Part shown: positions 1 to 64,000 of the stretch, one piece after another
How positions within the stretch are numbered: the first letter of the stretch is position 1
How the letters are laid out: each line of letters opens with the position of its first letter
DNA from: Candidatus Rhodoblastus alkanivorans
Lineage (GTDB): Bacteria; Pseudomonadota; Alphaproteobacteria; Rhizobiales; Beijerinckiaceae
Reading direction: 5' to 3'
Length of the DNA stretch: 64,000 bases
Assembly: GCF_022760755.1 (NCBI RefSeq)
Contig: NZ_JAIVFP010000001.1
Coordinates: 3,762,001-3,826,000, forward strand
Translations under genes and position numbers: made by a program
Notes under the pieces: generated by a model
Told to the model about the DNA's origin: nothing
The model's input: the letters and a program-made list of their open reading frames with translations, nothing else
The model's database searches: none

Positions 1-1
1 A

Positions 2-55
2 AACAACATCGATTATGTCAGCGAATGCATCGCCAAGGTGATGACGGAAGTCTGA
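2..55 (+). CDS. C-terminal tail of an unidentified gene (5' end outside window)
   Basis: Only the last 17 codons are present, ending with TGA at 53-55, in the frame reading NNIDYVSECIAKVMTEV. The stop lies 24 bases before a strong intrinsic terminator, which supports this as the true end of a plus-strand gene. The fragment is too short to identify the protein, and no function is proposed. Confidence 0.6.
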   Translation, partial: NNIDYVSECIAKVMTEV

Positions 56-79
56 GCCCGACATTCCGGACGCTTCGAA

Positions 80-109
80 CCCCGCCGGCCCATCGCCGGC
101 GGGGTTTTT
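80..109 (+). terminator. Rho-independent terminator
   Basis: A perfect 10-bp GC-rich stem (80-89 with 95-104) has a 5-base loop and is followed at once by five T residues. It closes the plus-strand gene ending at 55 and sits just before the convergent DUF4139 gene. Confidence 0.9.
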
Positions 110-112
110 GTT

Positions 113-1732
113 TCATGGCCCCGGGACGATCACCTCGCGGTCGGCCGGCCATTTCATGCGATAGGCGAGGACGATGTCCTTGTCCTGGCCCGGCGCGAGG
201 TCGATCCGCCAACGCAGCAGGCCGCGCTTGCCATCCGGATCCTTCTCGCTCGGCGGCGTGGTCCGGGCCAGGGTTTCGACGCTGATCGCGGCGTCTTCCG
301 AATAAGGCGTCTGGTCGGTGACGATGGCGTGAACGGGAAAATCGTGGAGATTGCGCAGGACGGTCCTGAACTCGCGGGTTTCGGTCTTGGTCCGGCCGAA
401 CCAACTCGGCTCGTTCTCCTTGCGATTGACGGGCTGGCGCCGCACCGTGACGCGCTCATCCACGCCGAAGCCGAGATCGCCGCCCTCATGCGGCGCGACG
501 AGCGGCAGGCGCGCCTGCCCGATCAGTTCGCCATCGCGGTAAAGCGCGGCGGAACCGGGCAGCAAAGGCGCCTCCTCGCCATTCACATAATGGACCGAGA
601 GAAAGGCGCGCGGGTCGAGCGCCGGCGATATCCGCCACGACAGATCCGCCTGCGGCGTCGCCGTCGAAAGCGCGATATTGGCGGTTGAGACGCCGGACGG
701 AACCGTCACCCGGCCGGGCGCGACGAACGTCGTCTGATAGGCCCCGGCGTTCATTCGCGCCTGGGCGGTTTCGGCCTCGACGCGCATCGGCGCCGGCGCC
801 GTCGGCGCCTGACGCATGGCGTCTCTGGCCTTGGCCATGGCGGCGACTGGTACCGGCGGCTCATAAAAGGCGATGATCCGGGGAACCACCTCGGGCGCCG
901 ACGCCGCGCCGGTCGCCCGGAACGCGGCGATTGTCAGGGTCACGCCGTTCCAATCCTCGCCGGTGGCTTGCGACACGATCGCGCGGCGGGTGAGTTCGAG
1001 GCGCGGGCCGCCATCCTTGCCGGCGGTGGTGAGACGAGCCTCATAGGCCGGCGTCCAGCGCGCGCTGGCGACGCGATAGGTCACGGCCAGGCGGACTTTG
1101 CCCGCCGAACCCGCGGTCAGTCCGACAGCGACGTCGCGGGCGGCGCCGCCCGGCGCGGGGGCGGGCCGCGCGGCCGCGAGCGCCTCGATCTTCAGGTCGA
1201 CCGCCTCGGCGGCCGCGCGCTCCGCGCGCAGGTCCTCGCCGGTTTTGGCCATCGCCGCGCCAAGAGCGTCCCAGGCCGCGCTCCAGTTCTCGGGCTTCAG
1301 GCCTTCGTCGCCGATCTTGTCCGGGCCGGTCTGGCCATAGAGCCGGATCATGTCGAGCTTGGCGGCGAGCGCGTCGATCTTGACCTGAGCCGCCGCGCGC
1401 TCGTTGCGCAGGCTTTTCATCTCCTTGTCGAAATCGCTTTCGCCGCGCGCCGCCGGGGCCTTGCGCAAATCGACCGCGCCGAGCGTGAAGCGCGTGTCGC
1501 CCTGCCCCCGCACGCGCAAAGCCGCGGGATCGATCCCCGCCGGAAGATTTCGAAAGATCAGCCGGCTGTCGCCCGCCGGCAGGTCGATTTCCGCGACGCG
1601 GGTGACGCTCGCCCCGTCGGGATAAAGGGTCACGGCGTCTAAATGCGAAGCGACGTCAACCTCGGCCGCCATCGCCGGGACGGCGGCGCAAAGGGCGGAA
1701 AGGGACAGAGCGAACGGCAAGATTTGGCGCAT
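113..1732 (-). CDS. DUF4139 domain-containing secreted protein (MuiA-like)
   Basis: The 539-residue protein starts with a clear signal peptide ending at AMAAE, so it should be exported. An N-terminal DUF4140-like region (LYPDGASVTRVAEIDLPAG) is followed by a coiled-coil-prone segment at about residues 100-185, then a beta-rich DUF4139 region (WTPAYEARL, VSQATGEDWNGVTLT). This order is typical of the mucoidy inhibitor A family, whose biochemical role is unknown. The ATG at 1732 was chosen because it begins the signal peptide; upstream in-frame codons give no plausible N-terminus. The gene converges on the terminator at 80-109. The family call is firm, the function open. Confidence 0.85.
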   Translation of the reverse strand: MRQILPFALSLSALCAAVPAMAAEVDVASHLDAVTLYPDGASVTRVAEIDLPAGDSRLIFRNLPAGIDPAALRVRGQGDTRFTLGAVDLRKAPAARGESDFDKEMKSLRNERAAAQVKIDALAAKLDMIRLYGQTGPDKIGDEGLKPENWSAAWDALGAAMAKTGEDLRAERAAAEAVDLKIEALAAARPAPAPGGAARDVAVGLTAGSAGKVRLAVTYRVASARWTPAYEARLTTAGKDGGPRLELTRRAIVSQATGEDWNGVTLTIAAFRATGAASAPEVVPRIIAFYEPPVPVAAMAKARDAMRQAPTAPAPMRVEAETAQARMNAGAYQTTFVAPGRVTVPSGVSTANIALSTATPQADLSWRISPALDPRAFLSVHYVNGEEAPLLPGSAALYRDGELIGQARLPLVAPHEGGDLGFGVDERVTVRRQPVNRKENEPSWFGRTKTETREFRTVLRNLHDFPVHAIVTDQTPYSEDAAISVETLARTTPPSEKDPDGKRGLLRWRIDLAPGQDKDIVLAYRMKWPADREVIVPGP

Positions 1733-1891
1733 GAGGCCTCGGGCGAACGGAAAGGAGGCGCTATAAGGACGCGGAAAAGCGAATTTTTTTCGGCGCCAAT
1801 TCGCGTTTCCGCGAATGCAAGGCGCTTTCGCTGGACCGGAACGCAAATCTTGGCCAAGGTTCGCGCCAATCCCTTCCCAAGAGTTTGCGAT

Positions 1892-2821
1892 TTGCGCGCT
1901 TATTTCGGACGCGCCACGCGGAGCCTCAACGAGCGCGCGGGCCTTCTGCTGATTCTGACCTCAGCCATGTGGGGCGCGAATGGCGTCGTCAGCCGCGCGG
2001 CGGTCGGCGCCATCCCGCCTATGACCCTGGTCGCTTTGCGCTGGCTGATCGTCTGCGCCATTCTGCTGCCGCTCGTCCGCGAACCATTCGTCCGCCATCT
2101 CCCGGAATTGCGGCGCCATTGGCGCTTTCTCGCCGCCATGGCGCTTTGCGGCTATACCGGCTTCAACGTGCTGTTCTATCTCGCCGGCCATTGGACCACG
2201 GCGGTGAACATCACCCTTTTGCAGGGCGCCATCCCGCCAATGGTGCTCGCCGGCGCGGCCCTGTTCAAAGGCGAAAAGGTCTTTTTGCGCCAGATCCTGG
2301 GCATGGCTGTTTCCTTTCTCGGCGTCGGCCTGATCGCCACGCGCGGCGATCTCACCCATATCGCCGGCCTTTCCGTCAATTTCGGCGACATGCTGATGCT
2401 GGCCGCCTGCGCGCTTTACGCCGGCTATACGATCGCCTTGCGCGGACGGCCTCGTCTGCCGCCTCTGGTGTTCTTCGCCGGCATGGCCGTCGCCGCGCTC
2501 GTCGCCTCTCTGCCCTTTTTCGCGGCGGAGGTCGCGCTTGGCCATTTCTTCTGGCCTTCGACCAAGGGTTTCGCCTTGGTGGTCTTCGTCGCGGTCGCGC
2601 CTTCGCTGACGAGCCAGCTTTTCTTCATGCGCGCGGTGGAGTTGATCGGTCCCGGCCGCGCTGGGATCTTCACCAATCTCACCCCCCTGTTCGGCGCTCT
2701 TTTCGCGATTCTTTTGCTCGGCGAGCCCTTTCACCTCTATCATGCCGGCGCCATGGCGCTGGGCCTTGTCGGCATCGCCCTGGCGGAATCCGCCAAACGG
2801 CAAAGGATCGCCCCCGCATGA
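1892..2821 (+). CDS. EamA/DMT-superfamily inner-membrane exporter
   Basis: About 309 residues carry ten predicted hydrophobic helices in two EamA repeats. The first begins with LLLILTSAMWGANGV, and the second ends with the family-typical LTPLFGALFAILLLGEPF. Members export metabolites or amino acids; the substrate cannot be read from sequence. No ATG lies before the first helix. A TTG at 1892, nine bases after AAGAG (1879-1883), is the most plausible start, since the first ATG (1967) would cut helix 1. The TGA overlaps the ATG of the transglycosylase gene (ATGA at 2818-2821), so the two are probably translationally coupled. The start is uncertain. Confidence 0.8.
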   Translation: MRAYFGRATRSLNERAGLLLILTSAMWGANGVVSRAAVGAIPPMTLVALRWLIVCAILLPLVREPFVRHLPELRRHWRFLAAMALCGYTGFNVLFYLAGHWTTAVNITLLQGAIPPMVLAGAALFKGEKVFLRQILGMAVSFLGVGLIATRGDLTHIAGLSVNFGDMLMLAACALYAGYTIALRGRPRLPPLVFFAGMAVAALVASLPFFAAEVALGHFFWPSTKGFALVVFVAVAPSLTSQLFFMRAVELIGPGRAGIFTNLTPLFGALFAILLLGEPFHLYHAGAMALGLVGIALAESAKRQRIAPA

Positions 2822-3993
2822 ACCGTCGTGAATTGCTCGCCGCCGCGGCATTTCTTGTGGCGTCCCCCGTCCTTGCGCGGGACGCCGGCCAATTTCCCGC
2901 CTTCGTCCAGACTTTTCGCGCGCCCGCGCTAGCGGCGGGCGTGTCGGCGGCGACTTTCGACGCCGTCGCCTCCGGATTGGCCCTCGATCCGTCGCTGACG
3001 GGAAAACGCGCGGCGCAAGGCGAGTTCGCGCGGCCGCTGAAATCCTATGTCGAGGCCGCCGCCTCCCCGGCGCGCGTGGCCAAGGGCCGGGCGATGGCCG
3101 CAAGATACGCCGCTCCTTTGCGCGAAATTTCCGCCCGCTACGGCGCGCCGCCCGCGATGATCGTCGCGCTCTGGGGCATGGAGAGCGATTATGGCGCGGC
3201 GCGCGGCGACCGCGACATTTTCCGCTCGCTCGCCACCCTTGCCTTTCTCAACCCCGACAATCCCGTCTATGGGCAAGAATTCGTTGCCGGACTGGTCCTG
3301 CTGCAACGCGGAATTCCACGCGAAAAGCTGCGCGGCTCCTGGGCGGGGGCAATGGGCGATCCACAATTCATGCCCTCGGCCTATATCAAATACGCCCGCA
3401 GCTTCGATCGCGCCGGCGCCCCGGACATCTGGACCAGCGCGCCCGATTCGCTCGCCTCGATCGGCAATTTCCTGAAACAGTCAGGCTGGACTCCGGGCCT
3501 GCCGCCGCTGATCGAGGCAAGAATTCCACCCAATTTCGGCTATGCGAGCCTGCGCGGCGATTTCGCGGATTTCGCCCGCGCCGGCGTCGCGCCCCGCGAG
3601 GGCGGCGCCCTGCCCCGGGGCGGTGAGGCCATGCTGTTTTTCCCCGCGGGCGCGCCAAGCCCCGCTTTCCTGCTGTCGGGAAATTTCTTCGTGCTCAAGG
3701 CCTATAATTTTTCCGATTCTTACGCCTTCGCAGCCTCGGTCCTGGCCGATCGCATCGCCGGGCGCCCGATTTTGCGCGAGAAATGGCCGAAGGAGACGCA
3801 TCCGCTGACGCTCTCCGATCGCGAGGCGATTCAACGCGGCCTTGCGGCCCGAGGCCTTTACGACGGCAAGATCGACGGCCGTTTCGGGCCGGTGACGCGC
3901 CTGGCCATCCACGCCCTGCAAAGGAAGGCAGGCGTGGCCAAAGCCGACGGCTATCCGTCGCGCGCGGTTCTGGCTTTGTTGAAAGCGCAATGA
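2818..3993 (+). CDS. Lytic murein transglycosylase, MltB family, with peptidoglycan-binding domain
   Basis: The 391-residue protein has a Tat/Sec-like leader (MNRRELLAAAAFLVASPVLA), an SltB/MltB catalytic domain at about residues 25-320, and a C-terminal peptidoglycan-binding domain 1 (LTLSDREAIQRGLAARGLY to the end). The catalytic glutamate is expected in ALWGMESDYG, and GAMGDPQFMPSAY is the classic MltB signature. The enzyme cleaves MurNAc-GlcNAc bonds to give anhydromuropeptides during wall remodelling in the periplasm. It overlaps the upstream EamA gene by 4 bases, and a large bidirectional hairpin follows its stop. Confidence 0.92.
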   Translation: MNRRELLAAAAFLVASPVLARDAGQFPAFVQTFRAPALAAGVSAATFDAVASGLALDPSLTGKRAAQGEFARPLKSYVEAAASPARVAKGRAMAARYAAPLREISARYGAPPAMIVALWGMESDYGAARGDRDIFRSLATLAFLNPDNPVYGQEFVAGLVLLQRGIPREKLRGSWAGAMGDPQFMPSAYIKYARSFDRAGAPDIWTSAPDSLASIGNFLKQSGWTPGLPPLIEARIPPNFGYASLRGDFADFARAGVAPREGGALPRGGEAMLFFPAGAPSPAFLLSGNFFVLKAYNFSDSYAFAASVLADRIAGRPILREKWPKETHPLTLSDREAIQRGLAARGLYDGKIDGRFGPVTRLAIHALQRKAGVAKADGYPSRAVLALLKAQ

Positions 3994-3996
3994 AAA

Positions 3997-4060
3997 CGCG
4001 GCCCCTCCTAGGCATGAATTCGCTGGCGAGTCGGCGAATTCATGCCTAGGAGGGGCCGCG
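3997..4060. terminator. Bidirectional terminator: perfect 27-bp inverted repeat
   Basis: The arms 3997-4023 and 4034-4060 are perfect reverse complements around a 10-base loop. AAAA precedes the left arm and TTT follows the right arm by two bases, so either strand would give a hairpin followed by U residues. It lies between the convergent transglycosylase and hemA genes. A 15-base piece of it (4012-4026) recurs exactly at 25686-25700, so it may also belong to a palindromic repeat family. Confidence 0.85.
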
Positions 4061-4085
4061 CGTTTGATCGCCGGATGCGACGCCT

Positions 4086-5378
4086 CTATTCGGCGGCGCG
4101 CCTCGTGGCGAGGGCGGGATAGGTGCACTGCGCGTCATTGGCGAAGGGCGCCTCGACGTCCTGCTGTTCGACGAAGGGAATGCCCAGGGTCGTCCAGACA
4201 TCGACCAAAGATTCGACCAGATGGGCGATATGGGCGTCGCCGTGATAGGGGGTCGGGGTGATGCGCAGACGCTCCGCGCCGCGCGACACGGTCGGATAAT
4301 TGATCGGCTGGATATAGATCCCGTGGCGGGTCATCAGCATGTCGCTGGCGGCCTTGCACAATTGGGCGTCGCGGACCATCACCGGCACGATATGCGACGG
4401 ATTGGGCAGGACCGGCAGGCCGGCCTTCATCAAGGCGTGCTTGGTGAGCCAGGCCTGGCGCTGATGGGCCATGCGCAGGTCCGGGCGGCTCTTGGCGAGG
4501 CGAACGGACTGGGCCGCGGCGTCGGCGACGGCCGGCGGCAGCGCGGTGGTGAAGATGAAAGACGGCGCATAGGAGCGCACCGCGTCGCAGATCGCGGCGC
4601 TGGCGGCGATATAACCGCCGATGACCCCAAAGCCCTTCGCCAGAGTGCCTTCGATGATGTCGAGGCGGTGCATCTGGCCTTCGCGCTCGGCGACGCCGCC
4701 GCCGCGCGCGCCATACATGGCGACCGCATGGACCTCGTCGATATAGGTCATGGCATTGTATTTTTCGGCGAGGTCGCAGATTTCCTTGATCGGGGAAATG
4801 TCGCCGTCCATCGAATAGAGGCTCTCGAAGACGATCAGCTTGGCGCGTTCGCGCGGCTGGGCGGCGAGCAGTTCTTCCAGATGGGCGACGTCATTGTGGC
4901 GCCAGATCTGGCGCTCGGCCTTGGAGCGGCGAATGCCCTCGATCATCGAATTGTGGTTGAGGGCGTCGGACAGGATCAGGCAATTGGGCAGGAGGTCGGC
5001 GACGGTCGAGATCGCCGCGAGATTTGAAATCCAGCCCGAAGTGAAGACGAGGGCGGATTCCTTGGCGTGAAGGTCGGCCAGTTCGGCTTCGAGCTTCACC
5101 AAAGGATGGCTGGTGCCGGAAATGTTGCGGGTGCCGCCTGCCCCGGCGCCGTGCCGGGCCGCCGCGCTTTTCATCGCCGCGATCACCTCCGGGTTCACGC
5201 CCATGCCGAGATAATCGTTCGAACACCAGATCGTAATGTCGTGCTCGGTCCCCTGCTCGTCGCGCCATACCGCATGCGGAAAGCGTTCGGCGTTGCGTTC
5301 GACATCGGCGAAGACGCGGTAACGTTTTTCGGTCTTGAGATTGCCGATTGCGTCCTCGAAAATCTGCCGATACTGCAT
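4086..5378 (-). CDS. hemA: 5-aminolevulinate synthase (C4/Shemin pathway)
   Basis: This PLP enzyme condenses glycine with succinyl-CoA to 5-aminolevulinate, the first step of tetrapyrrole synthesis in alphaproteobacteria. The 430-residue length is normal for the family. The glycine-rich [18 protein letters not shown] segment, the SMDGDISPI and [12 protein letters not shown] motifs, and the PLP-lysine at K248 in [14 protein letters not shown] are all present. The lysine falls at the same number as in the Rhodobacter capsulatus enzyme as I recall it. The gene is monocistronic, with a 370-base upstream region containing an FNR/FixK-like dyad at 5566-5579, which fits oxygen control of haem supply. 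Confidence 0.97.
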
Positions 5379-5748
5379 TTTTTCCGTCCTTTGGCCCCTC
5401 GCGCCGCGCGATTTGTTCTGCTGCGGCCCGACCGTTTCCCCCCGAGGCCGCCAGCTATACAGCCTTTTTCAAGCTGCCGCGAGCGGTTAGTTGTCGCATG
5501 CTGTCGCATGCGCGCGCCCCGGGTCCGGGATTTGGTCACGACATCACAGGAAGGGGCGCTTTTCCTTGAGCCAAATCATTGTTGGCGCGTTTTTCGGCAT
5601 TTGCAAGACATTAAGATCAAAAGCGCGGCGACCGCGCGCGCAGCCCTGCCAGCCCGCGCTCAAAAAAGCGCCATACGGGAGGCGTCTCGCGCAACGCCGC
5701 CCGCCACCCCATATGGTTTGACGGGGGCGCGGACCACCGGGTTGTTTC
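5379..5748. other. Divergent intergenic region between hemA and cfa
   Basis: This 370-base non-coding region must contain promoters for hemA (leftward) and the cyclopropane synthase gene (rightward). It holds an exact 10-base tandem duplication (5492-5501 and 5502-5511) and an FNR/FixK-like dyad at 5566-5579. Short open frames cross it but have no ribosome site or recognisable product. I could not assign -35/-10 boxes with confidence. Confidence 0.6.
5566..5579. promoter_or_regulatory. Candidate FNR/FixK-type operator
   Basis: The sequence TTGAG-CCAA-ATCAT matches 8 of the 10 conserved positions of TTGAT-N4-ATCAA. It lies about 190 bases upstream of hemA and 170 bases upstream of cfa. FNR/FixK control of hemA is established in Rhodobacter and Bradyrhizobium. 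The assignment here rests on one imperfect site. Confidence 0.4.
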
Positions 5749-6996
5749 ATGGTTCTGTTTCGCCATTCCATGCGCCGTTTCGTGCGCGAAGGATCGCTCG
5801 AGATTCAGACATCGAACGGCGAAAGTTTCATTGTCGGCGACGGGAGCCCGCCGTCCTGCGGCATCCGCCTCGCCGACGTCCGCGCCGAGCTTGAGCTGCT
5901 GTTCGACCCGGAAATGGCGCTTGGCGAACTTTACGCCGCAGGACGTATGGAATTGACGCGCGGCGGCCTCGCCGACCTGCTCGCGATCGGCGCGCGGAAC
6001 GTCGCCGCGCCCGGAAAGGCGCGCCCGATCGCCGCGTGGCAGGCGGTACGGCGGTTGCGGCAGCGCGCGGCGGCCGTCGCTCCCCGGCGCGCCCGCGCCA
6101 ACGCCGCGTATCATTATGACCTGGACACGGGGCTTTACCGCCTCTTTCTCGATGACGACCTCCAATATTCCTGCGCCTTTTTCGAGACGCCGTCCGACAG
6201 CCTGGAGGCCGCGCAACTGGCGAAAAAGCGCCACATCGCCGCCAAGCTCGCAGTGTCGCCCGGCATGACGGCGCTCGAGATCGGCTGCGGCTGGGGCGGC
6301 CTGGCGCTCTATCTGGCCTCGCGGTGCGGCGTCGCGGTGAAAGGCGTCACATTGGCGGACGAGCAACTCGGCGTCGCCAGGCGGCGCGCGGCGGCGGCGG
6401 GACTCGCCGGCCGGGTGGAGTTCGCCCTGGAAGATTATCGCGAGACGCACGGACGCTTCGACCGAATCGTGTCCGTCGCCATGTTCGAACATGTCGGCCC
6501 GCGCAAATACGACGCCTTCTTCAAAGCCGTCGCCGACCTGCTCGCGGAGGATGGCGTGGCGCTGATCCACACCATAGGCCATTGCGGCCTGCCCGTCCCG
6601 ACGAGCCCGTGGATGCGCAAATATATTTTCCCGGACGGCTATATTCCCTCGCTGGCCGAAATCGCGCGGGCGGTCGCCCGCGCGGGGCTACTGGTGGCCG
6701 ACCTCGAAATCCTGCGCGAGCATTATGCTCTGACGCTGGAGCATTGGCGGGCGCGTTTCGCCGCGCGGCGCGACGAAGCCAAAGCGATTTACGGCGAACG
6801 TTTTTGCCGAATCTGGGAATTCTATCTCGCGGCCTCGCAATCCGCGTTCCGCCATCTCGGCTTTGTCGTCTTCCAACTCCAGCTGACGAAAAAGCCCAAC
6901 GTCCTTCCCATCACCCGCGACTATATCGCCGAGCGGGAAGCGGACCTGCGGGGCTCTCTAGCCTTTCGTCAGCCCCGCCGCGCCGCGAGATCATGA
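5749..6996 (+). CDS. cfa: Cyclopropane-fatty-acyl-phospholipid synthase
   Basis: This SAM-dependent enzyme adds a methylene group across the cis double bond of membrane phospholipid acyl chains. The 415-residue protein has a lipid-binding N-terminal domain, then a methyltransferase fold from about residue 120. Visible motifs are YHYDLDTGLYRLFLDDDLQYSCAFF, the SAM loop LEIGCGWGGLALYLA, and SVAMFEHVG with the catalytic-site glutamate. The C-terminal FVVFQLQLTKK is typical. It appears monocistronic and divergent from hemA. Membrane cyclopropanation is usually a stationary-phase or acid response; nothing here shows its control directly. Confidence 0.95.
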   Translation: MVLFRHSMRRFVREGSLEIQTSNGESFIVGDGSPPSCGIRLADVRAELELLFDPEMALGELYAAGRMELTRGGLADLLAIGARNVAAPGKARPIAAWQAVRRLRQRAAAVAPRRARANAAYHYDLDTGLYRLFLDDDLQYSCAFFETPSDSLEAAQLAKKRHIAAKLAVSPGMTALEIGCGWGGLALYLASRCGVAVKGVTLADEQLGVARRRAAAAGLAGRVEFALEDYRETHGRFDRIVSVAMFEHVGPRKYDAFFKAVADLLAEDGVALIHTIGHCGLPVPTSPWMRKYIFPDGYIPSLAEIARAVARAGLLVADLEILREHYALTLEHWRARFAARRDEAKAIYGERFCRIWEFYLAASQSAFRHLGFVVFQLQLTKKPNVLPITRDYIAEREADLRGSLAFRQPRRAARS

Positions 6997-7200
6997 CGGA
7001 TTCCGCCGCGATGGTCATTTTGCGGCGCCGCACGATTGCTGCAACAGCGAATAACTCCGCATGTTGCACCGCTACAAATGCCGCTTGTCTTAGCTATTCG
7101 ACTTGAGTATGTGACAGAAAGAAGTAGGATTGACAAGTTTTCTGCGACCGACGCCTGCCGCGTTGGTTGGTCTTCATGTCTAGGCCCCGGGGTGGAGAGA

Positions 7201-7875
7201 GTGGAACATCAGAAATCCCGCATTTTGATCGCCGATGACCACCCGCTTGTTCGCGGAGCTTTGCGGCAAGCCGTCGCCAATGCGGTCGCCGGCGCGGAAA
7301 TCGTGGAATGCGGCAGCCTGGATGACGTGACCAAAGCGCTCGAAGCCAATTCCGAAATCGATCTCATCCTGCTCGATCTCGCCATGCCCGACGTGCGCGG
7401 TTATTCGGGGCTGATCATGCTGCGCGCGCAATATCCTGGCGCGCCGGTGGTGGTCGTCTCCGGCCGCGAGGACCGCAATGTCATCCGCCTGTGCATCGAT
7501 TTCGGCGCCTCCGGCTTCATTCCGAAAAGCACCGACATAGAGACGATGCAGGCCGCGATCCGCTCCGTGCTCGCCGGCGACGTCTGGGCGCCGCCGGAGG
7601 TCGATCTCAATGGCCCGATCGATCGCGAGACCGCCGAGAGCGTGCGCCGGCTCGCCTCGCTCACCCCGCAGCAGGTGCGGGTTCTGATGATGCTGTCCGA
7701 GGGGCTGCTCAACAAGCAGATCGCCTATGAGCTTTCGGTGTCCGAGGCGACCGTCAAGGCCCATGTCTCGGCCATTCTGCAGAAGCTCGGGGTCGAAAGC
7801 CGGACCCAGGCCGTGATCGCGGCGGCGCGGATCGAGGCGATGAGCGATCTCTCGGCGAGCGCGCTCGGCGATTAA
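7201..7875 (+). CDS. LuxR/NarL-family response regulator
   Basis: The 224-residue protein has a receiver domain (RILIADDHPLVRGAL, phospho-acceptor D59 in LLLDLAMPDVRG, lysine in GFIPKS) and a C-terminal LuxR helix-turn-helix (LTPQQVRVLMMLSEGLLNKQIAYELSVSEATVKAHV). It should bind DNA after phosphorylation. GTG at 7201 is the best start because GGAGAGA precedes it and the receiver begins six codons later; an open frame further upstream has no matching homology. No histidine kinase gene is adjacent, so it is an orphan or is served by a distant kinase. Confidence 0.9.
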   Translation: MEHQKSRILIADDHPLVRGALRQAVANAVAGAEIVECGSLDDVTKALEANSEIDLILLDLAMPDVRGYSGLIMLRAQYPGAPVVVVSGREDRNVIRLCIDFGASGFIPKSTDIETMQAAIRSVLAGDVWAPPEVDLNGPIDRETAESVRRLASLTPQQVRVLMMLSEGLLNKQIAYELSVSEATVKAHVSAILQKLGVESRTQAVIAAARIEAMSDLSASALGD

Positions 7876-8007
7876 TTTTCGGTCATGGTCTGGCGCCGCG
7901 GCTGGCCCCGCTTATTTTGAGGGCGCGGCGGCGGTCTCCAGCGCCGCGCCGTCCCGCCTGCGACGAGGACTTGAACAGCGAGGCCTTGGGCGACGAGGAG
8001 TTGGACC

Positions 8008-8355
8008 ATGACCGAACAAGACACCCCGGCGCGCCATCCCTTCGAGCCCCGCCCCGCCGACATAGCCGACGCGAATCGCCCCGACCCGGGCGGGTTCGAG
8101 CGCTTTCTCGGCGGCAAGCCGGCGTCGGTCGCGGTCCGGTTGGTGTTCCTTTCGCTGATCGTCGGTTTTTTCCTGGTCTGGCTCGACATCAGGCCGATAG
8201 ACGTCCTCGACAGCCTGCGGGGCATGATCCAGCATTTCTGGAACATGGGATTTGAAGCAATTCGCAGCATCGCCGAATATATTGCGGCGGGCGCGGCCAT
8301 CGTCGTTCCGATCTGGCTGGCGCTGCGCCTGCTCACCATGCGCGGCCGGGAGTGA
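8008..8355 (+). CDS. DUF6460 small membrane protein
   Basis: The 115-residue protein has a polar N-terminus, the conserved stretch FLGGKPASVAVRLVFLSLIVGFF, a short amphipathic segment and a second helix (AEYIAAGAAIVVPIWLALRLL), so two membrane spans are predicted. This matches the DUF6460 family of Rhizobiales, whose function is unknown. GAGGAG lies nine bases before the ATG. The gene stands alone between the response regulator and a glycosyltransferase gene. Confidence 0.8.
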   Translation: MTEQDTPARHPFEPRPADIADANRPDPGGFERFLGGKPASVAVRLVFLSLIVGFFLVWLDIRPIDVLDSLRGMIQHFWNMGFEAIRSIAEYIAAGAAIVVPIWLALRLLTMRGRE

Positions 8356-8564
8356 GTTTTTCCGTTTTTTGACAGTTCCGGGAGCGCGCGGCAGGCTCTT
8401 ATTATTTCGGTCATATCGGACTGCTAGGGGATGGCCATGAGCCATGGCGAATCCGTGAAATTCCGGCCCCGCCGCCCCGCTTCCCCGGCGCGGCCCGCAA
8501 ATTGTCGGGACATCGCGGCTCGCGCTTCCGTTTCTTCGCCAAAGCCGTTCGGGGCGAGCGCCAA

Positions 8565-9602
8565 ATGAAAATCTGTATCGTCACGGACGCCTGGCGTCCC
8601 CAGGTCAACGGCGTCGTCGTCACCCTTTCCAACCTCATCGCGGCGGGCGAAAAGCTCGGCCATGAATTCGTGGTGATCGGCCCGGACCAGTTCCACACCA
8701 TCGCCGCGCCGTCCTATCCCGAAATCCGGCTGGCGCTCACCAGCCCCAAGGCGGTCGGCGAATTGATCCGCGCCCATCGGCCCGACCATATCCATATCGC
8801 CACCGAAGGCCCGCTCGGCGTCGCTGCGAGCTATTGGTGCCCGCGCAACGGCGAATTGTTCACCACCTCCTACCACACCCGTTTTCCCGAATATGTCGAG
8901 GCGCGCTGGCCGATCCCCGCCGCCTGGTCCTACGCCGCCCTGCGCCGGTTCCATTCCGGGAGCGCCGGCCTGATGGTCGCGACCCAGACCCTCGCCGACG
9001 ATCTTTCCGCGCGGGGGTTCCAGCGTCCCATGTTGTGGCCGCGCGGCGTGGACCAGACCCTGTTCCGCCCGGTCGAGGATTTGCCGACGGAACTCAAAAG
9101 CCTGCCGCGCCCATTTTTCCTTTATTGCGGCCGGGTCGCGCCGGAAAAGAACATCGAGGCATTTCTCACCCTCGACCTGCCGGGCTCGAAGATCGTGGTC
9201 GGCGACGGACCGTCGCGCCTGCCTCTGCAGGAGCGTTTCCCGAAAGCGCTGTTCGTCGGCGTCAAGGCGCGGCACAATCTGGCGCCTTATTATTCGGCGG
9301 CCGATGTCTTCGTCTTCCCCAGCCGCACCGACACTTTCGGCAATGTGATGATCGAGGCCCTGGCCTGCGGCGCGCCAGTCGCGGCCTTTCCCGTCCCCGG
9401 CCCGATCGACGTCATCACCGATCCGCGCGTCGGGCTCCTGAGCGAGGACCTGCGCGCCGCCTGCCTCGGCGCGCTCCAACTTTCGCGCGCCGACTGCCGG
9501 GCGCATGCCGCGCGCTACACCTGGCCGGAAAGCGCGCGCATCTTCATCGACAATATTTTCCGCGCCCGCGCCGCGGCGCTGACCCGGCGCGCCTCGGCCT
9601 GA
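8565..9602 (+). CDS. Glycosyltransferase family 4 (GT-B fold)
   Basis: The 345-residue enzyme begins with the family's nucleotide-sugar fold (MKICIVTDAWRPQVNGVVVTL), which also fixes the ATG at 8565. It contains YCGRVAPEKNIEAFL and the donor-site motif FVFPSRTDTFGNVMIEALACG with its EX7E glutamate. The N-terminal pattern resembles alpha-mannosyl and glycolipid transferases of the MgtA/SqdX type, so a membrane glycolipid or glycan substrate is plausible but not proven. No SD-like sequence is clear. The gene is single, with a palindromic repeat downstream (9619-9642). Confidence 0.85.
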   Translation: MKICIVTDAWRPQVNGVVVTLSNLIAAGEKLGHEFVVIGPDQFHTIAAPSYPEIRLALTSPKAVGELIRAHRPDHIHIATEGPLGVAASYWCPRNGELFTTSYHTRFPEYVEARWPIPAAWSYAALRRFHSGSAGLMVATQTLADDLSARGFQRPMLWPRGVDQTLFRPVEDLPTELKSLPRPFFLYCGRVAPEKNIEAFLTLDLPGSKIVVGDGPSRLPLQERFPKALFVGVKARHNLAPYYSAADVFVFPSRTDTFGNVMIEALACGAPVAAFPVPGPIDVITDPRVGLLSEDLRAACLGALQLSRADCRAHAARYTWPESARIFIDNIFRARAAALTRRASA

Positions 9603-9618
9603 GGTCGAGCGCCTATAT

Positions 9619-9642
9619 CGAAAAAGCGGACGCCGGTTTTTC
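9619..9642. repeat. Short interrupted palindrome (GAAAAA..CGG family)
   Basis: The near-palindrome CGAAAAAGCGG-ACG-CCGGTTTTTC lies between convergent genes. Related copies occur at 25575-25599 and 25788-25814. Elements of this form are common between genes in Rhizobiales genomes. Here it may act as a stem-loop between the GT4 and DUF938 genes. Confidence 0.55.
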
Positions 9643-9664
9643 CCCACGACGCGTCACGCGCGTC

Positions 9665-10267
9665 CTAAAGCTTTCGGAAGATTAGGCCCAGATTGTTCGC
9701 GGCCGTTTCAATGATCTCCAGTTCCGAAAAGTCGTTGTCCCGCGCCACGGCCTCGACCGCCGCAAGTTCGCGCAAACCCCATTCCGGATTTTGCGCGCGC
9801 AAACGAGCGTCGAAAGCGCGAAGGGCCGGCGCGGTTTCGACGCCGTCGCGCAAGAACGGGCCATGGATAAAAAGCCTGGCGCCCGGCGGGAGCAGGTCAT
9901 AAGCCTGATAGAACAGCCCCTCGGTCGCAGGCCAGGGCGCGACATGAAGCAAGTCGATGCAAAAAACGGCGTCGGCCGTGCAGATAGGCCGCGGCGGACG
10001 CCGGGCGTCGAGCGCGATGGCAGGCCGCACATTCCATGTCCGCTTCCAGGCGACCCAGGCGTCGATGCTCGCCCTCGCGTTGGGATCGATGTCCGACGGT
10101 TGAAACGTCAGGAGCGGCAGGGCGGCGGCGAAATGGACGATATGCTCGCCGGTGCCGCTGCCGATTTCGAGCGCCAGCCCTCTCCGCGGCAGAACGCCGC
10201 GCAGAATCGCGAGAATGGCGTCGCGGTTGCGGGCGACCGCCGGCGCGTGGAGGCGGGGATCGATCAT
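9665..10267 (-). CDS. DUF938 family SAM-dependent methyltransferase-like protein (copy A)
   Basis: The 200-residue protein has a SAM-binding loop (LALEIGSGTGEHIVHFA) and the family-typical start MIDPRLHAPAVARNRDAIL. DUF938 proteins are predicted methyltransferases of unknown substrate. ATG at 10267 was chosen because it aligns exactly with the paralogue upstream. It lies 32 bases downstream of copy B in the same direction, so the two are probably one operon from a tandem duplication. The C-terminal NPEWGLRELAAVEAVARDND is shared almost unchanged between copies. Confidence 0.87.
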   Translation of the reverse strand: MIDPRLHAPAVARNRDAILAILRGVLPRRGLALEIGSGTGEHIVHFAAALPLLTFQPSDIDPNARASIDAWVAWKRTWNVRPAIALDARRPPRPICTADAVFCIDLLHVAPWPATEGLFYQAYDLLPPGARLFIHGPFLRDGVETAPALRAFDARLRAQNPEWGLRELAAVEAVARDNDFSELEIIETAANNLGLIFRKL

Positions 10268-10299
10268 GCCCGCGCGAAGCGAAAAATATGCCGCCGCTC

Positions 10300-10902
10300 T
10301 TAGATGCGGCGGAAGATGACGCTCAGATTGTTCGCCGGCATTTCGACGATCCGCGGCGCGGAAAAATCGTTGTCCCGCGCGACCGCCTCGACGGCGGCGA
10401 GATCGCGCAGGCCCCATTCCGGATTCTGCCCGCGCAGCCAGGCGTCGAAGGCGAGATTGCTCTCCGCCGTCGCCACTCCCGCCCGCGCGAAGGGGCCATA
10501 GAGATAAAGGACCGCGCCGGGGGCGAGTATTTCATAGGCATGGCGGAACAGGCCCTCGGTCGCCGCCCAGGGCGAGATGTGAGCCATGTTGATGCACAGG
10601 ATCGCATCGGCCCAGGACAAAGGCCAGGGCGGGCGCGACGCGTCGAGCGCGACCGCCGGCCGGACATTGGGCAGGGCGCTCGCCGCGATCCAGGCGTCAA
10701 TGCTCGCCCGCGCTCCCGGGTCGGGGTCGGAAGGCTGAAACTGCAGGCCGGGAAACGCGGCGGCGAAATAAGCGGCATGCTCGCCGGAGCCGCTGGCGAT
10801 TTCGAGCGCCAGCCCTTTCGACGGAAGGATCTGGCGCAGGACGTCGAGAATCGGCTCGCGGTTGCGGGCGGCGGCTGGAGCGAAGAGGCGCGGATCGGTC
10901 AT
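10300..10902 (-). CDS. DUF938 family SAM-dependent methyltransferase-like protein (copy B)
   Basis: This 200-residue paralogue of copy A aligns without gaps over the full length. The SAM loop is LALEIASGSGEHAAYFA, and the start MTDPRLFAPAAARNREPIL mirrors copy A. A G-rich stretch abuts the ATG at 10902; an alternative ATG six codons upstream (10920) cannot be excluded. The copies differ mainly between about residues 75 and 135, including WADAILCINMAHISPW here against TADAVFCIDLLHVAPW in copy A, so substrates may have diverged. Function is unknown. Confidence 0.87.
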   Translation of the reverse strand: MTDPRLFAPAAARNREPILDVLRQILPSKGLALEIASGSGEHAAYFAAAFPGLQFQPSDPDPGARASIDAWIAASALPNVRPAVALDASRPPWPLSWADAILCINMAHISPWAATEGLFRHAYEILAPGAVLYLYGPFARAGVATAESNLAFDAWLRGQNPEWGLRDLAAVEAVARDNDFSAPRIVEMPANNLSVIFRRI

Positions 10903-11004
10903 CCCCCTTTCATAAGGCAAGCGGCGCGGCTTCGAAAGCCGCTTGCGCGCCAGCTAACGCCGCTCGCGCGTCATGAGCCAAGCGGGACCCTGTCATGTGT
11001 AGTT

Positions 11005-11030
11005 TGCACTGCACAAATCGCTGCACTGCA
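11005..11030. promoter_or_regulatory. Direct repeat in the promoter region of the small secreted protein gene
   Basis: TGCACTGCA occurs exactly twice, at 11005-11013 and 11022-11030, with starts 17 bases apart, followed by an AT-rich stretch (11031-11054). A regulator or sigma-factor contact is possible; I cannot name it. Confidence 0.35.
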
Positions 11031-11076
11031 CTATTTTAGACTTTAGTATCAAACGCCTCTCTGAAAGGATAAAAAC

Positions 11077-11466
11077 ATGCAGAATGCGCGTCATCTGCTC
11101 GCCGCCACGCTCGCCGCCGCGGGCCTTTTCGCCTCGGCTGGCCTCGCTTCGGCTCGGGACAACACGGCACAAACAGTCAAGCCCTATCAGGGCGTCATGC
11201 TCGATGTCGGATCGAAGCAGTTGGGCGGCTATTTCGTCGCCGCCGACGGCCGCTGCAAACTGACGGCGATCGTCGCCGACGGCTATCATGAAGACCGCGC
11301 GCCGGCCTATTCCGCCATGCGCGTGCAATTGACGGTCGATGTCGGCAAGCCGGCCCAATTGGACACGGCCGAAGGCAAGGCGGTTCAGTTCGAATGTCTG
11401 AACGGCGCCCAGGCGATGAAGGCTTCGTTGCTCGATCGGCTCGCCTATTACGCTCCGGCCAAGTAA
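11077..11466 (+). CDS. Small secreted protein of unknown function
   Basis: The 129-residue product begins with a typical Sec signal peptide (MQNARHLLAATLAAAGLF, cleavage after ASA), preceded by GAAAGGA. The mature part of about 100 residues has two cysteines (GRCKL and FECLNG), suggesting one periplasmic disulfide, and is predicted mainly beta. I do not recognise a family. The gene is single, with a direct repeat upstream and a stem-loop downstream (11496-11521). Confidence 0.8.
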   Translation: MQNARHLLAATLAAAGLFASAGLASARDNTAQTVKPYQGVMLDVGSKQLGGYFVAADGRCKLTAIVADGYHEDRAPAYSAMRVQLTVDVGKPAQLDTAEGKAVQFECLNGAQAMKASLLDRLAYYAPAK

Positions 11467-11495
11467 GACCCGGCTGGAAATTTTGCGAATGACGA

Positions 11496-11521
11496 ACGCG
11501 CGGCGACCTTTCGCCGCGCGT
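11496..11521 (+). terminator. Stem-loop after the small secreted protein gene
   Basis: A perfect 11-bp GC-rich stem (11496-11506 with 11511-11521) closes a 4-base loop. The following bases are only moderately T-rich (CATTATTG), so termination efficiency is uncertain. Confidence 0.6.
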
Positions 11522-11656
11522 CATTATTGCGCGCGGGCACGGCAATTGACGCGGGCAATTTCTGGCGGGAAAGCGCGCATCTGCGCCGACGCCGGCGCAT
11601 CCCGGTCGCCGCCCTGCGCCGGCGCACGCCCGTCTGAACGCCCAATGGTGTCCTAT

Positions 11657-12133
11657 TCAGAATTCGGCCGTCGCCTGTCTCGCGCTTTGAGGCGCCACGC
11701 GAAGAACAGCGCCATTTTCCAGAATCACCGGAATGAGCGCTTGCTTTTCGGTCGCGCCTGCTTTTATGGCGGCGTCGAGCGCACCGAAAAGCCGCGACGC
11801 GCCGGCGCGCGAAGTCACGGAAATCATCTCGCCGTCGGTGACAAACCGGAACCAATGCGTGACGCCCGCGGGCACGTGGGCGACGGCGCCGGGTCCGAGC
11901 CGCTGGCTCAAGTCTCCAGCGCCGATTTCGACTTCGCCCGTCACGATATAGAACGTTTCGTCCCATTCATGGGCGTGGGGAGGAGGGCCCTGCCCGGCGT
12001 CTCCCTGCTGCCGAAACAGCTCGAGCCCGCCAGAGCGGCCTGAATCGACGAGAACGGTGATTCGCTCGCCAAGAACGTTCAAAGGCTGCGGCAATTCCGC
12101 GCACGACGCCATGAAAGGTTGCGTTTGCGCCAT
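11657..12133 (-). CDS. Cupin-domain protein, probable MarR-regulated enzyme
   Basis: The 158-residue single-domain cupin carries the metal-binding pattern PPPHAHEWDETFYIVTGEVE (His, His, Glu) and a second-motif histidine in VPAGVTHWFRF. This fits a small dioxygenase, isomerase or binding protein; the substrate is unknown. The ATG at 12133 follows GGAGGG by four bases, which decides it against the upstream in-frame codons. The gene is transcribed away from a marR gene and shares with it an operator at 12149-12185, so it is probably that repressor's target. Confidence 0.85.
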   Translation of the reverse strand: MAQTQPFMASCAELPQPLNVLGERITVLVDSGRSGGLELFRQQGDAGQGPPPHAHEWDETFYIVTGEVEIGAGDLSQRLGPGAVAHVPAGVTHWFRFVTDGEMISVTSRAGASRLFGALDAAIKAGATEKQALIPVILENGAVLRVAPQSARQATAEF

Positions 12134-12148
12134 CGTTCCCTCCATATA

Positions 12149-12185
12149 GACAGATAACCTGTCTGATATAGACATGCTATCTGTC
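12149..12185. promoter_or_regulatory. Nested palindromic MarR-type operator
   Basis: An outer perfect inverted repeat GACAGATA/TATCTGTC (12149-12156, 12178-12185) encloses an inner one, TGTCT-N5-AGACA (12160-12174). It lies in the 71-base gap between the divergent cupin and marR starts, ending 19 bases before the marR ATG. The arrangement suggests autorepression plus control of the cupin gene. Confidence 0.7.
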
Positions 12186-12204
12186 CAATGTCAATTTGTG
12201 GCTC

Positions 12205-12657
12205 ATGGAACAGACCAATATCCGATTACGGCGGCGGACTTTTGGCGGCTTGCTGCAATTCGCCGCCGAAACCCTGCGCGCCCGCGTCTATTCCCGGCTT
12301 GCCGAAGTTGGCTTTCCGGACATCCGCCCCGCCCATTCACGCCTTTTCCGAAATTTGACCGAGAACGGCTCTCGCGTGTCGGACCTCGCCGAACGCGCTC
12401 AGATGACCAAGCAAAGCATGGCCTATCTGGCGGATAGCCTGGCGGCGGCGGGCTACGTGAAGTTTGAGCCGGATCCGACCGACGGCCGAGCCAAACTGGT
12501 GCAGCTCACCGCAAGGGGGCGGGCGGCGTCGGAGGCTTTGATTCAGCTCAGCACTGACAGCGAGGCGGCGTTCGCGGATGTCCTCGGAGCTGAGGAAATG
12601 CGGGAGTTGCGGCGACTTCTGGAGCTTTTCGTCGATCGCTTCAGCGCGGCGTCATAG
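12205..12657 (+). CDS. MarR-family transcriptional regulator
   Basis: The 150-residue winged-helix protein has a recognition region [45 protein letters not shown], including the DxR wing motif typical of MarR. ATG at 12205 gives the natural N-terminus; an in-frame TTG at 12196 is less likely. It probably represses itself and the divergent cupin gene through the operator at 12149-12185, released by a small ligand. Its stop overlaps the convergent pyrD stop by six bases. Confidence 0.9.
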
Positions 12658-13725
12658 CCAATCCTGGACCGCGCTGCCAACGGCCGGGCCGATCGCGCGC
12701 AGTTTTCGCGCCTGCAAATGGGCGACCAGCCCGTTCTTGATGCGCGCGACGAGGCTGAGGCCCTCGTAAACCAGCGAGGAATAGAGCTGGATCAAAGTCG
12801 CGCCGGCCTCGATCTTGGCCCAGGCGGCTTCCGGCGAATCGACGCCGCCGACCCCGATCAGCGGAAACTGCCCTTCGACGCGGATAAAAGTCTGCGCCAG
12901 CATGCGGGTGGCGAGCGAAAACAGCGGCGCGCCGGACAGGCCGCCGGTCTCTTTGCGCGCCTCGTCGCGCAGCGAATCGGATCGGGAAATCGTGGTGTTG
13001 GAGACGATCATGCCATCGACGCCGCGCGCGCGGGCGACCGCCACGACGTCGTCGAGTTCGGCCAGGCTAACGTCCGGCGCGATCTTCAGCAGCACCGGCC
13101 GGCGCGGCTCGATTGCGGCGACCGCGTCGCGGGCGTCAAGCACGCGGGCAAGCAGGTTATCGAGCGCGTCCCGCTGTTGCAGGTCGCGCAGGCCGGGCGT
13201 GTTGGGCGAGGAAATATTGACGGTGAAATAAGAGGCGACGTCGGCGAAGGCCTCGATTCCGGCGACATAATCGGCGGCGCGGTCGGACGAATCCTTGTTG
13301 GCGCCGATATTGACGCCCACCACCCCGCCGCGCGCGCCGCGCGCCGCCAGGCGGTCATGGGCGTCGGCGTGACCGCCATTATTGAAGCCGAAACGATTGA
13401 TGATCGCGCGATCCTCATGCAGGCGGAAAAGACGCGGCCGCGGGTTTCCTCCTTGAGGGCGCGGGGTGAGCGTGCCGACTTCGGTAAAGCCGAAACCGAG
13501 ACGAAGAAGGGGAGCGGGGACGCGGGCGTCCTTGTCGAAACCAGCCGCCATGCCGATCGGATTGGGGAAGTCGAGGCCGAAGACGGTCTGGCCGAGCGTT
13601 TCATGATCGGCGGGCGGCGGCGGCAGGGGCATGCGCTCCAGCGCGAAAATCGTCAGATTATGCGCGCGCTCGGCATCGATCGCATGGAGAAAGGGCAGAG
13701 CGAAAGAATCGAAAAATCCCATCAT
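12652..13725 (-). CDS. pyrD: Dihydroorotate dehydrogenase (quinone), class 2
   Basis: This membrane-associated FMN enzyme oxidises dihydroorotate to orotate in pyrimidine synthesis and passes electrons to quinone. The 357-residue protein has the class 2 N-terminal helix, [31 protein letters not shown], and [11 protein letters not shown] with the catalytic serine. The FMN-phosphate region is [25 protein letters not shown]. Its start overlaps the stop of the DUF952 gene by four bases (ATGA form), implying coupling. Two adjacent ATGs (13725 and 13722) are both possible starts. Confidence 0.96.
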
Positions 13726-14066
13726 TCCAGCAGTCCGGAAAAATCATGCGCGCCGTTGGCGCGGCGGTCGAGGGGAAGCGCGAAACGGGCGAGCCCGGTC
13801 GGCAGCGGCGCGTAAAGATGAGGAAACAAAGCGCCGCCGCGCGAAACCTCGTAAACCAACTTGTCGCCGAGGTCCTGCTCCTCGACCGCAACCAGCAGGA
13901 GATGGTCCCGGCCGGCGAAATGTTTCGCCGCGGTCTCTTCGACCTGGGCGGCGGTCGAGAAATGGATGAAGCCGTCAGCGCGGTCGATGGCCGCTCCTTC
14001 GAACAATCCGCGCCCGCGCGCGTCTTCCCATTCGTCGGCCGCGACGATTTTATAGATGAGCGCCAA
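13722..14066 (-). CDS. DUF952 family protein
   Basis: A compact protein of 114 residues begins [11 protein letters not shown] and contains [25 protein letters not shown], the conserved DUF952 signature. The family is cytosolic and of unknown function, often beside pyrD in alphaproteobacteria, as here. The likely start is TTG at 14066, which follows GGGGGGAG by about three bases. This gives the normal family length, whereas a longer frame upstream would add about 33 unrelated residues. It overlaps pyrD by four bases. Confidence 0.8.
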
Positions 14067-14178
14067 ATTCTCCCCCCGGACCGGCGATTTACAGCATTCT
14101 TTTTGCCCTTTCGCCAGCCGCGCGCAACGGATAAAAGCGAGGGCGCAAACGCCAAAGCCTGACACGTTGCCAAAAAAA

Positions 14179-15858
14179 ATGACCGAAATCGCCTCCCAGC
14201 TCGCCGAATTCGCCCGCCAATCGAACGCCTGGCCGTTCGAGGAGGCGAAAAAACTCGTGGCGCGCGTGGAGCGCAGCGGACAGAAACAGGTCCTGTTCGA
14301 GACCGGCTATGGTCCCTCGGGACTGCCCCATATCGGCACTTTCGGCGAGGTCGCGCGCACGACCATGGTGCGCCACGCCTTCGAAACCCTGACCCAGGGC
14401 AAGATCGCCGCGCGGCTTCTGGCCTTTTCCGACGATCTCGACGGCTTGCGCAAAGTTCCGGACAATATTCCCAACAAGGATCTGGTCGCGGCCCATCTCG
14501 GCAAGCCATTGACCCAGGTTCCGGACCCTTTTGGCGAATATCCGAGCTTCGGCGCACATAACAACGCGCGGCTGCGCGCCTTTCTCGACGCCTTTGGTTT
14601 CGAATATGAATTCGCCTCGGCGACGCAATATTACCAATCCGGCCGTTTCGACGCGACATTGCTGAAAATGCTGGCGCGCTACGACGCCGTCCAGGCGATC
14701 ATGCTGCCGTCGCTGCGCGCCGAGCGCGCGGCGTCTTACGCGCCCTTCCTGCCGATCCATCCCACGACCGGAATCGTGATGCAGGTTCCGCTCGAAGAAA
14801 TCGACGTCGCGCGCGGGCTCATCGCCTGGCGCGACCCGGACACGGGCGAGCGCTTCGAAACCCCGGTGACCGGGGGCCATTGTAAATTACAGTGGAAGCC
14901 GGACTGGGCGATGCGCTGGTGCGCGCTCGGCGTCGATTACGAAATGGCCGGCAAGGACCTGATCGATTCGGTCAAGCTTTCGGGCGAGATCGCCCGCGCG
15001 CTCGATTGCGCGCCGCCGGAGGGCTTTAACTACGAATTGTTCCTCGACGAGAATGGGCAGAAGATTTCCAAGTCCAAGGGCAACGGCCTGACCATTGACG
15101 AATGGCTGCGCTACGCCAGCCCGGAATCGCTCGCCTTCTTCATGTATTGGAAGCCGCGCGAGGCCAAAAGACTCTATTTCGACGTGATTCCCAAGGCGGT
15201 GGACGAATATCTCGCCTTTCTCGACGCTTATCCCCGCCAGGACTGGAAATTGCGGCTCGGCAATCCCGCCTGGCATATCCATGCCGGGAACCCACCGCCG
15301 CCCGAATTCATCGCCCATGCCGGCGAAGCGAAAGGAACGGCGATTTCTTTCGGCATGCTCCTGAACCTCGCGGCGGTGGCCAACAGCGAGGACCCCGCGG
15401 TGCTGTGGGGCTTCCTGCGCCGCTATGCGCCCGAGGCGAGCCCGGAAAAATTTCCCCGCCTCGACCGCATGATCCAATACGCCGTGGTCTATTTCCGCGA
15501 TTTCGTGCGGCCCAAAAAAGTCTATCGCGCGGCGGATGAGGTCGAGCGCGCCGCGCTCGAAAAGCTGTCCGAGGCGCTCGCCGGCCTGCCGCCCGACCCG
15601 AGCGCGGAAGACGTCCAGACCCTGCTCTATGACGTCGCGCGCCCCATCCCGCGCTATCAGAATTTTGCCGCCAAGAGCGCGACTCCGGAAAAGCCGGGCG
15701 TGTCGAACGATTGGTTCTCCATGCTCTATCAGGTGCTGCTCGGCGAAGCGCGCGGCCCCCGCTTCGGCTCCTTCGTCGCGCTTTACGGCGTGGACAACGC
15801 CCGCGCCTTGATCGCCGACGCTCTTGCGGGGAAATTTTTGGCGCCGGCGTCGGTTTGA
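14179..15858 (+). CDS. lysS: Lysyl-tRNA synthetase, class I (archaeal type)
   Basis: The enzyme charges tRNA-Lys. The 559-residue protein is of the class I form found in archaea and many alphaproteobacteria, not the class II form of E. coli. The Rossmann signatures are PHIGTFGE (HIGH motif) and KISKSKGN (KMSKS motif). [18 protein letters not shown] near the N-terminus fixes the frame. ATG at 14179 gives the best N-terminus, though no strong ribosome site precedes it. The 3' end overlaps the convergent glycosyltransferase gene by 76 bases. Confidence 0.96.
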
Positions 15859-17696
15859 GCCGGCCGCGGCGTGTGTTCGGTCTTGGTCCACACGAACGGC
15901 CGGCGTGTCCATTCCCATAGAGCCCGCCAGGCGGCGGCGCTCAGCAGCAGCAGATAGAACGGCGCAAGCAAAAGAAGCGGCGAGGCTTTCAGGCCGCGCC
16001 GTTTCATGCCAAGCGCCATCGGCGCGATCAGCGCGGCGAGGCCGAACAGCCCAACGCTCAGGTTGAGGGCGGCGAAGAAAAGGCGCGTGGCGTTCGCCGG
16101 CGCCAGCAGGTCGCCGTAAATGAGGTCACGGGCGAAGCGCGCGCTGTAGAACGGCCCGAACAAAGGGCCGGCGATCAGGCTCGACATGGCGCTGAGCGCG
16201 GAAAAACTCTGGATCAGGCCGATCTTGCGGACATGCTTGCGCGGCGTGCGCAGGAAGACCGCAAGGGTTTGCATCCAGCCCTTCATCCAGCGCGACCTTT
16301 GCCCGAGCCAGCTCGCAATGTCGGTCGGCGCGTCTTCGTAAGTCGTCGCCGCGATCACCCCGACCTCATAGCCGAGGCGCGCGAAGCGCAAGCCGAGATC
16401 GGCGTCCTCGGTGACGTTCCAGGCGTCCCAGCCGACCACCCGGCGCAGAATGTCGGTGCGGAAATGATTTGACGTGCCCCCGAGCGGCAGCGGCAGGCCG
16501 AGCGCGGCAAGGCCCGGATTGATGACGTCGAACAAAGCGGCGTAGCCGATGGCGAAAAAATAGGACAGCCAGCTTTCATGGCCGTTGTCGATCGCAAGTC
16601 GCGCCTGAAAACAGGCGACGCGCGGCCCGGCGACGGCGAAGGCCGCCGCCGCCGCGCGTAGTTGCCCCGGCTCGGGCCGGTCCTCGGCGTCGAGGATCGT
16701 CAGCAGACGCCCGCGCGCCAGCGGCAAAGCGACGTTCAGCGCGCGCGGCTTGGTGCGCGGCGCGCCGCGCGGCGCCACGACAATTTCGGCATAAGGCGGC
16801 AATCCGGCGGCGCGCAAGGCCTGCGCGGTGCCCGGATCGTCAGGCTCGACCACGATCTTCAGGTCGAGTTTCGCGCAAGGATAATCGAGCGCCCGGATCG
16901 CGCGTAAAAATTGCGCGGCGACGCCGGCCTCACGATACATCGGCGCGACGATGGTGAAAGTCGGCAGATCGCGGTCGCACAAAGGGGGCGGCGGCGGGCT
17001 GGTCGGCGTCCGGCTCGCGGCCAGGGCGCACAGCCGCACATAGATCCCGCCCAGGAACAGCGCCGAGAGAAAGGACGAGGCGAAGACGAGCAGTTCCGAC
17101 GACAAAGCGAACAGGCCAGCCAGCACGACAAGGCTGAAAAGCATGGTCAGCCGGTTGCTCCAGCGCAATTGCGGGGCGTTGGCGCTGAGCCGCGAATCGG
17201 CGCGCGACAAAGCGTAACTGGCGTCGTCGGACAAAGCGCGGCGGCCCTTGGCGCGGACGAGCGCCGAAAAAATCGCCGGCGCGCAGATCGCGACGCGACG
17301 GGCGGCGCCGGAGCCAAGCGCCAGCAGCTTGCGAACGTCACGGCCGCGCGGCGCCATCAGCCAGTCGAAATTTTCGCGCCCTGGATCGGCGCGGGCGACG
17401 CTGGCGCGCAGCGCGGCCCGATAATCGAAACCGGGCGCGAGCGCCGCCGCGCGCTCGACATAGGCGCAGTTGAGGCGCCGCGCCAACGCCCGGTAATAAA
17501 GGCTTTCCTCGATCAACCCTTCGGCGATGAGAACCTCGTCGGCGCCGGCGCCCTGGGCGCGGGCGCGCCGCGCCGCATGGTTCAGCGCTTTCACGCCGAC
17601 CCCCTCGGCGGCGAGAAAGGCGATTTCGGGCGGCCAATCCTCGGCGCCATCGGCTTCAAAACTTCGGCCGCTGCGGTATAAAGGCCCAGGATTCAT
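15783..17696 (-). CDS. Membrane glycosyltransferase family 2 with N-terminal MshEN-like domain
   Basis: The 637-residue protein has an N-terminal region (about residues 25-115; [20 protein letters not shown]) resembling the GspE/MshEN domain, two helices near residues 180-225, a GT2 catalytic domain, and several C-terminal helices. Catalytic motifs are VVEPDD, LDAEDRP, TEDADLG and QRSRWMKGW, as in processive beta-glycan synthases such as cellulose synthase. It probably makes or exports a polysaccharide, and the N-terminal domain could sense a nucleotide. Its ATG overlaps the divergent lipoprotein ATG (CATG at 17694-17697), and its 3' end overlaps lysS by 76 bases. Confidence 0.88.
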
Positions 17697-18603
17697 GAGC
17701 GGACCGGGACGGGACGTGACCAGCAGATTCTTTACCCGCCAATCCAGCGCGACAGCAAAGCTTTTTTGCCTAGCACTTTGTTTTTTTTATGCTTTTCAAC
17801 TCGCAGGTTGCAGCGCCCGGGCCAGAACGGCAAATTCTTCCGTCTTTTTGCCCAGTCTGTTCGATCCCCACAACCGCCCGGCTGCGCCGGGGGCCGAGAC
17901 GCTGAAGCCGATCCGCTTTCTGCTCGCCGACGATTATCCGCCCTTTGAATTTCTCGGGCCCGACGGGACGCTCGCCGGCTTCAATGTCGATCTGGCGCGG
18001 GCGATCTGCCACGAATTGAAGGTTTCCTGCACCGTCCAGCCGCGCCGCTGGGACAATCTGCTCGACGCGCTCGACGCCAAGGAGGGAGACGCCGTCATCG
18101 CCTCGCTGAAGGAGACGCCGGCCGCGCGGGCCCACGCGCGTTTCACCGCGCCCTATTATCTCACCCCCGCCCGCTTCATGTCGCTCGCGACCGCCAAAAA
18201 ATTCGATGTCCGGCCCGAGGCTTTGCGCGACGTGACGATCGGGGTTGAGGCGGGCAGCGCCCACCAGGCCTTTCTCAAGCTATTCTTTGCGCGCTCGACC
18301 ATAAAAACCTTTCCCGACCGCGCCGCTTTGCTGGCGGCCTTGCGTGACAAAAAGATCGACCTCGCCTTCGGCGACGCGGTGACCTATGCGATCTGGATGA
18401 ACGATCCGCATTCGGACAATTGCTGCGTCTTCCAGGGCGGACCTTTTCTCGAGCCCGCCTTTTTCGGCGAGGGAATCGGCGTCGCAGTGCGGCCCGGCGA
18501 CGACAAGCTGCGCCACACGCTCGACTGGGCGCTGCAACAGCTCGACGAAAGCGGCAAGCTGAACGAGCTGTACCTGAAATATTTCCCCATCGGCTTTTAT
18601 TGA
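17695..18603 (+). CDS. Solute-binding lipoprotein, family 3 (amino-acid-type)
   Basis: The product has a lipoprotein signal ending in the lipobox LAGC, then a bacterial solute-binding domain (PIRFLLADDYPPFEFLGPDGTLAGFNVDLARAIC) and the domain-2 pattern LAFGDAVTYAIWM. It should bind a small amino-acid-like ligand in the periplasm. No ABC permease or ATPase gene is adjacent, so it may work with a distant transporter or as a sensor. The ATG at 17695 overlaps the divergent GT2 start; a GTG at 17716 would also leave a full signal peptide. The start is uncertain. Confidence 0.85.
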   Translation: MSGPGRDVTSRFFTRQSSATAKLFCLALCFFYAFQLAGCSARARTANSSVFLPSLFDPHNRPAAPGAETLKPIRFLLADDYPPFEFLGPDGTLAGFNVDLARAICHELKVSCTVQPRRWDNLLDALDAKEGDAVIASLKETPAARAHARFTAPYYLTPARFMSLATAKKFDVRPEALRDVTIGVEAGSAHQAFLKLFFARSTIKTFPDRAALLAALRDKKIDLAFGDAVTYAIWMNDPHSDNCCVFQGGPFLEPAFFGEGIGVAVRPGDDKLRHTLDWALQQLDESGKLNELYLKYFPIGFY

Positions 18604-18643
18604 TTCCGGCGACAGCAACCATGAAACAGAACGGAACCACGCC

Positions 18644-19672
18644 ATGACCTTCCGCATCTGGCCTTCGCAGAAAATCCGGCAGGCCGCCGCGGACGGCGTC
18701 ATCCTGGCGGCGATCACCATCGAAGAGAGGCAGATTCAGCCCGCGAGCCTCGACCTGCGCCTGGGAAATTGCGCCTACCGCGTTCCGGCGAGCTTTCTGC
18801 CCGGAAAGGCGCGGACGGTCGAAGAACGGCTCGCGACTCTCGCCACCCATCAGGTCGATCTGTCGCGTCCGCAGGTTCTGGAGCGAAATTGCGTCCATAT
18901 CATTCCGCTGGTCGAGCGGGTCAAGCTCCCCGCCGGCGTCAGCGCGCGCGCCAATCCCAAAAGCTCCTCGGGCCGACTCGACATTTTCGTGCGGCTGATC
19001 ACCGATGGCGGCGTCGCCTTCGATGAAATTCCCGACGGCTATGACGGGCCTCTATTCGCCGAAGTGGTGCCGCGGTCCTTTCCGGTCATCTGCGGCGTCG
19101 GCGCGAAACTCTGCCAGATCCGCTTCCGCGAACAGGCGGACGAACCCCGCGCCGTCCCGCGCACGATGGCGGTGTCGATCAATCTGGAGCCGACCGAACC
19201 GGGCAATGTCGTCGCCTATCGCGCCCGCCGCACGTCCGGCCTCATCGACATCGACCGTATCGGCGCCTATAGACGCTCCGATTTCTGGGAGCCGATCGTC
19301 CTCGAACCGGGGCAGCGGGAATTGGTGCTCGATCCCGACGATTTCTACATCATGGCCTCATTGGAGGACATCGCCGTTTCGCCCGACGAAGCCTCGGAGA
19401 TGATCGCCTATGACACGTCGGTCGGCGAAGTGCGCGTACATTACGCCGGCTTCATCGACCCCGGCTTCGGCGCGCCGGACGCCAATGGCCGCGGCAGCAA
19501 GATCGTGCTCGAGGTCAGATGTCACGACGTGCCCTTCATCCTCGAACACGCCCAAAGGGTCGGCACGCTGCTGTTCGAGAAAATGACGGAGCGGCCGGAC
19601 GTTCTCTACGGCCAGGACCTCAAGTCGAATTACCAGGGACAGGGCCTGAAACTGTCGAAGCATTTTCGCTGA
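18644..19672 (+). CDS. dcd: 2'-Deoxycytidine 5'-triphosphate deaminase, long form
   Basis: The enzyme deaminates dCTP to dUTP, feeding dTMP synthesis. The 342-residue protein is about twice the length of E. coli Dcd and matches the alphaproteobacterial long form with two dUTPase-like halves. Motifs include IQPASLDLRLGNCAYRVP, PKSSSGRLDIFVRLITDGG, and a second half with DPGFG followed by LEVRCHDVPF. It begins 40 bases after the solute-binding lipoprotein gene and is followed by a GC-rich stem-loop. Confidence 0.92.
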   Translation: MTFRIWPSQKIRQAAADGVILAAITIEERQIQPASLDLRLGNCAYRVPASFLPGKARTVEERLATLATHQVDLSRPQVLERNCVHIIPLVERVKLPAGVSARANPKSSSGRLDIFVRLITDGGVAFDEIPDGYDGPLFAEVVPRSFPVICGVGAKLCQIRFREQADEPRAVPRTMAVSINLEPTEPGNVVAYRARRTSGLIDIDRIGAYRRSDFWEPIVLEPGQRELVLDPDDFYIMASLEDIAVSPDEASEMIAYDTSVGEVRVHYAGFIDPGFGAPDANGRGSKIVLEVRCHDVPFILEHAQRVGTLLFEKMTERPDVLYGQDLKSNYQGQGLKLSKHFR

Positions 19673-19684
19673 GCCGCCCGAGGC

Positions 19685-19706
19685 CGCCGGCGCTTTCGCG
19701 CCGGCG
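19685..19706 (+). terminator. GC-rich stem-loop after dcd
   Basis: A perfect 9-bp stem (19685-19693 with 19698-19706) and 4-base loop sit 13 bases after the dcd stop. There is no T tract, so it may be a processing or attenuating hairpin rather than a full terminator. Confidence 0.5.
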
Positions 19707-19812
19707 TCAGGAACGGACGCGGAGCGCCTCCCGCGTCTTGACAGGCCGCGGCAAAATCCGGCCAAGCTGTCCCGCCGCCAGGCAGGACGGCGCGCGAAGC
19801 GGGAAGCAACCA

Positions 19813-20607
19813 ATGCAGGACCCCATCAATGCGGTGGTCATCTTTCTGATTCTGTGCGCGAGCGCCGCGCTCGGCTTCTTCATTCACACCCGCCTGCCCG
19901 AAAAACATAAATCGCCCGAGTCCATATCGCTGGTTCAGCTCGTGGTGATGCTCCTGGTGAATTTCACCGCGATCGTGCTCGGTCTTCTGACGACATCGGT
20001 GAAATCCGGCTTCGACTCCGCCTATGCCGCGCGCGGAAACGACGCGGCGCAGATCGTCCAGCTCGATCGCTGCCTGCGCGATTACGGACCCGAAACCGCT
20101 GCGATCCGCGCGCAATTGCGCGGCTATGTCGCGGCGGTCATCGCCAGCACCTGGCCGGACGAGCCGCGCCCGACCGGCGTCGCTTATCCCGACACGGCCG
20201 AGATGCCGCAATTTGGCGAGGCCCCGCGCCTCTCCACCGTCCTGGGCGACGCCGGACTGGAAATCCGCTCGCTTGAGCCGACGACCTCGCTGCAAAGAAA
20301 CGTGTTCTCGGCCTGCGAGGCGCAATATCGCGATGTCCTCAAGGCGCGGTGGAAAGTGATCGAAGGCGCGCGCGCCTCGATTTCTCCGCCCTTTTATTGG
20401 GTGCTGGTGTTCTGGCTGGCGATTCTGTTCGGCTCCTTCGGACTGACCACCCGTCCGAACACGACAATCATGACCATCATCGCGCTCTGCGCCCTCTCGA
20501 TTACCATCGCGGTCTTCATCATCCTGGACCTCGACGAGCCTTACGGCGGGCTGTTCGGCATTCCGAGCACGGCGATGCGCGAGGCTCTCGCCGATATGAT
20601 GCACTGA
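19813..20607 (+). CDS. DUF4239 (bestrophin-like) membrane protein
   Basis: The 264-residue protein has two N-terminal helices (INAVVIFLILCASAALGFF and LVQLVVMLLVNFTAIVLGLL), a soluble middle part, and two C-terminal helices (WVLVFWLAILFGSF and TIIALCALSITIAVFII). The layout matches DUF4239 proteins, annotated as bestrophin-like but not characterised. The ATG at 19813 has GGGAAG six bases upstream. Nothing nearby suggests a partner. Confidence 0.8.
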   Translation: MQDPINAVVIFLILCASAALGFFIHTRLPEKHKSPESISLVQLVVMLLVNFTAIVLGLLTTSVKSGFDSAYAARGNDAAQIVQLDRCLRDYGPETAAIRAQLRGYVAAVIASTWPDEPRPTGVAYPDTAEMPQFGEAPRLSTVLGDAGLEIRSLEPTTSLQRNVFSACEAQYRDVLKARWKVIEGARASISPPFYWVLVFWLAILFGSFGLTTRPNTTIMTIIALCALSITIAVFIILDLDEPYGGLFGIPSTAMREALADMMH

Positions 20608-20680
20608 AGCGCGAAAATTGTTGGCGCGCGCGCGATCCTTGGCTATGCCGGATCGATCGATCCGTCTGGCGCCGAACCCG

Positions 20681-21508
20681 ATGTGCGAACTCCTTGGAAT
20701 GAGCGCGAATGTCCCGACCGACATTCGTTTTTCCTTCGCCGGCCTCGCGCGGCGCGGAGGCGGCGTCGGGCCGCATCGCGACGGCTGGGGCGTCGCCTTT
20801 TACGAAGGCCGCGCCGCGCGCGCCTTTCACGATCCAGAACCGGCGGCAAGCTCCGACATCGCGCGCTTCGTCAGCGCCCATCCGATCAAAAGCCGCACCG
20901 TCATCGCCCATATCAGGCAGGCCAATCGCGGCCCGGTGGCCCTCGCCAACACCCATCCCTTCTCGCGCGAACTCTGGGGCCGGGTCTGGACCTTCGCCCA
21001 TAACGGCCAGTTGCGCGGCGTCAAATCCCTGCCGCTCGACTTTTACGCGCCGGTCGGCGCGACCGACAGCGAATATGCCTTCTGCTGGATGCTCGACCAG
21101 TTGCGGGCGCGTTTCCCCTCCCTGCCCGCCGCCCGCGATCTCGACCGCGAAATCCTCCAGCTCAGCGCGCGGCTTGCGCGGATGGGCGTATTCAACATGC
21201 TGCTCAGCGACAGCCGGACGCTTTACGCCTTCTGCGGCAAAAGGCTTTCCTGCCTCACCCGCCGCGCGCCTTTCGGCCAGGCGAGCCTGATCGACGACGA
21301 CCGCAAGGTGAATTTCGCGGAAGAAACCGGGCCGAACGATTGCGTCACCGTGGTCGCGACCGGCCCACTGACCAGCGACGAGACCTGGACCGCGATCAAG
21401 CCGGGCGCGCTGCTCGCGCTGCGCGACGGCAAGATCGCCGCCTCGCTTTTCATCGAACCGCCCGGCGGGGAAAAGCCCGCGCGCGGCAAAAGGAGCCCGC
21501 CATGCTGA
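20681..21508 (+). CDS. Class II glutamine amidotransferase (YafJ-like)
   Basis: The 275-residue Ntn-hydrolase must start at ATG 20681, so that Cys2 of MCELLGMSANVPTD becomes the N-terminal nucleophile. Further motifs are HRDGWGVAFYE, HIRQANRGPVALANTHPF and TFAHNGQLRG, the usual glutaminase-site residues. No synthetase domain is attached, so the acceptor is unknown. The stop overlaps the mtnA start by seven bases, suggesting cotranslation with the methionine-salvage isomerase. Confidence 0.9.
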   Translation: MCELLGMSANVPTDIRFSFAGLARRGGGVGPHRDGWGVAFYEGRAARAFHDPEPAASSDIARFVSAHPIKSRTVIAHIRQANRGPVALANTHPFSRELWGRVWTFAHNGQLRGVKSLPLDFYAPVGATDSEYAFCWMLDQLRARFPSLPAARDLDREILQLSARLARMGVFNMLLSDSRTLYAFCGKRLSCLTRRAPFGQASLIDDDRKVNFAEETGPNDCVTVVATGPLTSDETWTAIKPGALLALRDGKIAASLFIEPPGGEKPARGKRSPPC

Positions 21509-22578
21509 TCGACGGCGCAAGACGCCAATCCATCTGGCCCGATCCCGAGGGCGAGGGCGTCTTCATTCTCGACCAGACCCTCCTGCCCCATGCCGTCGCC
21601 ACCGTGCTGCTGCGCGATCTCGCCGATGCGGCGCGGGCGATCAAGGACATGCAGGTGCGCGGCGCGCCACTGATCGGCGTCACCGCGGCTTTCGGCCTGG
21701 CGCTTGCCCTGCGCGCCGATTCTTCCGACGCCGGCATGGCCAAAGCGGCGGAAGTCTTGCGCGCGACGCGGCCGACGGCGGTCAATCTCGCCTGGGCCCT
21801 GGCGCGGATGACTGAATTTCTCCAGCAAATGCCCGACGAGCTGCGCCGCGACGCCGCTTTCGCCTTCGCCAGACATCTGGCCGAGAAGGATATCGCCTGC
21901 AACGAGGCGATCGGCGACCACGGACTGGCGCTGATCCGCGCGGCGGCGGAAAAACGCAACGGCGCGCCGGTGCGCATCCTCACCCATTGCAACGCCGGCT
22001 GGCTCGCCACCGTCGACTGGGGCACCGCGACCGCGCCGATCTACAAGGCCCAGGCGGCGGGCGTCCCCCTCCATGTCTTCGTGGACGAGACGCGTCCGCG
22101 CAACCAGGGCGCCTCGCTCACCGCTTTTGAGCTCGGCCAGCAGAGGGTTCCGCACACCCTCATCGTCGATAACGCCGGCGGCCATCTGATGCAGCGCGGC
22201 GAGATCGACCTGGCGATCGTCGGCGCCGACCGCATCGCCGCCAATGGCGACGTCTGCAACAAGATCGGCACTTATCTGAAAGCCCTTGCCGCCCGCGACT
22301 GCGGCCTGCCCTTCTATGTCGCCGCCCCGGTCTCGACCCTCGACCCCGCGCTCGCCGAAGGCGGCCTGATCCCGATCGAGGAGCGCGCGCAGGAAGAGGT
22401 CACGATCATGCCCGGCCTGGCGGCGAATGGCGAGGTGGTTGCGGTGCGGATCGCGCCGAAAGACACGCCGGCGCGCAACCCCGGCTTCGACGTCACCCCA
22501 GCACGGCTCGTGAGCGGGATCATCACCGAAAAAGGCGTGTTTGAAGCGAGCAAGGAAGCTTTGGCGGGACTCGCGTGA
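21502..22578 (+). CDS. mtnA: S-methyl-5-thioribose-1-phosphate isomerase
   Basis: The enzyme converts methylthioribose-1-phosphate to methylthioribulose-1-phosphate in methionine salvage from SAM. The 358-residue protein has the eIF2B-like fold. THCNAGWLATVDWGT carries the catalytic cysteine and VGADRIAANGDVCNKIGTY the catalytic aspartate. AGGAG lies six bases before the ATG. No mtnB, C, D, K or P gene is in the window, so salvage genes are scattered or a different downstream shunt is used. Confidence 0.95.
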   Translation: MLIDGARRQSIWPDPEGEGVFILDQTLLPHAVATVLLRDLADAARAIKDMQVRGAPLIGVTAAFGLALALRADSSDAGMAKAAEVLRATRPTAVNLAWALARMTEFLQQMPDELRRDAAFAFARHLAEKDIACNEAIGDHGLALIRAAAEKRNGAPVRILTHCNAGWLATVDWGTATAPIYKAQAAGVPLHVFVDETRPRNQGASLTAFELGQQRVPHTLIVDNAGGHLMQRGEIDLAIVGADRIAANGDVCNKIGTYLKALAARDCGLPFYVAAPVSTLDPALAEGGLIPIEERAQEEVTIMPGLAANGEVVAVRIAPKDTPARNPGFDVTPARLVSGIITEKGVFEASKEALAGLA

Positions 22579-22690
22579 TTTTGTCCCGTTTTCATGGATC
22601 AGAACCAGTGCGCGCCGGGACCACATGTGAAGCCGCCGAAGGTCTTTTATCGGCGCGACCAGCCGAGACATCGGAGCAGAATTTCGGCGC

Positions 22691-23161
22691 TTACGGAATG
22701 TCCACGGAGCGGACCTTCATCGTTGCTCGGCCCTCGGGCTCGAAACGCTGTTTGATCCGGCCCATCAAGGCGTCGCGCAAGCCGCGATAGGCGGCGAGTT
22801 TGTGGTCTCGGGCGCCATCGACACAAGTGACGTCCGCGGTCGGCCAATATTCGACCGGCGTCGAGAGGTCGCGGGTCAGCTCCAACATGCGGTGATGGGC
22901 CTCGGGCGAGAGCGTCACGATCAGGTCGAAACGCGACAGGTCCACCTCGTCGAAGGTCCGGGCGACATGGTCCATCATGGCGACGCCGGCCTCGGCCATG
23001 ACGCAGAGCGCGAAGCCGTCCATGTCCGCCGCGCGCAGGCCCGCCGAGGCGACTTCCATGGTCGACCGGAACAATTTGCGCGCCAGGCCCTCGGCCATTG
23101 GCGAGCGCGCGCTGTTCAGCGTGCAGGCGAATAAAACCGCGCCCGGACGCGAGGCCTCCAT
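22691..23161 (-). CDS. Low-molecular-weight protein-tyrosine-phosphatase family protein
   Basis: The 156-residue protein has the phosphate-binding loop CX5R as CTLNSARSPMAEG near the N-terminus, common to low-molecular-weight phosphatases and arsenate reductases of the same fold. Later motifs are DLIVTLSPEAHHRM and EYWPTADVT. The ATG at 23161 is two bases after the UPF0262 stop and has GGAAGGG upstream; a TTG five codons earlier is weaker. In many alphaproteobacteria this gene follows hisD and UPF0262, as here. The substrate is not known. Confidence 0.85.
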   Translation of the reverse strand: MEASRPGAVLFACTLNSARSPMAEGLARKLFRSTMEVASAGLRAADMDGFALCVMAEAGVAMMDHVARTFDEVDLSRFDLIVTLSPEAHHRMLELTRDLSTPVEYWPTADVTCVDGARDHKLAAYRGLRDALMGRIKQRFEPEGRATMKVRSVDIP

Positions 23162-23163
23162 TT

Positions 23164-23652
23164 TCAGCCCTTCCAATGCAGCGCCGTGACCAGGGTGAAA
23201 ATGCGCCGCGACGTGTCGAAATCGCAGTCGATCTTGCCGCGTAGGCGTTCGGCCAGCAATTGCGCCCCCTCGTTGTGCAGGCTGCGCCGGCCCATGTCGA
23301 TCGCCTCGATCTGGGCGGGGCTCGCGTTGCGGATCGCCGCGTAATAGCTCTCGCAGATCATGAAATAATCCTTGAGGATGCGGCGGAAGGGCGTGAGCGA
23401 CAGAATATGGACGACGATCGGCTCGCCGGCGTCGTCCCTGATGTTCAGCGCCAGTTTCGACTCATGCAGCGCGATGTGGAGCTGGTAGGGCCCGCCGGCA
23501 TGGCCCGGCAGGCCGAAGCAATTTTCCTCGATCAGGTCATAGATCGCTATCGCCCGCTCATGTTCCTGATCGGGATTGCCGCGGCCGATCGAGGCCTCGT
23601 CGAGGGTGATGCTGAACAGCCGGTTTCGGCGCTGGCTGTCGAGGTGACGCAT
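23164..23652 (-). CDS. UPF0262 family protein
   Basis: The 162-residue protein carries the conserved features of UPF0262 ([30 protein letters not shown] and [16 protein letters not shown]). The family is confined to alphaproteobacteria and has no known function. It begins three bases after hisD and ends two bases before the phosphatase, so these three and probably DUF2948 form one operon. Confidence 0.9.
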
Positions 23653-23655
23653 GTC

Positions 23656-24963
23656 TCATCCCTGGCCGAGGCCGGAGCCAAGTCGCATGGCCACGGACAG
23701 CGCATGGGCGTCGAGGCGCTCCGATTTTCCCAGCACCACCGCCGCCGGTCCGATCACCCTCAAGGATTCGGGCGAACATTTGAGCAGCGAGGTGCGCTTC
23801 ATGAAATCCAGCACATTGAGGCCCGAAGAGAAACGCGCCGAGCGCGCCGTCGGCAGGACATGGTTGGAGCCGCCGACATAATCGCCGATCGCCTCGGGCG
23901 TGAAGGCGCCAATGAAGACCGCCCCGGCGTTGCGCACGCCCGCCGCCAGCTCTTCCGCATTAACGGCCATGATTTCAAGGTGTTCCGCGGCGATGCGGTC
24001 GGCAAGCGGCACGGCGTTTTCGAGCTTTTCGACCAGGATGATCGCGCCGAGTTCGCTCCAGCTCTTTTCGGCGATGGCGCGGCGCGGCAGGGTTTCGAGA
24101 CGCGCGGCGACCGCCGCCTCGACGGCGTCGGCAAGCCGCGGGTCGTCGGTGATGAGGATGCTTTGCGCCGCCGTATCGTGCTCGGCCTGGGCCAGAAGGT
24201 CGATGGCGATCCAGTCGGCGCGCGCCGTTTTGTCGGCGAGGATCAGCACTTCGGACGGCCCGGCGATCATGTCGATGCCGCATTGGCCGAAGACCCGGCG
24301 CTTGGCCGCGGCGACGAAGGCGTTGCCCGGACCGACGATCTTGGCGACCGGCTTGATGGTTTCCGTGCCATAGGCGAGGGCCGCGACCGCCTGGGCGCCG
24401 CCGACGCGATAAATCTCGTCCACCCCCGCGATATGGGCCGCCGCCAGCACCAGGGGCGACAGTTTGCCGTCAGGCGCCGGCGCGACCATGACGAGGCGCT
24501 CGACGCCCGCCACCTTGGCGGGAATGGCGTTCATCAGCACCGAGGACGGATAGGACGCCGTGCCGCCCGGCACGTAAAGGCCCGCGGATTCGACCGCAGT
24601 CCAGCGCCAGCCGAGTTCGACCCCGGCTTCATCGGTGAAGCGCAGGTCGCTCGGCCGCTGCTTTTCGTGAAAGAAGACGATACGGTCGCGCGCAAGCTCG
24701 AGCGCGGCGATCTGCTCGTTGGAGCAGGCGGCGGTCGCGGCCTCGATTTCCTCGCGCGTAATGCGCAAGGTTTCAGGCGTCAACTCGATGCGGTCGAAGC
24801 GGCGCGAATAATCGATCAAGGCCTCGTCGCCGCGCGCGATCACGTCGGCGATGATGTCGCGGACGATCTGATCGACGTCTTCCGCCGTCTCGCGCTTCAT
24901 ATGCAGAAGCTGCTCGAAACTTTCGCGAAAATCGGCGGCGGCGGCGTCGAGCCGGAACGGCAT
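23656..24963 (-). CDS. hisD: Histidinol dehydrogenase
   Basis: The enzyme performs the last two steps of histidine synthesis, oxidising histidinol to histidine with two NAD. The 435-residue protein has GLYVPGGTASYPSSVLMNAIPA, RVGGAQAVAALAYGT, KIVGPGNAFVAAAKR, and the signature IDMIAGPSEVLILAD through LLAQAEHD, with zinc ligands Gln and His. AAGGAG precedes ATG 24963. The rest of the his pathway is elsewhere, as usual when hisD sits in this alphaproteobacterial cluster. Confidence 0.97.
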   Translation of the reverse strand: MPFRLDAAAADFRESFEQLLHMKRETAEDVDQIVRDIIADVIARGDEALIDYSRRFDRIELTPETLRITREEIEAATAACSNEQIAALELARDRIVFFHEKQRPSDLRFTDEAGVELGWRWTAVESAGLYVPGGTASYPSSVLMNAIPAKVAGVERLVMVAPAPDGKLSPLVLAAAHIAGVDEIYRVGGAQAVAALAYGTETIKPVAKIVGPGNAFVAAAKRRVFGQCGIDMIAGPSEVLILADKTARADWIAIDLLAQAEHDTAAQSILITDDPRLADAVEAAVAARLETLPRRAIAEKSWSELGAIILVEKLENAVPLADRIAAEHLEIMAVNAEELAAGVRNAGAVFIGAFTPEAIGDYVGGSNHVLPTARSARFSSGLNVLDFMKRTSLLKCSPESLRVIGPAAVVLGKSERLDAHALSVAMRLGSGLGQG

Positions 24964-25015
24964 TCGCTTATCTCCTTGGAACGCGCGAGGGGTTTGGAAG
25001 CCGCGCGGGCTTTTG

Positions 25016-25492
25016 TCAAGCGCCGGACTTGTCCTTGCCGCCATGGCCCGGCGCGTGACGGACGCGCCAGCGCGTTCCGAGATCGGCCATGCGGACCTCA
25101 AGGCATTCGACATCGAGCTTGACGGCGCAGTCGCCGGAAAAGACCAGGCGCGCTTGCCCCGAGGGCGGTTCGCCCGCGATGAATTCGATGTTCAGCAAAT
25201 AGAGAAGATCGTCCGGCCTGTCCTGACGAAAGCCGCGCAAGGAAACCCTGCGCACATTTTCGAAATGCAGCCCCGTCAGGGCCCGTTGCGGCGCGCCGCT
25301 GGCCGAGGCAAGCCAGTCGAACCGCTTGAGGACGAGGACGAAGCGCCGCTCGCGAGGCTGGTAGAGCATGTCGCCGACACGCAGGATCGCGTCCTGCAGA
25401 TGGGCGGCGAGGACGGCGAGATCGTCCGCATCGCGGGCCATCAGCCGAAGATCGCGTCCGCCCGGCGGCTCGTCATCACGCCTTTGGGTCAT
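25016..25492 (-). CDS. DUF2948 family protein
   Basis: The 158-residue protein contains DLRLMARDADDLAVLAAHLQDA near the N-terminus and GLHFENVRRVSLRGF, characteristic of DUF2948. The family has no known role but regularly lies between murA and hisD in alphaproteobacteria; here hisD follows after 52 bases but murA is absent. ATG at 25492 gives the family start, and the open frame upstream runs into repeat sequence. Confidence 0.85.
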   Translation of the reverse strand: MTQRRDDEPPGGRDLRLMARDADDLAVLAAHLQDAILRVGDMLYQPRERRFVLVLKRFDWLASASGAPQRALTGLHFENVRRVSLRGFRQDRPDDLLYLLNIEFIAGEPPSGQARLVFSGDCAVKLDVECLEVRMADLGTRWRVRHAPGHGGKDKSGA

Positions 25493-25822
25493 GGTCGGCT
25501 CGCGGGCCTGGACGCGGCGGCGATTCCGCAAAATCGGAACCGCGTCTCGAAGCATTTGTTTTCGTAGTTCTTTCGCGAAAATCCGGCGTCCATTTTCGCA
25601 CGCCGCTCCAATTTTTGTACGCCGCTCCGGGCAGGATTTTCGCGCCCGATTTCGCGCGAAAATCCAGCTCAAGCAACGAAATTAAGCATGAATTCGCTGG
25701 ACGGCCAGCAAATTCGCGCCGACAGCCGGTTGCGATTCAGCCGAATCGCGATCGACTCTGGATTCCTTTGTTTTCACAGCCTTCATTGCGAAAAACCGGC
25801 ATCCACTTTTTCGCACGCTGCT
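25493..25822. repeat. Intergenic block of palindromic repeats
   Basis: This 330-base gap has no credible gene. It contains a cluster of stem-loops: 25575-25599 (GCGAAAATCCGG form), 25634-25665 (11-bp perfect arms GGATTTTCGCG/CGCGAAAATCC), 25690-25715 (GAATTCGCTGG, one mismatch) and 25788-25814 (GCGAAAAACCGG form). The pieces ACGCCGCTCC (twice, near 25600 and 25620) and the related ACGCTGCTCT (25815-25824) also recur. The 15 bases at 25686-25700 equal 4012-4026. The block looks like nested insertions of rhizobial-type palindromic elements. Confidence 0.7.
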
Positions 25823-26704
25823 CTAGCGGCTCGCGCCGCCGAACATCGCCTCGAAAATATTGGCCGGCCGCGGCGGCGCAGGCGGCGGCGCGAGGGCAAG
25901 CGCTTCGGTCGGCTGGACGGGCGGCGAACTGGCGTCGCGCATCTCGCTGAGCATATTCTTGGATTTGGCCGTGTAATAATAGCCCGCGGCGTAGAGCCGC
26001 ACCGCGCGGTCCATGTCGCCGCCGGACAAGGCCCAGGCGTTGGCGAGATAGGCCGAGGCGTATTTGAGGTTGGTCTCGGCGTCGAGCAGGCCCTTGGCGG
26101 AGCCACGATAACCCATGGAGCGGGCCGTCGCCGGCGTGATCTGCATCAGGCCGTAATAGCGGTGACGGCCGATCAGCTGGGGGCAATATTTGCTCTCGCG
26201 CATGATGACGCGGTGGATCAGGGCGAGCGGAACGCCGTTGCGCATCGCGTATTTCCGCGTCATTTCGGCAAGGCCGGCCCTTTCGGCCACGTCGAAGCCC
26301 GCCGGAACGTTCTCCTGCGGCGGACGCGGATCATAGGGCCCTTCGGCGACCGGCGGCGGGACCACGGCGGCTTGTCGCGCGGGCGCGATCGGCGGCGGCG
26401 CGGGATGGCCGGGGACGACGAGCCCGCCGAAAGGCGTCGACGCGGCGGCCGGCGCCGGGGCATATTCCGCAACCGACGACGAACCGTCGAGCGACGCCTC
26501 GCGGTAGACGCCCTGCGGGGTCACGGCATTGGGCGGCGCGGCCTGCACGGCCTCGGGATCGGCGGGCATGGCCGGCGGATCGTTCAGGAAAAGCGGGCGC
26601 TCCGGCGGCAGCGGCGGATGTTTCGGCGGCGCGGCGCGCGCGGGAGCGCTGCCCGCGAGGGCGATTGCAGCGAACAGAGTGAGGCGCGGCAAGCTTTGCG
26701 TCAT
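25823..26704 (-). CDS. Lytic transglycosylase, SLT domain, proline-rich N-terminus
   Basis: The 293-residue protein has a signal peptide (MTQSLPRLTLFAAIALAGSA), a long Pro/Ala-rich linker to about residue 135, then a compact SLT domain. The catalytic glutamate lies in IHRVIMRESKYCP, followed by YGLMQITPATARSMGY and LLDAETNLKYASAYLA, the standard family-1 motifs. It should cut peptidoglycan in the periplasm with the linker spanning or anchoring. It is followed downstream by the palindrome-rich gap. Confidence 0.9.
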   Translation of the reverse strand: MTQSLPRLTLFAAIALAGSAPARAAPPKHPPLPPERPLFLNDPPAMPADPEAVQAAPPNAVTPQGVYREASLDGSSSVAEYAPAPAAASTPFGGLVVPGHPAPPPIAPARQAAVVPPPVAEGPYDPRPPQENVPAGFDVAERAGLAEMTRKYAMRNGVPLALIHRVIMRESKYCPQLIGRHRYYGLMQITPATARSMGYRGSAKGLLDAETNLKYASAYLANAWALSGGDMDRAVRLYAAGYYYTAKSKNMLSEMRDASSPPVQPTEALALAPPPAPPRPANIFEAMFGGASR

Positions 26705-26790
26705 GCCTCGCTTTTGCCGCGAAAATGCGGCGATGGCAAGGCGCGATCACAAATGCGTGAGCCCGGTCTCCCGGGAAGAGCCGCCACGGA

Positions 26791-27564
26791 TCAGCGCTGC
26801 GCCACGAAAAACAGGCGCGGATAGAGCAGTAGCACCTTGCCGTCGGCCTGGGGCGTATAGGCCATTTCCAGTTCGCGGCGGTAATGGGCGAGGAAGGCCG
26901 GCGCTTCGTCGCGTTCGAGCTTGGCGAGGAACGGCCGCAGCGCGGAACCGACGAACCAATCCACGATCGCGTCGTGGCCGTCGAGCGGATGGACATAGAT
27001 CGTCTGCCAGAGCTCGACCATCCGGCAATGGGGCGCGAGCCAGGCGTAATAGTCGTCGAGCGAGCCGATGATCGCACGCGACTTCGCGACCGGCGCGAGC
27101 CGCTCCGCCCACGGGCCGTCCACGGAAACCATGCGCATCAGGGCATGGGCGGCGTCCTGCAGCACATTGGGCATCTGCACCGCGAGCACGCCGCCCGGAT
27201 TGAGGAAGGACAGCAATTTCGGCACGAACTGGTGATGATCCGGCGCGAAATGCAGCGCGGCGTTGGCGAAAATGAGATCGACCGGCTCTTCCGGCGTCCA
27301 GTCGCAGAAATCCTGCCTCAGGAAGCGCGCGAAAGGCGCGCGTTCGCAGGCCGCCTCCAGCATTTTCTCCGAAGTGTCGAGCCCGAGAATGTCGGCGCCA
27401 CGAAAACAATGCGCCAGAATCGCTGCGCTATTGCCCGGCCCGCAGCCGAGATCGACGATCCGGCGCGGCGCCAGCGGCGGAATGCGCGAGATAAGGTCGC
27501 GAGCCGCCTGAGCCCGTTCGCGCTCGAATTTCAGATAAAGGTCGCAATCCCAATCCGGCATCAT
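26791..27564 (-). CDS. tam: Trans-aconitate 2-methyltransferase
   Basis: This SAM-dependent enzyme methylates trans-aconitate, an inhibitor of aconitase that forms spontaneously from the TCA intermediate. The 257-residue protein starts with the Tam pattern DWDCDLYLKFERERAQAARDLI, then the SAM loop IVDLGCGPGNSAAILA, and ANAALHFAPDH. The palindrome at 27593-27611 lies about 30 bases upstream of the start and may be an operator. Two adjacent ATGs are possible starts (27564 and 27561). Confidence 0.9.
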   Translation of the reverse strand: MMPDWDCDLYLKFERERAQAARDLISRIPPLAPRRIVDLGCGPGNSAAILAHCFRGADILGLDTSEKMLEAACERAPFARFLRQDFCDWTPEEPVDLIFANAALHFAPDHHQFVPKLLSFLNPGGVLAVQMPNVLQDAAHALMRMVSVDGPWAERLAPVAKSRAIIGSLDDYYAWLAPHCRMVELWQTIYVHPLDGHDAIVDWFVGSALRPFLAKLERDEAPAFLAHYRRELEMAYTPQADGKVLLLYPRLFFVAQR

Positions 27565-27592
27565 CGCAAATCTGCGCCGCCGCGCCTTTTTT

Positions 27593-27611
27593 GTCTAGTA
27601 AACTACTAGAC
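27593..27611. promoter_or_regulatory. Perfect palindrome upstream of tam (possible operator)
   Basis: GTCTAGTA-AAC-TACTAGAC is a perfect 8-bp inverted repeat with an inner TAGT-AA-ACTA dyad. It is AT-rich against a GC-rich background and lies about 30 bases before tam, after the end of the ABC permease gene. A repressor site or a weak terminator for the permease operon are both possible. Confidence 0.5.
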
Positions 27612-27624
27612 TAATAATAACGCC

Positions 27625-28467
27625 TTAATTGCCGCCCGGCGCGCCGCGCAACGCCATCAGGCCGCGCGAAGGATCATAAGCAAGAATTGCGCCGGACATG
27701 AAGACGATCGTGCAGCCAAGGGTCACCGCCAGAGAAACCCAATTGACCTGGCCATAGAGCGCGAAGCGGATCAGTTCGACGGCATGGGTGAAGGGATTGG
27801 CCTGGCAGAAGTAATAGAGGCCCGGGCTGCCCTCCTGCACCCGCCACAGGGGATAGAGCGCGGAGGACGCGAAAAACATCGGGAAGATCACGAAATTCAT
27901 GATGCCTGAAAAATTTTCGAGCTGCTTGATCAACGAGGACAGCAGCATGCCGAGCGATCCCAGCATCAGCCCCGACAGCAGCAGCGCGGGCAGGACGGTC
28001 AGATAGCCAAGCGGCGGGGCCTGAATGTCCCAGAACCAGGCAATGGCGAGATAGGCGTAGACCTGCAGCACCGAGACCAGCGTCCCGGCGATCAGCTTGC
28101 CGAACAGCAAAAACGCGCGCGGGAACGGGCTGAGCAGCAGGACGCGCATATTGCCCATTTCGCGATCATAGACCATCGACAGCGACGATTGCATGCCGTT
28201 GAAGAGCTGGATCATGGCCATCAGGCCGGGCGTGATATAGACGTCGTAAAGAATATAAGTCTGGTAGGGCGGGATGATCGACACGCCAAGGGTCTGGCGG
28301 AATCCGGCTGCGAAAATGAACAACCAGACCAGGGGACGCACCAGGGCGGAGACGAAACGCTCCCGCTGATGCAGGAAGCGCAGGCCCTCGCGCCAGACGA
28401 TGCCCTGAAGGCAGATCATGTGGGCGGCGAAGGTCAGGCGGGGCGGGGCGGGGGCTTGCAGGGTCAT
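27625..28467 (-). CDS. ABC-2 type exporter permease (PQQ-catabolism-associated type)
   Basis: The 280-residue permease has six hydrophobic spans and the NodJ/ABC-2 signature pattern around MVYDREMGNMRVLLLSPFPR. It ends six spans later with WVSLAVTLGCTIVFMSGAILAYDP. Together with the adjacent ATPase and a broken beta-propeller gene it matches the exporter locus found beside PQQ-dependent alcohol dehydrogenases in methylotrophs and pseudomonads. The substrate of that exporter is unknown. Its ATG overlaps the ATPase stop by four bases. Confidence 0.85.
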   Translation of the reverse strand: MTLQAPAPPRLTFAAHMICLQGIVWREGLRFLHQRERFVSALVRPLVWLFIFAAGFRQTLGVSIIPPYQTYILYDVYITPGLMAMIQLFNGMQSSLSMVYDREMGNMRVLLLSPFPRAFLLFGKLIAGTLVSVLQVYAYLAIAWFWDIQAPPLGYLTVLPALLLSGLMLGSLGMLLSSLIKQLENFSGIMNFVIFPMFFASSALYPLWRVQEGSPGLYYFCQANPFTHAVELIRFALYGQVNWVSLAVTLGCTIVFMSGAILAYDPSRGLMALRGAPGGN

Positions 28468-29219
28468 GGGACGGCTCCCGCGTCGGTCTCGCCGATCAAG
28501 GCGACGAAGGCCGCCCTCACGTCGGCGGCGCCGGTTTTCTGAAGCAGGTCGGCCGCCTTGCCCGTGGCGCGTAATTTGCCCTTGTGCAGCACGACGACGG
28601 CGTCCCCCGGCTCGACCTCGTCGGTCAGATGGGTGGCCCAGAGCACGCTCACGCCCTCTCGCTCAACCAGTCCGCGCGCCAGTTTGAGAATGTCGGCGCG
28701 GGCGCCGATGTCGAGCCCGACCGTCGGCTCGTCGAGCACCAGCAGGCGGGGATGGTGCAGCAGGGCGCGGGCGATTTCGACCCGGCGCATCTGGCCGCCG
28801 GAAAGCGCGCGGACCTTGTCCTTGGCGCGGTCGGCGAGATTGATCGCCGCCAGAAGCTCCCCGGTGCGCCGCGCCGCCTCCTTGCGCCCGATGCCGTGCA
28901 GGGCGGCGTGATAGTAAAAGTTCTGGGCCACCGACAGATCGAGGTCGAGCGTGCGCGACTGGAACACGACGCCGAGCTGCGCCAGAGCCGCGCGCGGATC
29001 GACCGTCAGATTGCGGCCGAACACGACGATTTGACCCTTCTGCAGGGCGAACAGCCGCGTGATCAATGAGAACATCGTGCTCTTGCCCGCGCCGTTGAGC
29101 CCAAGCAGCACGCAAAAGGCGCCCTGCGGGACGGAAAAGCTCACGTCATTCAGCGCCTGGCGCGCGCCGTAATGGTGGCTGACGCCGGAGAACTCCAAGG
29201 CCGGGGGAGAATCACTCAT
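28464..29219 (-). CDS. ABC transporter ATP-binding protein (PQQ-catabolism-associated type)
   Basis: The 251-residue ATPase has Walker [14 protein letters not shown]-loop [14 protein letters not shown], the signature [18 protein letters not shown], Walker [13 protein letters not shown] and the H-loop ATHLTDEV. The ATG at 29219 begins [18 protein letters not shown], the usual start of exporter ATPases. It overlaps the truncated beta-propeller frame upstream and the permease downstream, each by an ATGA. It should power the ABC-2 exporter. Confidence 0.9.
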
Positions 29220-29593
29220 GCGCGCCAGCATGTCATGGTTCCGGCGCGGCGGGAATGACCAGATCCCAGGTCGGCGAGGGTCCCGCGGGTCGAAGCATCG
29301 ACGAAATGGACCATATTGGTGGTGTCGGTGGTCGCGGCCACCACCTTGCCGTCGGGCGAGACATCGCCCCGCTCGCAATCGCGGCCGGCCGGAAGCTTCT
29401 CCGTCACAACCAGTTTTTGCGGATCGATGATGGCGATGGAATCGGAATCGCCGAGCACGACATGGATTTTTCCGTTGTCGGGGCTGGCGACAATGCCGCG
29501 CGGGCGCTGGCTGACGGGAATCGTCGCCTTCACCGTCATCTTGTCGAGGTCGATCACCGTAACGCTATCGCCCTTCTCATTGGTGACGGTGGA
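29216..29593 (-). pseudogene. Remnant of a YVTN beta-propeller protein (PQQ-catabolism-associated)
   Basis: The open frame of about 125 codons contains VTNEKGDSVTVIDLDKM, IPVSQRPRGIVASPD, IAIIDPQKLVV and VSPDGKVVAATTDTTNMVHFVD, all typical of the YVTN-repeat propeller that accompanies these ABC genes. That protein is normally a little over 300 residues with a signal peptide. Here the first blades are cut by an in-frame TGA (29594-29596), internal blades appear missing around RDCERGDVSPDG, and the C-terminal [16 protein letters not shown] looks frame-shifted. It is judged a decayed gene. Confidence 0.75.
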
Positions 29594-29808
29594 TCAACCA
29601 GACGTCTCCCTGCCGCGCATCCTTGATGATTTTGCGCGCGCCTGAAAAGCCTAGCCATTATCGCGCGGCGGAGGCAACCGCCCGCGACCGGCGCCTTAAG
29701 ACAATTGCGCGGGATGGGGAGCGCGCGCCAACCCTCGCCTGCGCCGATGAACTGCGAGAGCCGTAAAACCCGTCGCCTTTTTGGCCGCATTTCGTGTCAC
29801 AATGGACC

Positions 29809-30954
29809 ATGGCGCACAAAGACGACCCCGTATCCGATTGGACGAAACTGCTCTGGCCGGGATTTTACGCCGCGGAGGCCGGTCTGGCCTTGGCGCGCGT
29901 GATGATCGGGACCCTGACGCCTCCCGACGCCACATCGCCGCGGCCCGAGCCGGCGTGGGCGAGCCCCAACGAAGTCGTCCTCGAACTCTCCGCGGCGCGG
30001 CTGCGGCGCTTCGATTGCCCGCCCAAAGGCGGCGGGGGCCATGCGCCAATCCTGGTCTGCGCGCCCTTCGCCCTGCATGACGCGCGGATCGCCGACCTGT
30101 GCGAAGGCCACAGTCTGATGGCGCGGCTGCGCGCCGGCGGTGGACCGCTCTATCTCGTCGAATGGCTGTCGGCCCGGGAAACCCAAGCCTTCCGCACCAT
30201 CGACGACTATCTCGCCGACCTCAATGTCATGGTCGATGAAATCGGCGGATTCTGCGATTTCGTCGGCCTGTGCCAGGGCGGCTGGCTCGGCCTCGCCTTT
30301 GCGGCGCGCTTCCCGTCGAAGGCGCGCCGGCTGGTCATCGCCGCGGCGCCGATCGACACCCACGCCGCCGAGACGCCCTTTTCGGCGCTCGCCCGCTCGA
30401 CGCCCATCGAAACCTTCGAGGAACTGGCGCAGATGGGCGGAGGCTTCGCGCGGGGCGCCCAGGCGCAGCAATTCTGGGGCCTCCTGGCGCATAGCGACGA
30501 ACAGATCCACGCCTTGTGCCAGAGCGACCTCACGCTCGATTCTGATGAATTCCGCGCCCGGACCGCGGCGTTTCGCGCCTGGAGCGAAAGTCCGCTCGAC
30601 CTGCCAGGGGCCTATTACCTCGAAGTCGTCGAAAGGCTTTACAAGCAAAACCAGCTCGCGCGCGGCGAATTCGTCGCTCTGGGGAAAAGAATCGATCTCC
30701 GCGTCCTTTGCGCGCCGCTCTATCTGATCGCCGCGCAAGACGACGATATCGCCGCGCCGGAGCAAACCCTCGCCTGCGCCCGCCTCGTCGGAACGCCGCC
30801 GGCAGCGATCAGGCAGAGGATCGTTCCCGGCGGGCACCTCAACCTGTTCTTCGGCCGGCGAACGCTCGATGCGATCTGGCCCGACGTCGTCGCCTGGCTT
30901 TGCGCCCCGGCCCCTGCCGCGCGGCGCGCCAAAGCTTCGGGCGTCAGGGCTTGA
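29809..30954 (+). CDS. PhaC-like alpha/beta hydrolase with cysteine nucleophile
   Basis: The 381-residue protein resembles polyhydroxyalkanoate synthase-type hydrolases. The lipase-box analogue is FVGLCQGGW with C155 in place of serine, the aspartate is in [13 protein letters not shown], and the histidine in [11 protein letters not shown]. It is shorter than class I PhaC and closer to the class III PhaC core. It may be a PHA synthase-like or thioesterase-like enzyme; function is not settled. GTG at 29794 is an alternative start. It overlaps the convergent mscL by 11 bases. Confidence 0.75.
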
Positions 30955-31378
30955 TGGGCTCCCTGCTGGCGAGCAGGTCGCGGATTTCGCCGAGGAGGAC
31001 TTCGCTGCGCGGCGGCTCGGGCGCCGCTTCAGGCGCATCCTTTTTCGCCACCAGCTTGTTGATGGCGCGAATCATCAAGAACAAGGCGAAGGCGACGATC
31101 AGGAAATTCAGCGCCGCGGTGATGAAGGCGCCATAGCCGAAGGCCGCGCCGATCTTTTTCGCGTCGGCGTAAGGCGGATGATTGGCGAGTTTCGAGCTGA
31201 GCCCGATATAATAATTCGAGAAGTCCAGGCCGCCGGGCGTGATCGCGCCGATCGCCGGCATGATGACGTCGTCGACGAGCGAATTGACAATCTTGCTGAA
31301 AGCGGCCCCGATGATCACGCCGACCGCGAGATCGAGAGCATTGCCACGCATGGCGAATTTTTTAAATTCTTCTAACAT
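30944..31378 (-). CDS. mscL: Large-conductance mechanosensitive channel
   Basis: The channel opens under membrane tension to release solutes during osmotic downshock. The 144-residue protein has the N-terminal amphipathic helix [31 protein letters not shown], the first span's glycine-rich pore, a periplasmic loop, a second span ([16 protein letters not shown]) and a C-terminal helix ([12 protein letters not shown]). All are typical of MscL. Confidence 0.96.
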
Positions 31379-31498
31379 GCCGACGAAATCCCCCTGTCAG
31401 CCGCGCGAAATCCCGCGGCGGCGAGGTTAAGGCGAGGCTCCGGCCAAGGTCAATCCTCGGACAAGACGGACATTTCGGGAAGCCCTGGACGGAGCGTC

Positions 31499-34400
31499 AT
31501 GGCGCTGAACTGGATCAATATTTCCGCGACGCTGTTGTATTTCCTCGTCCTGCTCGGGCTCGCCGTCTATGGCGACCGCCGCGCGGCGCGCTTCACCGGC
31601 GACCGTACCCGCCGTCTCGTCTATGTGCTCGGCCTTTGCGTCTATTGCACGTCCTGGACCTTTTTCGGCTCGGTTGGTCTCGCCTCGACCAACGGTCTCG
31701 ATTTCCTGCCCATCTATATCGGCCCGATGCTGGTGTTCGGTTTCGGCTGGCCGCTGGTGGCGCGGGTCGCGCGCACCGCGCGGGCGCAGAACACGACCTC
31801 GATCGCCGATTTTCTCGCCGCCCGCTATGGCAAGTCGGAAGCGGTGGCCGCGGTGGCGGCGGTGATCGCGGTGATCGGCGTCTTGCCCTATATCGCTTTA
31901 CAGCTCAAGGCGATTTCGGCGACGCTGATGATCGGCTTCGGCCACGCCACGCCCTTCGCGCCGGCGCCGGCGTCGGACTGGCCGGACCGCCTCGCCCTCG
32001 GCGTCGCCATTCTGCTCGCTCTGTTCGCCATGGCCTTCGGCACCAGGCGGGTGGACGCCGGCGAGCACCAGAACGGCCTGATGGTGACGATCGCCGCCGA
32101 ATCCATGGCCAAGCTCCTCGCCTTCCTCGTCGTCGGCGGCTTCGTCGTCTGGGGCATGTTCGGGGGATTGGGCGACCTGTTCCAGCGCGCCGCCGTCACG
32201 CCCGGCATAAGGGCCGTGCTGACGGCGCCGCCCGATCTCGCGGTCTGGACCACTTTGACCCTGCTCTCCAGCGGCGCCATGCTGTTCCTGCCCCGGCAAT
32301 TCCATGTCGCCATCGTCGAAAACCGCGACGAAAACGACATCAAGACCGCGGCCGTCGTCTTCCCCCTCTATCTGCTCGCGATCAATTTTTTCGTCGTGCC
32401 GCTCGCCGTCGCCGGCCTCCTCAAATTCCCTATTGTGATCGACCGCGACCTCACCGTGATGGCGCTGCCGCTCGCCGCCCGGAATGCGCCGGTCGCTTTC
32501 ATCGCGATGATCGGCGGCCTTTCCGCCGCGACCGCCATGGTGGTGGTCGAATCGGTGGCGCTTTCCGTCATGGCGTCGAACAACCTCGTCCTGCCGCTGC
32601 TGCTGCGCATCGGCCGCTGGCGCAACGGCCGGGCGCGCCCGCTCGTCGAAGGCGAGGCGGGATTGCGCATCCTGCGGGTGCGCCGCGCCGCAATTCTCGT
32701 CGTCCTTCTCCTGTCGTTCTTCTATTACCGCCTGACGGGAGAAACCCTGCTCGCCTCGATCGGCATTCTCTCCTTCGCCTGCGTCGCGCAATTCGGACCC
32801 GCTTTCGTCGGAGCCCTGCTGTGGCGGCGCGGCACCGCGCTCGGCGCCATCGCCGGGCTCATCACCGGCGTCGTCGTCTGGGTCTTCACATTGCTCATTC
32901 CCTCGATCGACGCCGGCCTCGCCGCTCATCCCGCGGCGGCGGCGTCCGCCACGTTCAAGGGACAGATGGACACGCTCGTCCATGGCGTGTTCTGGAGCCT
33001 TACCGCCAATAGTCTGGCCTATGTCGTCTTTTCCCTGGCGCGGCGTCCAACCCCGATCGAGCGCCTCCAGGCCGAAATTTTCGTCGGCAAGAACGCCGCG
33101 CCCATGGCCCAGGCCTTCCGCCTCTGGCGCGCCAGCGTCCAGGCGTCGGAGGTCGAAACGACGGTCGCCCGCTATCTCGGCGCGCATCGCACGCGCGAGG
33201 CTTTCGAAGCCTTCTTCGCCGGCCGCGGCCAGACCTATGACCCGCGCGCCGAAGCCGACATCCATCTGATGCGGATCGCGGAGCATCTCCTCGCTTCGGC
33301 GATCGGCGCAGCCTCGGCGCGCCTCGTGCTGTCGCTGCTGCTCAAGCGGCGGAACGTTTCGAGCGCGGCGGCGATACGGCTGGTGGACGACGCCTCCGCC
33401 GCCCTGCTCTACAACCGCGACATGCTGCAGCACGCGCTGGATTTCACCCGCCAGGGCATTTCCGTGTTCGACGCCGATTTGCGCCTGACCTGCTGGAACC
33501 GGGAATTCCGCGACATGTTCAGCCTGCCCGCCCATTTCGCGCGCAACGGCGTGGCCCTCGACGACATCCTCCGCTTCAACGCCGAGCGCGGCCTTTACGG
33601 CGAGGGCGCGGTTGACGAACTGGTCCTTGCGCGCCTCGAACGCCTGACCAATTCGGAGCCGTTTCGCGTAAGGCTCACGCATTCCGGCAAGGCGATCGAG
33701 ACGCGCTCGGCGCGCATGCCCGACGGCGGCCTCGTCGTCACCTACACCGACGTCACCGACCAATTCGCCGCCGAACAGGCGCTCGAAGCCTCCAAGGAAT
33801 CCCTGGAGCAGCGCGTGCGCGAACGCACCGAGGAACTGACCCGCCTCAACGAGGAGCTGGCGCGCGCCAAGGCCGACGCCGAACGCGCCAATATTTCCAA
33901 GACCCGCTTTCTCGCCGCGGCCGGCCACGACATCCTGCAGCCGCTCAACGCCGCGCGACTCTATGCCGCGACCATGCTGCAGCGCGCCGCCGCCGGCGCG
34001 CCCTCCGCCGAGACCGGGGCGCTCGCGCGCAATGTCGACAGCGCGCTCGAGGCGGTGGAGGACATTTTTTCCGCTCTGCTCGAAATGTCGCGGCTCGACG
34101 CCGGCGCGATGAAGGTCGAATTGAGCAATTTCCGGGTGGACGAACTCTTCCGCCAGCTAAAAATCGAATTCGCGCCGCTTGCCGAAAAGAAGGGGCTGAA
34201 ACTTATTTTCACGCCCTGCTCGCTCGCTGTGCGCTCCGACAGGCGCCTGTTGCGCCGACTGTTGCAGAATCTGGTTTCGAACGCGGTCAAATATACCCGC
34301 TCCGGCCGGGTGCTGGTCGGCGCGCGGCGCCTGCGCGGCAAGGTCCGCATCGAGGTCTGGGACACCGGCTTGGGGATTCCGCGCGAAAAGCAGAAAAGCG

Positions 34401-35014
34401 TGTTCCGCGAATTCGAGCGGCTCGACGCGGGCGGCGCCGAACCCGGCCTCGGCCTCGGCCTCTCCATCGTCGAGCGCATGGCCCGCGTGCTCGCGCACCC
34501 GCTCGCGCTACGGTCGTCGCCCGGAAAAGGCTCGGTCTTCACCGTCACGGCGCCGTTCGGCGCGCCGCCGCCGCATGTCTCGGCCCGCGACGCCCCGGCC
34601 GCCGCGCCACGCCAGTCGCAGCTCGTCGACATGGCCGTCCTCGCCATCGACAACGATCCCTTGATCGTGGACGGGATGCGCGCGCTGCTGGCGTCCTGGG
34701 GCTGCGTCCCGATCGTCGCGACGAGCCAGCGCGAAGCGATCGCCGAGCTTGCGCGCCAGAAGCGGACGCCCGACGCCATTCTCGCCGATTATCACCTCGA
34801 CGAGGGCGACGGCGTGGACGCCATCGTCGCCTTGCGCTGGCGATTCGGCGCCTCCGTTCCCGCCGCTTTGATCACCGCCGACCGCTCGGAGGAGATGCGG
34901 GCGCGGGCGCGGGAGAAGGACGTCATGGTGATCAACAAGCCACTCAAGCCGGCGACATTGCGCGCGCTCCTGGCGCAGTGGCGGGCTGCGGCCGCGACTC
35001 CGACGCCGGGCTGA
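31499..35014 (+). CDS. Hybrid sensor histidine kinase with sodium:solute symporter-like N-terminus
   Basis: The 1171-residue protein begins with an SSF-type membrane region of about a dozen helices (to about residue 520). It continues with a PAS domain (about 640-760), a coiled-coil linker, HisKA with the phospho-accepting H810 in AAAGHDILQPLN, HATPase motifs (LLQNLVSNAVKYT, DTGLGIP, GLGLGLSIV), and a receiver domain with D1097 in ILADYHLDEGDG. CbrA-like kinases share this plan and may couple transport to signalling. No partner regulator is adjacent. The 3' end overlaps phaZ by 71 bases. Confidence 0.92.
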   Translation: MALNWINISATLLYFLVLLGLAVYGDRRAARFTGDRTRRLVYVLGLCVYCTSWTFFGSVGLASTNGLDFLPIYIGPMLVFGFGWPLVARVARTARAQNTTSIADFLAARYGKSEAVAAVAAVIAVIGVLPYIALQLKAISATLMIGFGHATPFAPAPASDWPDRLALGVAILLALFAMAFGTRRVDAGEHQNGLMVTIAAESMAKLLAFLVVGGFVVWGMFGGLGDLFQRAAVTPGIRAVLTAPPDLAVWTTLTLLSSGAMLFLPRQFHVAIVENRDENDIKTAAVVFPLYLLAINFFVVPLAVAGLLKFPIVIDRDLTVMALPLAARNAPVAFIAMIGGLSAATAMVVVESVALSVMASNNLVLPLLLRIGRWRNGRARPLVEGEAGLRILRVRRAAILVVLLLSFFYYRLTGETLLASIGILSFACVAQFGPAFVGALLWRRGTALGAIAGLITGVVVWVFTLLIPSIDAGLAAHPAAAASATFKGQMDTLVHGVFWSLTANSLAYVVFSLARRPTPIERLQAEIFVGKNAAPMAQAFRLWRASVQASEVETTVARYLGAHRTREAFEAFFAGRGQTYDPRAEADIHLMRIAEHLLASAIGAASARLVLSLLLKRRNVSSAAAIRLVDDASAALLYNRDMLQHALDFTRQGISVFDADLRLTCWNREFRDMFSLPAHFARNGVALDDILRFNAERGLYGEGAVDELVLARLERLTNSEPFRVRLTHSGKAIETRSARMPDGGLVVTYTDVTDQFAAEQALEASKESLEQRVRERTEELTRLNEELARAKADAERANISKTRFLAAAGHDILQPLNAARLYAATMLQRAAAGAPSAETGALARNVDSALEAVEDIFSALLEMSRLDAGAMKVELSNFRVDELFRQLKIEFAPLAEKKGLKLIFTPCSLAVRSDRRLLRRLLQNLVSNAVKYTRSGRVLVGARRLRGKVRIEVWDTGLGIPREKQKSVFREFERLDAGGAEPGLGLGLSIVERMARVLAHPLALRSSPGKGSVFTVTAPFGAPPPHVSARDAPAAAPRQSQLVDMAVLAIDNDPLIVDGMRALLASWGCVPIVATSQREAIAELARQKRTPDAILADYHLDEGDGVDAIVALRWRFGASVPAALITADRSEEMRARAREKDVMVINKPLKPATLRALLAQWRAAAATPTPG

Positions 35015-36302
35015 CCGCGGCGGGCGACCGCAACCCGGGATCGGACGCGAAGCGCGCCTCGACCTCGGCGTGAAAAGCGCAGATGCGCGGCGCGATCTCC
35101 TTGCGGAAGCGCGAGCCGTTGAACACGCCGTAATGGCCGACGTCCTTCTGCAGGTAATGCATGCGCAAGCCGTCGGGGATGTTGCAGCAGAGGTCCTGCG
35201 CCGCCTCGGTCTGGCCGACGCCCGAAATGTCGTCCTTCTCGCCCTCGACCGTCATCAGGCCGACCCGCCTGATGGCGCAGGGGTCCACCGGATGGCCGCG
35301 GTGAGTCATCACGCCGCGCGGCAATTCGTGGTGGACGAACACCTTGTCGATGGTCTGGAGATAGAATTCCGCTGTCAGATCCATGACCGCGAGATATTCG
35401 TCGTAGAATTCGCGATGCTTTACCGCCGAATCGCCGTCGCCCTTGATGAGATGGTTGAACATGTCGACATGGGCGTTGACATGGCGGTCCAAATTCATCG
35501 CCATGAAGCCGGAGAGCTGGAGAAAGCCGGGATAGACCTCGCGGCCGGCGCCCGGATAGGGGAAGGGCGCGACATGGATGCAATTGCGCCGGAACCATTG
35601 CGATCCGCGTTTCTCGGCGACCTTATTGACCGCGGTTGGGCTGCGGCGGGTGTCGATCGGGCCGCCCATCAGGGTCATGGAGGCCGGAACATGGGGGTCC
35701 TTTTCGGCCTCCATGCGCGCGACCGCCGCGAGCGCCGGGACCGAGGGCTGACAGACCGCGAGAAGATGGACCGGCGGCGCGCCGGCGACATCGAGGAATT
35801 CGCACATTTCGACGACATAATCGATATAATCGTCGAGATCGAAGCGCCCGGCGCTCAGCGGAACCAGCCGCGCGTCAACCCAGTCGGTAACGAAGACGTC
35901 ATGGGTCGGCAGGAACGTCTCGACCGTGCCCCGCAACAGAGTCGCATAATGGCCCGACATCGGCGCGACAATCAGCAGGCGCGACTGGCGCGGCGTGCGC
36001 GGCGGCAGATGGCGCCGGAAATGCCGCAGTTGGCAGAAGGGGCGAACCCAGACGATCTCCTCCTCGACCGCGACCGCCTTGCCGTTGACGATTGTCTTGT
36101 CGAGGCCGAAGGCCGGCTTGCCGTAACGGCGGGTCAAGCGTTCGAACAGTTCCGCCGACGCCGCGAGATTGCGGCCGAGGGGCGTGTAGGCCATCGGGTT
36201 GGCCGGGTTCTTGAACGTCAGCCGGGTCAGATCCGAGAGGGCGCGCGCAGGCGCCATCGCCAGATGCGCCATCTCGTAGAAATGATAGGCATAATGGTTC
36301 AT
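34944..36302 (-). CDS. phaZ: Intracellular polyhydroxyalkanoate depolymerase
   Basis: The enzyme mobilises native PHB granules inside the cell. The 452-residue protein starts MNHYAYHFYEMAHLAMAPAR, the usual PhaZ opening, and has VAPMSGHYATLLRGTVE, FVTDWVDAR, and the cysteine nucleophile C184 in LLAVCQPSVPA. The histidine is in KDVGHYGVFNG. A Pro/Ala-rich tail of about 30 residues makes it longer than most homologues, and that tail is the part overlapping the convergent kinase gene. It fits the storage-polymer theme of the window. Confidence 0.95.
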   Translation of the reverse strand: MNHYAYHFYEMAHLAMAPARALSDLTRLTFKNPANPMAYTPLGRNLAASAELFERLTRRYGKPAFGLDKTIVNGKAVAVEEEIVWVRPFCQLRHFRRHLPPRTPRQSRLLIVAPMSGHYATLLRGTVETFLPTHDVFVTDWVDARLVPLSAGRFDLDDYIDYVVEMCEFLDVAGAPPVHLLAVCQPSVPALAAVARMEAEKDPHVPASMTLMGGPIDTRRSPTAVNKVAEKRGSQWFRRNCIHVAPFPYPGAGREVYPGFLQLSGFMAMNLDRHVNAHVDMFNHLIKGDGDSAVKHREFYDEYLAVMDLTAEFYLQTIDKVFVHHELPRGVMTHRGHPVDPCAIRRVGLMTVEGEKDDISGVGQTEAAQDLCCNIPDGLRMHYLQKDVGHYGVFNGSRFRKEIAPRICAFHAEVEARFASDPGLRSPAAVSPASESRPQPATAPGARAMSPA

Positions 36303-36608
36303 TTTTCCGCCTCGCCGCCTGGCCGCCGCAACTCAATGCGGCTCGAAGTTACACAAACCGGAATTACCGTTGGAGTTTCCGCAGGAATTTCGGAGCGAGA
36401 ACCTGACAGGATATGGTAAATCCACTGATCCGGCAAACAAAGTTGGCGACGATTGCCCTCATATTTAAGTAGGATAAGGCGGGCCGGATTACCACTGCCG
36501 CGCCTTGCATAGGCAAAATGGCGGTCTTGCGCCGCCAGGGAAACGCCTGTCCTCTGGCGATGACGCGCGGCCCGAGATAGGATGGCTCGCAGGCTCCAGG
36601 AGCGCCTC
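36303..36608. other. Divergent intergenic region between phaZ and the metallo-beta-lactamase gene
   Basis: This 306-base region separates two divergent genes and must contain their promoters. The part from 36330 to 36480 is noticeably more AT-rich. I saw no convincing operator, repeat or small gene in it. Confidence 0.5.
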
Positions 36609-37253
36609 ATGTCGCAAATCAAGGTCGCCATCGTTCCCGTCACCCCGTTTCAGCAGAATTGCACGATTCTGATGTGCGAAACGACGGCAAACGCTGCCGT
36701 GGTCGATCCGGGGGGCGACGTGCCGCTGATCCGCCGCGCGATCGAGCAGACGGGCGCCAAGGTCGAAAAGATCTTCCTGACCCATGGCCACGCCGACCAC
36801 GCCGGCGGCGCCGCGGAGCTTCGCGACCTGCTCGGCGTGCCGATCGAGGGCCCGCATATCGCCGACAAATTCCTGCTCGACGGCCTCGAAGACGCCTCGA
36901 AGCTGTTCGGCTTTCGCTGTCGCAACGTCTCGCCGGACCGCTGGCTCGCCGACGGCGACCAGGTCGCGTTCGGCGACGCCCGCCTCGACATCCGCCATTG
37001 CCCGGGGCACACCCCGGGCAGCGTGGTTTACGTCAACGAGCCCATGCAGTTCTGCCTCGTCGGCGACGTGCTGTTCGAGGGCTCGATCGGCCGCACCGAC
37101 CTGCCGGGCGGCGATTACGCCACATTGATGCGCTCGATCGACGAAAAGATTCTCACGCTCAGCGACGGCATGACCTTCATCAGCGGCCACGGGCCGCTGA
37201 GCACCATCGGCGCCGAAAGGCTGCATAATCCCTACCTGCAAAGACAAGCCTGA
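36609..37253 (+). CDS. Metallo-beta-lactamase-fold hydrolase (glyoxalase II-like)
   Basis: The 214-residue protein has the THGHADHAGG metal motif, further ligands in HCPGHTPGS and VGDVLFEGSIGRTDLPGGD, and the closing histidine in ISGHGPLST. It is the short form related to glyoxalase II and probably a thioester hydrolase, though the substrate is not known. AGGAG lies seven bases before the ATG. A perfect 10-bp hairpin starts at the gene's end. Confidence 0.9.
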   Translation: MSQIKVAIVPVTPFQQNCTILMCETTANAAVVDPGGDVPLIRRAIEQTGAKVEKIFLTHGHADHAGGAAELRDLLGVPIEGPHIADKFLLDGLEDASKLFGFRCRNVSPDRWLADGDQVAFGDARLDIRHCPGHTPGSVVYVNEPMQFCLVGDVLFEGSIGRTDLPGGDYATLMRSIDEKILTLSDGMTFISGHGPLSTIGAERLHNPYLQRQA

Positions 37254-37275
37254 GCACGCGGTTTTCCGCGTGCTC
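37252..37275 (+). terminator. Stem-loop after the metallo-beta-lactamase gene
   Basis: A perfect 10-bp stem (37252-37261 with 37266-37275) has a TTTT loop and begins inside the TGA stop codon. No T tract follows. Confidence 0.5.
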
Positions 37276-37277
37276 GG

Positions 37278-37303
37278 CAGGAATGTGTCCCAGGAATGTG
37301 TCC
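37278..37303 (+). repeat. 13-base tandem duplication covering the usp ribosome-binding site
   Basis: CAGGAATGTGTCC occurs twice head to tail (37278-37290, 37291-37303), so the AGGA element before the universal stress gene is doubled. The second copy lies eight bases before ATG 37305. The duplication also creates an upstream ATG (37296) in frame. Confidence 0.7.
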
Positions 37304-37304
37304 T

Positions 37305-38114
37305 ATGTCTCTTCGTTCCCTCCTCGTTCATCTCAACAGCGGCGAAAGATCGAAGGTCCGGCTGAATACAGCCGCCGATCTCGCCCGATCCCACGGCGCC
37401 CGCCTCACCGGCCTGTTCGCGGAAGTCGCCGCGCCCGATGGGGATGACGGGCCGCCGCCCGATCCCGCGCAAGCCGCCGCCGCCAGCCGCGAGGCTTTCG
37501 TCGAGGCGACCAAGGGACTCAACGCCGAATGGATCGCTCTCGATCGCGGCGACGACGACGCGACCGTCAAGACGACCACCGATTTCGCGCGCCATTTCGA
37601 CCTGATCGTCATCGGCCAGCGCCGCCCCGACAATTCCCGGCTGCCGCCGGATTTCGCGGAGCATCTGATCGTCAACAGCGGCCGTCCCGTCCTGGTTCTA
37701 CCCTATTCCGGGGATTTTCCGACCGTCGGAAAGCGGCCGATCTTCGCCTGGTCGAACTCAGGCCCTTCCGCCCGGGGGTTCGCCGACGGCATGATGCTCG
37801 TCGCCCCCCGCGCGGAGGCCCTGGTCGTCGGCCTCCACCAGGCGAACGACACGACGGGCGCGACTGATCAGAAGGAATCCCTGCGGCTCGCCATCAACCA
37901 TCTCGCCGCGCATGAGATTTGCGCAAAGCCGGAACAACTCACCCTGAGCGACATAGGCTTGATGGACGCGCTGCTCAACCACGCCATGGAGCACAGCGCC
38001 GATCTCCTGGTGATCGGCGCCTTCGGCGGCGGCGGCTATCCTCTATTTTCGCGCGGCAGCGGCTCGCGCTACATGCTCAGACACATGACAGCGCCAGTGC
38101 TGTTCTCGCACTAG
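37305..38114 (+). CDS. Universal stress protein, two UspA-like halves
   Basis: The 269-residue protein begins SLRSLLVHLNSGERSKVRLNTAADLA and ends with an ATP-binding-type loop VIGAFGGGGYPLFSRGSGSRYML, TAPVLFSH. The first half keeps the fold with DLIVIGQRR but not the full glycine loop. Tandem Usp proteins respond to starvation and oxidative stress. ATG 37305 is preferred; ATG 37296 would add three residues. Two hairpins follow the stop. Confidence 0.87.
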   Translation: MSLRSLLVHLNSGERSKVRLNTAADLARSHGARLTGLFAEVAAPDGDDGPPPDPAQAAAASREAFVEATKGLNAEWIALDRGDDDATVKTTTDFARHFDLIVIGQRRPDNSRLPPDFAEHLIVNSGRPVLVLPYSGDFPTVGKRPIFAWSNSGPSARGFADGMMLVAPRAEALVVGLHQANDTTGATDQKESLRLAINHLAAHEICAKPEQLTLSDIGLMDALLNHAMEHSADLLVIGAFGGGGYPLFSRGSGSRYMLRHMTAPVLFSH

Positions 38115-38156
38115 GCTCAAAACGCTATCAATCACCTGATTGAGTGTTGAGCCTAG
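38111..38156 (+). terminator. Nested hairpin after the universal stress gene
   Basis: The outer arms CTAGGCTCAA/TTGAGCCTAG (38111-38120, 38147-38156) enclose an inner CAATCA-CC-TGATTG stem. The left arm includes the TAG stop. It is unusually AT-rich for this genome and probably ends the usp transcript. Confidence 0.6.
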
Positions 38157-38167
38157 AATCAACAAAC

Positions 38168-38195
38168 AGTAATCAGAATCGCTTCTGATCACTGC
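38168..38195 (-). terminator. Hairpin between convergent usp and small secreted protein genes
   Basis: A 12-bp stem with one mismatch (CAGTAATCAGAA/TTCTGATCACTG) has the loop TCGC. It lies 19 bases beyond the end of the minus-strand gene at 38214 and likely terminates it. No T run is evident. Confidence 0.5.
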
Positions 38196-38213
38196 TCATT
38201 GATGATTGGTCGC

Positions 38214-38513
38214 TTATTCGCAGACCCGGATGCGACGGTGGCCGATATAATTGCCCCATTGGTCATAGACCCTGCGGCGCTCGATCCAGCAGTCGCCGGC
38301 AGGCTCCGCATAATAGGGCCGGTTGGCGGCGCTGGCCGCCACCGCGCCGAGCGCCAGGCCGCCGATGAGGCCCGCCGCCGCCGCCGCGCCGGGATTATAT
38401 CCCCCGCCGTAGCCATAGCCACGATACCAGGCCGCCGCCGGGGTCGAGAACGACAGGCCCAGGGTCAGCGCGGCCAACCCCGCGAGCCCGATTTTCTTGA
38501 AGGGAACGGTCAT
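38214..38513 (-). CDS. Small secreted glycine-zipper protein
   Basis: The 99-residue protein has a signal peptide (start MTVPFKKIGLAGLAALTLGL) and an aromatic/glycine stretch WYRGYGYGGGYNPG. A glycine-zipper-like segment AAAAAGLIGGLALGAVAASAA and a C-terminal tail DCWIERRRVYDQWGNYIGHRR ending in a cysteine complete it. Similar short proteins are common and uncharacterised in Rhizobiales. GAGGAG before ATG 38513 is ideal and excludes the codon six residues upstream. Envelope location is likely. Confidence 0.82.
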   Translation of the reverse strand: MTVPFKKIGLAGLAALTLGLSFSTPAAAWYRGYGYGGGYNPGAAAAAGLIGGLALGAVAASAANRPYYAEPAGDCWIERRRVYDQWGNYIGHRRIRVCE

Positions 38514-38650
38514 CGCTTTCTCCTCTGGCAATGCTTGCGCTTCCGCGCAAAATCAGCTTGATGCGCAAAATGCCCAGGCAAGGCTGAACAGTTACTGAAC
38601 GAAATGTGCCGCATCCCGTTCCGTTTTTCCACCAGCAAAGACAATTTGGC

Positions 38651-39586
38651 ATGACGCCGACCGGCGCGTTCCATTCATCCCCTACCGGTTCTTCGGGCGA
38701 TCTCGCCGCCGACCGCCGTTATCAATGGGCCGTCGGCGCTTTTGAAGCGCGCGATTTCGAGGCCGCGCGCGATCTTTTCATGCAAGCCATTGAGCTCGCT
38801 CCACATTGGGCGCCCGGCAGGTTCGGCCTCGGCGAGGCGCTGGAGGCGCTCGGCCGGCGCGAGGACGCCATTGCCGCCTACCGCGAGGCGCTGGCCCGCG
38901 ATCCGGCCGACGCCTGCGGCGCCGCGCTCAGGCTTGCGCGTCTCGGCGACCAAAGACCCGTCGCCGCGCCGCGCGCCTATGTCCAAACCCTGTTCGATCA
39001 ATATGCGGCGAATTTCGATCGCCATCTGGTCGAAACCCTCGCCTATCGCGGACCCCAGATCCTGCGCGACGCCATCGAGCGCGCGGCGCCCGGCCGGATA
39101 TTCGCCAATATGCTCGATCTCGGTTGCGGCGCCGGCCACGCCGGCGAAACTTTTCGCGCGCGCGTCGGGAACATGGCCGGGGTGGACCTTTCGCCGGCGA
39201 TGATCGGGCAATGCCGCGGCAGACGGCTTTATGACCGGCTCGCCGTCGCCGACCTGCTCGATTTTCTCGCGGCGGAGCCGGGCGAAAGCGCCGATCTCGC
39301 CGTGGCCGCCGACGTTTTCGTTTATATCGGCGATCTCGACCGCGTTTTCGCCGCCGTCGCGCGCGTCCTGATCCCGGGCGGCCTGTTCGCCTTCACCGCG
39401 CAAAACGCAGCCGGCGGCGCGACCTTCGGCGTCGGCGCCGACATGCGCTTCGCCCATTCCCAGGCCTATCTGCGGGACTGCGCCGGCCGGACTGGCTTCG
39501 CCATATTGGAGCTTGCGCCAGCCGCCGTCAGAAAGGAACGGGGCGAAGACGTTCCCGGCTGGGCCGTGGTCCTGCGCAAAAACTAG
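38651..39586 (+). CDS. TPR-containing SAM-dependent methyltransferase
   Basis: The 311-residue protein has an N-terminal pair of tetratricopeptide repeats (about residues 22-95: YQWAVGAFEARDFEAARDLFMQAIELAP) and a class I methyltransferase domain with LDLGCGAGHAGETFRA and VDLSPAMI. The linking FDQYAANFDRHLVETLAYRGP is typical of this family. The substrate is not known. ATG at 38651 is preferred; a GTG at 38606 would add 15 residues. The 3-oxoacid CoA-transferase genes follow after 79 bases. Confidence 0.85.
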   Translation: MTPTGAFHSSPTGSSGDLAADRRYQWAVGAFEARDFEAARDLFMQAIELAPHWAPGRFGLGEALEALGRREDAIAAYREALARDPADACGAALRLARLGDQRPVAAPRAYVQTLFDQYAANFDRHLVETLAYRGPQILRDAIERAAPGRIFANMLDLGCGAGHAGETFRARVGNMAGVDLSPAMIGQCRGRRLYDRLAVADLLDFLAAEPGESADLAVAADVFVYIGDLDRVFAAVARVLIPGGLFAFTAQNAAGGATFGVGADMRFAHSQAYLRDCAGRTGFAILELAPAAVRKERGEDVPGWAVVLRKN

Positions 39587-39665
39587 GCTTTGGAGCCGTC
39601 TGGACCACGGCGCCCGGCGGGCCTATTGTTGCAGGGCAACACTACTAAAAACGCGGGATTCGCCC

Positions 39666-40397
39666 ATGAAGAAAGTATATCCAGACGCCAGTTCCGCCAT
39701 GGCCGGACTGGTGAAGGACGGCATGACGCTGATGGCCGGCGGCTTTGGCCTGTGCGGCATTCCCGAGGCCTTGATCGAAGCGGTCAAGCAATCCGGCGCG
39801 ACCAACCTGACCTTCATCTCCAACAACGCCGGAGTGGACGGCATCGGCCTCGGCGTGCTGCTGGAGACCAAGCAGGTCAAGAAGATGATCTCGTCCTATG
39901 TCGGCGAGAACAAGCTGTTCGCCCAGCAATATCTCGGCGGCGAACTGGAAATCGAATTCAACCCGCAGGGCACGCTCGCCGAGCGCATTCGCGCCGGCGG
40001 CGCTGGCGTCCCGGCCTTCTACACCAAGACCGGCTACGGCACGCTCGTCGCCGAGGGCAAGGAGACCCGCGTCTTCAACGGCGAAAACTACGTGATGGAG
40101 ACCGGCCTCGTCGCCGACATCGCCATCGTCCACGCCTGGAAAGGCGACACCGAAGGCAATCTCGTCTATCGCAAGACCGCCCGCAATTTCAATCCGATGA
40201 TGGCGACCGCCGGCAAGATCACGGTGGCCGAGGTCGAGCATCTGTTCCAGCCCGGCGAACTCGACCCCGACGAGATTCACACCCCCGGCATTTTCGTCCA
40301 GCGCATCGTGCATGTGCCCAATCCCGTCAAACATATCGAGCAGCGCACCACGCGCAAACATACCAGCCCGGCCGCGGCCGCGGGAGGAGAAGTCTGA
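39666..40397 (+). CDS. scoA: 3-Oxoacid CoA-transferase subunit A
   Basis: Subunit A of the enzyme that moves CoA between succinyl-CoA and acetoacetate, allowing use or formation of ketone bodies from PHB breakdown. The 243-residue protein starts [20 protein letters not shown] and contains [16 protein letters not shown] and [17 protein letters not shown]. It overlaps the subunit B gene by one base (TGATG), giving stoichiometric translation. Confidence 0.95.
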
Positions 40398-41038
40398 TGG
40401 CCTGGACACGCGATCAAATGGCCGCCCGCGCGGCGAAGGAGCTCCGCGACGGCTTTTACGTCAATCTCGGCATCGGCATCCCGACCCTGGTCTCGAATTT
40501 CATCCCCGCCGGCATGAGCGTGCAGCTCCAGTCGGAGAACGGCATGCTGGGCATGGGCCCTTTCCCCTATGAGGGCGAGGAGGACGCCGACCTGATCAAC
40601 GCCGGCAAGCAGACCATCACCCAACTGCCGACGACCAGCTATTTCTCGTCGGCCGATTCCTTCGCCATGATCCGCGGCGGCCATATCGACCTTTCGATCC
40701 TCGGCGCCATGCAGGTCGCTCAGAACGGCGATCTCGCCAATTGGATGATCCCGGGCAAGATGGTGAAGGGCATGGGCGGCGCCATGGACCTCGTCGCCGG
40801 GGTCAAAAAGGTCGTGGTGGTGATGGAGCATGTCGCCAAGGACGGCCCCAAATTCCTCCACAAATGCAACCTGCCGCTGACCGGCTCGCAGGTGGTGGAC
40901 CTCCTGATCACCGATCTCGGCGTTTTTTCGATCGACAAGCACGGCGACGGCGGCGTGAAGCTGATCCAACTCGCCGACGGCGTGTCCGTTGACGAGATCA
41001 AGTCCAAGACCGAAGCTGATTTTTCGGTCACGCTGTGA
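40397..41038 (+). CDS. scoB: 3-Oxoacid CoA-transferase subunit B
   Basis: The 213-residue beta subunit carries the catalytic glutamate in [14 protein letters not shown], with [13 protein letters not shown] upstream and [19 protein letters not shown] downstream, as in other SCOT enzymes. GGAGGAGA lies just before its ATG, inside the end of scoA. A stem-loop follows the stop. With phaZ about 4 kb away, this supports acetoacetate recycling. Confidence 0.95.
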
Positions 41039-41040
41039 CG

Positions 41041-41060
41041 GAGGGGGCTGCGGCCCCTTC
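41041..41060 (+). terminator. Stem-loop after scoB
   Basis: An 8-bp stem including one G-T pair (41041-41048 with 41053-41060) and a TGCG loop starts two bases after the scoB stop. The downstream CCCTTCC is only weakly T-rich. Confidence 0.45.
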
Positions 41061-41197
41061 CCTTCCGGCGAAGCCGCCGCGTTGGCGGGATGCGCTCTTG
41101 TCATGGCGCCGATGCAAAGACCGGCTGCAATCCGGCCGACGCCGACCCACCCGCAATTGATGCGGAGCCCGTTCGGCGCAAGGCGGAGAGCGACGCA

Positions 41198-43174
41198 ATG
41201 GATGCGACCCCTTCCAGCGGTTCCGGCGAGGCGCCGACCCCGCCGCGCGCCCCCGACCGCATCATCATCTGCGGCCTTGGCGATGTCGGGCGCCAATGCG
41301 CCGAACTGCTCAAGGAATTCGGCGCCTGCGTCGTCGGCGTCGATGTCGCGCCGCCGAAATCCATGGAAGACGCGCCCTTCGACAAAATCGTCACGGGCGA
41401 CTGCACGAAATCTGAAATCCTCAAGCGCGCCGGCGCCGAAACCTGCCGCGCCATCCTGCTGGTGACGACCGACGAGCGCAGCAATATCGCCGCCGCCTTC
41501 GCCGCCCGCTCGCTCAATCCGCGCGTGCGCCTCGTCATCCGCTCGGCGCAGGAGCAGCTCAACCGCCTGCTCGCCGGCCAGCTCGGCAATCTGGTCGCCT
41601 TCGAACCGCATGAATTTTCCGCGCTCGCCTTCGCCGTCGCCACCCTCGACGACGAGACCAAGGCGCGGTTCGATCTCAATGGATCGACCGTGCGCGTCAT
41701 CGCCCATATCGTAAAGACCGGCGACTGGCGCCACGGCCTCCGGCCCTCGGAACTCAACACCTTGCACCGGCGCGTCATCGGCCATGTCTCGGAAGGCAAG
41801 GCGGTCGGCGACCTGCTCTCGCTGCGCAGCGCCGATTGCGAAATCCGTCCCGGCGATGAAGTGACCTATGTCGAATGCGGCGAATTGCTGCGCGACGCCA
41901 GAGGCCCGCGGACGCCGGAAGCAAAATCGCGGCGAGTGCGTTGGACTGCTTTGGCCGAACAGGCGCGCGGCTGGCTGCGCGCGGCGCCGAAGCCCATCAT
42001 TGTTTCCTTCGCCGTCGTCTTTTCGATGTTTGCGCTGTGCATCGTGCTGTATCGGCGGGAGAATCCCGAAATCAGCTGGTTCGACGCCATCAATGTCTCG
42101 ACGGTCCTGGCGGTCGGCGGCTTCGATAATGTGTTCGGCGCGCTCAAGGCGCCTTTTCCGATTTCTTCCGGCCTTTACCTTTATTCGCTGCTGATGAAGA
42201 TCGGCAGCGCCATCTTCCTCGGCGTCATCATCGCCACCATGACCGAGCGCGTTCTCGGCGCGCGGTTCCAGATCGCCGCGCGCCGCCCGCCGCCCCCGGT
42301 CGAAGGCCACACCATCGTCGTCGGTCTTGCGCCAATCGGCCAGAACATCGCCGCTTTGCTCCAGCGCTGGGGCCGTCCGACCGTCGGCGTTTCCGCAGAG
42401 CCCGTCGCGGAAGACGTCCTGCGCGGCCTGCCGGTCAAGACCGGCCCAATTCCCGACGCCCTGGCGCGGGCGAATATTGCCGCCGCGCGCAGCGTGGTCG
42501 TGGTCGGCGACGACCAGGTCGGCAATCTCGAAACCGCCCTGCTCGCCCATTCGCTCAATCCGCGCTGCGCCCTGGTTTTCCGCGTCGCCGATCCCGATCT
42601 GGCGAGAAACGTCGCCGCGCTGATCCCCGAATCGACCGGCATCAGCGAATCGGAGATCGCAGCCCAGGCGATCGCCGGCGCGGCCTTCGACGAGAATATT
42701 CTCACCGCCTTCCAGCTCCTGGGACGCCCGGTTCTCGTCACCGAATATGCGGTCGCCCATAATCGGCCCCTGCTCGACCTTCAGCTGGCGCAGCTCGCCT
42801 ATGGTTTCGGCGCCATTCCGATTTTCCACGAGCGCGGCGGCGCCGGACAGTTGAACCCCTCCGACGACATCCGCCTCGAAAGAGACGACAAGGTCGTCGT
42901 GCTGGCGACCGTCGCCGCCCTGCGGCGCATCGAGCGGAACGAACTGGAGCCGCCGGACTGCCGCCTGCTCATCGACTCCAGCCTTTCGGCGGACGCCGCC
43001 TTCGAAGCGGGCAATGTCATCGCGCGCATCGCCGGCTGCGATCTGGCGATCGCGCGCCAGGCGCTCGCCCACTTGCCAAGCGAACTCGGCGCCAAAATAT
43101 ATCGGCAGCAGGGCGTTCGGCTCGTCCGCGAGTTGCGGAAAATCAAGGTTGACGCGCGCCTGATCGATGGGTGA
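41198..43174 (+). CDS. Channel-like membrane protein with two TrkA-N domains
   Basis: The 658-residue protein has a first Rossmann domain (RIIICGLGDVGRQCAELL), then two membrane spans (about 267-285 and 325-350), and a second Rossmann-like domain (HTIVVGLAPIGQNIAALL), each with a trailing TrkA-C-like part. The order RCK-pore-RCK suggests a ligand-gated potassium channel relative. However, the re-entrant pore reads TVLAVGGFDN (302-311) instead of TVGYGD, so selectivity may be lost or altered. GGCGGAGAG precedes ATG 41198. The haloacid dehalogenase gene follows after nine bases, perhaps in one operon. Confidence 0.75.
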   Translation: MDATPSSGSGEAPTPPRAPDRIIICGLGDVGRQCAELLKEFGACVVGVDVAPPKSMEDAPFDKIVTGDCTKSEILKRAGAETCRAILLVTTDERSNIAAAFAARSLNPRVRLVIRSAQEQLNRLLAGQLGNLVAFEPHEFSALAFAVATLDDETKARFDLNGSTVRVIAHIVKTGDWRHGLRPSELNTLHRRVIGHVSEGKAVGDLLSLRSADCEIRPGDEVTYVECGELLRDARGPRTPEAKSRRVRWTALAEQARGWLRAAPKPIIVSFAVVFSMFALCIVLYRRENPEISWFDAINVSTVLAVGGFDNVFGALKAPFPISSGLYLYSLLMKIGSAIFLGVIIATMTERVLGARFQIAARRPPPPVEGHTIVVGLAPIGQNIAALLQRWGRPTVGVSAEPVAEDVLRGLPVKTGPIPDALARANIAAARSVVVVGDDQVGNLETALLAHSLNPRCALVFRVADPDLARNVAALIPESTGISESEIAAQAIAGAAFDENILTAFQLLGRPVLVTEYAVAHNRPLLDLQLAQLAYGFGAIPIFHERGGAGQLNPSDDIRLERDDKVVVLATVAALRRIERNELEPPDCRLLIDSSLSADAAFEAGNVIARIAGCDLAIARQALAHLPSELGAKIYRQQGVRLVRELRKIKVDARLIDG

Positions 43175-43183
43175 GACGCTAAA

Positions 43184-43843
43184 ATGGCCGAAAAGACCTT
43201 TCCCCTTTACGTTTTCGACGCTTACGGCACTTTGTTCGACGTCCATTCCGCAGTGGCTCGCCATCGCGGCCTCGTCGGGGAGCAGGCCGAACGGCTGTCC
43301 GAAATTTGGCGCGTGAAACAGCTGGAATATACCTGGACGCGCAGCCTGATGGGCGCCTATCGCGATTTCGACGCCTTGACCGCGGAGGCGCTTGATTTCG
43401 CCGCCGCCCGCTGCGGCGGCCTTTCGGCGGAAGCGTGCGAAAAACTGCTCGACGCCTATCGAACGCTCGACGCTTTCCCCGACGCCGCGCCGGCGCTGCG
43501 GCGCTTGCGCGAGCGCGGCGCGAAAGCCGTCATCCTCTCCAACGGCGCGCCGGCGACGCTCGCCCGCGCCGTCGCCGCGGCCGGTTTGCGGGATTTGCTC
43601 GACGAATCGCTCTCCGCCGATTCCGTAATTCGCTTCAAGACCGCGGCCGAAGTCTATGCGCTGGTCGGCGCGCGTTACGGAACGACGCCGGAACAGGTGT
43701 CGTTCCAGTCCTCGAATCGCTGGGACATCGCGGGGGCGGCGCAATTCGGCTTCAACACGGTGTGGATCAATCGCGCCGGAGCGCCCGACGAATATCGCGA
43801 CCTGCCGCCGGCGCGCGTGATTTCGTCTCTTGCAAGTCTCTGA
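43184..43843 (+). CDS. Haloacid dehalogenase, type II (L-2-haloacid dehalogenase-like)
   Basis: The 219-residue HAD enzyme has the nucleophile aspartate in FDAYGTLFDVHS, motif II in ILSNGAPATL, the lysine in IRFKTAAEVY, and FQSSNRWDIAGAAQFGFNTVWINR, the strongly conserved type II dehalogenase block. It should hydrolyse L-2-haloacids to D-2-hydroxyacids, though housekeeping relatives with other roles exist. It follows the channel gene by nine bases. Confidence 0.9.
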   Translation: MAEKTFPLYVFDAYGTLFDVHSAVARHRGLVGEQAERLSEIWRVKQLEYTWTRSLMGAYRDFDALTAEALDFAAARCGGLSAEACEKLLDAYRTLDAFPDAAPALRRLRERGAKAVILSNGAPATLARAVAAAGLRDLLDESLSADSVIRFKTAAEVYALVGARYGTTPEQVSFQSSNRWDIAGAAQFGFNTVWINRAGAPDEYRDLPPARVISSLASL

Positions 43844-43849
43844 TCAAAA

Positions 43850-43939
43850 AGAAAAAAAGGCCGCCGGAAGAACCAGCGGCCCAAGTCTAGGGAGGAAACG
43901 CCCAAGGAGGGCTGCAGCACAAGCACCGCTTGCGCTACG
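43850..43939 (-). ncRNA. Small RNA, probable alpha-r8/MmgR family (copy 1)
   Basis: On the minus strand a sigma-70-type promoter (see 43946-43974) is followed about seven bases later by a predicted RNA of roughly 90 nt. It ends in a strong intrinsic terminator (hairpin 43859-43881, then seven T). The body carries two anti-Shine-Dalgarno-like motifs, CCCTCCTTG and TTTCCTCCCT, the latter being the ten-base hallmark I recall for the alpha-r8 family that includes Sinorhizobium MmgR. MmgR limits PHB granule accumulation. The target here is inference. Confidence 0.75.
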
Positions 43940-43945
43940 GTTGGT

Positions 43946-43974
43946 AAGTTATGTTGCGTCGCACAAATTGTCAA
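43946..43974 (-). promoter_or_regulatory. Promoter of sRNA copy 1
   Basis: Reading the minus strand, TTGACA (43974-43969) is separated by 17 bases from TAACTT (43951-43946). The spacer sequence is the same in copy 2 except for one base. A near-consensus -35 box with ideal spacing supports active transcription. Confidence 0.7.
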
Positions 43975-44143
43975 GAGATTTTTTGCGGTGCGTCATAACG
44001 CCCTCCGCCGCTTGCGCGAAACCTGAAAAGCAAGGGGTTTCGTCGCACCAAAAGCAGGGACTCATTCGCTGGCTGGTGCGTTCGGATCAACCAAAAGAAC
44101 GCCACGCGCGCGATTTTCTCCTTTCAGATCCCTGATCCGAAAA

Positions 44144-44231
44144 GAAAAAAGGCCGCCGGAAGAACCAGCGGCCCAAGTCTAGGGAGGAAACGCCCAAGGA
44201 GGGCTGCAGCACAAGCACCGCTCGTGCTACG
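44144..44231 (-). ncRNA. Small RNA, probable alpha-r8/MmgR family (copy 2)
   Basis: The second copy has the same body as copy 1 from the terminator hairpin (44151-44173, then six T) through the TTTCCTCCCT and CCCTCCTTG motifs. It differs from copy 1 only in its first eight or so bases and in the promoter. The predicted length is close to 90 nt. Identical seed regions mean both would hit the same mRNAs, while promoter differences could give different expression. Confidence 0.75.
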
Positions 44232-44237
44232 GTTCGT

Positions 44238-44266
44238 AAATTATGTTGCGTCGCACAAAATGTCAA
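44238..44266 (-). promoter_or_regulatory. Promoter of sRNA copy 2
   Basis: Reading the minus strand, TTGACA (44266-44261), a 17-base spacer and TAATTT (44243-44238). The -10 box is closer to consensus than in copy 1, so copy 2 may be the stronger promoter. Confidence 0.7.
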
Positions 44267-44426
44267 GGGATTTCGTTTGCATCGCATCATAGCGCCGCCG
44301 TCTGCTCGTGCGAAACTTGGAAAAATAAGCGATCTCGCGCCCCGGCAACCGGGAACCTTCCATTGTTTCGCGGGTTTCGTGCAATCGACTGATCGCCGGC
44401 GCTGTTTTGCCAGGAGGGAGGCGGCC

Positions 44427-44582
44427 ATGTCGCCCGCGGATATCCTGATCGCGATCCTGATCGTCTGTTTTTTCGCGTCGCTGCCGACGTGGCCCCATGC
44501 CTCGCAATGGGGCTATTATCCGAGCCTGTTTTTCGCCGCCCTGATACTGGCCGCGACGCTGTTCACGCAGATGACGACCTGA
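44427..44582 (+). CDS. DUF3309 family small membrane protein
   Basis: This 51-residue protein has the family pattern ILIAILIVCFFASLPTWPHASQWGYYPS followed by a second hydrophobic span. It is very short but supported by an excellent AGGAGGGA eight bases before ATG 44427. DUF3309 proteins are widespread in proteobacteria and of unknown role, often stress-linked. Confidence 0.85.
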   Translation: MSPADILIAILIVCFFASLPTWPHASQWGYYPSLFFAALILAATLFTQMTT

Positions 44583-44586
44583 AGAT

Positions 44587-44901
44587 TCATTCCGCGCTTA
44601 TGACGCGATAGGGGTCCGAAGGCCCGCCGCGCTCAAGCATGATGGCGCGTTCGGCGCCGCTGCGGTCATGCCATTTGGCCCGGCATTTTTCCAGGCCGCA
44701 CAATACTTCGGGGTAGCGGTGATACGGCTTGCCATTGGCGAGCTTGAGCCCGTAGGAGGTTTCGGGCTTCCAGCCGTCGGCAAGCAATTGCTCGCGCAAA
44801 TCCTGATAGGCCTCGCCAGGAGCGATATTGGCGGCGACCGCTGGCCCGATTCGGCCGACGATTCCGAGAATCACAAAAAATTTCAGAAGCTTCGCCCGCA
44901 T
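44587..44901 (-). CDS. Small secreted protein of unknown function
   Basis: The 104-residue protein has a signal peptide (MRAKLLKFFVILGIVGRIGP, cleavage near AVAA) and a mature domain with LREQLLADGWKPETSYG and a cysteine pair in EVLCGLEKCRAKW. GGAGG precedes ATG 44901. It converges on the DUF3309 gene with only four bases between stops. The aspartate aminotransferase gene is next upstream in the opposite sense of reading, ending 20 bases after this start. No family recognised with confidence. Confidence 0.75.
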   Translation of the reverse strand: MRAKLLKFFVILGIVGRIGPAVAANIAPGEAYQDLREQLLADGWKPETSYGLKLANGKPYHRYPEVLCGLEKCRAKWHDRSGAERAIMLERGGPSDPYRVISAE

Positions 44902-44921
44902 TACCGCCTCCGTGATCGGCC

Positions 44922-49422
<4,501 letters not shown>

Positions 49423-49452
49423 TCCCGAAAAAATCTTTACGGGAGGATCGTC

Positions 49453-51087
49453 ATGCTTGGTCTGATGCAGCGGCGCGAGCTGCTGATTTCATCCATCATC
49501 CAGCACGCCGCGCGCCATCATGGCGACGCGGAGGTCGTCTCCCGCCGCGACGACGGCCAAATTGTCCGCACCACCTACGAGAAGCTCGAACGTCGCGCGC
49601 GAAAATTGATGGGCGTGCTGCGCGAGCTTGGCGTGGAATTCGGCGACCGCGTCGCCACGCTCGCGATGAACAGCGACCGCCATCTCGAACTTTATTACGC
49701 CATTTCCGGCATGGGCGCGGTCTGCCACACCATCAATCCGAGGCTCGCGCCCGACGACATCGCTTACATCATCGGACATGCCGAGGATCATGTGCTGTTC
49801 GTGGACGCCTGTTTCGCGCCCCTCGTCGCGGCGATCGCGCCGAGACTCGCCGCCGTGCTGCGCGCGGTCGTGGTCCTGGCCGAGCCCTACGAAATGAAGC
49901 CGCTCGGCGCCCGGCTCGACTTGCCGCCCGGCATGGCGCTGCATTGCTATGAAAGCCTGCTGGACGCGGCGCGCGAAGAACCGGACTGGCCCGTTTTCGA
50001 CGAGAACGCCGCCTCCGGCCTGTGCTACACTTCGGGCACCACCGGCCGGCCGAAGGGCGTGCTCTATTCGCATCGCTCGTCGCTGCTCCACGCCTTTCAG
50101 ATCAACGGCGCCGACGCCGTCGGCCTGCGCGCCACGACCCGCGTTCTCCCCGTCGTGCCGATGTTTCACGTCAACGCCTGGGGCCTGCCCTATGCCGCGC
50201 CCATGGTCGGCGCCGCCCTCGTCATGCCGGGCCGGCATCTCGACCCAGTCGCGCTGCTCGGCCTCATGGACGGCGAGCGCGTCGATCTTTCCGTCGGCGT
50301 TCCCACCGTCTGGCTCAATCTGGTCAACCACATGCGCCAGAGCGGCGCGCGTTTTTCAACGCTCAAACGAATCATGTCGGGCGGCGCCGCGCTACCGCGC
50401 GCCCTGGTCGCGGCCTTCGCCGAACTCGGCGTCGAGGCCTGTCAGGGCTGGGGCATGACCGAGACCAGCCCGGTCGTCACCTTCAACGAGCCGAAACCGG
50501 CGACCGCCTCCCTGAAGGGAGAGGCGCTTTTCGACCATGCGATCAAACAGGGCCGCGCTTTGTTCGGCGTCGATATCCGCGCCCTCGGCCCCGATGGCGC
50601 GGAAACGCGCTGGGACGGCAAGAGCCAGGGCGACGTCTCCTGCCGCGGCCATTGGATCGCCAAAGGCTATTTCCGCAGCCCCGAGACCGAGATCGCCGAC
50701 GACGCCTGGTTTCCCACCGGCGATGTCGGCGTGATCGACGCAAACGGCTTTCTGCAGCTCACCGACCGCTCAAAGGATCTGATCAAATCGGGCGGCGAAT
50801 GGATCAGCTCGATCGAGCTGGAAAATATCGCGATCGGCCATCCCGACGTCGCCGAGGCGGCGGCCATCGCCGCGCCGGATGAGAAATGGGGCGAAAGACC
50901 GCTGCTGATCGTCGTCCCGCGCGAGGGCCACGAGCCGCGGCCCGACGACGTGCGCGCCTTTTTCGCGGGAAAAGTCGCCAATTTCGCCATTCCCGACCAA
51001 GTGATCGTCGTGGAGGAATTGCCCCACGGCGCGACCGGCAAAATTCTCAAGAGCGAGTTGCGGACGATTTACGCGTCGCGGAGATGA
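49453..51087 (+). CDS. Fatty-acid/acyl-CoA synthetase (AMP-forming)
   Basis: The 544-residue ANL enzyme activates a carboxylic acid to acyl-AMP and then acyl-CoA. It has the P-loop-like LCYTSGTTGRPKGVLYSHRS, GWGMTETSPV, the motif FPTGDVGVIDANGFLQLTDRSKDLIKSGGEWIS, and the C-terminal catalytic lysine in GATGKILKSELR. The pattern fits medium- to long-chain acids. GGGAGG precedes the ATG. It starts 30 bases after uvrB. Confidence 0.9.
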   Translation: MLGLMQRRELLISSIIQHAARHHGDAEVVSRRDDGQIVRTTYEKLERRARKLMGVLRELGVEFGDRVATLAMNSDRHLELYYAISGMGAVCHTINPRLAPDDIAYIIGHAEDHVLFVDACFAPLVAAIAPRLAAVLRAVVVLAEPYEMKPLGARLDLPPGMALHCYESLLDAAREEPDWPVFDENAASGLCYTSGTTGRPKGVLYSHRSSLLHAFQINGADAVGLRATTRVLPVVPMFHVNAWGLPYAAPMVGAALVMPGRHLDPVALLGLMDGERVDLSVGVPTVWLNLVNHMRQSGARFSTLKRIMSGGAALPRALVAAFAELGVEACQGWGMTETSPVVTFNEPKPATASLKGEALFDHAIKQGRALFGVDIRALGPDGAETRWDGKSQGDVSCRGHWIAKGYFRSPETEIADDAWFPTGDVGVIDANGFLQLTDRSKDLIKSGGEWISSIELENIAIGHPDVAEAAAIAAPDEKWGERPLLIVVPREGHEPRPDDVRAFFAGKVANFAIPDQVIVVEELPHGATGKILKSELRTIYASRR

Positions 51088-51337
51088 GCGAGTGATGTCT
51101 GCGTCTTGGTCGGCGGCCTTGGGCTGGAAGTGGTCTTGACCCGAATGACCGATTGATGTGGTGGATCTGCCAAAGGCTGATCGTCGTCGTCACGCCAAGG
51201 CATGTCGTTGGCGGGCGGCGCCAGCCCGATCCTGGCGCGCCAGCCTTACCTCACGCCATTCAGCCATTTTCAATGATCGGATTAGTGAAACGGGTCGCCT
51301 GGTCGGCTAATGTCGCCTCGCTTGATGGGAGCCGAGG

Positions 51338-53632
51338 ATGAGCGCAGCCGCCATTCGGACAGTCCTTTTCCTTTTCGCCGTCAGCGCATTGGCGGCGGGC
51401 GCCGGCGTCTCATGGTTTGGCGACGCACAGATCGGAAGGTTGTTCTGGTTCGGGGGAACAATCCCGATCGCGATTTTGCTCCTGGTTTCCATCATTCGGG
51501 ACCTCTGGAAAGGGCAATTCGGCGTCGACGTGATCGCCCTGTTGTCGATGGGCGGAGCCCTCGCGCTCGACCAGCCGCTGGCGGCGATCGTCATAGCCGT
51601 CATGTATGCAGGCGGCGCCGTTCTGGAGGATTTCGCGGTTTCGCGCGCGCAGCGCAGCCTGAAAGGCCTCGTTGATCGGGCGCCCCGCGTCGCCCATCGC
51701 CGCCTTGGCGACACGATAACGGACGTCGGCGTGGAGGAGGTCGCGATCGGCGATGTGCTGATTGTGCGCGCTGGCGAAATCACGCCCATCGACGGGATCG
51801 CGCTCGACTCCAAAATCCTGCTCGATGAATCGGCCCTGACCGGCGAATCGCTGCCTCTGGTCCGGCAAGCGGGCGAGGCTGTCCGCAGCGGCGCGATCAA
51901 CGCCGGCGACGCCTTTGAAATGCAGACGACCGCCCTTGCCCGCGACAGCACTTACGCCGCGATCGTCAAACTGGCCGTGTCGGCCCAGCACGCCAAGGCG
52001 CCTTTCATCCGCATGGCCGACCGCTATGCCGCGGCGCTGACCCCATTAACCCTGTTCGTCGCGGGCGGAGCATGGCTGTGGTCCCAGGATCCCTTGAGGG
52101 CGCTCGCGGTGCTGGTCGTGGCGACGCCTTGCCCGCTCATTCTTGCCGCGCCCGTCGCTTTCGTCGCCGGCGTCGCGCGAGCCGCGCGGCGAGGCGTGTT
52201 GGTCAAGGGTGGTGGACCTCTGGAAGTGCTCGCGAAGGTTCACACCGTCCTTTTCGACAAGACAGGAACCCTGACTGTTGGCGGCGCGAGACTCACAGCG
52301 ATTGAAACCGCGCCCGCAAAGACGGCTGATGAAATATTGAGGCTGACAGCTTCGCTCGAACAGGCTTCCGCTCACTCCGTCGCCGCCACCATCGTGAACG
52401 CCGCGCGGGAAAGAGACCTTGTTTTGAGCCCGCCGCGCGACGTTCGAGAACAGGTTGGTTCCGGTCTCGAAGGCGTTATTGACGGTCGGATCGTGAGGGC
52501 TGGCTCGTCGACCTTCGTTCTTGGAGCCGCACCGCCGCCGCCCTGGGCGGTCCGGGCCCAACGGCGCGCTTCGTGGCGCTCGGCCCTCAGTGTCTTCGTC
52601 TCGATCGACGGCGCGCCGGCCGGGGCTCTGCTGTTTGCAGACGAAATGCGGCGCGAGACGCCGCGAGCGCTCGATCTGCTCAGGGCGGCGGGTGTCCGCC
52701 GGATCGTCATGGCGACGGGCGACAGGGCGGAAACGGCGGAGACAATCGCGGCCGCGCTGAACATCGACGCGGTGCTTGCCGAACGAACGCCGGACGAAAA
52801 AGTCGCAGCGGTCATATTGGAGCGGGAACAGAATTTGACCATGATGGTTGGCGACGGCGTCAATGACGCTCCGGCCCTGGCCGCCGCGCATGTCGGCGTA
52901 GCCCTCGGCGCGAGGGGTGCGAGCGCGTCTTCCGAAGCGGCTGACGTGGTCATCCTTGTCGAGCGGCTTGATCGCGTCGCCGAAGCGATTGCAATCGCGC
53001 AGCGAACGCGCCGTATCGCCAGGCAGAGCATCATCGTCGGGATGGGCCTGTCAGGCGTCGCCATGGCGGCCGCGGCGCTCGGATTCCTTTCGCCGGTCGC
53101 CGGCGCCATCGGACAGGAGCTTATCGATGTGGCGGTGATTCTGAACGCCCTGCGTGCGTTAGGTTCGGGCGCGCCGCGCGCCGCCAAGCCGCTGGACGGC
53201 GGTGGCGCAGCTCGGCTCCACAGCGAGCATGAAAAGCTTGGCCGGAGCCTCGATCGGTTGCGATCGATCGCGGATGCGCTCGACGACGCCGCGGGCGCAA
53301 CGGCGCAAGACCTCATTGGCGAGGCGGACGCCATCGTCTCGAACGCCATCGTCATTCATGAACGCAAGGACGAGAGCGAGGTTTATCCCAACCTGGTGAA
53401 GGCGGAATCCTTTTCCTATGGGCTCGCCGCCATGGGACGCTCGCACCGGGAAATCCTCCATCTCGCGCGCCTCTTGTCCCTGGTGAGTCGTGACATTTCC
53501 GAGCCCGAGACGGAGGTTGACGCCTTTCTGATCCGCGACGCCCAGCGTCTGATCGAGGCCATTGAATCGTTAGTTCGCCTGCATAGCGCACAGGAAGAAG
53601 ACCTTTACGATCTCGCGACCGAGGGAATTTAA
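51338..53632 (+). CDS. P1B-type metal-transport ATPase with C-terminal hemerythrin domain (P1B-5-like)
   Basis: The 764-residue pump has the metal-site motif TPCPL (C265), the phosphorylated D307 in LFDKTGTLTVG, and hinge motif MVGDGVNDAPALAAA. It lacks an N-terminal heavy-metal-binding domain. The last 150 residues form a hemerythrin-like bundle with ligands in RLHSEHEKL, IVIHERKDESEVYP, MGRSHREI and RLHSAQEEDLY, so a di-iron site is likely. This fusion matches P1B-5 ATPases such as Sinorhizobium Nia, linked to nickel and iron export. The 250-base upstream gap holds no gene. Confidence 0.88.
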   Translation: MSAAAIRTVLFLFAVSALAAGAGVSWFGDAQIGRLFWFGGTIPIAILLLVSIIRDLWKGQFGVDVIALLSMGGALALDQPLAAIVIAVMYAGGAVLEDFAVSRAQRSLKGLVDRAPRVAHRRLGDTITDVGVEEVAIGDVLIVRAGEITPIDGIALDSKILLDESALTGESLPLVRQAGEAVRSGAINAGDAFEMQTTALARDSTYAAIVKLAVSAQHAKAPFIRMADRYAAALTPLTLFVAGGAWLWSQDPLRALAVLVVATPCPLILAAPVAFVAGVARAARRGVLVKGGGPLEVLAKVHTVLFDKTGTLTVGGARLTAIETAPAKTADEILRLTASLEQASAHSVAATIVNAARERDLVLSPPRDVREQVGSGLEGVIDGRIVRAGSSTFVLGAAPPPPWAVRAQRRASWRSALSVFVSIDGAPAGALLFADEMRRETPRALDLLRAAGVRRIVMATGDRAETAETIAAALNIDAVLAERTPDEKVAAVILEREQNLTMMVGDGVNDAPALAAAHVGVALGARGASASSEAADVVILVERLDRVAEAIAIAQRTRRIARQSIIVGMGLSGVAMAAAALGFLSPVAGAIGQELIDVAVILNALRALGSGAPRAAKPLDGGGAARLHSEHEKLGRSLDRLRSIADALDDAAGATAQDLIGEADAIVSNAIVIHERKDESEVYPNLVKAESFSYGLAAMGRSHREILHLARLLSLVSRDISEPETEVDAFLIRDAQRLIEAIESLVRLHSAQEEDLYDLATEGI

Positions 53633-53840
53633 GCGGATTTCATCGCGACCCAGCGATGTCTGACCTTCGAGTCCGAACGAGCGCAGCCCCGCTTCGTGCG
53701 CCACTGCGCATTTCATCGGATTCTCGACGTTGTTTCGACCGACAGCAGACTTTCAAATGGGCGCCCGATTCGGTCTTAGGCGGCGACCGCGCTCGGCGGC
53801 CTCTCGCCGCCGGCGGTTCCATCGATAACCGAAGGGGACA

Positions 53841-54131
53841 TCAGTCGATTTCCCTTGCGGACTCGCCGGCAGCGGCGCCGGAGGTCAGGTCGACGAAAAG
53901 CTCGTCTTCCCCGCCGTTCTTGTCGACCGCGTGAAGCTTGGCGCACCCGTCCTTGGCTTCAAGACTGCGGATCTTATAGCCGCGGTCGATTATCTTGGTG
54001 AGGAACGCGTCGACGGTCAGATAATTATTTCCTGCCTTGGTCATACAGGGCCGGTCGACGCTCTCTGCATGAGCGAAGCTGGCGGCGCCAACGAGAGTGA
54101 CGAGAATGGCGAGAATGGCCAATTTGCGCAT
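53841..54131 (-). CDS. Small periplasmic PepSY-like protein
   Basis: The 96-residue protein has a signal peptide (MRKLAILAILVTLVGAASFA) and a short alpha/beta domain (FLTKIIDRGYKIRSLEAKDG, KLHAVDKNGGEDELFVDL) resembling PepSY/DUF2874 proteins. Its role is unknown; such proteins often belong to metal or stress regulons. AAGGAG is placed well before ATG 54131. Dyads and direct repeats lie upstream (54173-54227). Confidence 0.8.
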   Translation of the reverse strand: MRKLAILAILVTLVGAASFAHAESVDRPCMTKAGNNYLTVDAFLTKIIDRGYKIRSLEAKDGCAKLHAVDKNGGEDELFVDLTSGAAAGESAREID

Positions 54132-54723
54132 GATTTTCTCCTTCGGTCAGCGCCTGCTTTCGTTCGGGGCGCTGACAGGAGATTTGGCGCAGGCGCGATG
54201 ACAGGCCGCTGACGATTCTTGTCAGCGATTTGTAAGCGTCGCCGCGCTAAAATTACAAAGGGAGAGCGGCTGGCCGGAACGTCCCGAACCTGGGGCGCCA
54301 CGTCGGCGCGACGCGGATTGCTTCCGCCGTTCTCTCTGTCGGTTCTCGACCGAACACTGGCCCAATGGCCGTGGGATCGCCGTTCTTGGCAAGGTCGACG
54401 ACGTGGCCGCCGTTCGGCCCGCCACCCTTCGCGGCCCGATGTTATTGACGACCCGTGCGGCGACGAAACGTCCAACGACTATGACATCAAGACGAAGGGG
54501 CCGTCATTCCGCGACGGCCGATCGGCTGCTGGAGAGTAATTTTATTGGCGGCCTGAAGCAGATGACGCCGTAGCGCCCTTGGCCAATTCCGCCGGAGCGC
54601 TTCGGCGCAAATATCAAGCTCGCGGAACTCGCGGAGCGTCCGCAATTTGCGAATTTGCGGTCGCTGCAACCTCATCCTCATATAAGTGTTGAGGGTCGAA
54701 ATTCGATATTGCCACCGCTCCGC
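54132..54723. other. Non-coding region between the PepSY-like gene and the efflux operon
   Basis: Nearly 600 bases contain no convincing gene. Close to the PepSY-like start there are two TGACAGG copies 26 bases apart (54173-54179, 54199-54205) and a perfect 7-bp hairpin CGCTGAC/GTCAGCG (54207-54213, 54221-54227), which may be regulator sites. The rest (54240-54660) has open frames that look like noise. It may be decayed coding sequence, but I recognise nothing. Confidence 0.5.
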
Positions 54724-56358
54724 TCAGCCGCCGCCTGCCGCAGCCACCGGAAAAGTCGTTTCCCACCCGCCGCCGAGCGCCTTGAACAATTGCACCAGGT
54801 CGAGGCCGAGATTGGTCGTGCTGTCGGCGAGCCTTTGTTCCCCGAACAGCGCGGTGCGCTGGGCGTTCAGCACATTGATATATTCCTCGACGCCCTTCTT
54901 GTAGCGGCCGCGGGCGATGTCGAGCGCGAGGCGGGCGTGCTCGACCTGGGCCTTGAGCCTGGCGTGGCGCTCCTGCTCCAGCCGATGCGCGGTCAGGGCG
55001 TTGACGACGTCATGCCAGGCCTGCAGCACGGTGCGGTGATAGTTGAGCGCCGCCTCCTGCTGCTGCGCGGTGCGCAATTCGACCGTGCTCTTCAGCCTTC
55101 CGGCGTTGAAGATCGGCAATTGCACGCTCGGGCCGAAACTATATTGCAGCGAACTCGCCCACCACATTTTGGGCAATGTGAGCGCATCGAAGCCCGAAGC
55201 GCCGTTGAGCTGCACGCTCGGATAAAAGGCCGCGACCGCGACGCCGATATTGGCCGTCGCCTCGTGCAATTTGGCCTCGGCGGCGCGAATGTCGGGGCGC
55301 CGCCGCGCCAGCTCCGAGGGCACACCGACCGGGGCCGCCGGCGGCGTCACCGGCGTGGGGCGCGGCGTGGCGAGTTTCGAGCGCAGGGCGCCCGGCGGCT
55401 CGTCGAGCAGGAAGGACAGAGCGTTGATCAGCTCGGATTCCCGCTGCTCCAGTCCCGGCAGTTCGGCCTTGACCGATTCGATCTGGGCGGCGGCGTTTTC
55501 GGTGTCGAGCGCGCTTTGCATGCCGGAGCTCTGGCGCTCCTGCGCGACCTTGAGCACGTCCTCGCTGATCTTCAGATTGTCGCGCGCAATGGCGAGCTGC
55601 ACCTGCGCCCCGCGCAGGGAAATATAGTCCCGCGCCACCTCGGCCAGCGCCGAGACCAGAGCGCCGCGGCGCTGCTCGGCGTTCGCCTGGACCTCGGCGT
55701 TGGCGGCTTCGACCTGGCGCCGCACATGGCCCCACAGGTCCAGCTCCCAGGAAGCGTCGAAGCCGGTGTAATAATCGGTGATCGGCTGGATGGAGAAAGG
55801 CTGCCCCGCCGGAACGAGCGGCTGCATCAGGCTCACGATGCCGTTCTGGCTGAAATTCTCGTGGTTGACCTTGGCGTCGCCGTTGATCGTCGGCAATTGC
55901 TGCGAGGCCGCGACATTGCGCTCGGATCGGCTTTCCGCCAGCCTGATCGTCGCCGCGCGCACGCCGAGATTGGCCGCGGCGACCTGCTGTTCGAGTCCCG
56001 TGAGAATCGGATCGTGGAAGATCGACCACCAGTTCGGATCGGGCGGCGCGGCGAGGGGCCCGCTGGCGCCGGGCGCGGCGAAGGGTTTTTCGGGCAGGCC
56101 GGTCGCCGGCGGTTTGAAGTCAGGCCCGACCGAACAGCCGGCGAGCATCGCGAGACCCGCCAAAGCGGCGAGCCTGCGCGCCGCGCGTCGCGCGCTGCCG
56201 CGCGTCGCATGGTCCAGAGCCGTGATTGCGATGAGCCGAAGGCGACGAAGCAGTCCAAAACGCCTCGCCGGCGCCACCGGGTCGCCGGCGCGGATTGCTT
56301 CGCTGCGCTCGCAACGACGACGCCAATGACGAGGCGTGGAGGGCCGCGATCTCGTCAA
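54724..56358 (-). CDS. NodT-family outer-membrane efflux lipoprotein
   Basis: The outer-membrane channel of a tripartite pump. The mature part begins at the lipobox cysteine in LAMLAGCSVGPDFKPP, with two outer-membrane-efflux repeats (WELDLWGHVRRQVEAANAEVQA; ARRRPDIRAAEAKLHEATANIGVAVAAFYPSV). No ATG is available for a normal signal peptide. The frame opens at a TTG (56358) overlapping the emrB stop, giving about 70 residues before the lipobox, part of them encoded by a palindromic repeat (56221-56330). The gene body is intact; the start and export signal may be compromised. Confidence 0.82.
   Translation of the reverse strand: MTRSRPSTPRHWRRRCERSEAIRAGDPVAPARRFGLLRRLRLIAITALDHATRGSARRAARRLAALAGLAMLAGCSVGPDFKPPATGLPEKPFAAPGASGPLAAPPDPNWWSIFHDPILTGLEQQVAAANLGVRAATIRLAESRSERNVAASQQLPTINGDAKVNHENFSQNGIVSLMQPLVPAGQPFSIQPITDYYTGFDASWELDLWGHVRRQVEAANAEVQANAEQRRGALVSALAEVARDYISLRGAQVQLAIARDNLKISEDVLKVAQERQSSGMQSALDTENAAAQIESVKAELPGLEQRESELINALSFLLDEPPGALRSKLATPRPTPVTPPAAPVGVPSELARRRPDIRAAEAKLHEATANIGVAVAAFYPSVQLNGASGFDALTLPKMWWASSLQYSFGPSVQLPIFNAGRLKSTVELRTAQQQEAALNYHRTVLQAWHDVVNALTAHRLEQERHARLKAQVEHARLALDIARGRYKKGVEEYINVLNAQRTALFGEQRLADSTTNLGLDLVQLFKALGGGWETTFPVAAAGGG
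56221..56330. repeat. Palindromic repeat element in the 5' region of nodT
   Basis: The two ends are imperfect inverted repeats: GTGATTGCGATGAGCC... with GGCGACGAAGCAGTCC on the left, and GGATTGCTTCGCTGCGCTCG...CAATGAC on the right, around a GC-rich centre. This is the well-known dispersed element of Bradyrhizobium-type genomes that reads CATTGCGAGCGAAGCGAAGCAATCC. It lies between the emrB stop and the NodT lipobox. Confidence 0.75.
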
Positions 56359-57935
56359 TGCGCCGCTCCCGGTCCGCCGGCGGATTTGCGCGACGTCATC
56401 AGGAAGCAGAACGGCACGACGAGAAAGGCGACGACGGCGCAGGCGACGAAAGCGTCGGAATAGGCCATGATCGCGGCTTGCGCGCGGATCATGCCGTAGA
56501 TCCGGCCCATCGCCATTTCCTGGGCGACGGCGGCCGTATGGCCCAAAGCCTGGAGGGAATGGGAATATTTGCCCACCAATTCGTTGAAGGGCTGGAAAAG
56601 CGGACTCGCCCGCTCCGCCAGGTAGCTTTGATGGGTCTGGGCGCGCTCGGTCACAAAGGAGGTCGAGAGCGCGATTCCGACCGATCCCGCGACATTACGG
56701 AACATCGAGAACAGGGCGACGCCGTCGGGGTTGAGATCGCGCGGCAGGGTCATATAGGCCACGGTGCTGATCGGAACGAACAGAAAGGCCAGCGCCGTGG
56801 TCTGGAACAGGCGCATCAACACCAGCCCGCCGAAATTGATATTGGCGGCGAGGTGGCTCGAATAGAGCATCGAAAAGCCCATGATGGTGAAGCCCGCCGC
56901 AATGAGATTGCGCGCGGGGGTGATTCTCAGCAGCCGTCCGACGATCGGGATTAGGGCGATCACCATCAGGCCGCCCGGCGACAGGATCAGGCCCGACCAG
57001 GTCGCGGTGTAACTGAGATATTCCTGCGCCAATTGCGGGATCATCACCGCGCTGGAATAGAGGATGCCGCCGGTCGCCGCGATCATCAGGCAGCCGGTGG
57101 AGAAATTGCGGTCCTTGAAGACGTCGAGATGAACGATCGGCCGTCGCGCGATCAGCAGCCAGAAGATCGCGCCCAGGATGCCGAGAAAGGCGAGCAGCGC
57201 CATCACCTGGATGAAGGGCGAGCCGAACCAATCCTCGTCCTCGCCGCGGTCCAGCATCACTTCGAGCGAGCCGAGCCCGATGGCGATGAGGGACAGGCCG
57301 ATGAAATCCAGGCCGCGGCTCTTGCGCTCGCGGACCCAAGGCGGGTCCTCGACCAGGGCGATGACCAGGAAGACCGCGATGATCCCGACCGGGATATTGA
57401 GGAAGAAGATCCAGCGCCACGAGGTCTGGTCGGTGATATAGCCGCCGAGCGTGGGACCGAGCACCGGAGCGACGATCGTCGCCATGGCCGCGACGCCGAA
57501 GGCCGCCCCGCGCCGCGCCGGCGGGAAAGTGTCGAGGATGATCGACTGCTGGTTCGGCTGCATGCCGCCGCCGAAAAAGCCCTGGGCGAGGCGGAAGACG
57601 ATGAGTTGCCCGAGACTTTGCGCCGAGCCGCACAGGAAGGAAAAGAAAGTGAACATTGCAATGCAGATGACGAAATAGCGCTTGCGCCCGAGCAGATCGC
57701 CGAGCCAGCCGGAAATCGTCAGCACGATGCCGTTCGCCACGAGATAGGAGGTCAAAGCCCAGGTCGCCTCGTCGGCGCTGGCGGTGAGGCTGCCGGCGAT
57801 ATGGGGCAGAGCGACGTTGACGATGGTGGTGTCGAGCACCTCCATGAAGGTCGCGATCGTAACCGCCACCGCGATCAGCCACGGATTGCCCGCCGGCTTC
57901 CAGCCGGCGTGGGGATCCTCGGCGGCGTCGCTCAT
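56355..57935 (-). CDS. emrB: DHA2-family multidrug efflux MFS permease (EmrB-like)
   Basis: The 526-residue permease has 14 predicted helices. It starts with NPWLIAVAVTIATFMEVLDTTIVNVALPHIAGSL, and GWLGDLLGRKRYF and ARRGAAFGVAAMATIVAPVLGPTLGGYI are classic DHA2 motifs A and C. It exports hydrophobic drugs or uncouplers with EmrA and an outer-membrane channel. Its start overlaps the emrA stop by four bases. Confidence 0.94.
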   Translation of the reverse strand: MSDAAEDPHAGWKPAGNPWLIAVAVTIATFMEVLDTTIVNVALPHIAGSLTASADEATWALTSYLVANGIVLTISGWLGDLLGRKRYFVICIAMFTFFSFLCGSAQSLGQLIVFRLAQGFFGGGMQPNQQSIILDTFPPARRGAAFGVAAMATIVAPVLGPTLGGYITDQTSWRWIFFLNIPVGIIAVFLVIALVEDPPWVRERKSRGLDFIGLSLIAIGLGSLEVMLDRGEDEDWFGSPFIQVMALLAFLGILGAIFWLLIARRPIVHLDVFKDRNFSTGCLMIAATGGILYSSAVMIPQLAQEYLSYTATWSGLILSPGGLMVIALIPIVGRLLRITPARNLIAAGFTIMGFSMLYSSHLAANINFGGLVLMRLFQTTALAFLFVPISTVAYMTLPRDLNPDGVALFSMFRNVAGSVGIALSTSFVTERAQTHQSYLAERASPLFQPFNELVGKYSHSLQALGHTAAVAQEMAMGRIYGMIRAQAAIMAYSDAFVACAVVAFLVVPFCFLMTSRKSAGGPGAAH

Positions 57936-59029
57936 TTCAACGACACCGTGGGAACGACCGAAAGGCCGAGCGGCAGCGGCACGTCCTTGTCGAGCCCGCT
58001 GTCGATGTCGATCTTCACCGGCACGCGCTGCACCACCTTCACGAAATTGCCGGTGGCGTTTTCCGGCGGAAAGGCGGTGAATTTCGAGCCGGTGCCCTGC
58101 TGGATGCTGTCGACATGGCCTTCCAGCTTGAGGCCGGGATGGGCGTCCACCTCGATCCTGACCTTTTGCCCCGGCCGCATCCGCTTGAGCTGCGTTTCCT
58201 TGAAATTGGCGGTCACCCAGCGCTCAGGGGAAACGATCGCGAATAATTGCTGGCCGGGCGCGACAAAATTGCCAATTTCGACATTGCGCTTGGTGATCCA
58301 GCCGTCCTGCGGCGCCGTGATTTCCGTCCAGGACAGATTCAGATCGGCCTGGTCGAGACGCGCCTGCGCCTGCTCGACCTGGCCCTTCAACTGGCCCACC
58401 TGCTTCTCGATCTCGCCGATGCGCTGCGGCACGGGCGAGGCCTGAACCACCTGCGCCTCGGCCAGTTCGACCTGCGCCTTGGCCTGAGCCAGCGCGGCTT
58501 TGGCGGCGTCCACGTCCTGCGCCGAGGTCGCGAGCTTGCTCAGCGAGCGCTGGCGATCGTAATCGGCCTGGGTCTTGACGAGCGTGGCCTTGGCCGAAGC
58601 GAGCTGCGCCTGAGCCTGCGACAGCAGAGCGGGGAAATTCTTTTGCGCGACTTCGAAGCCATAGCGCTGGGCGGCGAGCTGAGCCTTCGCTGTCGTCAGC
58701 GCGCCTTCGGCGAGATCGCGCTGGAGCCGGTACTGGCTGGGGTCAATTTTCAGCAGAACCTGCCCCTTATGCACGAATTCATTGTCGGTCGCATCGAGCG
58801 CGACGACATTGCCGGGGACGCGTGGCGACACGATCACCGCGTGGCCGTCGATGAAAGCGTCGTCGGTGCTTTCGACATTGCGGTTGGCATACCAATAATA
58901 GGTTCCGCCGAGCGCCAGTACGGCAAGAATAAGCAGGCCGACAGGCTTTATACGCGCGGCGCGGCGCGCGCGCGCTTCCTCCCGCGGGTCGGCCGCTGGC
59001 GCCCGTTCCGCCACTTCCGACTGAGTCAC
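57932..59029 (-). CDS. emrA: HlyD/EmrA-family membrane fusion protein
   Basis: The 365-residue adaptor has one N-terminal span (PVGLLILAVLALGGTYYWYA), a lipoyl-like half (VSPRVPGNVVALDATDNEFVHKGQVLLKIDP), a long coiled coil (about residues 95-215), and the closing barrel (APQDGWITKRNVEIGNFVAPGQQLFAIV). It links EmrB to the NodT channel. The start is GTG 59029 with GGAGAAGG upstream. It heads the three-gene efflux operon. Confidence 0.93.
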   Translation of the reverse strand: MTQSEVAERAPAADPREEARARRAARIKPVGLLILAVLALGGTYYWYANRNVESTDDAFIDGHAVIVSPRVPGNVVALDATDNEFVHKGQVLLKIDPSQYRLQRDLAEGALTTAKAQLAAQRYGFEVAQKNFPALLSQAQAQLASAKATLVKTQADYDRQRSLSKLATSAQDVDAAKAALAQAKAQVELAEAQVVQASPVPQRIGEIEKQVGQLKGQVEQAQARLDQADLNLSWTEITAPQDGWITKRNVEIGNFVAPGQQLFAIVSPERWVTANFKETQLKRMRPGQKVRIEVDAHPGLKLEGHVDSIQQGTGSKFTAFPPENATGNFVKVVQRVPVKIDIDSGLDKDVPLPLGLSVVPTVSLK

Positions 59030-59150
59030 CTAACCTTCTCCGATCGGCTTGAAGTTTCCGCATAAACTAAAAGCGCGCCTTTGTCTTGCCGCCACATCCT
59101 CGGCGGGTCTGCAAGGCGGATTTGCAGCGCCGCAACGGGGCCACAGGAAA

Positions 59151-59176
59151 GGGAGCCCGGCGCGAACCGGGCTCCC
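59151..59176 (-). terminator. Terminator of the pta-ackA-DUF3141 operon
   Basis: A perfect 10-bp stem GGGAGCCCGG/CCGGGCTCCC has a 6-base loop and lies 27 bases after the DUF3141 stop (minus strand reading). The minus-strand sequence continues with TTTCC. It separates this operon from emrA. Confidence 0.7.
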
Positions 59177-59202
59177 GGAGCTTCAGACAGGACCGCGCGC
59201 CG

Positions 59203-61596
59203 TCAGGCGCCGGAGGTCGCTTTTTCCCGGTTCGGCGCCGCGAGACGGGCCGGCGCCTGGTTTTCCAGCGGGTCCCTGGTCACGGCGCGCGCCGAGGACC
59301 CCAGATCCGGCAGGTTCAGGACAGAGCGCAATTTCTCAAGGGTTTTGACGGTCTGCGGCTCCATTTCATCGACCGAACCGGCGATATATTGGACGGTCTC
59401 GACCGCACGGCGGCGGTCTTCGGCTTCGGGCAGCAGGTCGGGGAGGGTCTCGATGGCGCGCTCGCGCGCGAATTCGACCACGATGGTCTGCTCGCGGATG
59501 ATCGCCGCCCGCTTTTCCGCGCCGAGCGAGGCGAAAGGCTCGTCCTGGCTCAGCACTTTCGCCGAGCGTTCGAGGCGGTTGCGGCGCACCGTGCCGCGCG
59601 ATTCGGCCATCAGGATCAGCATCCGGATCACCGCGACGTCGAAGCCGCCGCGATCGACCGCCAGCAGGATTTCCTGGACCTCCGGCAGATGCGCCAGTTC
59701 GCCGGGGTCGAGCCGCTTGCGCGCATAGGCGTTGGGCGCGCCGAGGCGCCGCAGCCACGGATTGCCGTAAATGCCGAAAAAGGTCATCTCATAGGCGAAG
59801 TCGCGGATGTCGCGCCAGAAATCGAGCGTCTGGACGACGCCCTCCGCCCAGATCTTCTCAAGGCCGAGGAACGGATTGTCGCGGTCGGCCGGCTGACGCG
59901 CCCGGGCGACGTTCTCCGCCGCCTGGGCGACGAATTTCATCGCCGGGTTCCGATCCGAGAACATGCGGCGCTGCACCCGCGCCGGATGGGTGTTGCGCAA
60001 AAATTCCGCCGCCTGATGGTTGACGGCGGCCTGAACGAAGGGCCGCGCGCCCATGTCGTAAAGTTCGCCGCCCAGTTCCGACAGGCGGGAGACGGTTGCA
60101 AAGCTTTTCTCGTCGTCGCGGCTGTCGTCCAAGGCCGCCAGATCGCTCATCTTGCGTTCGTGGAAGCTGACGCAGAAATGCTCGTGGACGCCTTCGCCGG
60201 TGGTCTCGTCTATGGTCATTTCGTAAAGGCCGGGCGCGAGCGCCTCGATCGTCTTCATGGTCGAGGTGACCTCGGAATGTTCCTTCCTGGCGATGGAGGA
60301 GGACACGAAAATGCCGAGATGGCCGACCTTGTCGTGGATCATGTAAACGATGCGATGGCCGCGGATGCGGATTTCGTGCTCGTCGACGAAAGTGTCCACG
60401 ATCCAGTTCAGCGCCTGTTGCGGCGGGGTGATATTGTCGCCTTGCGAGGCGAAGACGATGATCGGGGAGCGAATCGCCTTGATGTCGAGCCGGCGGCCGC
60501 GCTCGATGCGCGCCTCGCCGCGCGCCAGACGGTTGCCGACGAAGATCTGCTCCACGATCCAGTGGATTTCGGCCTCGTTCATGAGGTGGAAGCCGCCCCA
60601 CCAGCGCTGGAATTCCAGGAAGCGCGCCTTCTGCTTTTCCGGATTGACATAGAGATCGAAATAATCGCCGAAATAGAGGCGGCCCGGATTCAGAAGCTCG
60701 AAATTCTGGACGAGATTGGCGCCGTCGAACACGCCGCCGCCGAGATCGGACAGGATCAAAGCCGGAAGCACGCCGCCGAGCAGGCCGCCGTTGTAGCGCA
60801 TCGGATTTTCGCCTTTGCGCCCCGACCAGGCCGCGACCGGCGCGCCATTGATGACCAGAGGGCCGGTGATCTCGGGATTGGCCGCCGCGAGGATCAGGGT
60901 CGCCCAGCCGCCCTGGCAATTGCCGACGATGATCGGCTTTGGCGCATCGGGATGGCGACGGCGGATTTCGCCGACGAATTTGGCTTCGGCGCGCATCACG
61001 TCGGCGAGCGTCTGATCTGGCTCGGGCATCGGCCGGAAGACGGTGAAATAGACCGGATGGCCGTCATGCAAAGCGACGCCGACCTGGCTGTCGGGCTTGA
61101 AGCCGCCGATGCCCGCGCCATGGCCCGCGCGCGGATCGATGATGAGATAGGGCCGCTTCCAGTCGAAGGTCACGACGCCTTCCGGCGGCTTGATCTTCAG
61201 GAGGACATAATTGACGGGCGGCGTGAGATCCTTGCCGTCGACGATGACCTCGTAATCATAGATCAGGACCGGCGGCATGCCCGCGGCTTCGTGAGAGATG
61301 TCATTGTTGCCGCGCTCGCGCAGGACGTCGAGCGTCAGGACGAAGCGCTGGGCGGCGTCACGGAAATATTCGCTCGCCTCCTTGTACAATTCGCCGTGAT
61401 TGGCGGCGTCCTGCAGGCGGCCGAACAGCGGGTTGAGCTGCTGCCAGACCTCGCGCAGCCGCGCGCTGTGGCTGGCGGTGATCTTCTGTACATGGGCGCT
61501 GGCGACCTCGCCCAGATCCTGCGCCTGGGTCGCCTGGATCGAGCCGTCCTCGGCTTCGCGGCGGAAGAAATTCTCGGGGCTGTAAAGCGGCATCAT
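59203..61596 (-). CDS. DUF3141 protein (PHA-synthase-like hydrolase)
   Basis: The 797-residue protein has an alpha/beta-hydrolase core with a cysteine nucleophile (C227 in IIVGNCQGGWATLILAAA), an aspartate region FASQGDNITPPQQA, and the histidine in HDKVGHLGIFVSS. Long N- and C-terminal helical parts are specific to DUF3141. The family is predicted to act on hydroxyalkanoyl thioesters, but no activity is established. It starts nine bases after ackA and belongs to the operon with pta. AAGGAAA precedes the double ATG. Confidence 0.88.
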   Translation of the reverse strand: MMPLYSPENFFRREAEDGSIQATQAQDLGEVASAHVQKITASHSARLREVWQQLNPLFGRLQDAANHGELYKEASEYFRDAAQRFVLTLDVLRERGNNDISHEAAGMPPVLIYDYEVIVDGKDLTPPVNYVLLKIKPPEGVVTFDWKRPYLIIDPRAGHGAGIGGFKPDSQVGVALHDGHPVYFTVFRPMPEPDQTLADVMRAEAKFVGEIRRRHPDAPKPIIVGNCQGGWATLILAAANPEITGPLVINGAPVAAWSGRKGENPMRYNGGLLGGVLPALILSDLGGGVFDGANLVQNFELLNPGRLYFGDYFDLYVNPEKQKARFLEFQRWWGGFHLMNEAEIHWIVEQIFVGNRLARGEARIERGRRLDIKAIRSPIIVFASQGDNITPPQQALNWIVDTFVDEHEIRIRGHRIVYMIHDKVGHLGIFVSSSIARKEHSEVTSTMKTIEALAPGLYEMTIDETTGEGVHEHFCVSFHERKMSDLAALDDSRDDEKSFATVSRLSELGGELYDMGARPFVQAAVNHQAAEFLRNTHPARVQRRMFSDRNPAMKFVAQAAENVARARQPADRDNPFLGLEKIWAEGVVQTLDFWRDIRDFAYEMTFFGIYGNPWLRRLGAPNAYARKRLDPGELAHLPEVQEILLAVDRGGFDVAVIRMLILMAESRGTVRRNRLERSAKVLSQDEPFASLGAEKRAAIIREQTIVVEFARERAIETLPDLLPEAEDRRRAVETVQYIAGSVDEMEPQTVKTLEKLRSVLNLPDLGSSARAVTRDPLENQAPARLAAPNREKATSGA

Positions 61597-61605
61597 TGCT
61601 TTCCT

Positions 61606-62814
61606 TCACGAAATGGCGGGCACGATCGGCTGCTTGAGGCCGAGCAACTCGGCGGTGTGGGCGGCGATCATCCGCTCTTCGTCGGTCTTGAGGATCAGGG
61701 CGACGGTCGGCGACCCCTTTTCGGATATGACGCGCTCGTTCCTGGCGTTGGCGTCCTCGTCGATCTGGATGCCGAACCATTCCATATCCTTGAGGATGGC
61801 GCGGCGGATGTTGACGGCGTTTTCGCCGATGCCGCCGGTCAGGACGATGCAGTCGAGGCCGCCGAGCACGGCCGAGAGGCCGCCGATCTCGCGCCGGACG
61901 CGCGACACGAAATAATCGATCGCGTCCTTGGCCGATTGTTCGGTCGAGGCTTCGAGATCGCGCATGTCGTTGGAAATTCCCGACATGCCCTTGAGGCCGG
62001 AATTCTTGTAGAGCAGGTCGGTGATCTCGGCCGCGGACATCTTCTTTTCGCTCATCAGATAGAGCACGACGCCGGGATCGAGCTGGCCGCAGCGTGTGCC
62101 CATCGGCAAGCCGTCGAGGGCGGTGAAGCCCATGGTCGAGGCGACCGATCTGCCGGCGTTGATCGCGCAGAGCGAGGCGCCATTGCCGAGATGGGCGACG
62201 ATCACCTTGCCGCGCGCCAGCACCGGCTCCTCATAGCGCAGGATGCGGTGAATGAATTCGTAGGACAGGCCGTGGAAGCCGTAACGGCGCACGCCTTCGT
62301 CGTAATATTGGCGCGGCAGCGCGAAAGTGTCGGCGATGAACGGATGCTTGCGGTGGAAGGCGGTGTCGAAACAGGCGACCTGGGCGGCGTGCGGGAAAGC
62401 GTGGATCGCCGCCTCGACGCCGGCGAGGTTATAGGGCTGGTGCAAAGGCGCCAATGGTTCGAGCGCCTTGAGGTCCTTGAAGGTTTCCGTCGTCACCAGC
62501 ACCGGCTGCGCATAATTCGGGCCGCCATGGACGACACGATGGCCGACGCCGACGACATTGGCGCCCGGCAATTGATCTTCCATCCAGTCCAGCACCGCCG
62601 TCAGCGCCATTTTGTGATCGACGGCGGCGTGGGTCTGATCGAGCACGAAATGGGTCTTTTCGCCGCCGGATTTTCTGGCCGAAAAGGTCGCCTTGCCGCC
62701 AATGCCGTCGATCAGGCCGCTGGCAAGCGGGGTCAGCTTGCCCTCGGCGATTTCCTGGGCCGAAAATTTGACCGACGACGAACCGGCGTTGATGGTCAGG
62801 ATGATGTCGCCCAT
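61606..62814 (-). CDS. ackA: Acetate kinase (acetate/propionate kinase family)
   Basis: The enzyme interconverts acetyl phosphate plus ADP with acetate plus ATP. The 402-residue protein has TINAGSSSVKFS, GHRVVHGG, VACFDTAFHR, RYGFHGLSYEFI, AHLGNGASLCAI and GGLDCIVLTGGIGENA, all standard. ATG 62814 is fixed by the first motif. It sits between pta and DUF3141 on one transcript and could also use butyryl or propionyl phosphate. Confidence 0.95.
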   Translation of the reverse strand: MGDIILTINAGSSSVKFSAQEIAEGKLTPLASGLIDGIGGKATFSARKSGGEKTHFVLDQTHAAVDHKMALTAVLDWMEDQLPGANVVGVGHRVVHGGPNYAQPVLVTTETFKDLKALEPLAPLHQPYNLAGVEAAIHAFPHAAQVACFDTAFHRKHPFIADTFALPRQYYDEGVRRYGFHGLSYEFIHRILRYEEPVLARGKVIVAHLGNGASLCAINAGRSVASTMGFTALDGLPMGTRCGQLDPGVVLYLMSEKKMSAAEITDLLYKNSGLKGMSGISNDMRDLEASTEQSAKDAIDYFVSRVRREIGGLSAVLGGLDCIVLTGGIGENAVNIRRAILKDMEWFGIQIDEDANARNERVISEKGSPTVALILKTDEERMIAAHTAELLGLKQPIVPAIS

Positions 62815-62855
62815 ATTTGTCCTCGATTTTCCGACGATCACCGCGCCAGCCGCGA

Positions 62856-64000
62856 TCATTCGGCCGCGAGCGCCTCGTCGGACGCCGCGCCGGTAAAGGC
62901 GCGGCCGTGCTGGCGCCAATAAGCATAGAGCTGGGCCAAAGCGCAGGACACGAGGCGCGCCTTCTCATTGTCGGCCCGGCTCGTCAGCATGACCGGGGCC
63001 GAAGCGCCGACGACGAGGCCGGCGGCCTCGGCATGGGCGACGAAGGTGAGTTCCTTCGCCAGCATGTTGCCGGATTCGAGATTGGGGGCGATCAGCACAT
63101 TGGCGTGGCCGGCGACCAGCGAGGCTATGCCCTTGGTGCGCGCCGCGTCGACGTCGATGGCGTTGTCCATGGCGAGCGGGCCATCCACCACGCCGCCGCG
63201 AATCTGGCCGCGCTCGGCCATTTTCGACAGAATCGCCGCGTCGAGCGTGGAGGCGATCGCCGGATTGATGACCTCGACGGCGGACAGGACGCCGACCTTC
63301 GGATCGACGCCGCAGGCGAGCGCCAGATCGATCGCGTTCTGAACGATGTCCACCTTGGTCAGGAGGTCGGGCGCGATATTGATCGCGGCGTCGGAGACGA
63401 ACAGCAGATCGTCGAGGGTCAGCGTATCGAGCACGAAGACATGGCTGATGCGGCGCCCCGCGCGCAGGCCGCCGTCCTTTTTCACCACGGCGGCGAGCAG
63501 GTCGTCGGAGTGGATGTCTCCCTTCATGACCGCGCCGGCCTCGCCCGCCCGGACCATGGCGACCGCCTTGTCGGCGGCGGCGCGGTGGTCCTTCTCCTCG
63601 ACCAGCTTGAACTGGGAAATATCGGCGTCAAGCTCCCTGGCGGCGGCGGCGATGCGCTCCGGGTCGCCGATGAAGATCGGCTCGATCAGTCCCCTCTCGA
63701 ACGCCAGCAGCGGACCGCCCAGCGAATTGTGGTCTTCCGGGCAGACCACGACGGTTTTCAGGCGCGGGAGTTGCGCGGCGAGGTTGATGAGATGCGGGAA
63801 CTGCTCCTTCTCCTCCAGGATCAGCGCCGGCAATTCGCGCACCGGGGTCTCGACATTGCGGGTCGGCGCGCTCACCACCGCCAGGCCCTTGCAGACCGAC
63901 TCGCCCTTGCCGTTGACGACAACGGTGTCGAAGACCACGACCGGTTCGGCGCGCTTTTCCTTGCACGTCACCGTAACGCGCAGCTTGTCGCCGACATGGA
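62856..64000 (-). CDS. pta: Bifunctional enoyl-CoA hydratase/phosphate acetyltransferase (5' end outside window)
   Basis: The visible part starts at the window edge with HVGDKLRVTVTCKEKR, the end of a MaoC-like hotdog hydratase domain (VVFDTVVVNGKGESVCKGLAVV). A full phosphate acetyl/butyryltransferase domain follows from about residue 55 of the visible part (VVVCPEDHNSLGGPLLAFERGLIEPIFIGD to MLTSRADNEKARLVSCALA). It would make acyl phosphate from acyl-CoA for AckA. ackA follows after 41 bases. The N-terminus and start codon are not in the window. Confidence 0.9.
   Translation of the reverse strand, partial: HVGDKLRVTVTCKEKRAEPVVVFDTVVVNGKGESVCKGLAVVSAPTRNVETPVRELPALILEEKEQFPHLINLAAQLPRLKTVVVCPEDHNSLGGPLLAFERGLIEPIFIGDPERIAAAARELDADISQFKLVEEKDHRAAADKAVAMVRAGEAGAVMKGDIHSDDLLAAVVKKDGGLRAGRRISHVFVLDTLTLDDLLFVSDAAINIAPDLLTKVDIVQNAIDLALACGVDPKVGVLSAVEVINPAIASTLDAAILSKMAERGQIRGGVVDGPLAMDNAIDVDAARTKGIASLVAGHANVLIAPNLESGNMLAKELTFVAHAEAAGLVVGASAPVMLTSRADNEKARLVSCALAQLYAYWRQHGRAFTGAASDEALAAE

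Follow-up and report, generated by a model that had tools for sequence, protein, structure and literature searches.

MmgR, described as a 77-nt RNA (PMC8401924), is the sole alpha-r8 sRNA of Sinorhizobium meliloti (PMC12559287). Its promoter is bound by PhaR, whose motif core in that species is YGCRNYGCR (PMC12542648), and a dyad between the -35 and -10 hexamers is needed for the control of mmgR by NtrC and AniA (PMC8401924). The phaP1 and phaP2 promoters of S. meliloti carry two palindromes, which flank the -35 hexamer (PMC12542648). In most species, the usual single alpha-r8 copy adjoins an N-formylglutamate amidohydrolase gene; many genera have several copies, some of them mutually adjacent (PMC12559287). 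In Caulobacter crescentus, the sponge CrfA titrates the alpha-R8 siblings SisA-D, mRNAs are repressed by SisA through base pairing at their 5' UTR, and the question has been raised whether the siblings act redundantly or independently (PMC12559287).

We analysed a 64,000-nt stretch of the Candidatus Rhodoblastus alkanivorans genome, hereafter the window, in which an original prediction made from the letters alone had placed two tandem copies of an MmgR/alpha-r8-like sRNA gene. Two minus-strand units, 292 bases apart, are indeed present there and span 43836-44315 (Table 1). As had been described, each consists of a TTGACA-N17-TAAnTT promoter, a body of about 90 nt carrying TTTCCTCCCT and CCCTCCTTG, and a hairpin followed by a T run. 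The +1 of unit 1 was taken to be the G of GTAGC, from promoter spacing. Assignment to the family was borne out by the covariance model: against Rfam RF00519 (mmgR/suhB, alpha-r8 family; curated cut-off 41 bits), unit 1 scored 78.6 bits over 44136-44211 and unit 2 scored 77.3 bits over 43844-43919. The identical core, previously put at about 72 bases, is longer than that, the longest exact run common to the two units being 78 nt (44222-44145 = 43930-43853). SorY was set aside as an identity (25 and 20.5 bits, for a cut-off of 111). The pair is real and well formed, a member of a known sRNA family duplicated in tandem, and ordinary as a kind. Features absent from the original prediction are the 11-bp 5' hairpin, the PhaR-type dyads flanking each -35, the trace of the HAD gene end separating the units, and five more matches elsewhere in the genome. 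Neither the pair nor any Rhodoblastus sRNA was reported in the literature searched, to which the 2016 alpha-r8 phylogeny and the 2018 promoter papers may add.

Table 1. Features of the tandem sRNA locus (positions in the window).
Feature	Position	Strand	Basis
HAD-superfamily hydrolase gene, convergent neighbour of unit 2	43184..43843	(+)	PF00702, 74.7 bits
Unit 2, predicted alpha-r8/MmgR-type sRNA adjoining the HAD gene, taken as ancestral	43850..43938	(-)	RF00519, fold
Anti-Shine-Dalgarno core UUUCCUCCCU (TTTCCTCCCT), unit 2	43889..43898	(-)	sequence
CCCTCCTTG, unit 2	43911-43903	(-)	sequence
5' hairpin of 11 bp, unit 2, outside the paired part of the Rfam model	43914..43938	(-)	fold, alignment
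Unit 2 promoter TTGACA-N17-TAACTT	43946..43974	(-)	-35 43974-43969, -10 43951-43946
Unit 2 PhaR-type dyad TGCGACGCA, between -35 and -10	43955..43963	(-)	motif match
Unit 2 second PhaR-type dyad CGCACCGCA, upstream of -35	43984..43992	(-)	motif match
Decayed copy of the HAD gene 3' end, between the units	44100..44135	(-)	26/37 identical to 43808-43843
Unit 1, predicted alpha-r8/MmgR-type sRNA, daughter copy	44142..44230	(-)	RF00519, fold
Anti-Shine-Dalgarno core UUUCCUCCCU (TTTCCTCCCT), unit 1	44181..44190	(-)	sequence
CCCTCCTTG, unit 1	44203-44195	(-)	sequence
5' hairpin of 11 bp, unit 1, outside the paired part of the Rfam model	44206..44230	(-)	fold, alignment
Unit 1 promoter TTGACA-N17-TAATTT	44238..44266	(-)	-35 44266-44261, -10 44243-44238
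Unit 1 PhaR-type dyad TGCGACGCA, between -35 and -10	44247..44255	(-)	motif match
Unit 1 second PhaR-type dyad TGCGATGCA, upstream of -35	44278..44286	(-)	motif match

The predicted fold is the same for both units: an 11-bp 5' hairpin, a GCCC-UCCUU-GGGC hairpin, a single-stranded stretch containing UUUCCUCCCU, and the terminator. Its energy is -47.2 kcal/mol for unit 1 (z -5.87) and -46.1 kcal/mol for unit 2 (z -5.46), and none of 200 shuffles was as good in either case. Core, middle hairpin and terminator match the alpha-r8 family pattern. By sequence and predicted fold, the 10-mer follows a weak hairpin and is single-stranded in both units, in agreement with the published description of the family (PMC12559287), and both end in the stem and T run of a Rho-independent terminator. 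The two differences between the RNAs fall in one arm of the 5' hairpin, where pairing is kept.

Covariation was measured on 15 aligned genes (14 distinct rows), namely the loci with flanking dyads among 46 read in the genus, using the fold of unit 1 as the structure. Paired cells amounted to 97.7%, compared with 91.1% after shuffling and 37-56% when the structure was slid along the alignment. Two-sided changes were present in seven pairs, a number reached by 19 of 500 shuffles; five of the seven are in the 5' hairpin. The covariation score was above that of all 500. Further pair types were not in excess, as 495 of the 500 shuffles reached the same number. It is extremely improbable that, instead of sRNAs, the units are a leader acting in cis, a repeat or a small gene: mechanical ORFs do cross the region, but with the HAD gene convergent to unit 2 there is no close same-strand gene after that unit, promoter and terminator are present separately for both units, and the Rfam scores stand well above cut-off with hairpins that covary. 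Leader, repeat and protein-coding gene were ruled out on these grounds.

Sequences around the units support the local copying event that had been supposed, and indicate that the 3' end of the HAD gene was carried along. None of 2000 shuffles was as good as the 26/37 identity of the HAD-end remnant found downstream of unit 1; no similarity was detected in the next 60 nt beyond it (727/2000 shuffles as good). Upstream of -35, similarity is clear for about 60 nt (0/2000 shuffles as good) and marginal over a further 60 nt (64/2000). From this extent, the duplicated segment measures about 230 bp or somewhat more. Because the true end of the HAD gene adjoins unit 2 and the decayed copy adjoins unit 1, unit 2 is taken to occupy the old position. 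By eye, HAD-like sequence lies downstream of six of nine counterpart loci, which were obtained at one per genome from nine of the ten other genomes of the genus. Side-by-side matches at the corresponding place were found in one of 11 genus genomes, the bacterium's own.

The flanks were rightly said to have drifted, with about 70% identity. Between the units, 78/80 positions of the RNA are identical, 34/37 from -35 to +1, and 42/61 upstream of -35. With gap columns scored as differences, the RNA is more conserved than the HAD-end copy (78/80 versus 26/37, Fisher p 4.6e-5) and than the stretch upstream of -35 (78/80 versus 42/61, Fisher p 1.8e-6). Over 186 nt, likeness is greatest between the units themselves (0.85), none of the nine counterparts exceeding 0.79. 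Within the RNA stretch, however, unit 2 agrees with unit 1 at 0.97 but with two single-copy relatives at 0.99. In the promoter core, the value between the twins (0.89) is slightly below the one that each unit reaches with a relative (0.92). Along the RNA, identity to the units is 94-99% for the four closest counterparts and 71-82% for the other five, and in a tree of units and counterparts no branching of the two units received support. Judged from these comparisons, constraint on RNA and promoter is enough to explain the likeness of the units; gene conversion is possible.

These data also bear on the selective value of the pair. The units could be a neutral duplicate, alike through gene conversion or youth, with no selected effect on dosage. 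The presence of the pair at this place in a single one of the 11 genus genomes searched agrees with such neutrality, as does the occurrence of close pairs elsewhere in the family, but youth alone is hard to reconcile with near-neutral flanks at about 70% identity next to a promoter core and an RNA that have not drifted. We find this explanation rather unlikely, and it is compatible with the control and dosage mechanism proposed below.

Each promoter carries two YGCRNYGCR palindromes, as expected in the PhaR/AniA regulon, and their placement around the -35 hexamer resembles that described for the S. meliloti phasin promoters. The genome encodes phaR (PF07879, 103.3 bits) and hfq (110.5 bits). 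In the genus, 47 RF00519 matches came from 11 genomes, and DNA was fetched for all but one; 15 of these 46 loci have the layout with flanking dyads. A formal count was made on 42, after dropping three loci below 36 bits and one at a contig end. A dyad lies 30-50 nt before the Rfam start in 25/42, whereas 1000 shuffles gave a mean of 1.92 and a maximum of 9; the loci counted are related, so that these are not independent events.

That one seed is served by two promoters, as the original prediction put it, is literally correct, and the two promoters have nearly the same core and the same two-dyad layout. Of its two suggested outcomes, dosage and condition-specific control, the first is favoured, because the promoters are nearly identical from -35 to +1 and each has two PhaR-type dyads in the same arrangement. 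From the sequences, shared control by PHB status with an extra gene dose appears likelier than condition-specific control. Condition-specific promoters within the pair were ruled out as the leading reading by the matching core and sites. In its full form, this reading holds that the units are separately controlled siblings, whose drifted promoters answer different conditions. Its basis is the low identity upstream of -35, the differing letters of the outer dyads (TGCGATGCA versus CGCACCGCA), the unrelated promoters and distinct expression of the Caulobacter siblings (PMC12559287), and a pair in another genome of the family, G038, with a dyad at one unit only. Given that the inner dyad is the same, that the outer one is in the same place, and that neither unit has a private site among the PhaR-type and FNR/FixK-type motifs looked for, we regard separate control as quite improbable, and retain shared control with a raised dose.

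An RF00519 match was present in 146/149 genomes of the family, above cut-off in 143. Among the matches listed, same-strand neighbours within 1 kb were found in three further genomes, G088 (293 bases), G038 (215) and G129 (936). Adjacent alpha-r8 genes are thus recurrent, with same-strand pairs elsewhere in at least three genomes of the family. Dyads accompany both units in G088 and G129; in G038 one unit has a dyad and the other lacks it, so pairs can diverge. Upstream stretches from the family had a dyad within 95 nt in 32 of the 35 distinct ones looked at, a count that comes without a shuffled control and in which some dyads, those close to the Rfam start, may fall within the transcribed 5' hairpin. 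Within the genus, G009 (C225:11997-13370) has two diverged alpha-r8-like matches that share a strand and are separated by about 1.3 kb, at a place other than that of the window pair; the second scores below cut-off.

The genome holds seven RF00519 matches, six of them above cut-off. Five have PhaR-type dyads, one has an FNR/FixK-like box, and one is seemingly promoterless. The copy at C1:1449621 lies between an FGase gene (PF05013, 247.3 bits) and an inositol-monophosphatase gene. As this sibling holds the classical mmgR place, the window pair is a secondary locus: the FGase-adjacent position is typical of the single copy, not required, and the pair has the HAD gene as neighbour instead. The siblings at C2:24541 and C1:640481 both adjoin DUF1612 genes, and the former is also near a resolvase gene; these neighbours suggest that the two copies spread with mobile elements. 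At C2:43905-44000, the RNA body resembles that of C2:24541, and a comparable promoter is absent by eye, so this copy seems to have lost it. An AbiEii-type gene lies near that sibling.

The last sibling, at C1:8181-8256 on the minus strand, scores 38.9 bits, just below the cut-off. Its promoter has no PhaR dyad but TTGTTCCAAATCAA, followed exactly 22 nt on by TATCTT. Such a TTGN-N6-TCAA box occurs at 13 of the 46 genus loci, nine of which exceed the RF00519 cut-off, and a TAT hexamer stands exactly 22 nt on in 12 of the 13. We take this spacing to be the geometry of a class-II FNR/FixK promoter. In the formal count, box and hexamer at the right distance were found at 9/42 loci (shuffles: mean 0.011, maximum 1), and 8/42 have neither dyad nor box under the strict patterns. 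The genome also encodes a Crp-family protein that combines an ETVSR helix with a single cysteine, presumably as in the FixK type. A search for such siblings outside the genus, with a narrow pattern and RNA bodies judged by eye, covered 199 genomes from the order, of which, besides the bacterium's own, 6 of 198 belong to the same family; it gave 24 pattern matches in 21 genomes, and an alpha-r8 body at C1:8181-8256 only. FNR/FixK-controlled alpha-r8 siblings were not reported in the literature searched, where again the 2016 phylogeny and the 2018 promoter papers may hold more. Tentatively, and with slightly more doubt than confidence, we propose that one anti-Shine-Dalgarno sRNA has multiplied in Rhodoblastus and that the promoters of its siblings are split between PHB sensors (PhaR-type double sites) and oxygen sensors (class-II FNR/FixK), the tandem pair being a gain on the PHB arm. 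If so, information on carbon stores and on oxygen would come together at a single seed with a single set of targets. This split is the most interesting lead of the analysis.

Candidate targets were sought through GGGAGGAAA placed 1-8 nt before an ATG. The genome has 14 such matches, and the reversed-pattern control gave 0; one match belongs to a 25-codon frame, probably no gene. Ten were named with Pfam: phenol-hydroxylase large subunit, Phenol_monoox, MmoB/DmpM, FGGY kinase, PPK2, ApbE, DsrC-like, nitrate-reductase-gamma-like, Polyketide_cyc2 and one sub-threshold DUF. Four of the 14 fall within about 34 kb in phenol-hydroxylase genes (C1:1.37-1.40 Mb), with the complement at the Shine-Dalgarno site; the large subunit is there in two copies, 87% identical, of which one was scanned. 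This clustering, in one region with a duplicated gene, is suggestive. Across the 11 genus genomes there were 137 matches, some of them the sRNA genes themselves, and 2 in the controls. DNA was fetched for 30 of the 137 and 29 were read; two close protein types recur, as do distant ABC ATPases. As targets, the recurring types are a lead drawn from sequence matches. Pairing predictions are weakly specific, because the core is an anti-Shine-Dalgarno sequence. A CrfA-like sponge was not identified among the eight perfect complements of the 10-mer in the genome: four are sRNA genes, one is the Shine-Dalgarno region of the Polyketide_cyc2 protein, another lies about 50 nt before a start that, by eye, belongs to a c-type cytochrome, and the remaining two lack a start codon within 40 nt.

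The window had been called rich in PHB genes. This holds in part: the 30 frames scanned with Pfam include one clear PHB depolymerase (319.1 bits), a lower-scoring PHB_depo_C/DUF3141-type protein (58.5 bits), two CoA-transferase subunits and one DUF3141 protein. At 59203-63971, a DUF3141 protein (755.6 bits) is encoded on the same strand as adjoining acetate-kinase and phosphate-acetyltransferase-family genes. Some 11 kb away from the window there is a phasin pair. Against PhaR control of the pair, dyads were present within 300 nt upstream at only two of six phasin loci examined and at none for phaR; upstream of the phasin gene at C1:3750972-3751250, about 11 kb before the window, there are two PhaR-type dyads with 19 nt between them, and its leader contains a short seed match. 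With regard to the suggested control of PHB mRNAs, seed duplexes at phasin starts, some assigned mechanically, had energies of -4.4 to -12.8 kcal/mol, given with no background, and full 9-nt seed complements before ATG occur in genes other than the phasins tried.

Taken as a whole, the locus is probably best explained as a duplicated alpha-r8 sRNA under shared PhaR control, which raises the dose of one regulator. A local duplication of about 230 bp gave a second alpha-r8 (MmgR/SisA-type) gene with its own promoter. When PHB is scarce, PhaR would repress both promoters; when PHB granules sequester PhaR, both copies would be transcribed. The RNA of about 90 nt would then act with Hfq, its single-stranded UUUCCUCCCU covering the Shine-Dalgarno sequences of target mRNAs and causing their repression. 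Because the two RNAs hardly differ and their control sites resemble each other, the pair would raise the dose of one regulator, and control would have diversified among the other genomic siblings, not inside the pair. With near-same RNAs, the same kind of control sites, and one copy that can be removed, the pair offers a clean test of sRNA dosage. The set of siblings with PHB-type and oxygen-type promoters likewise gives a testable handle on redundancy versus independence among siblings.

AbcR RNAs carry anti-Shine-Dalgarno motifs, and AbcR1 and AbcR2 are differently controlled. The window pair is like AbcR1/AbcR2 of the alpha-rhizobia in being two adjacent homologous sRNAs (PMC8844928; positions, PMC7143759), those of the rhizobia controlling nutrient uptake and metabolism (PMC8844928). 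They belong to another RNA family, and the comparison concerns the way of working. With MmgR of S. meliloti, the RF00519 match, the UUUCCUCCCU core and the terminator are shared, and so is the PhaR dyad between -35 and -10 (PMC12542648, PMC8401924). Unlike MmgR, the window has two adjacent copies beside a HAD gene, each with a second dyad upstream of -35 and a predicted RNA that is longer and includes the 11-bp 5' hairpin. Several siblings in one genome, with one anti-Shine-Dalgarno core and the same 10-mer, recall SisA-D of C. crescentus, whose promoters are reported to share no motif, in contrast to the PhaR-type dyads at five of the seven copies here (PMC12559287). Multi-copy and adjacent alpha-r8 genes having already been published, the tandem pair is a further case of a described pattern.
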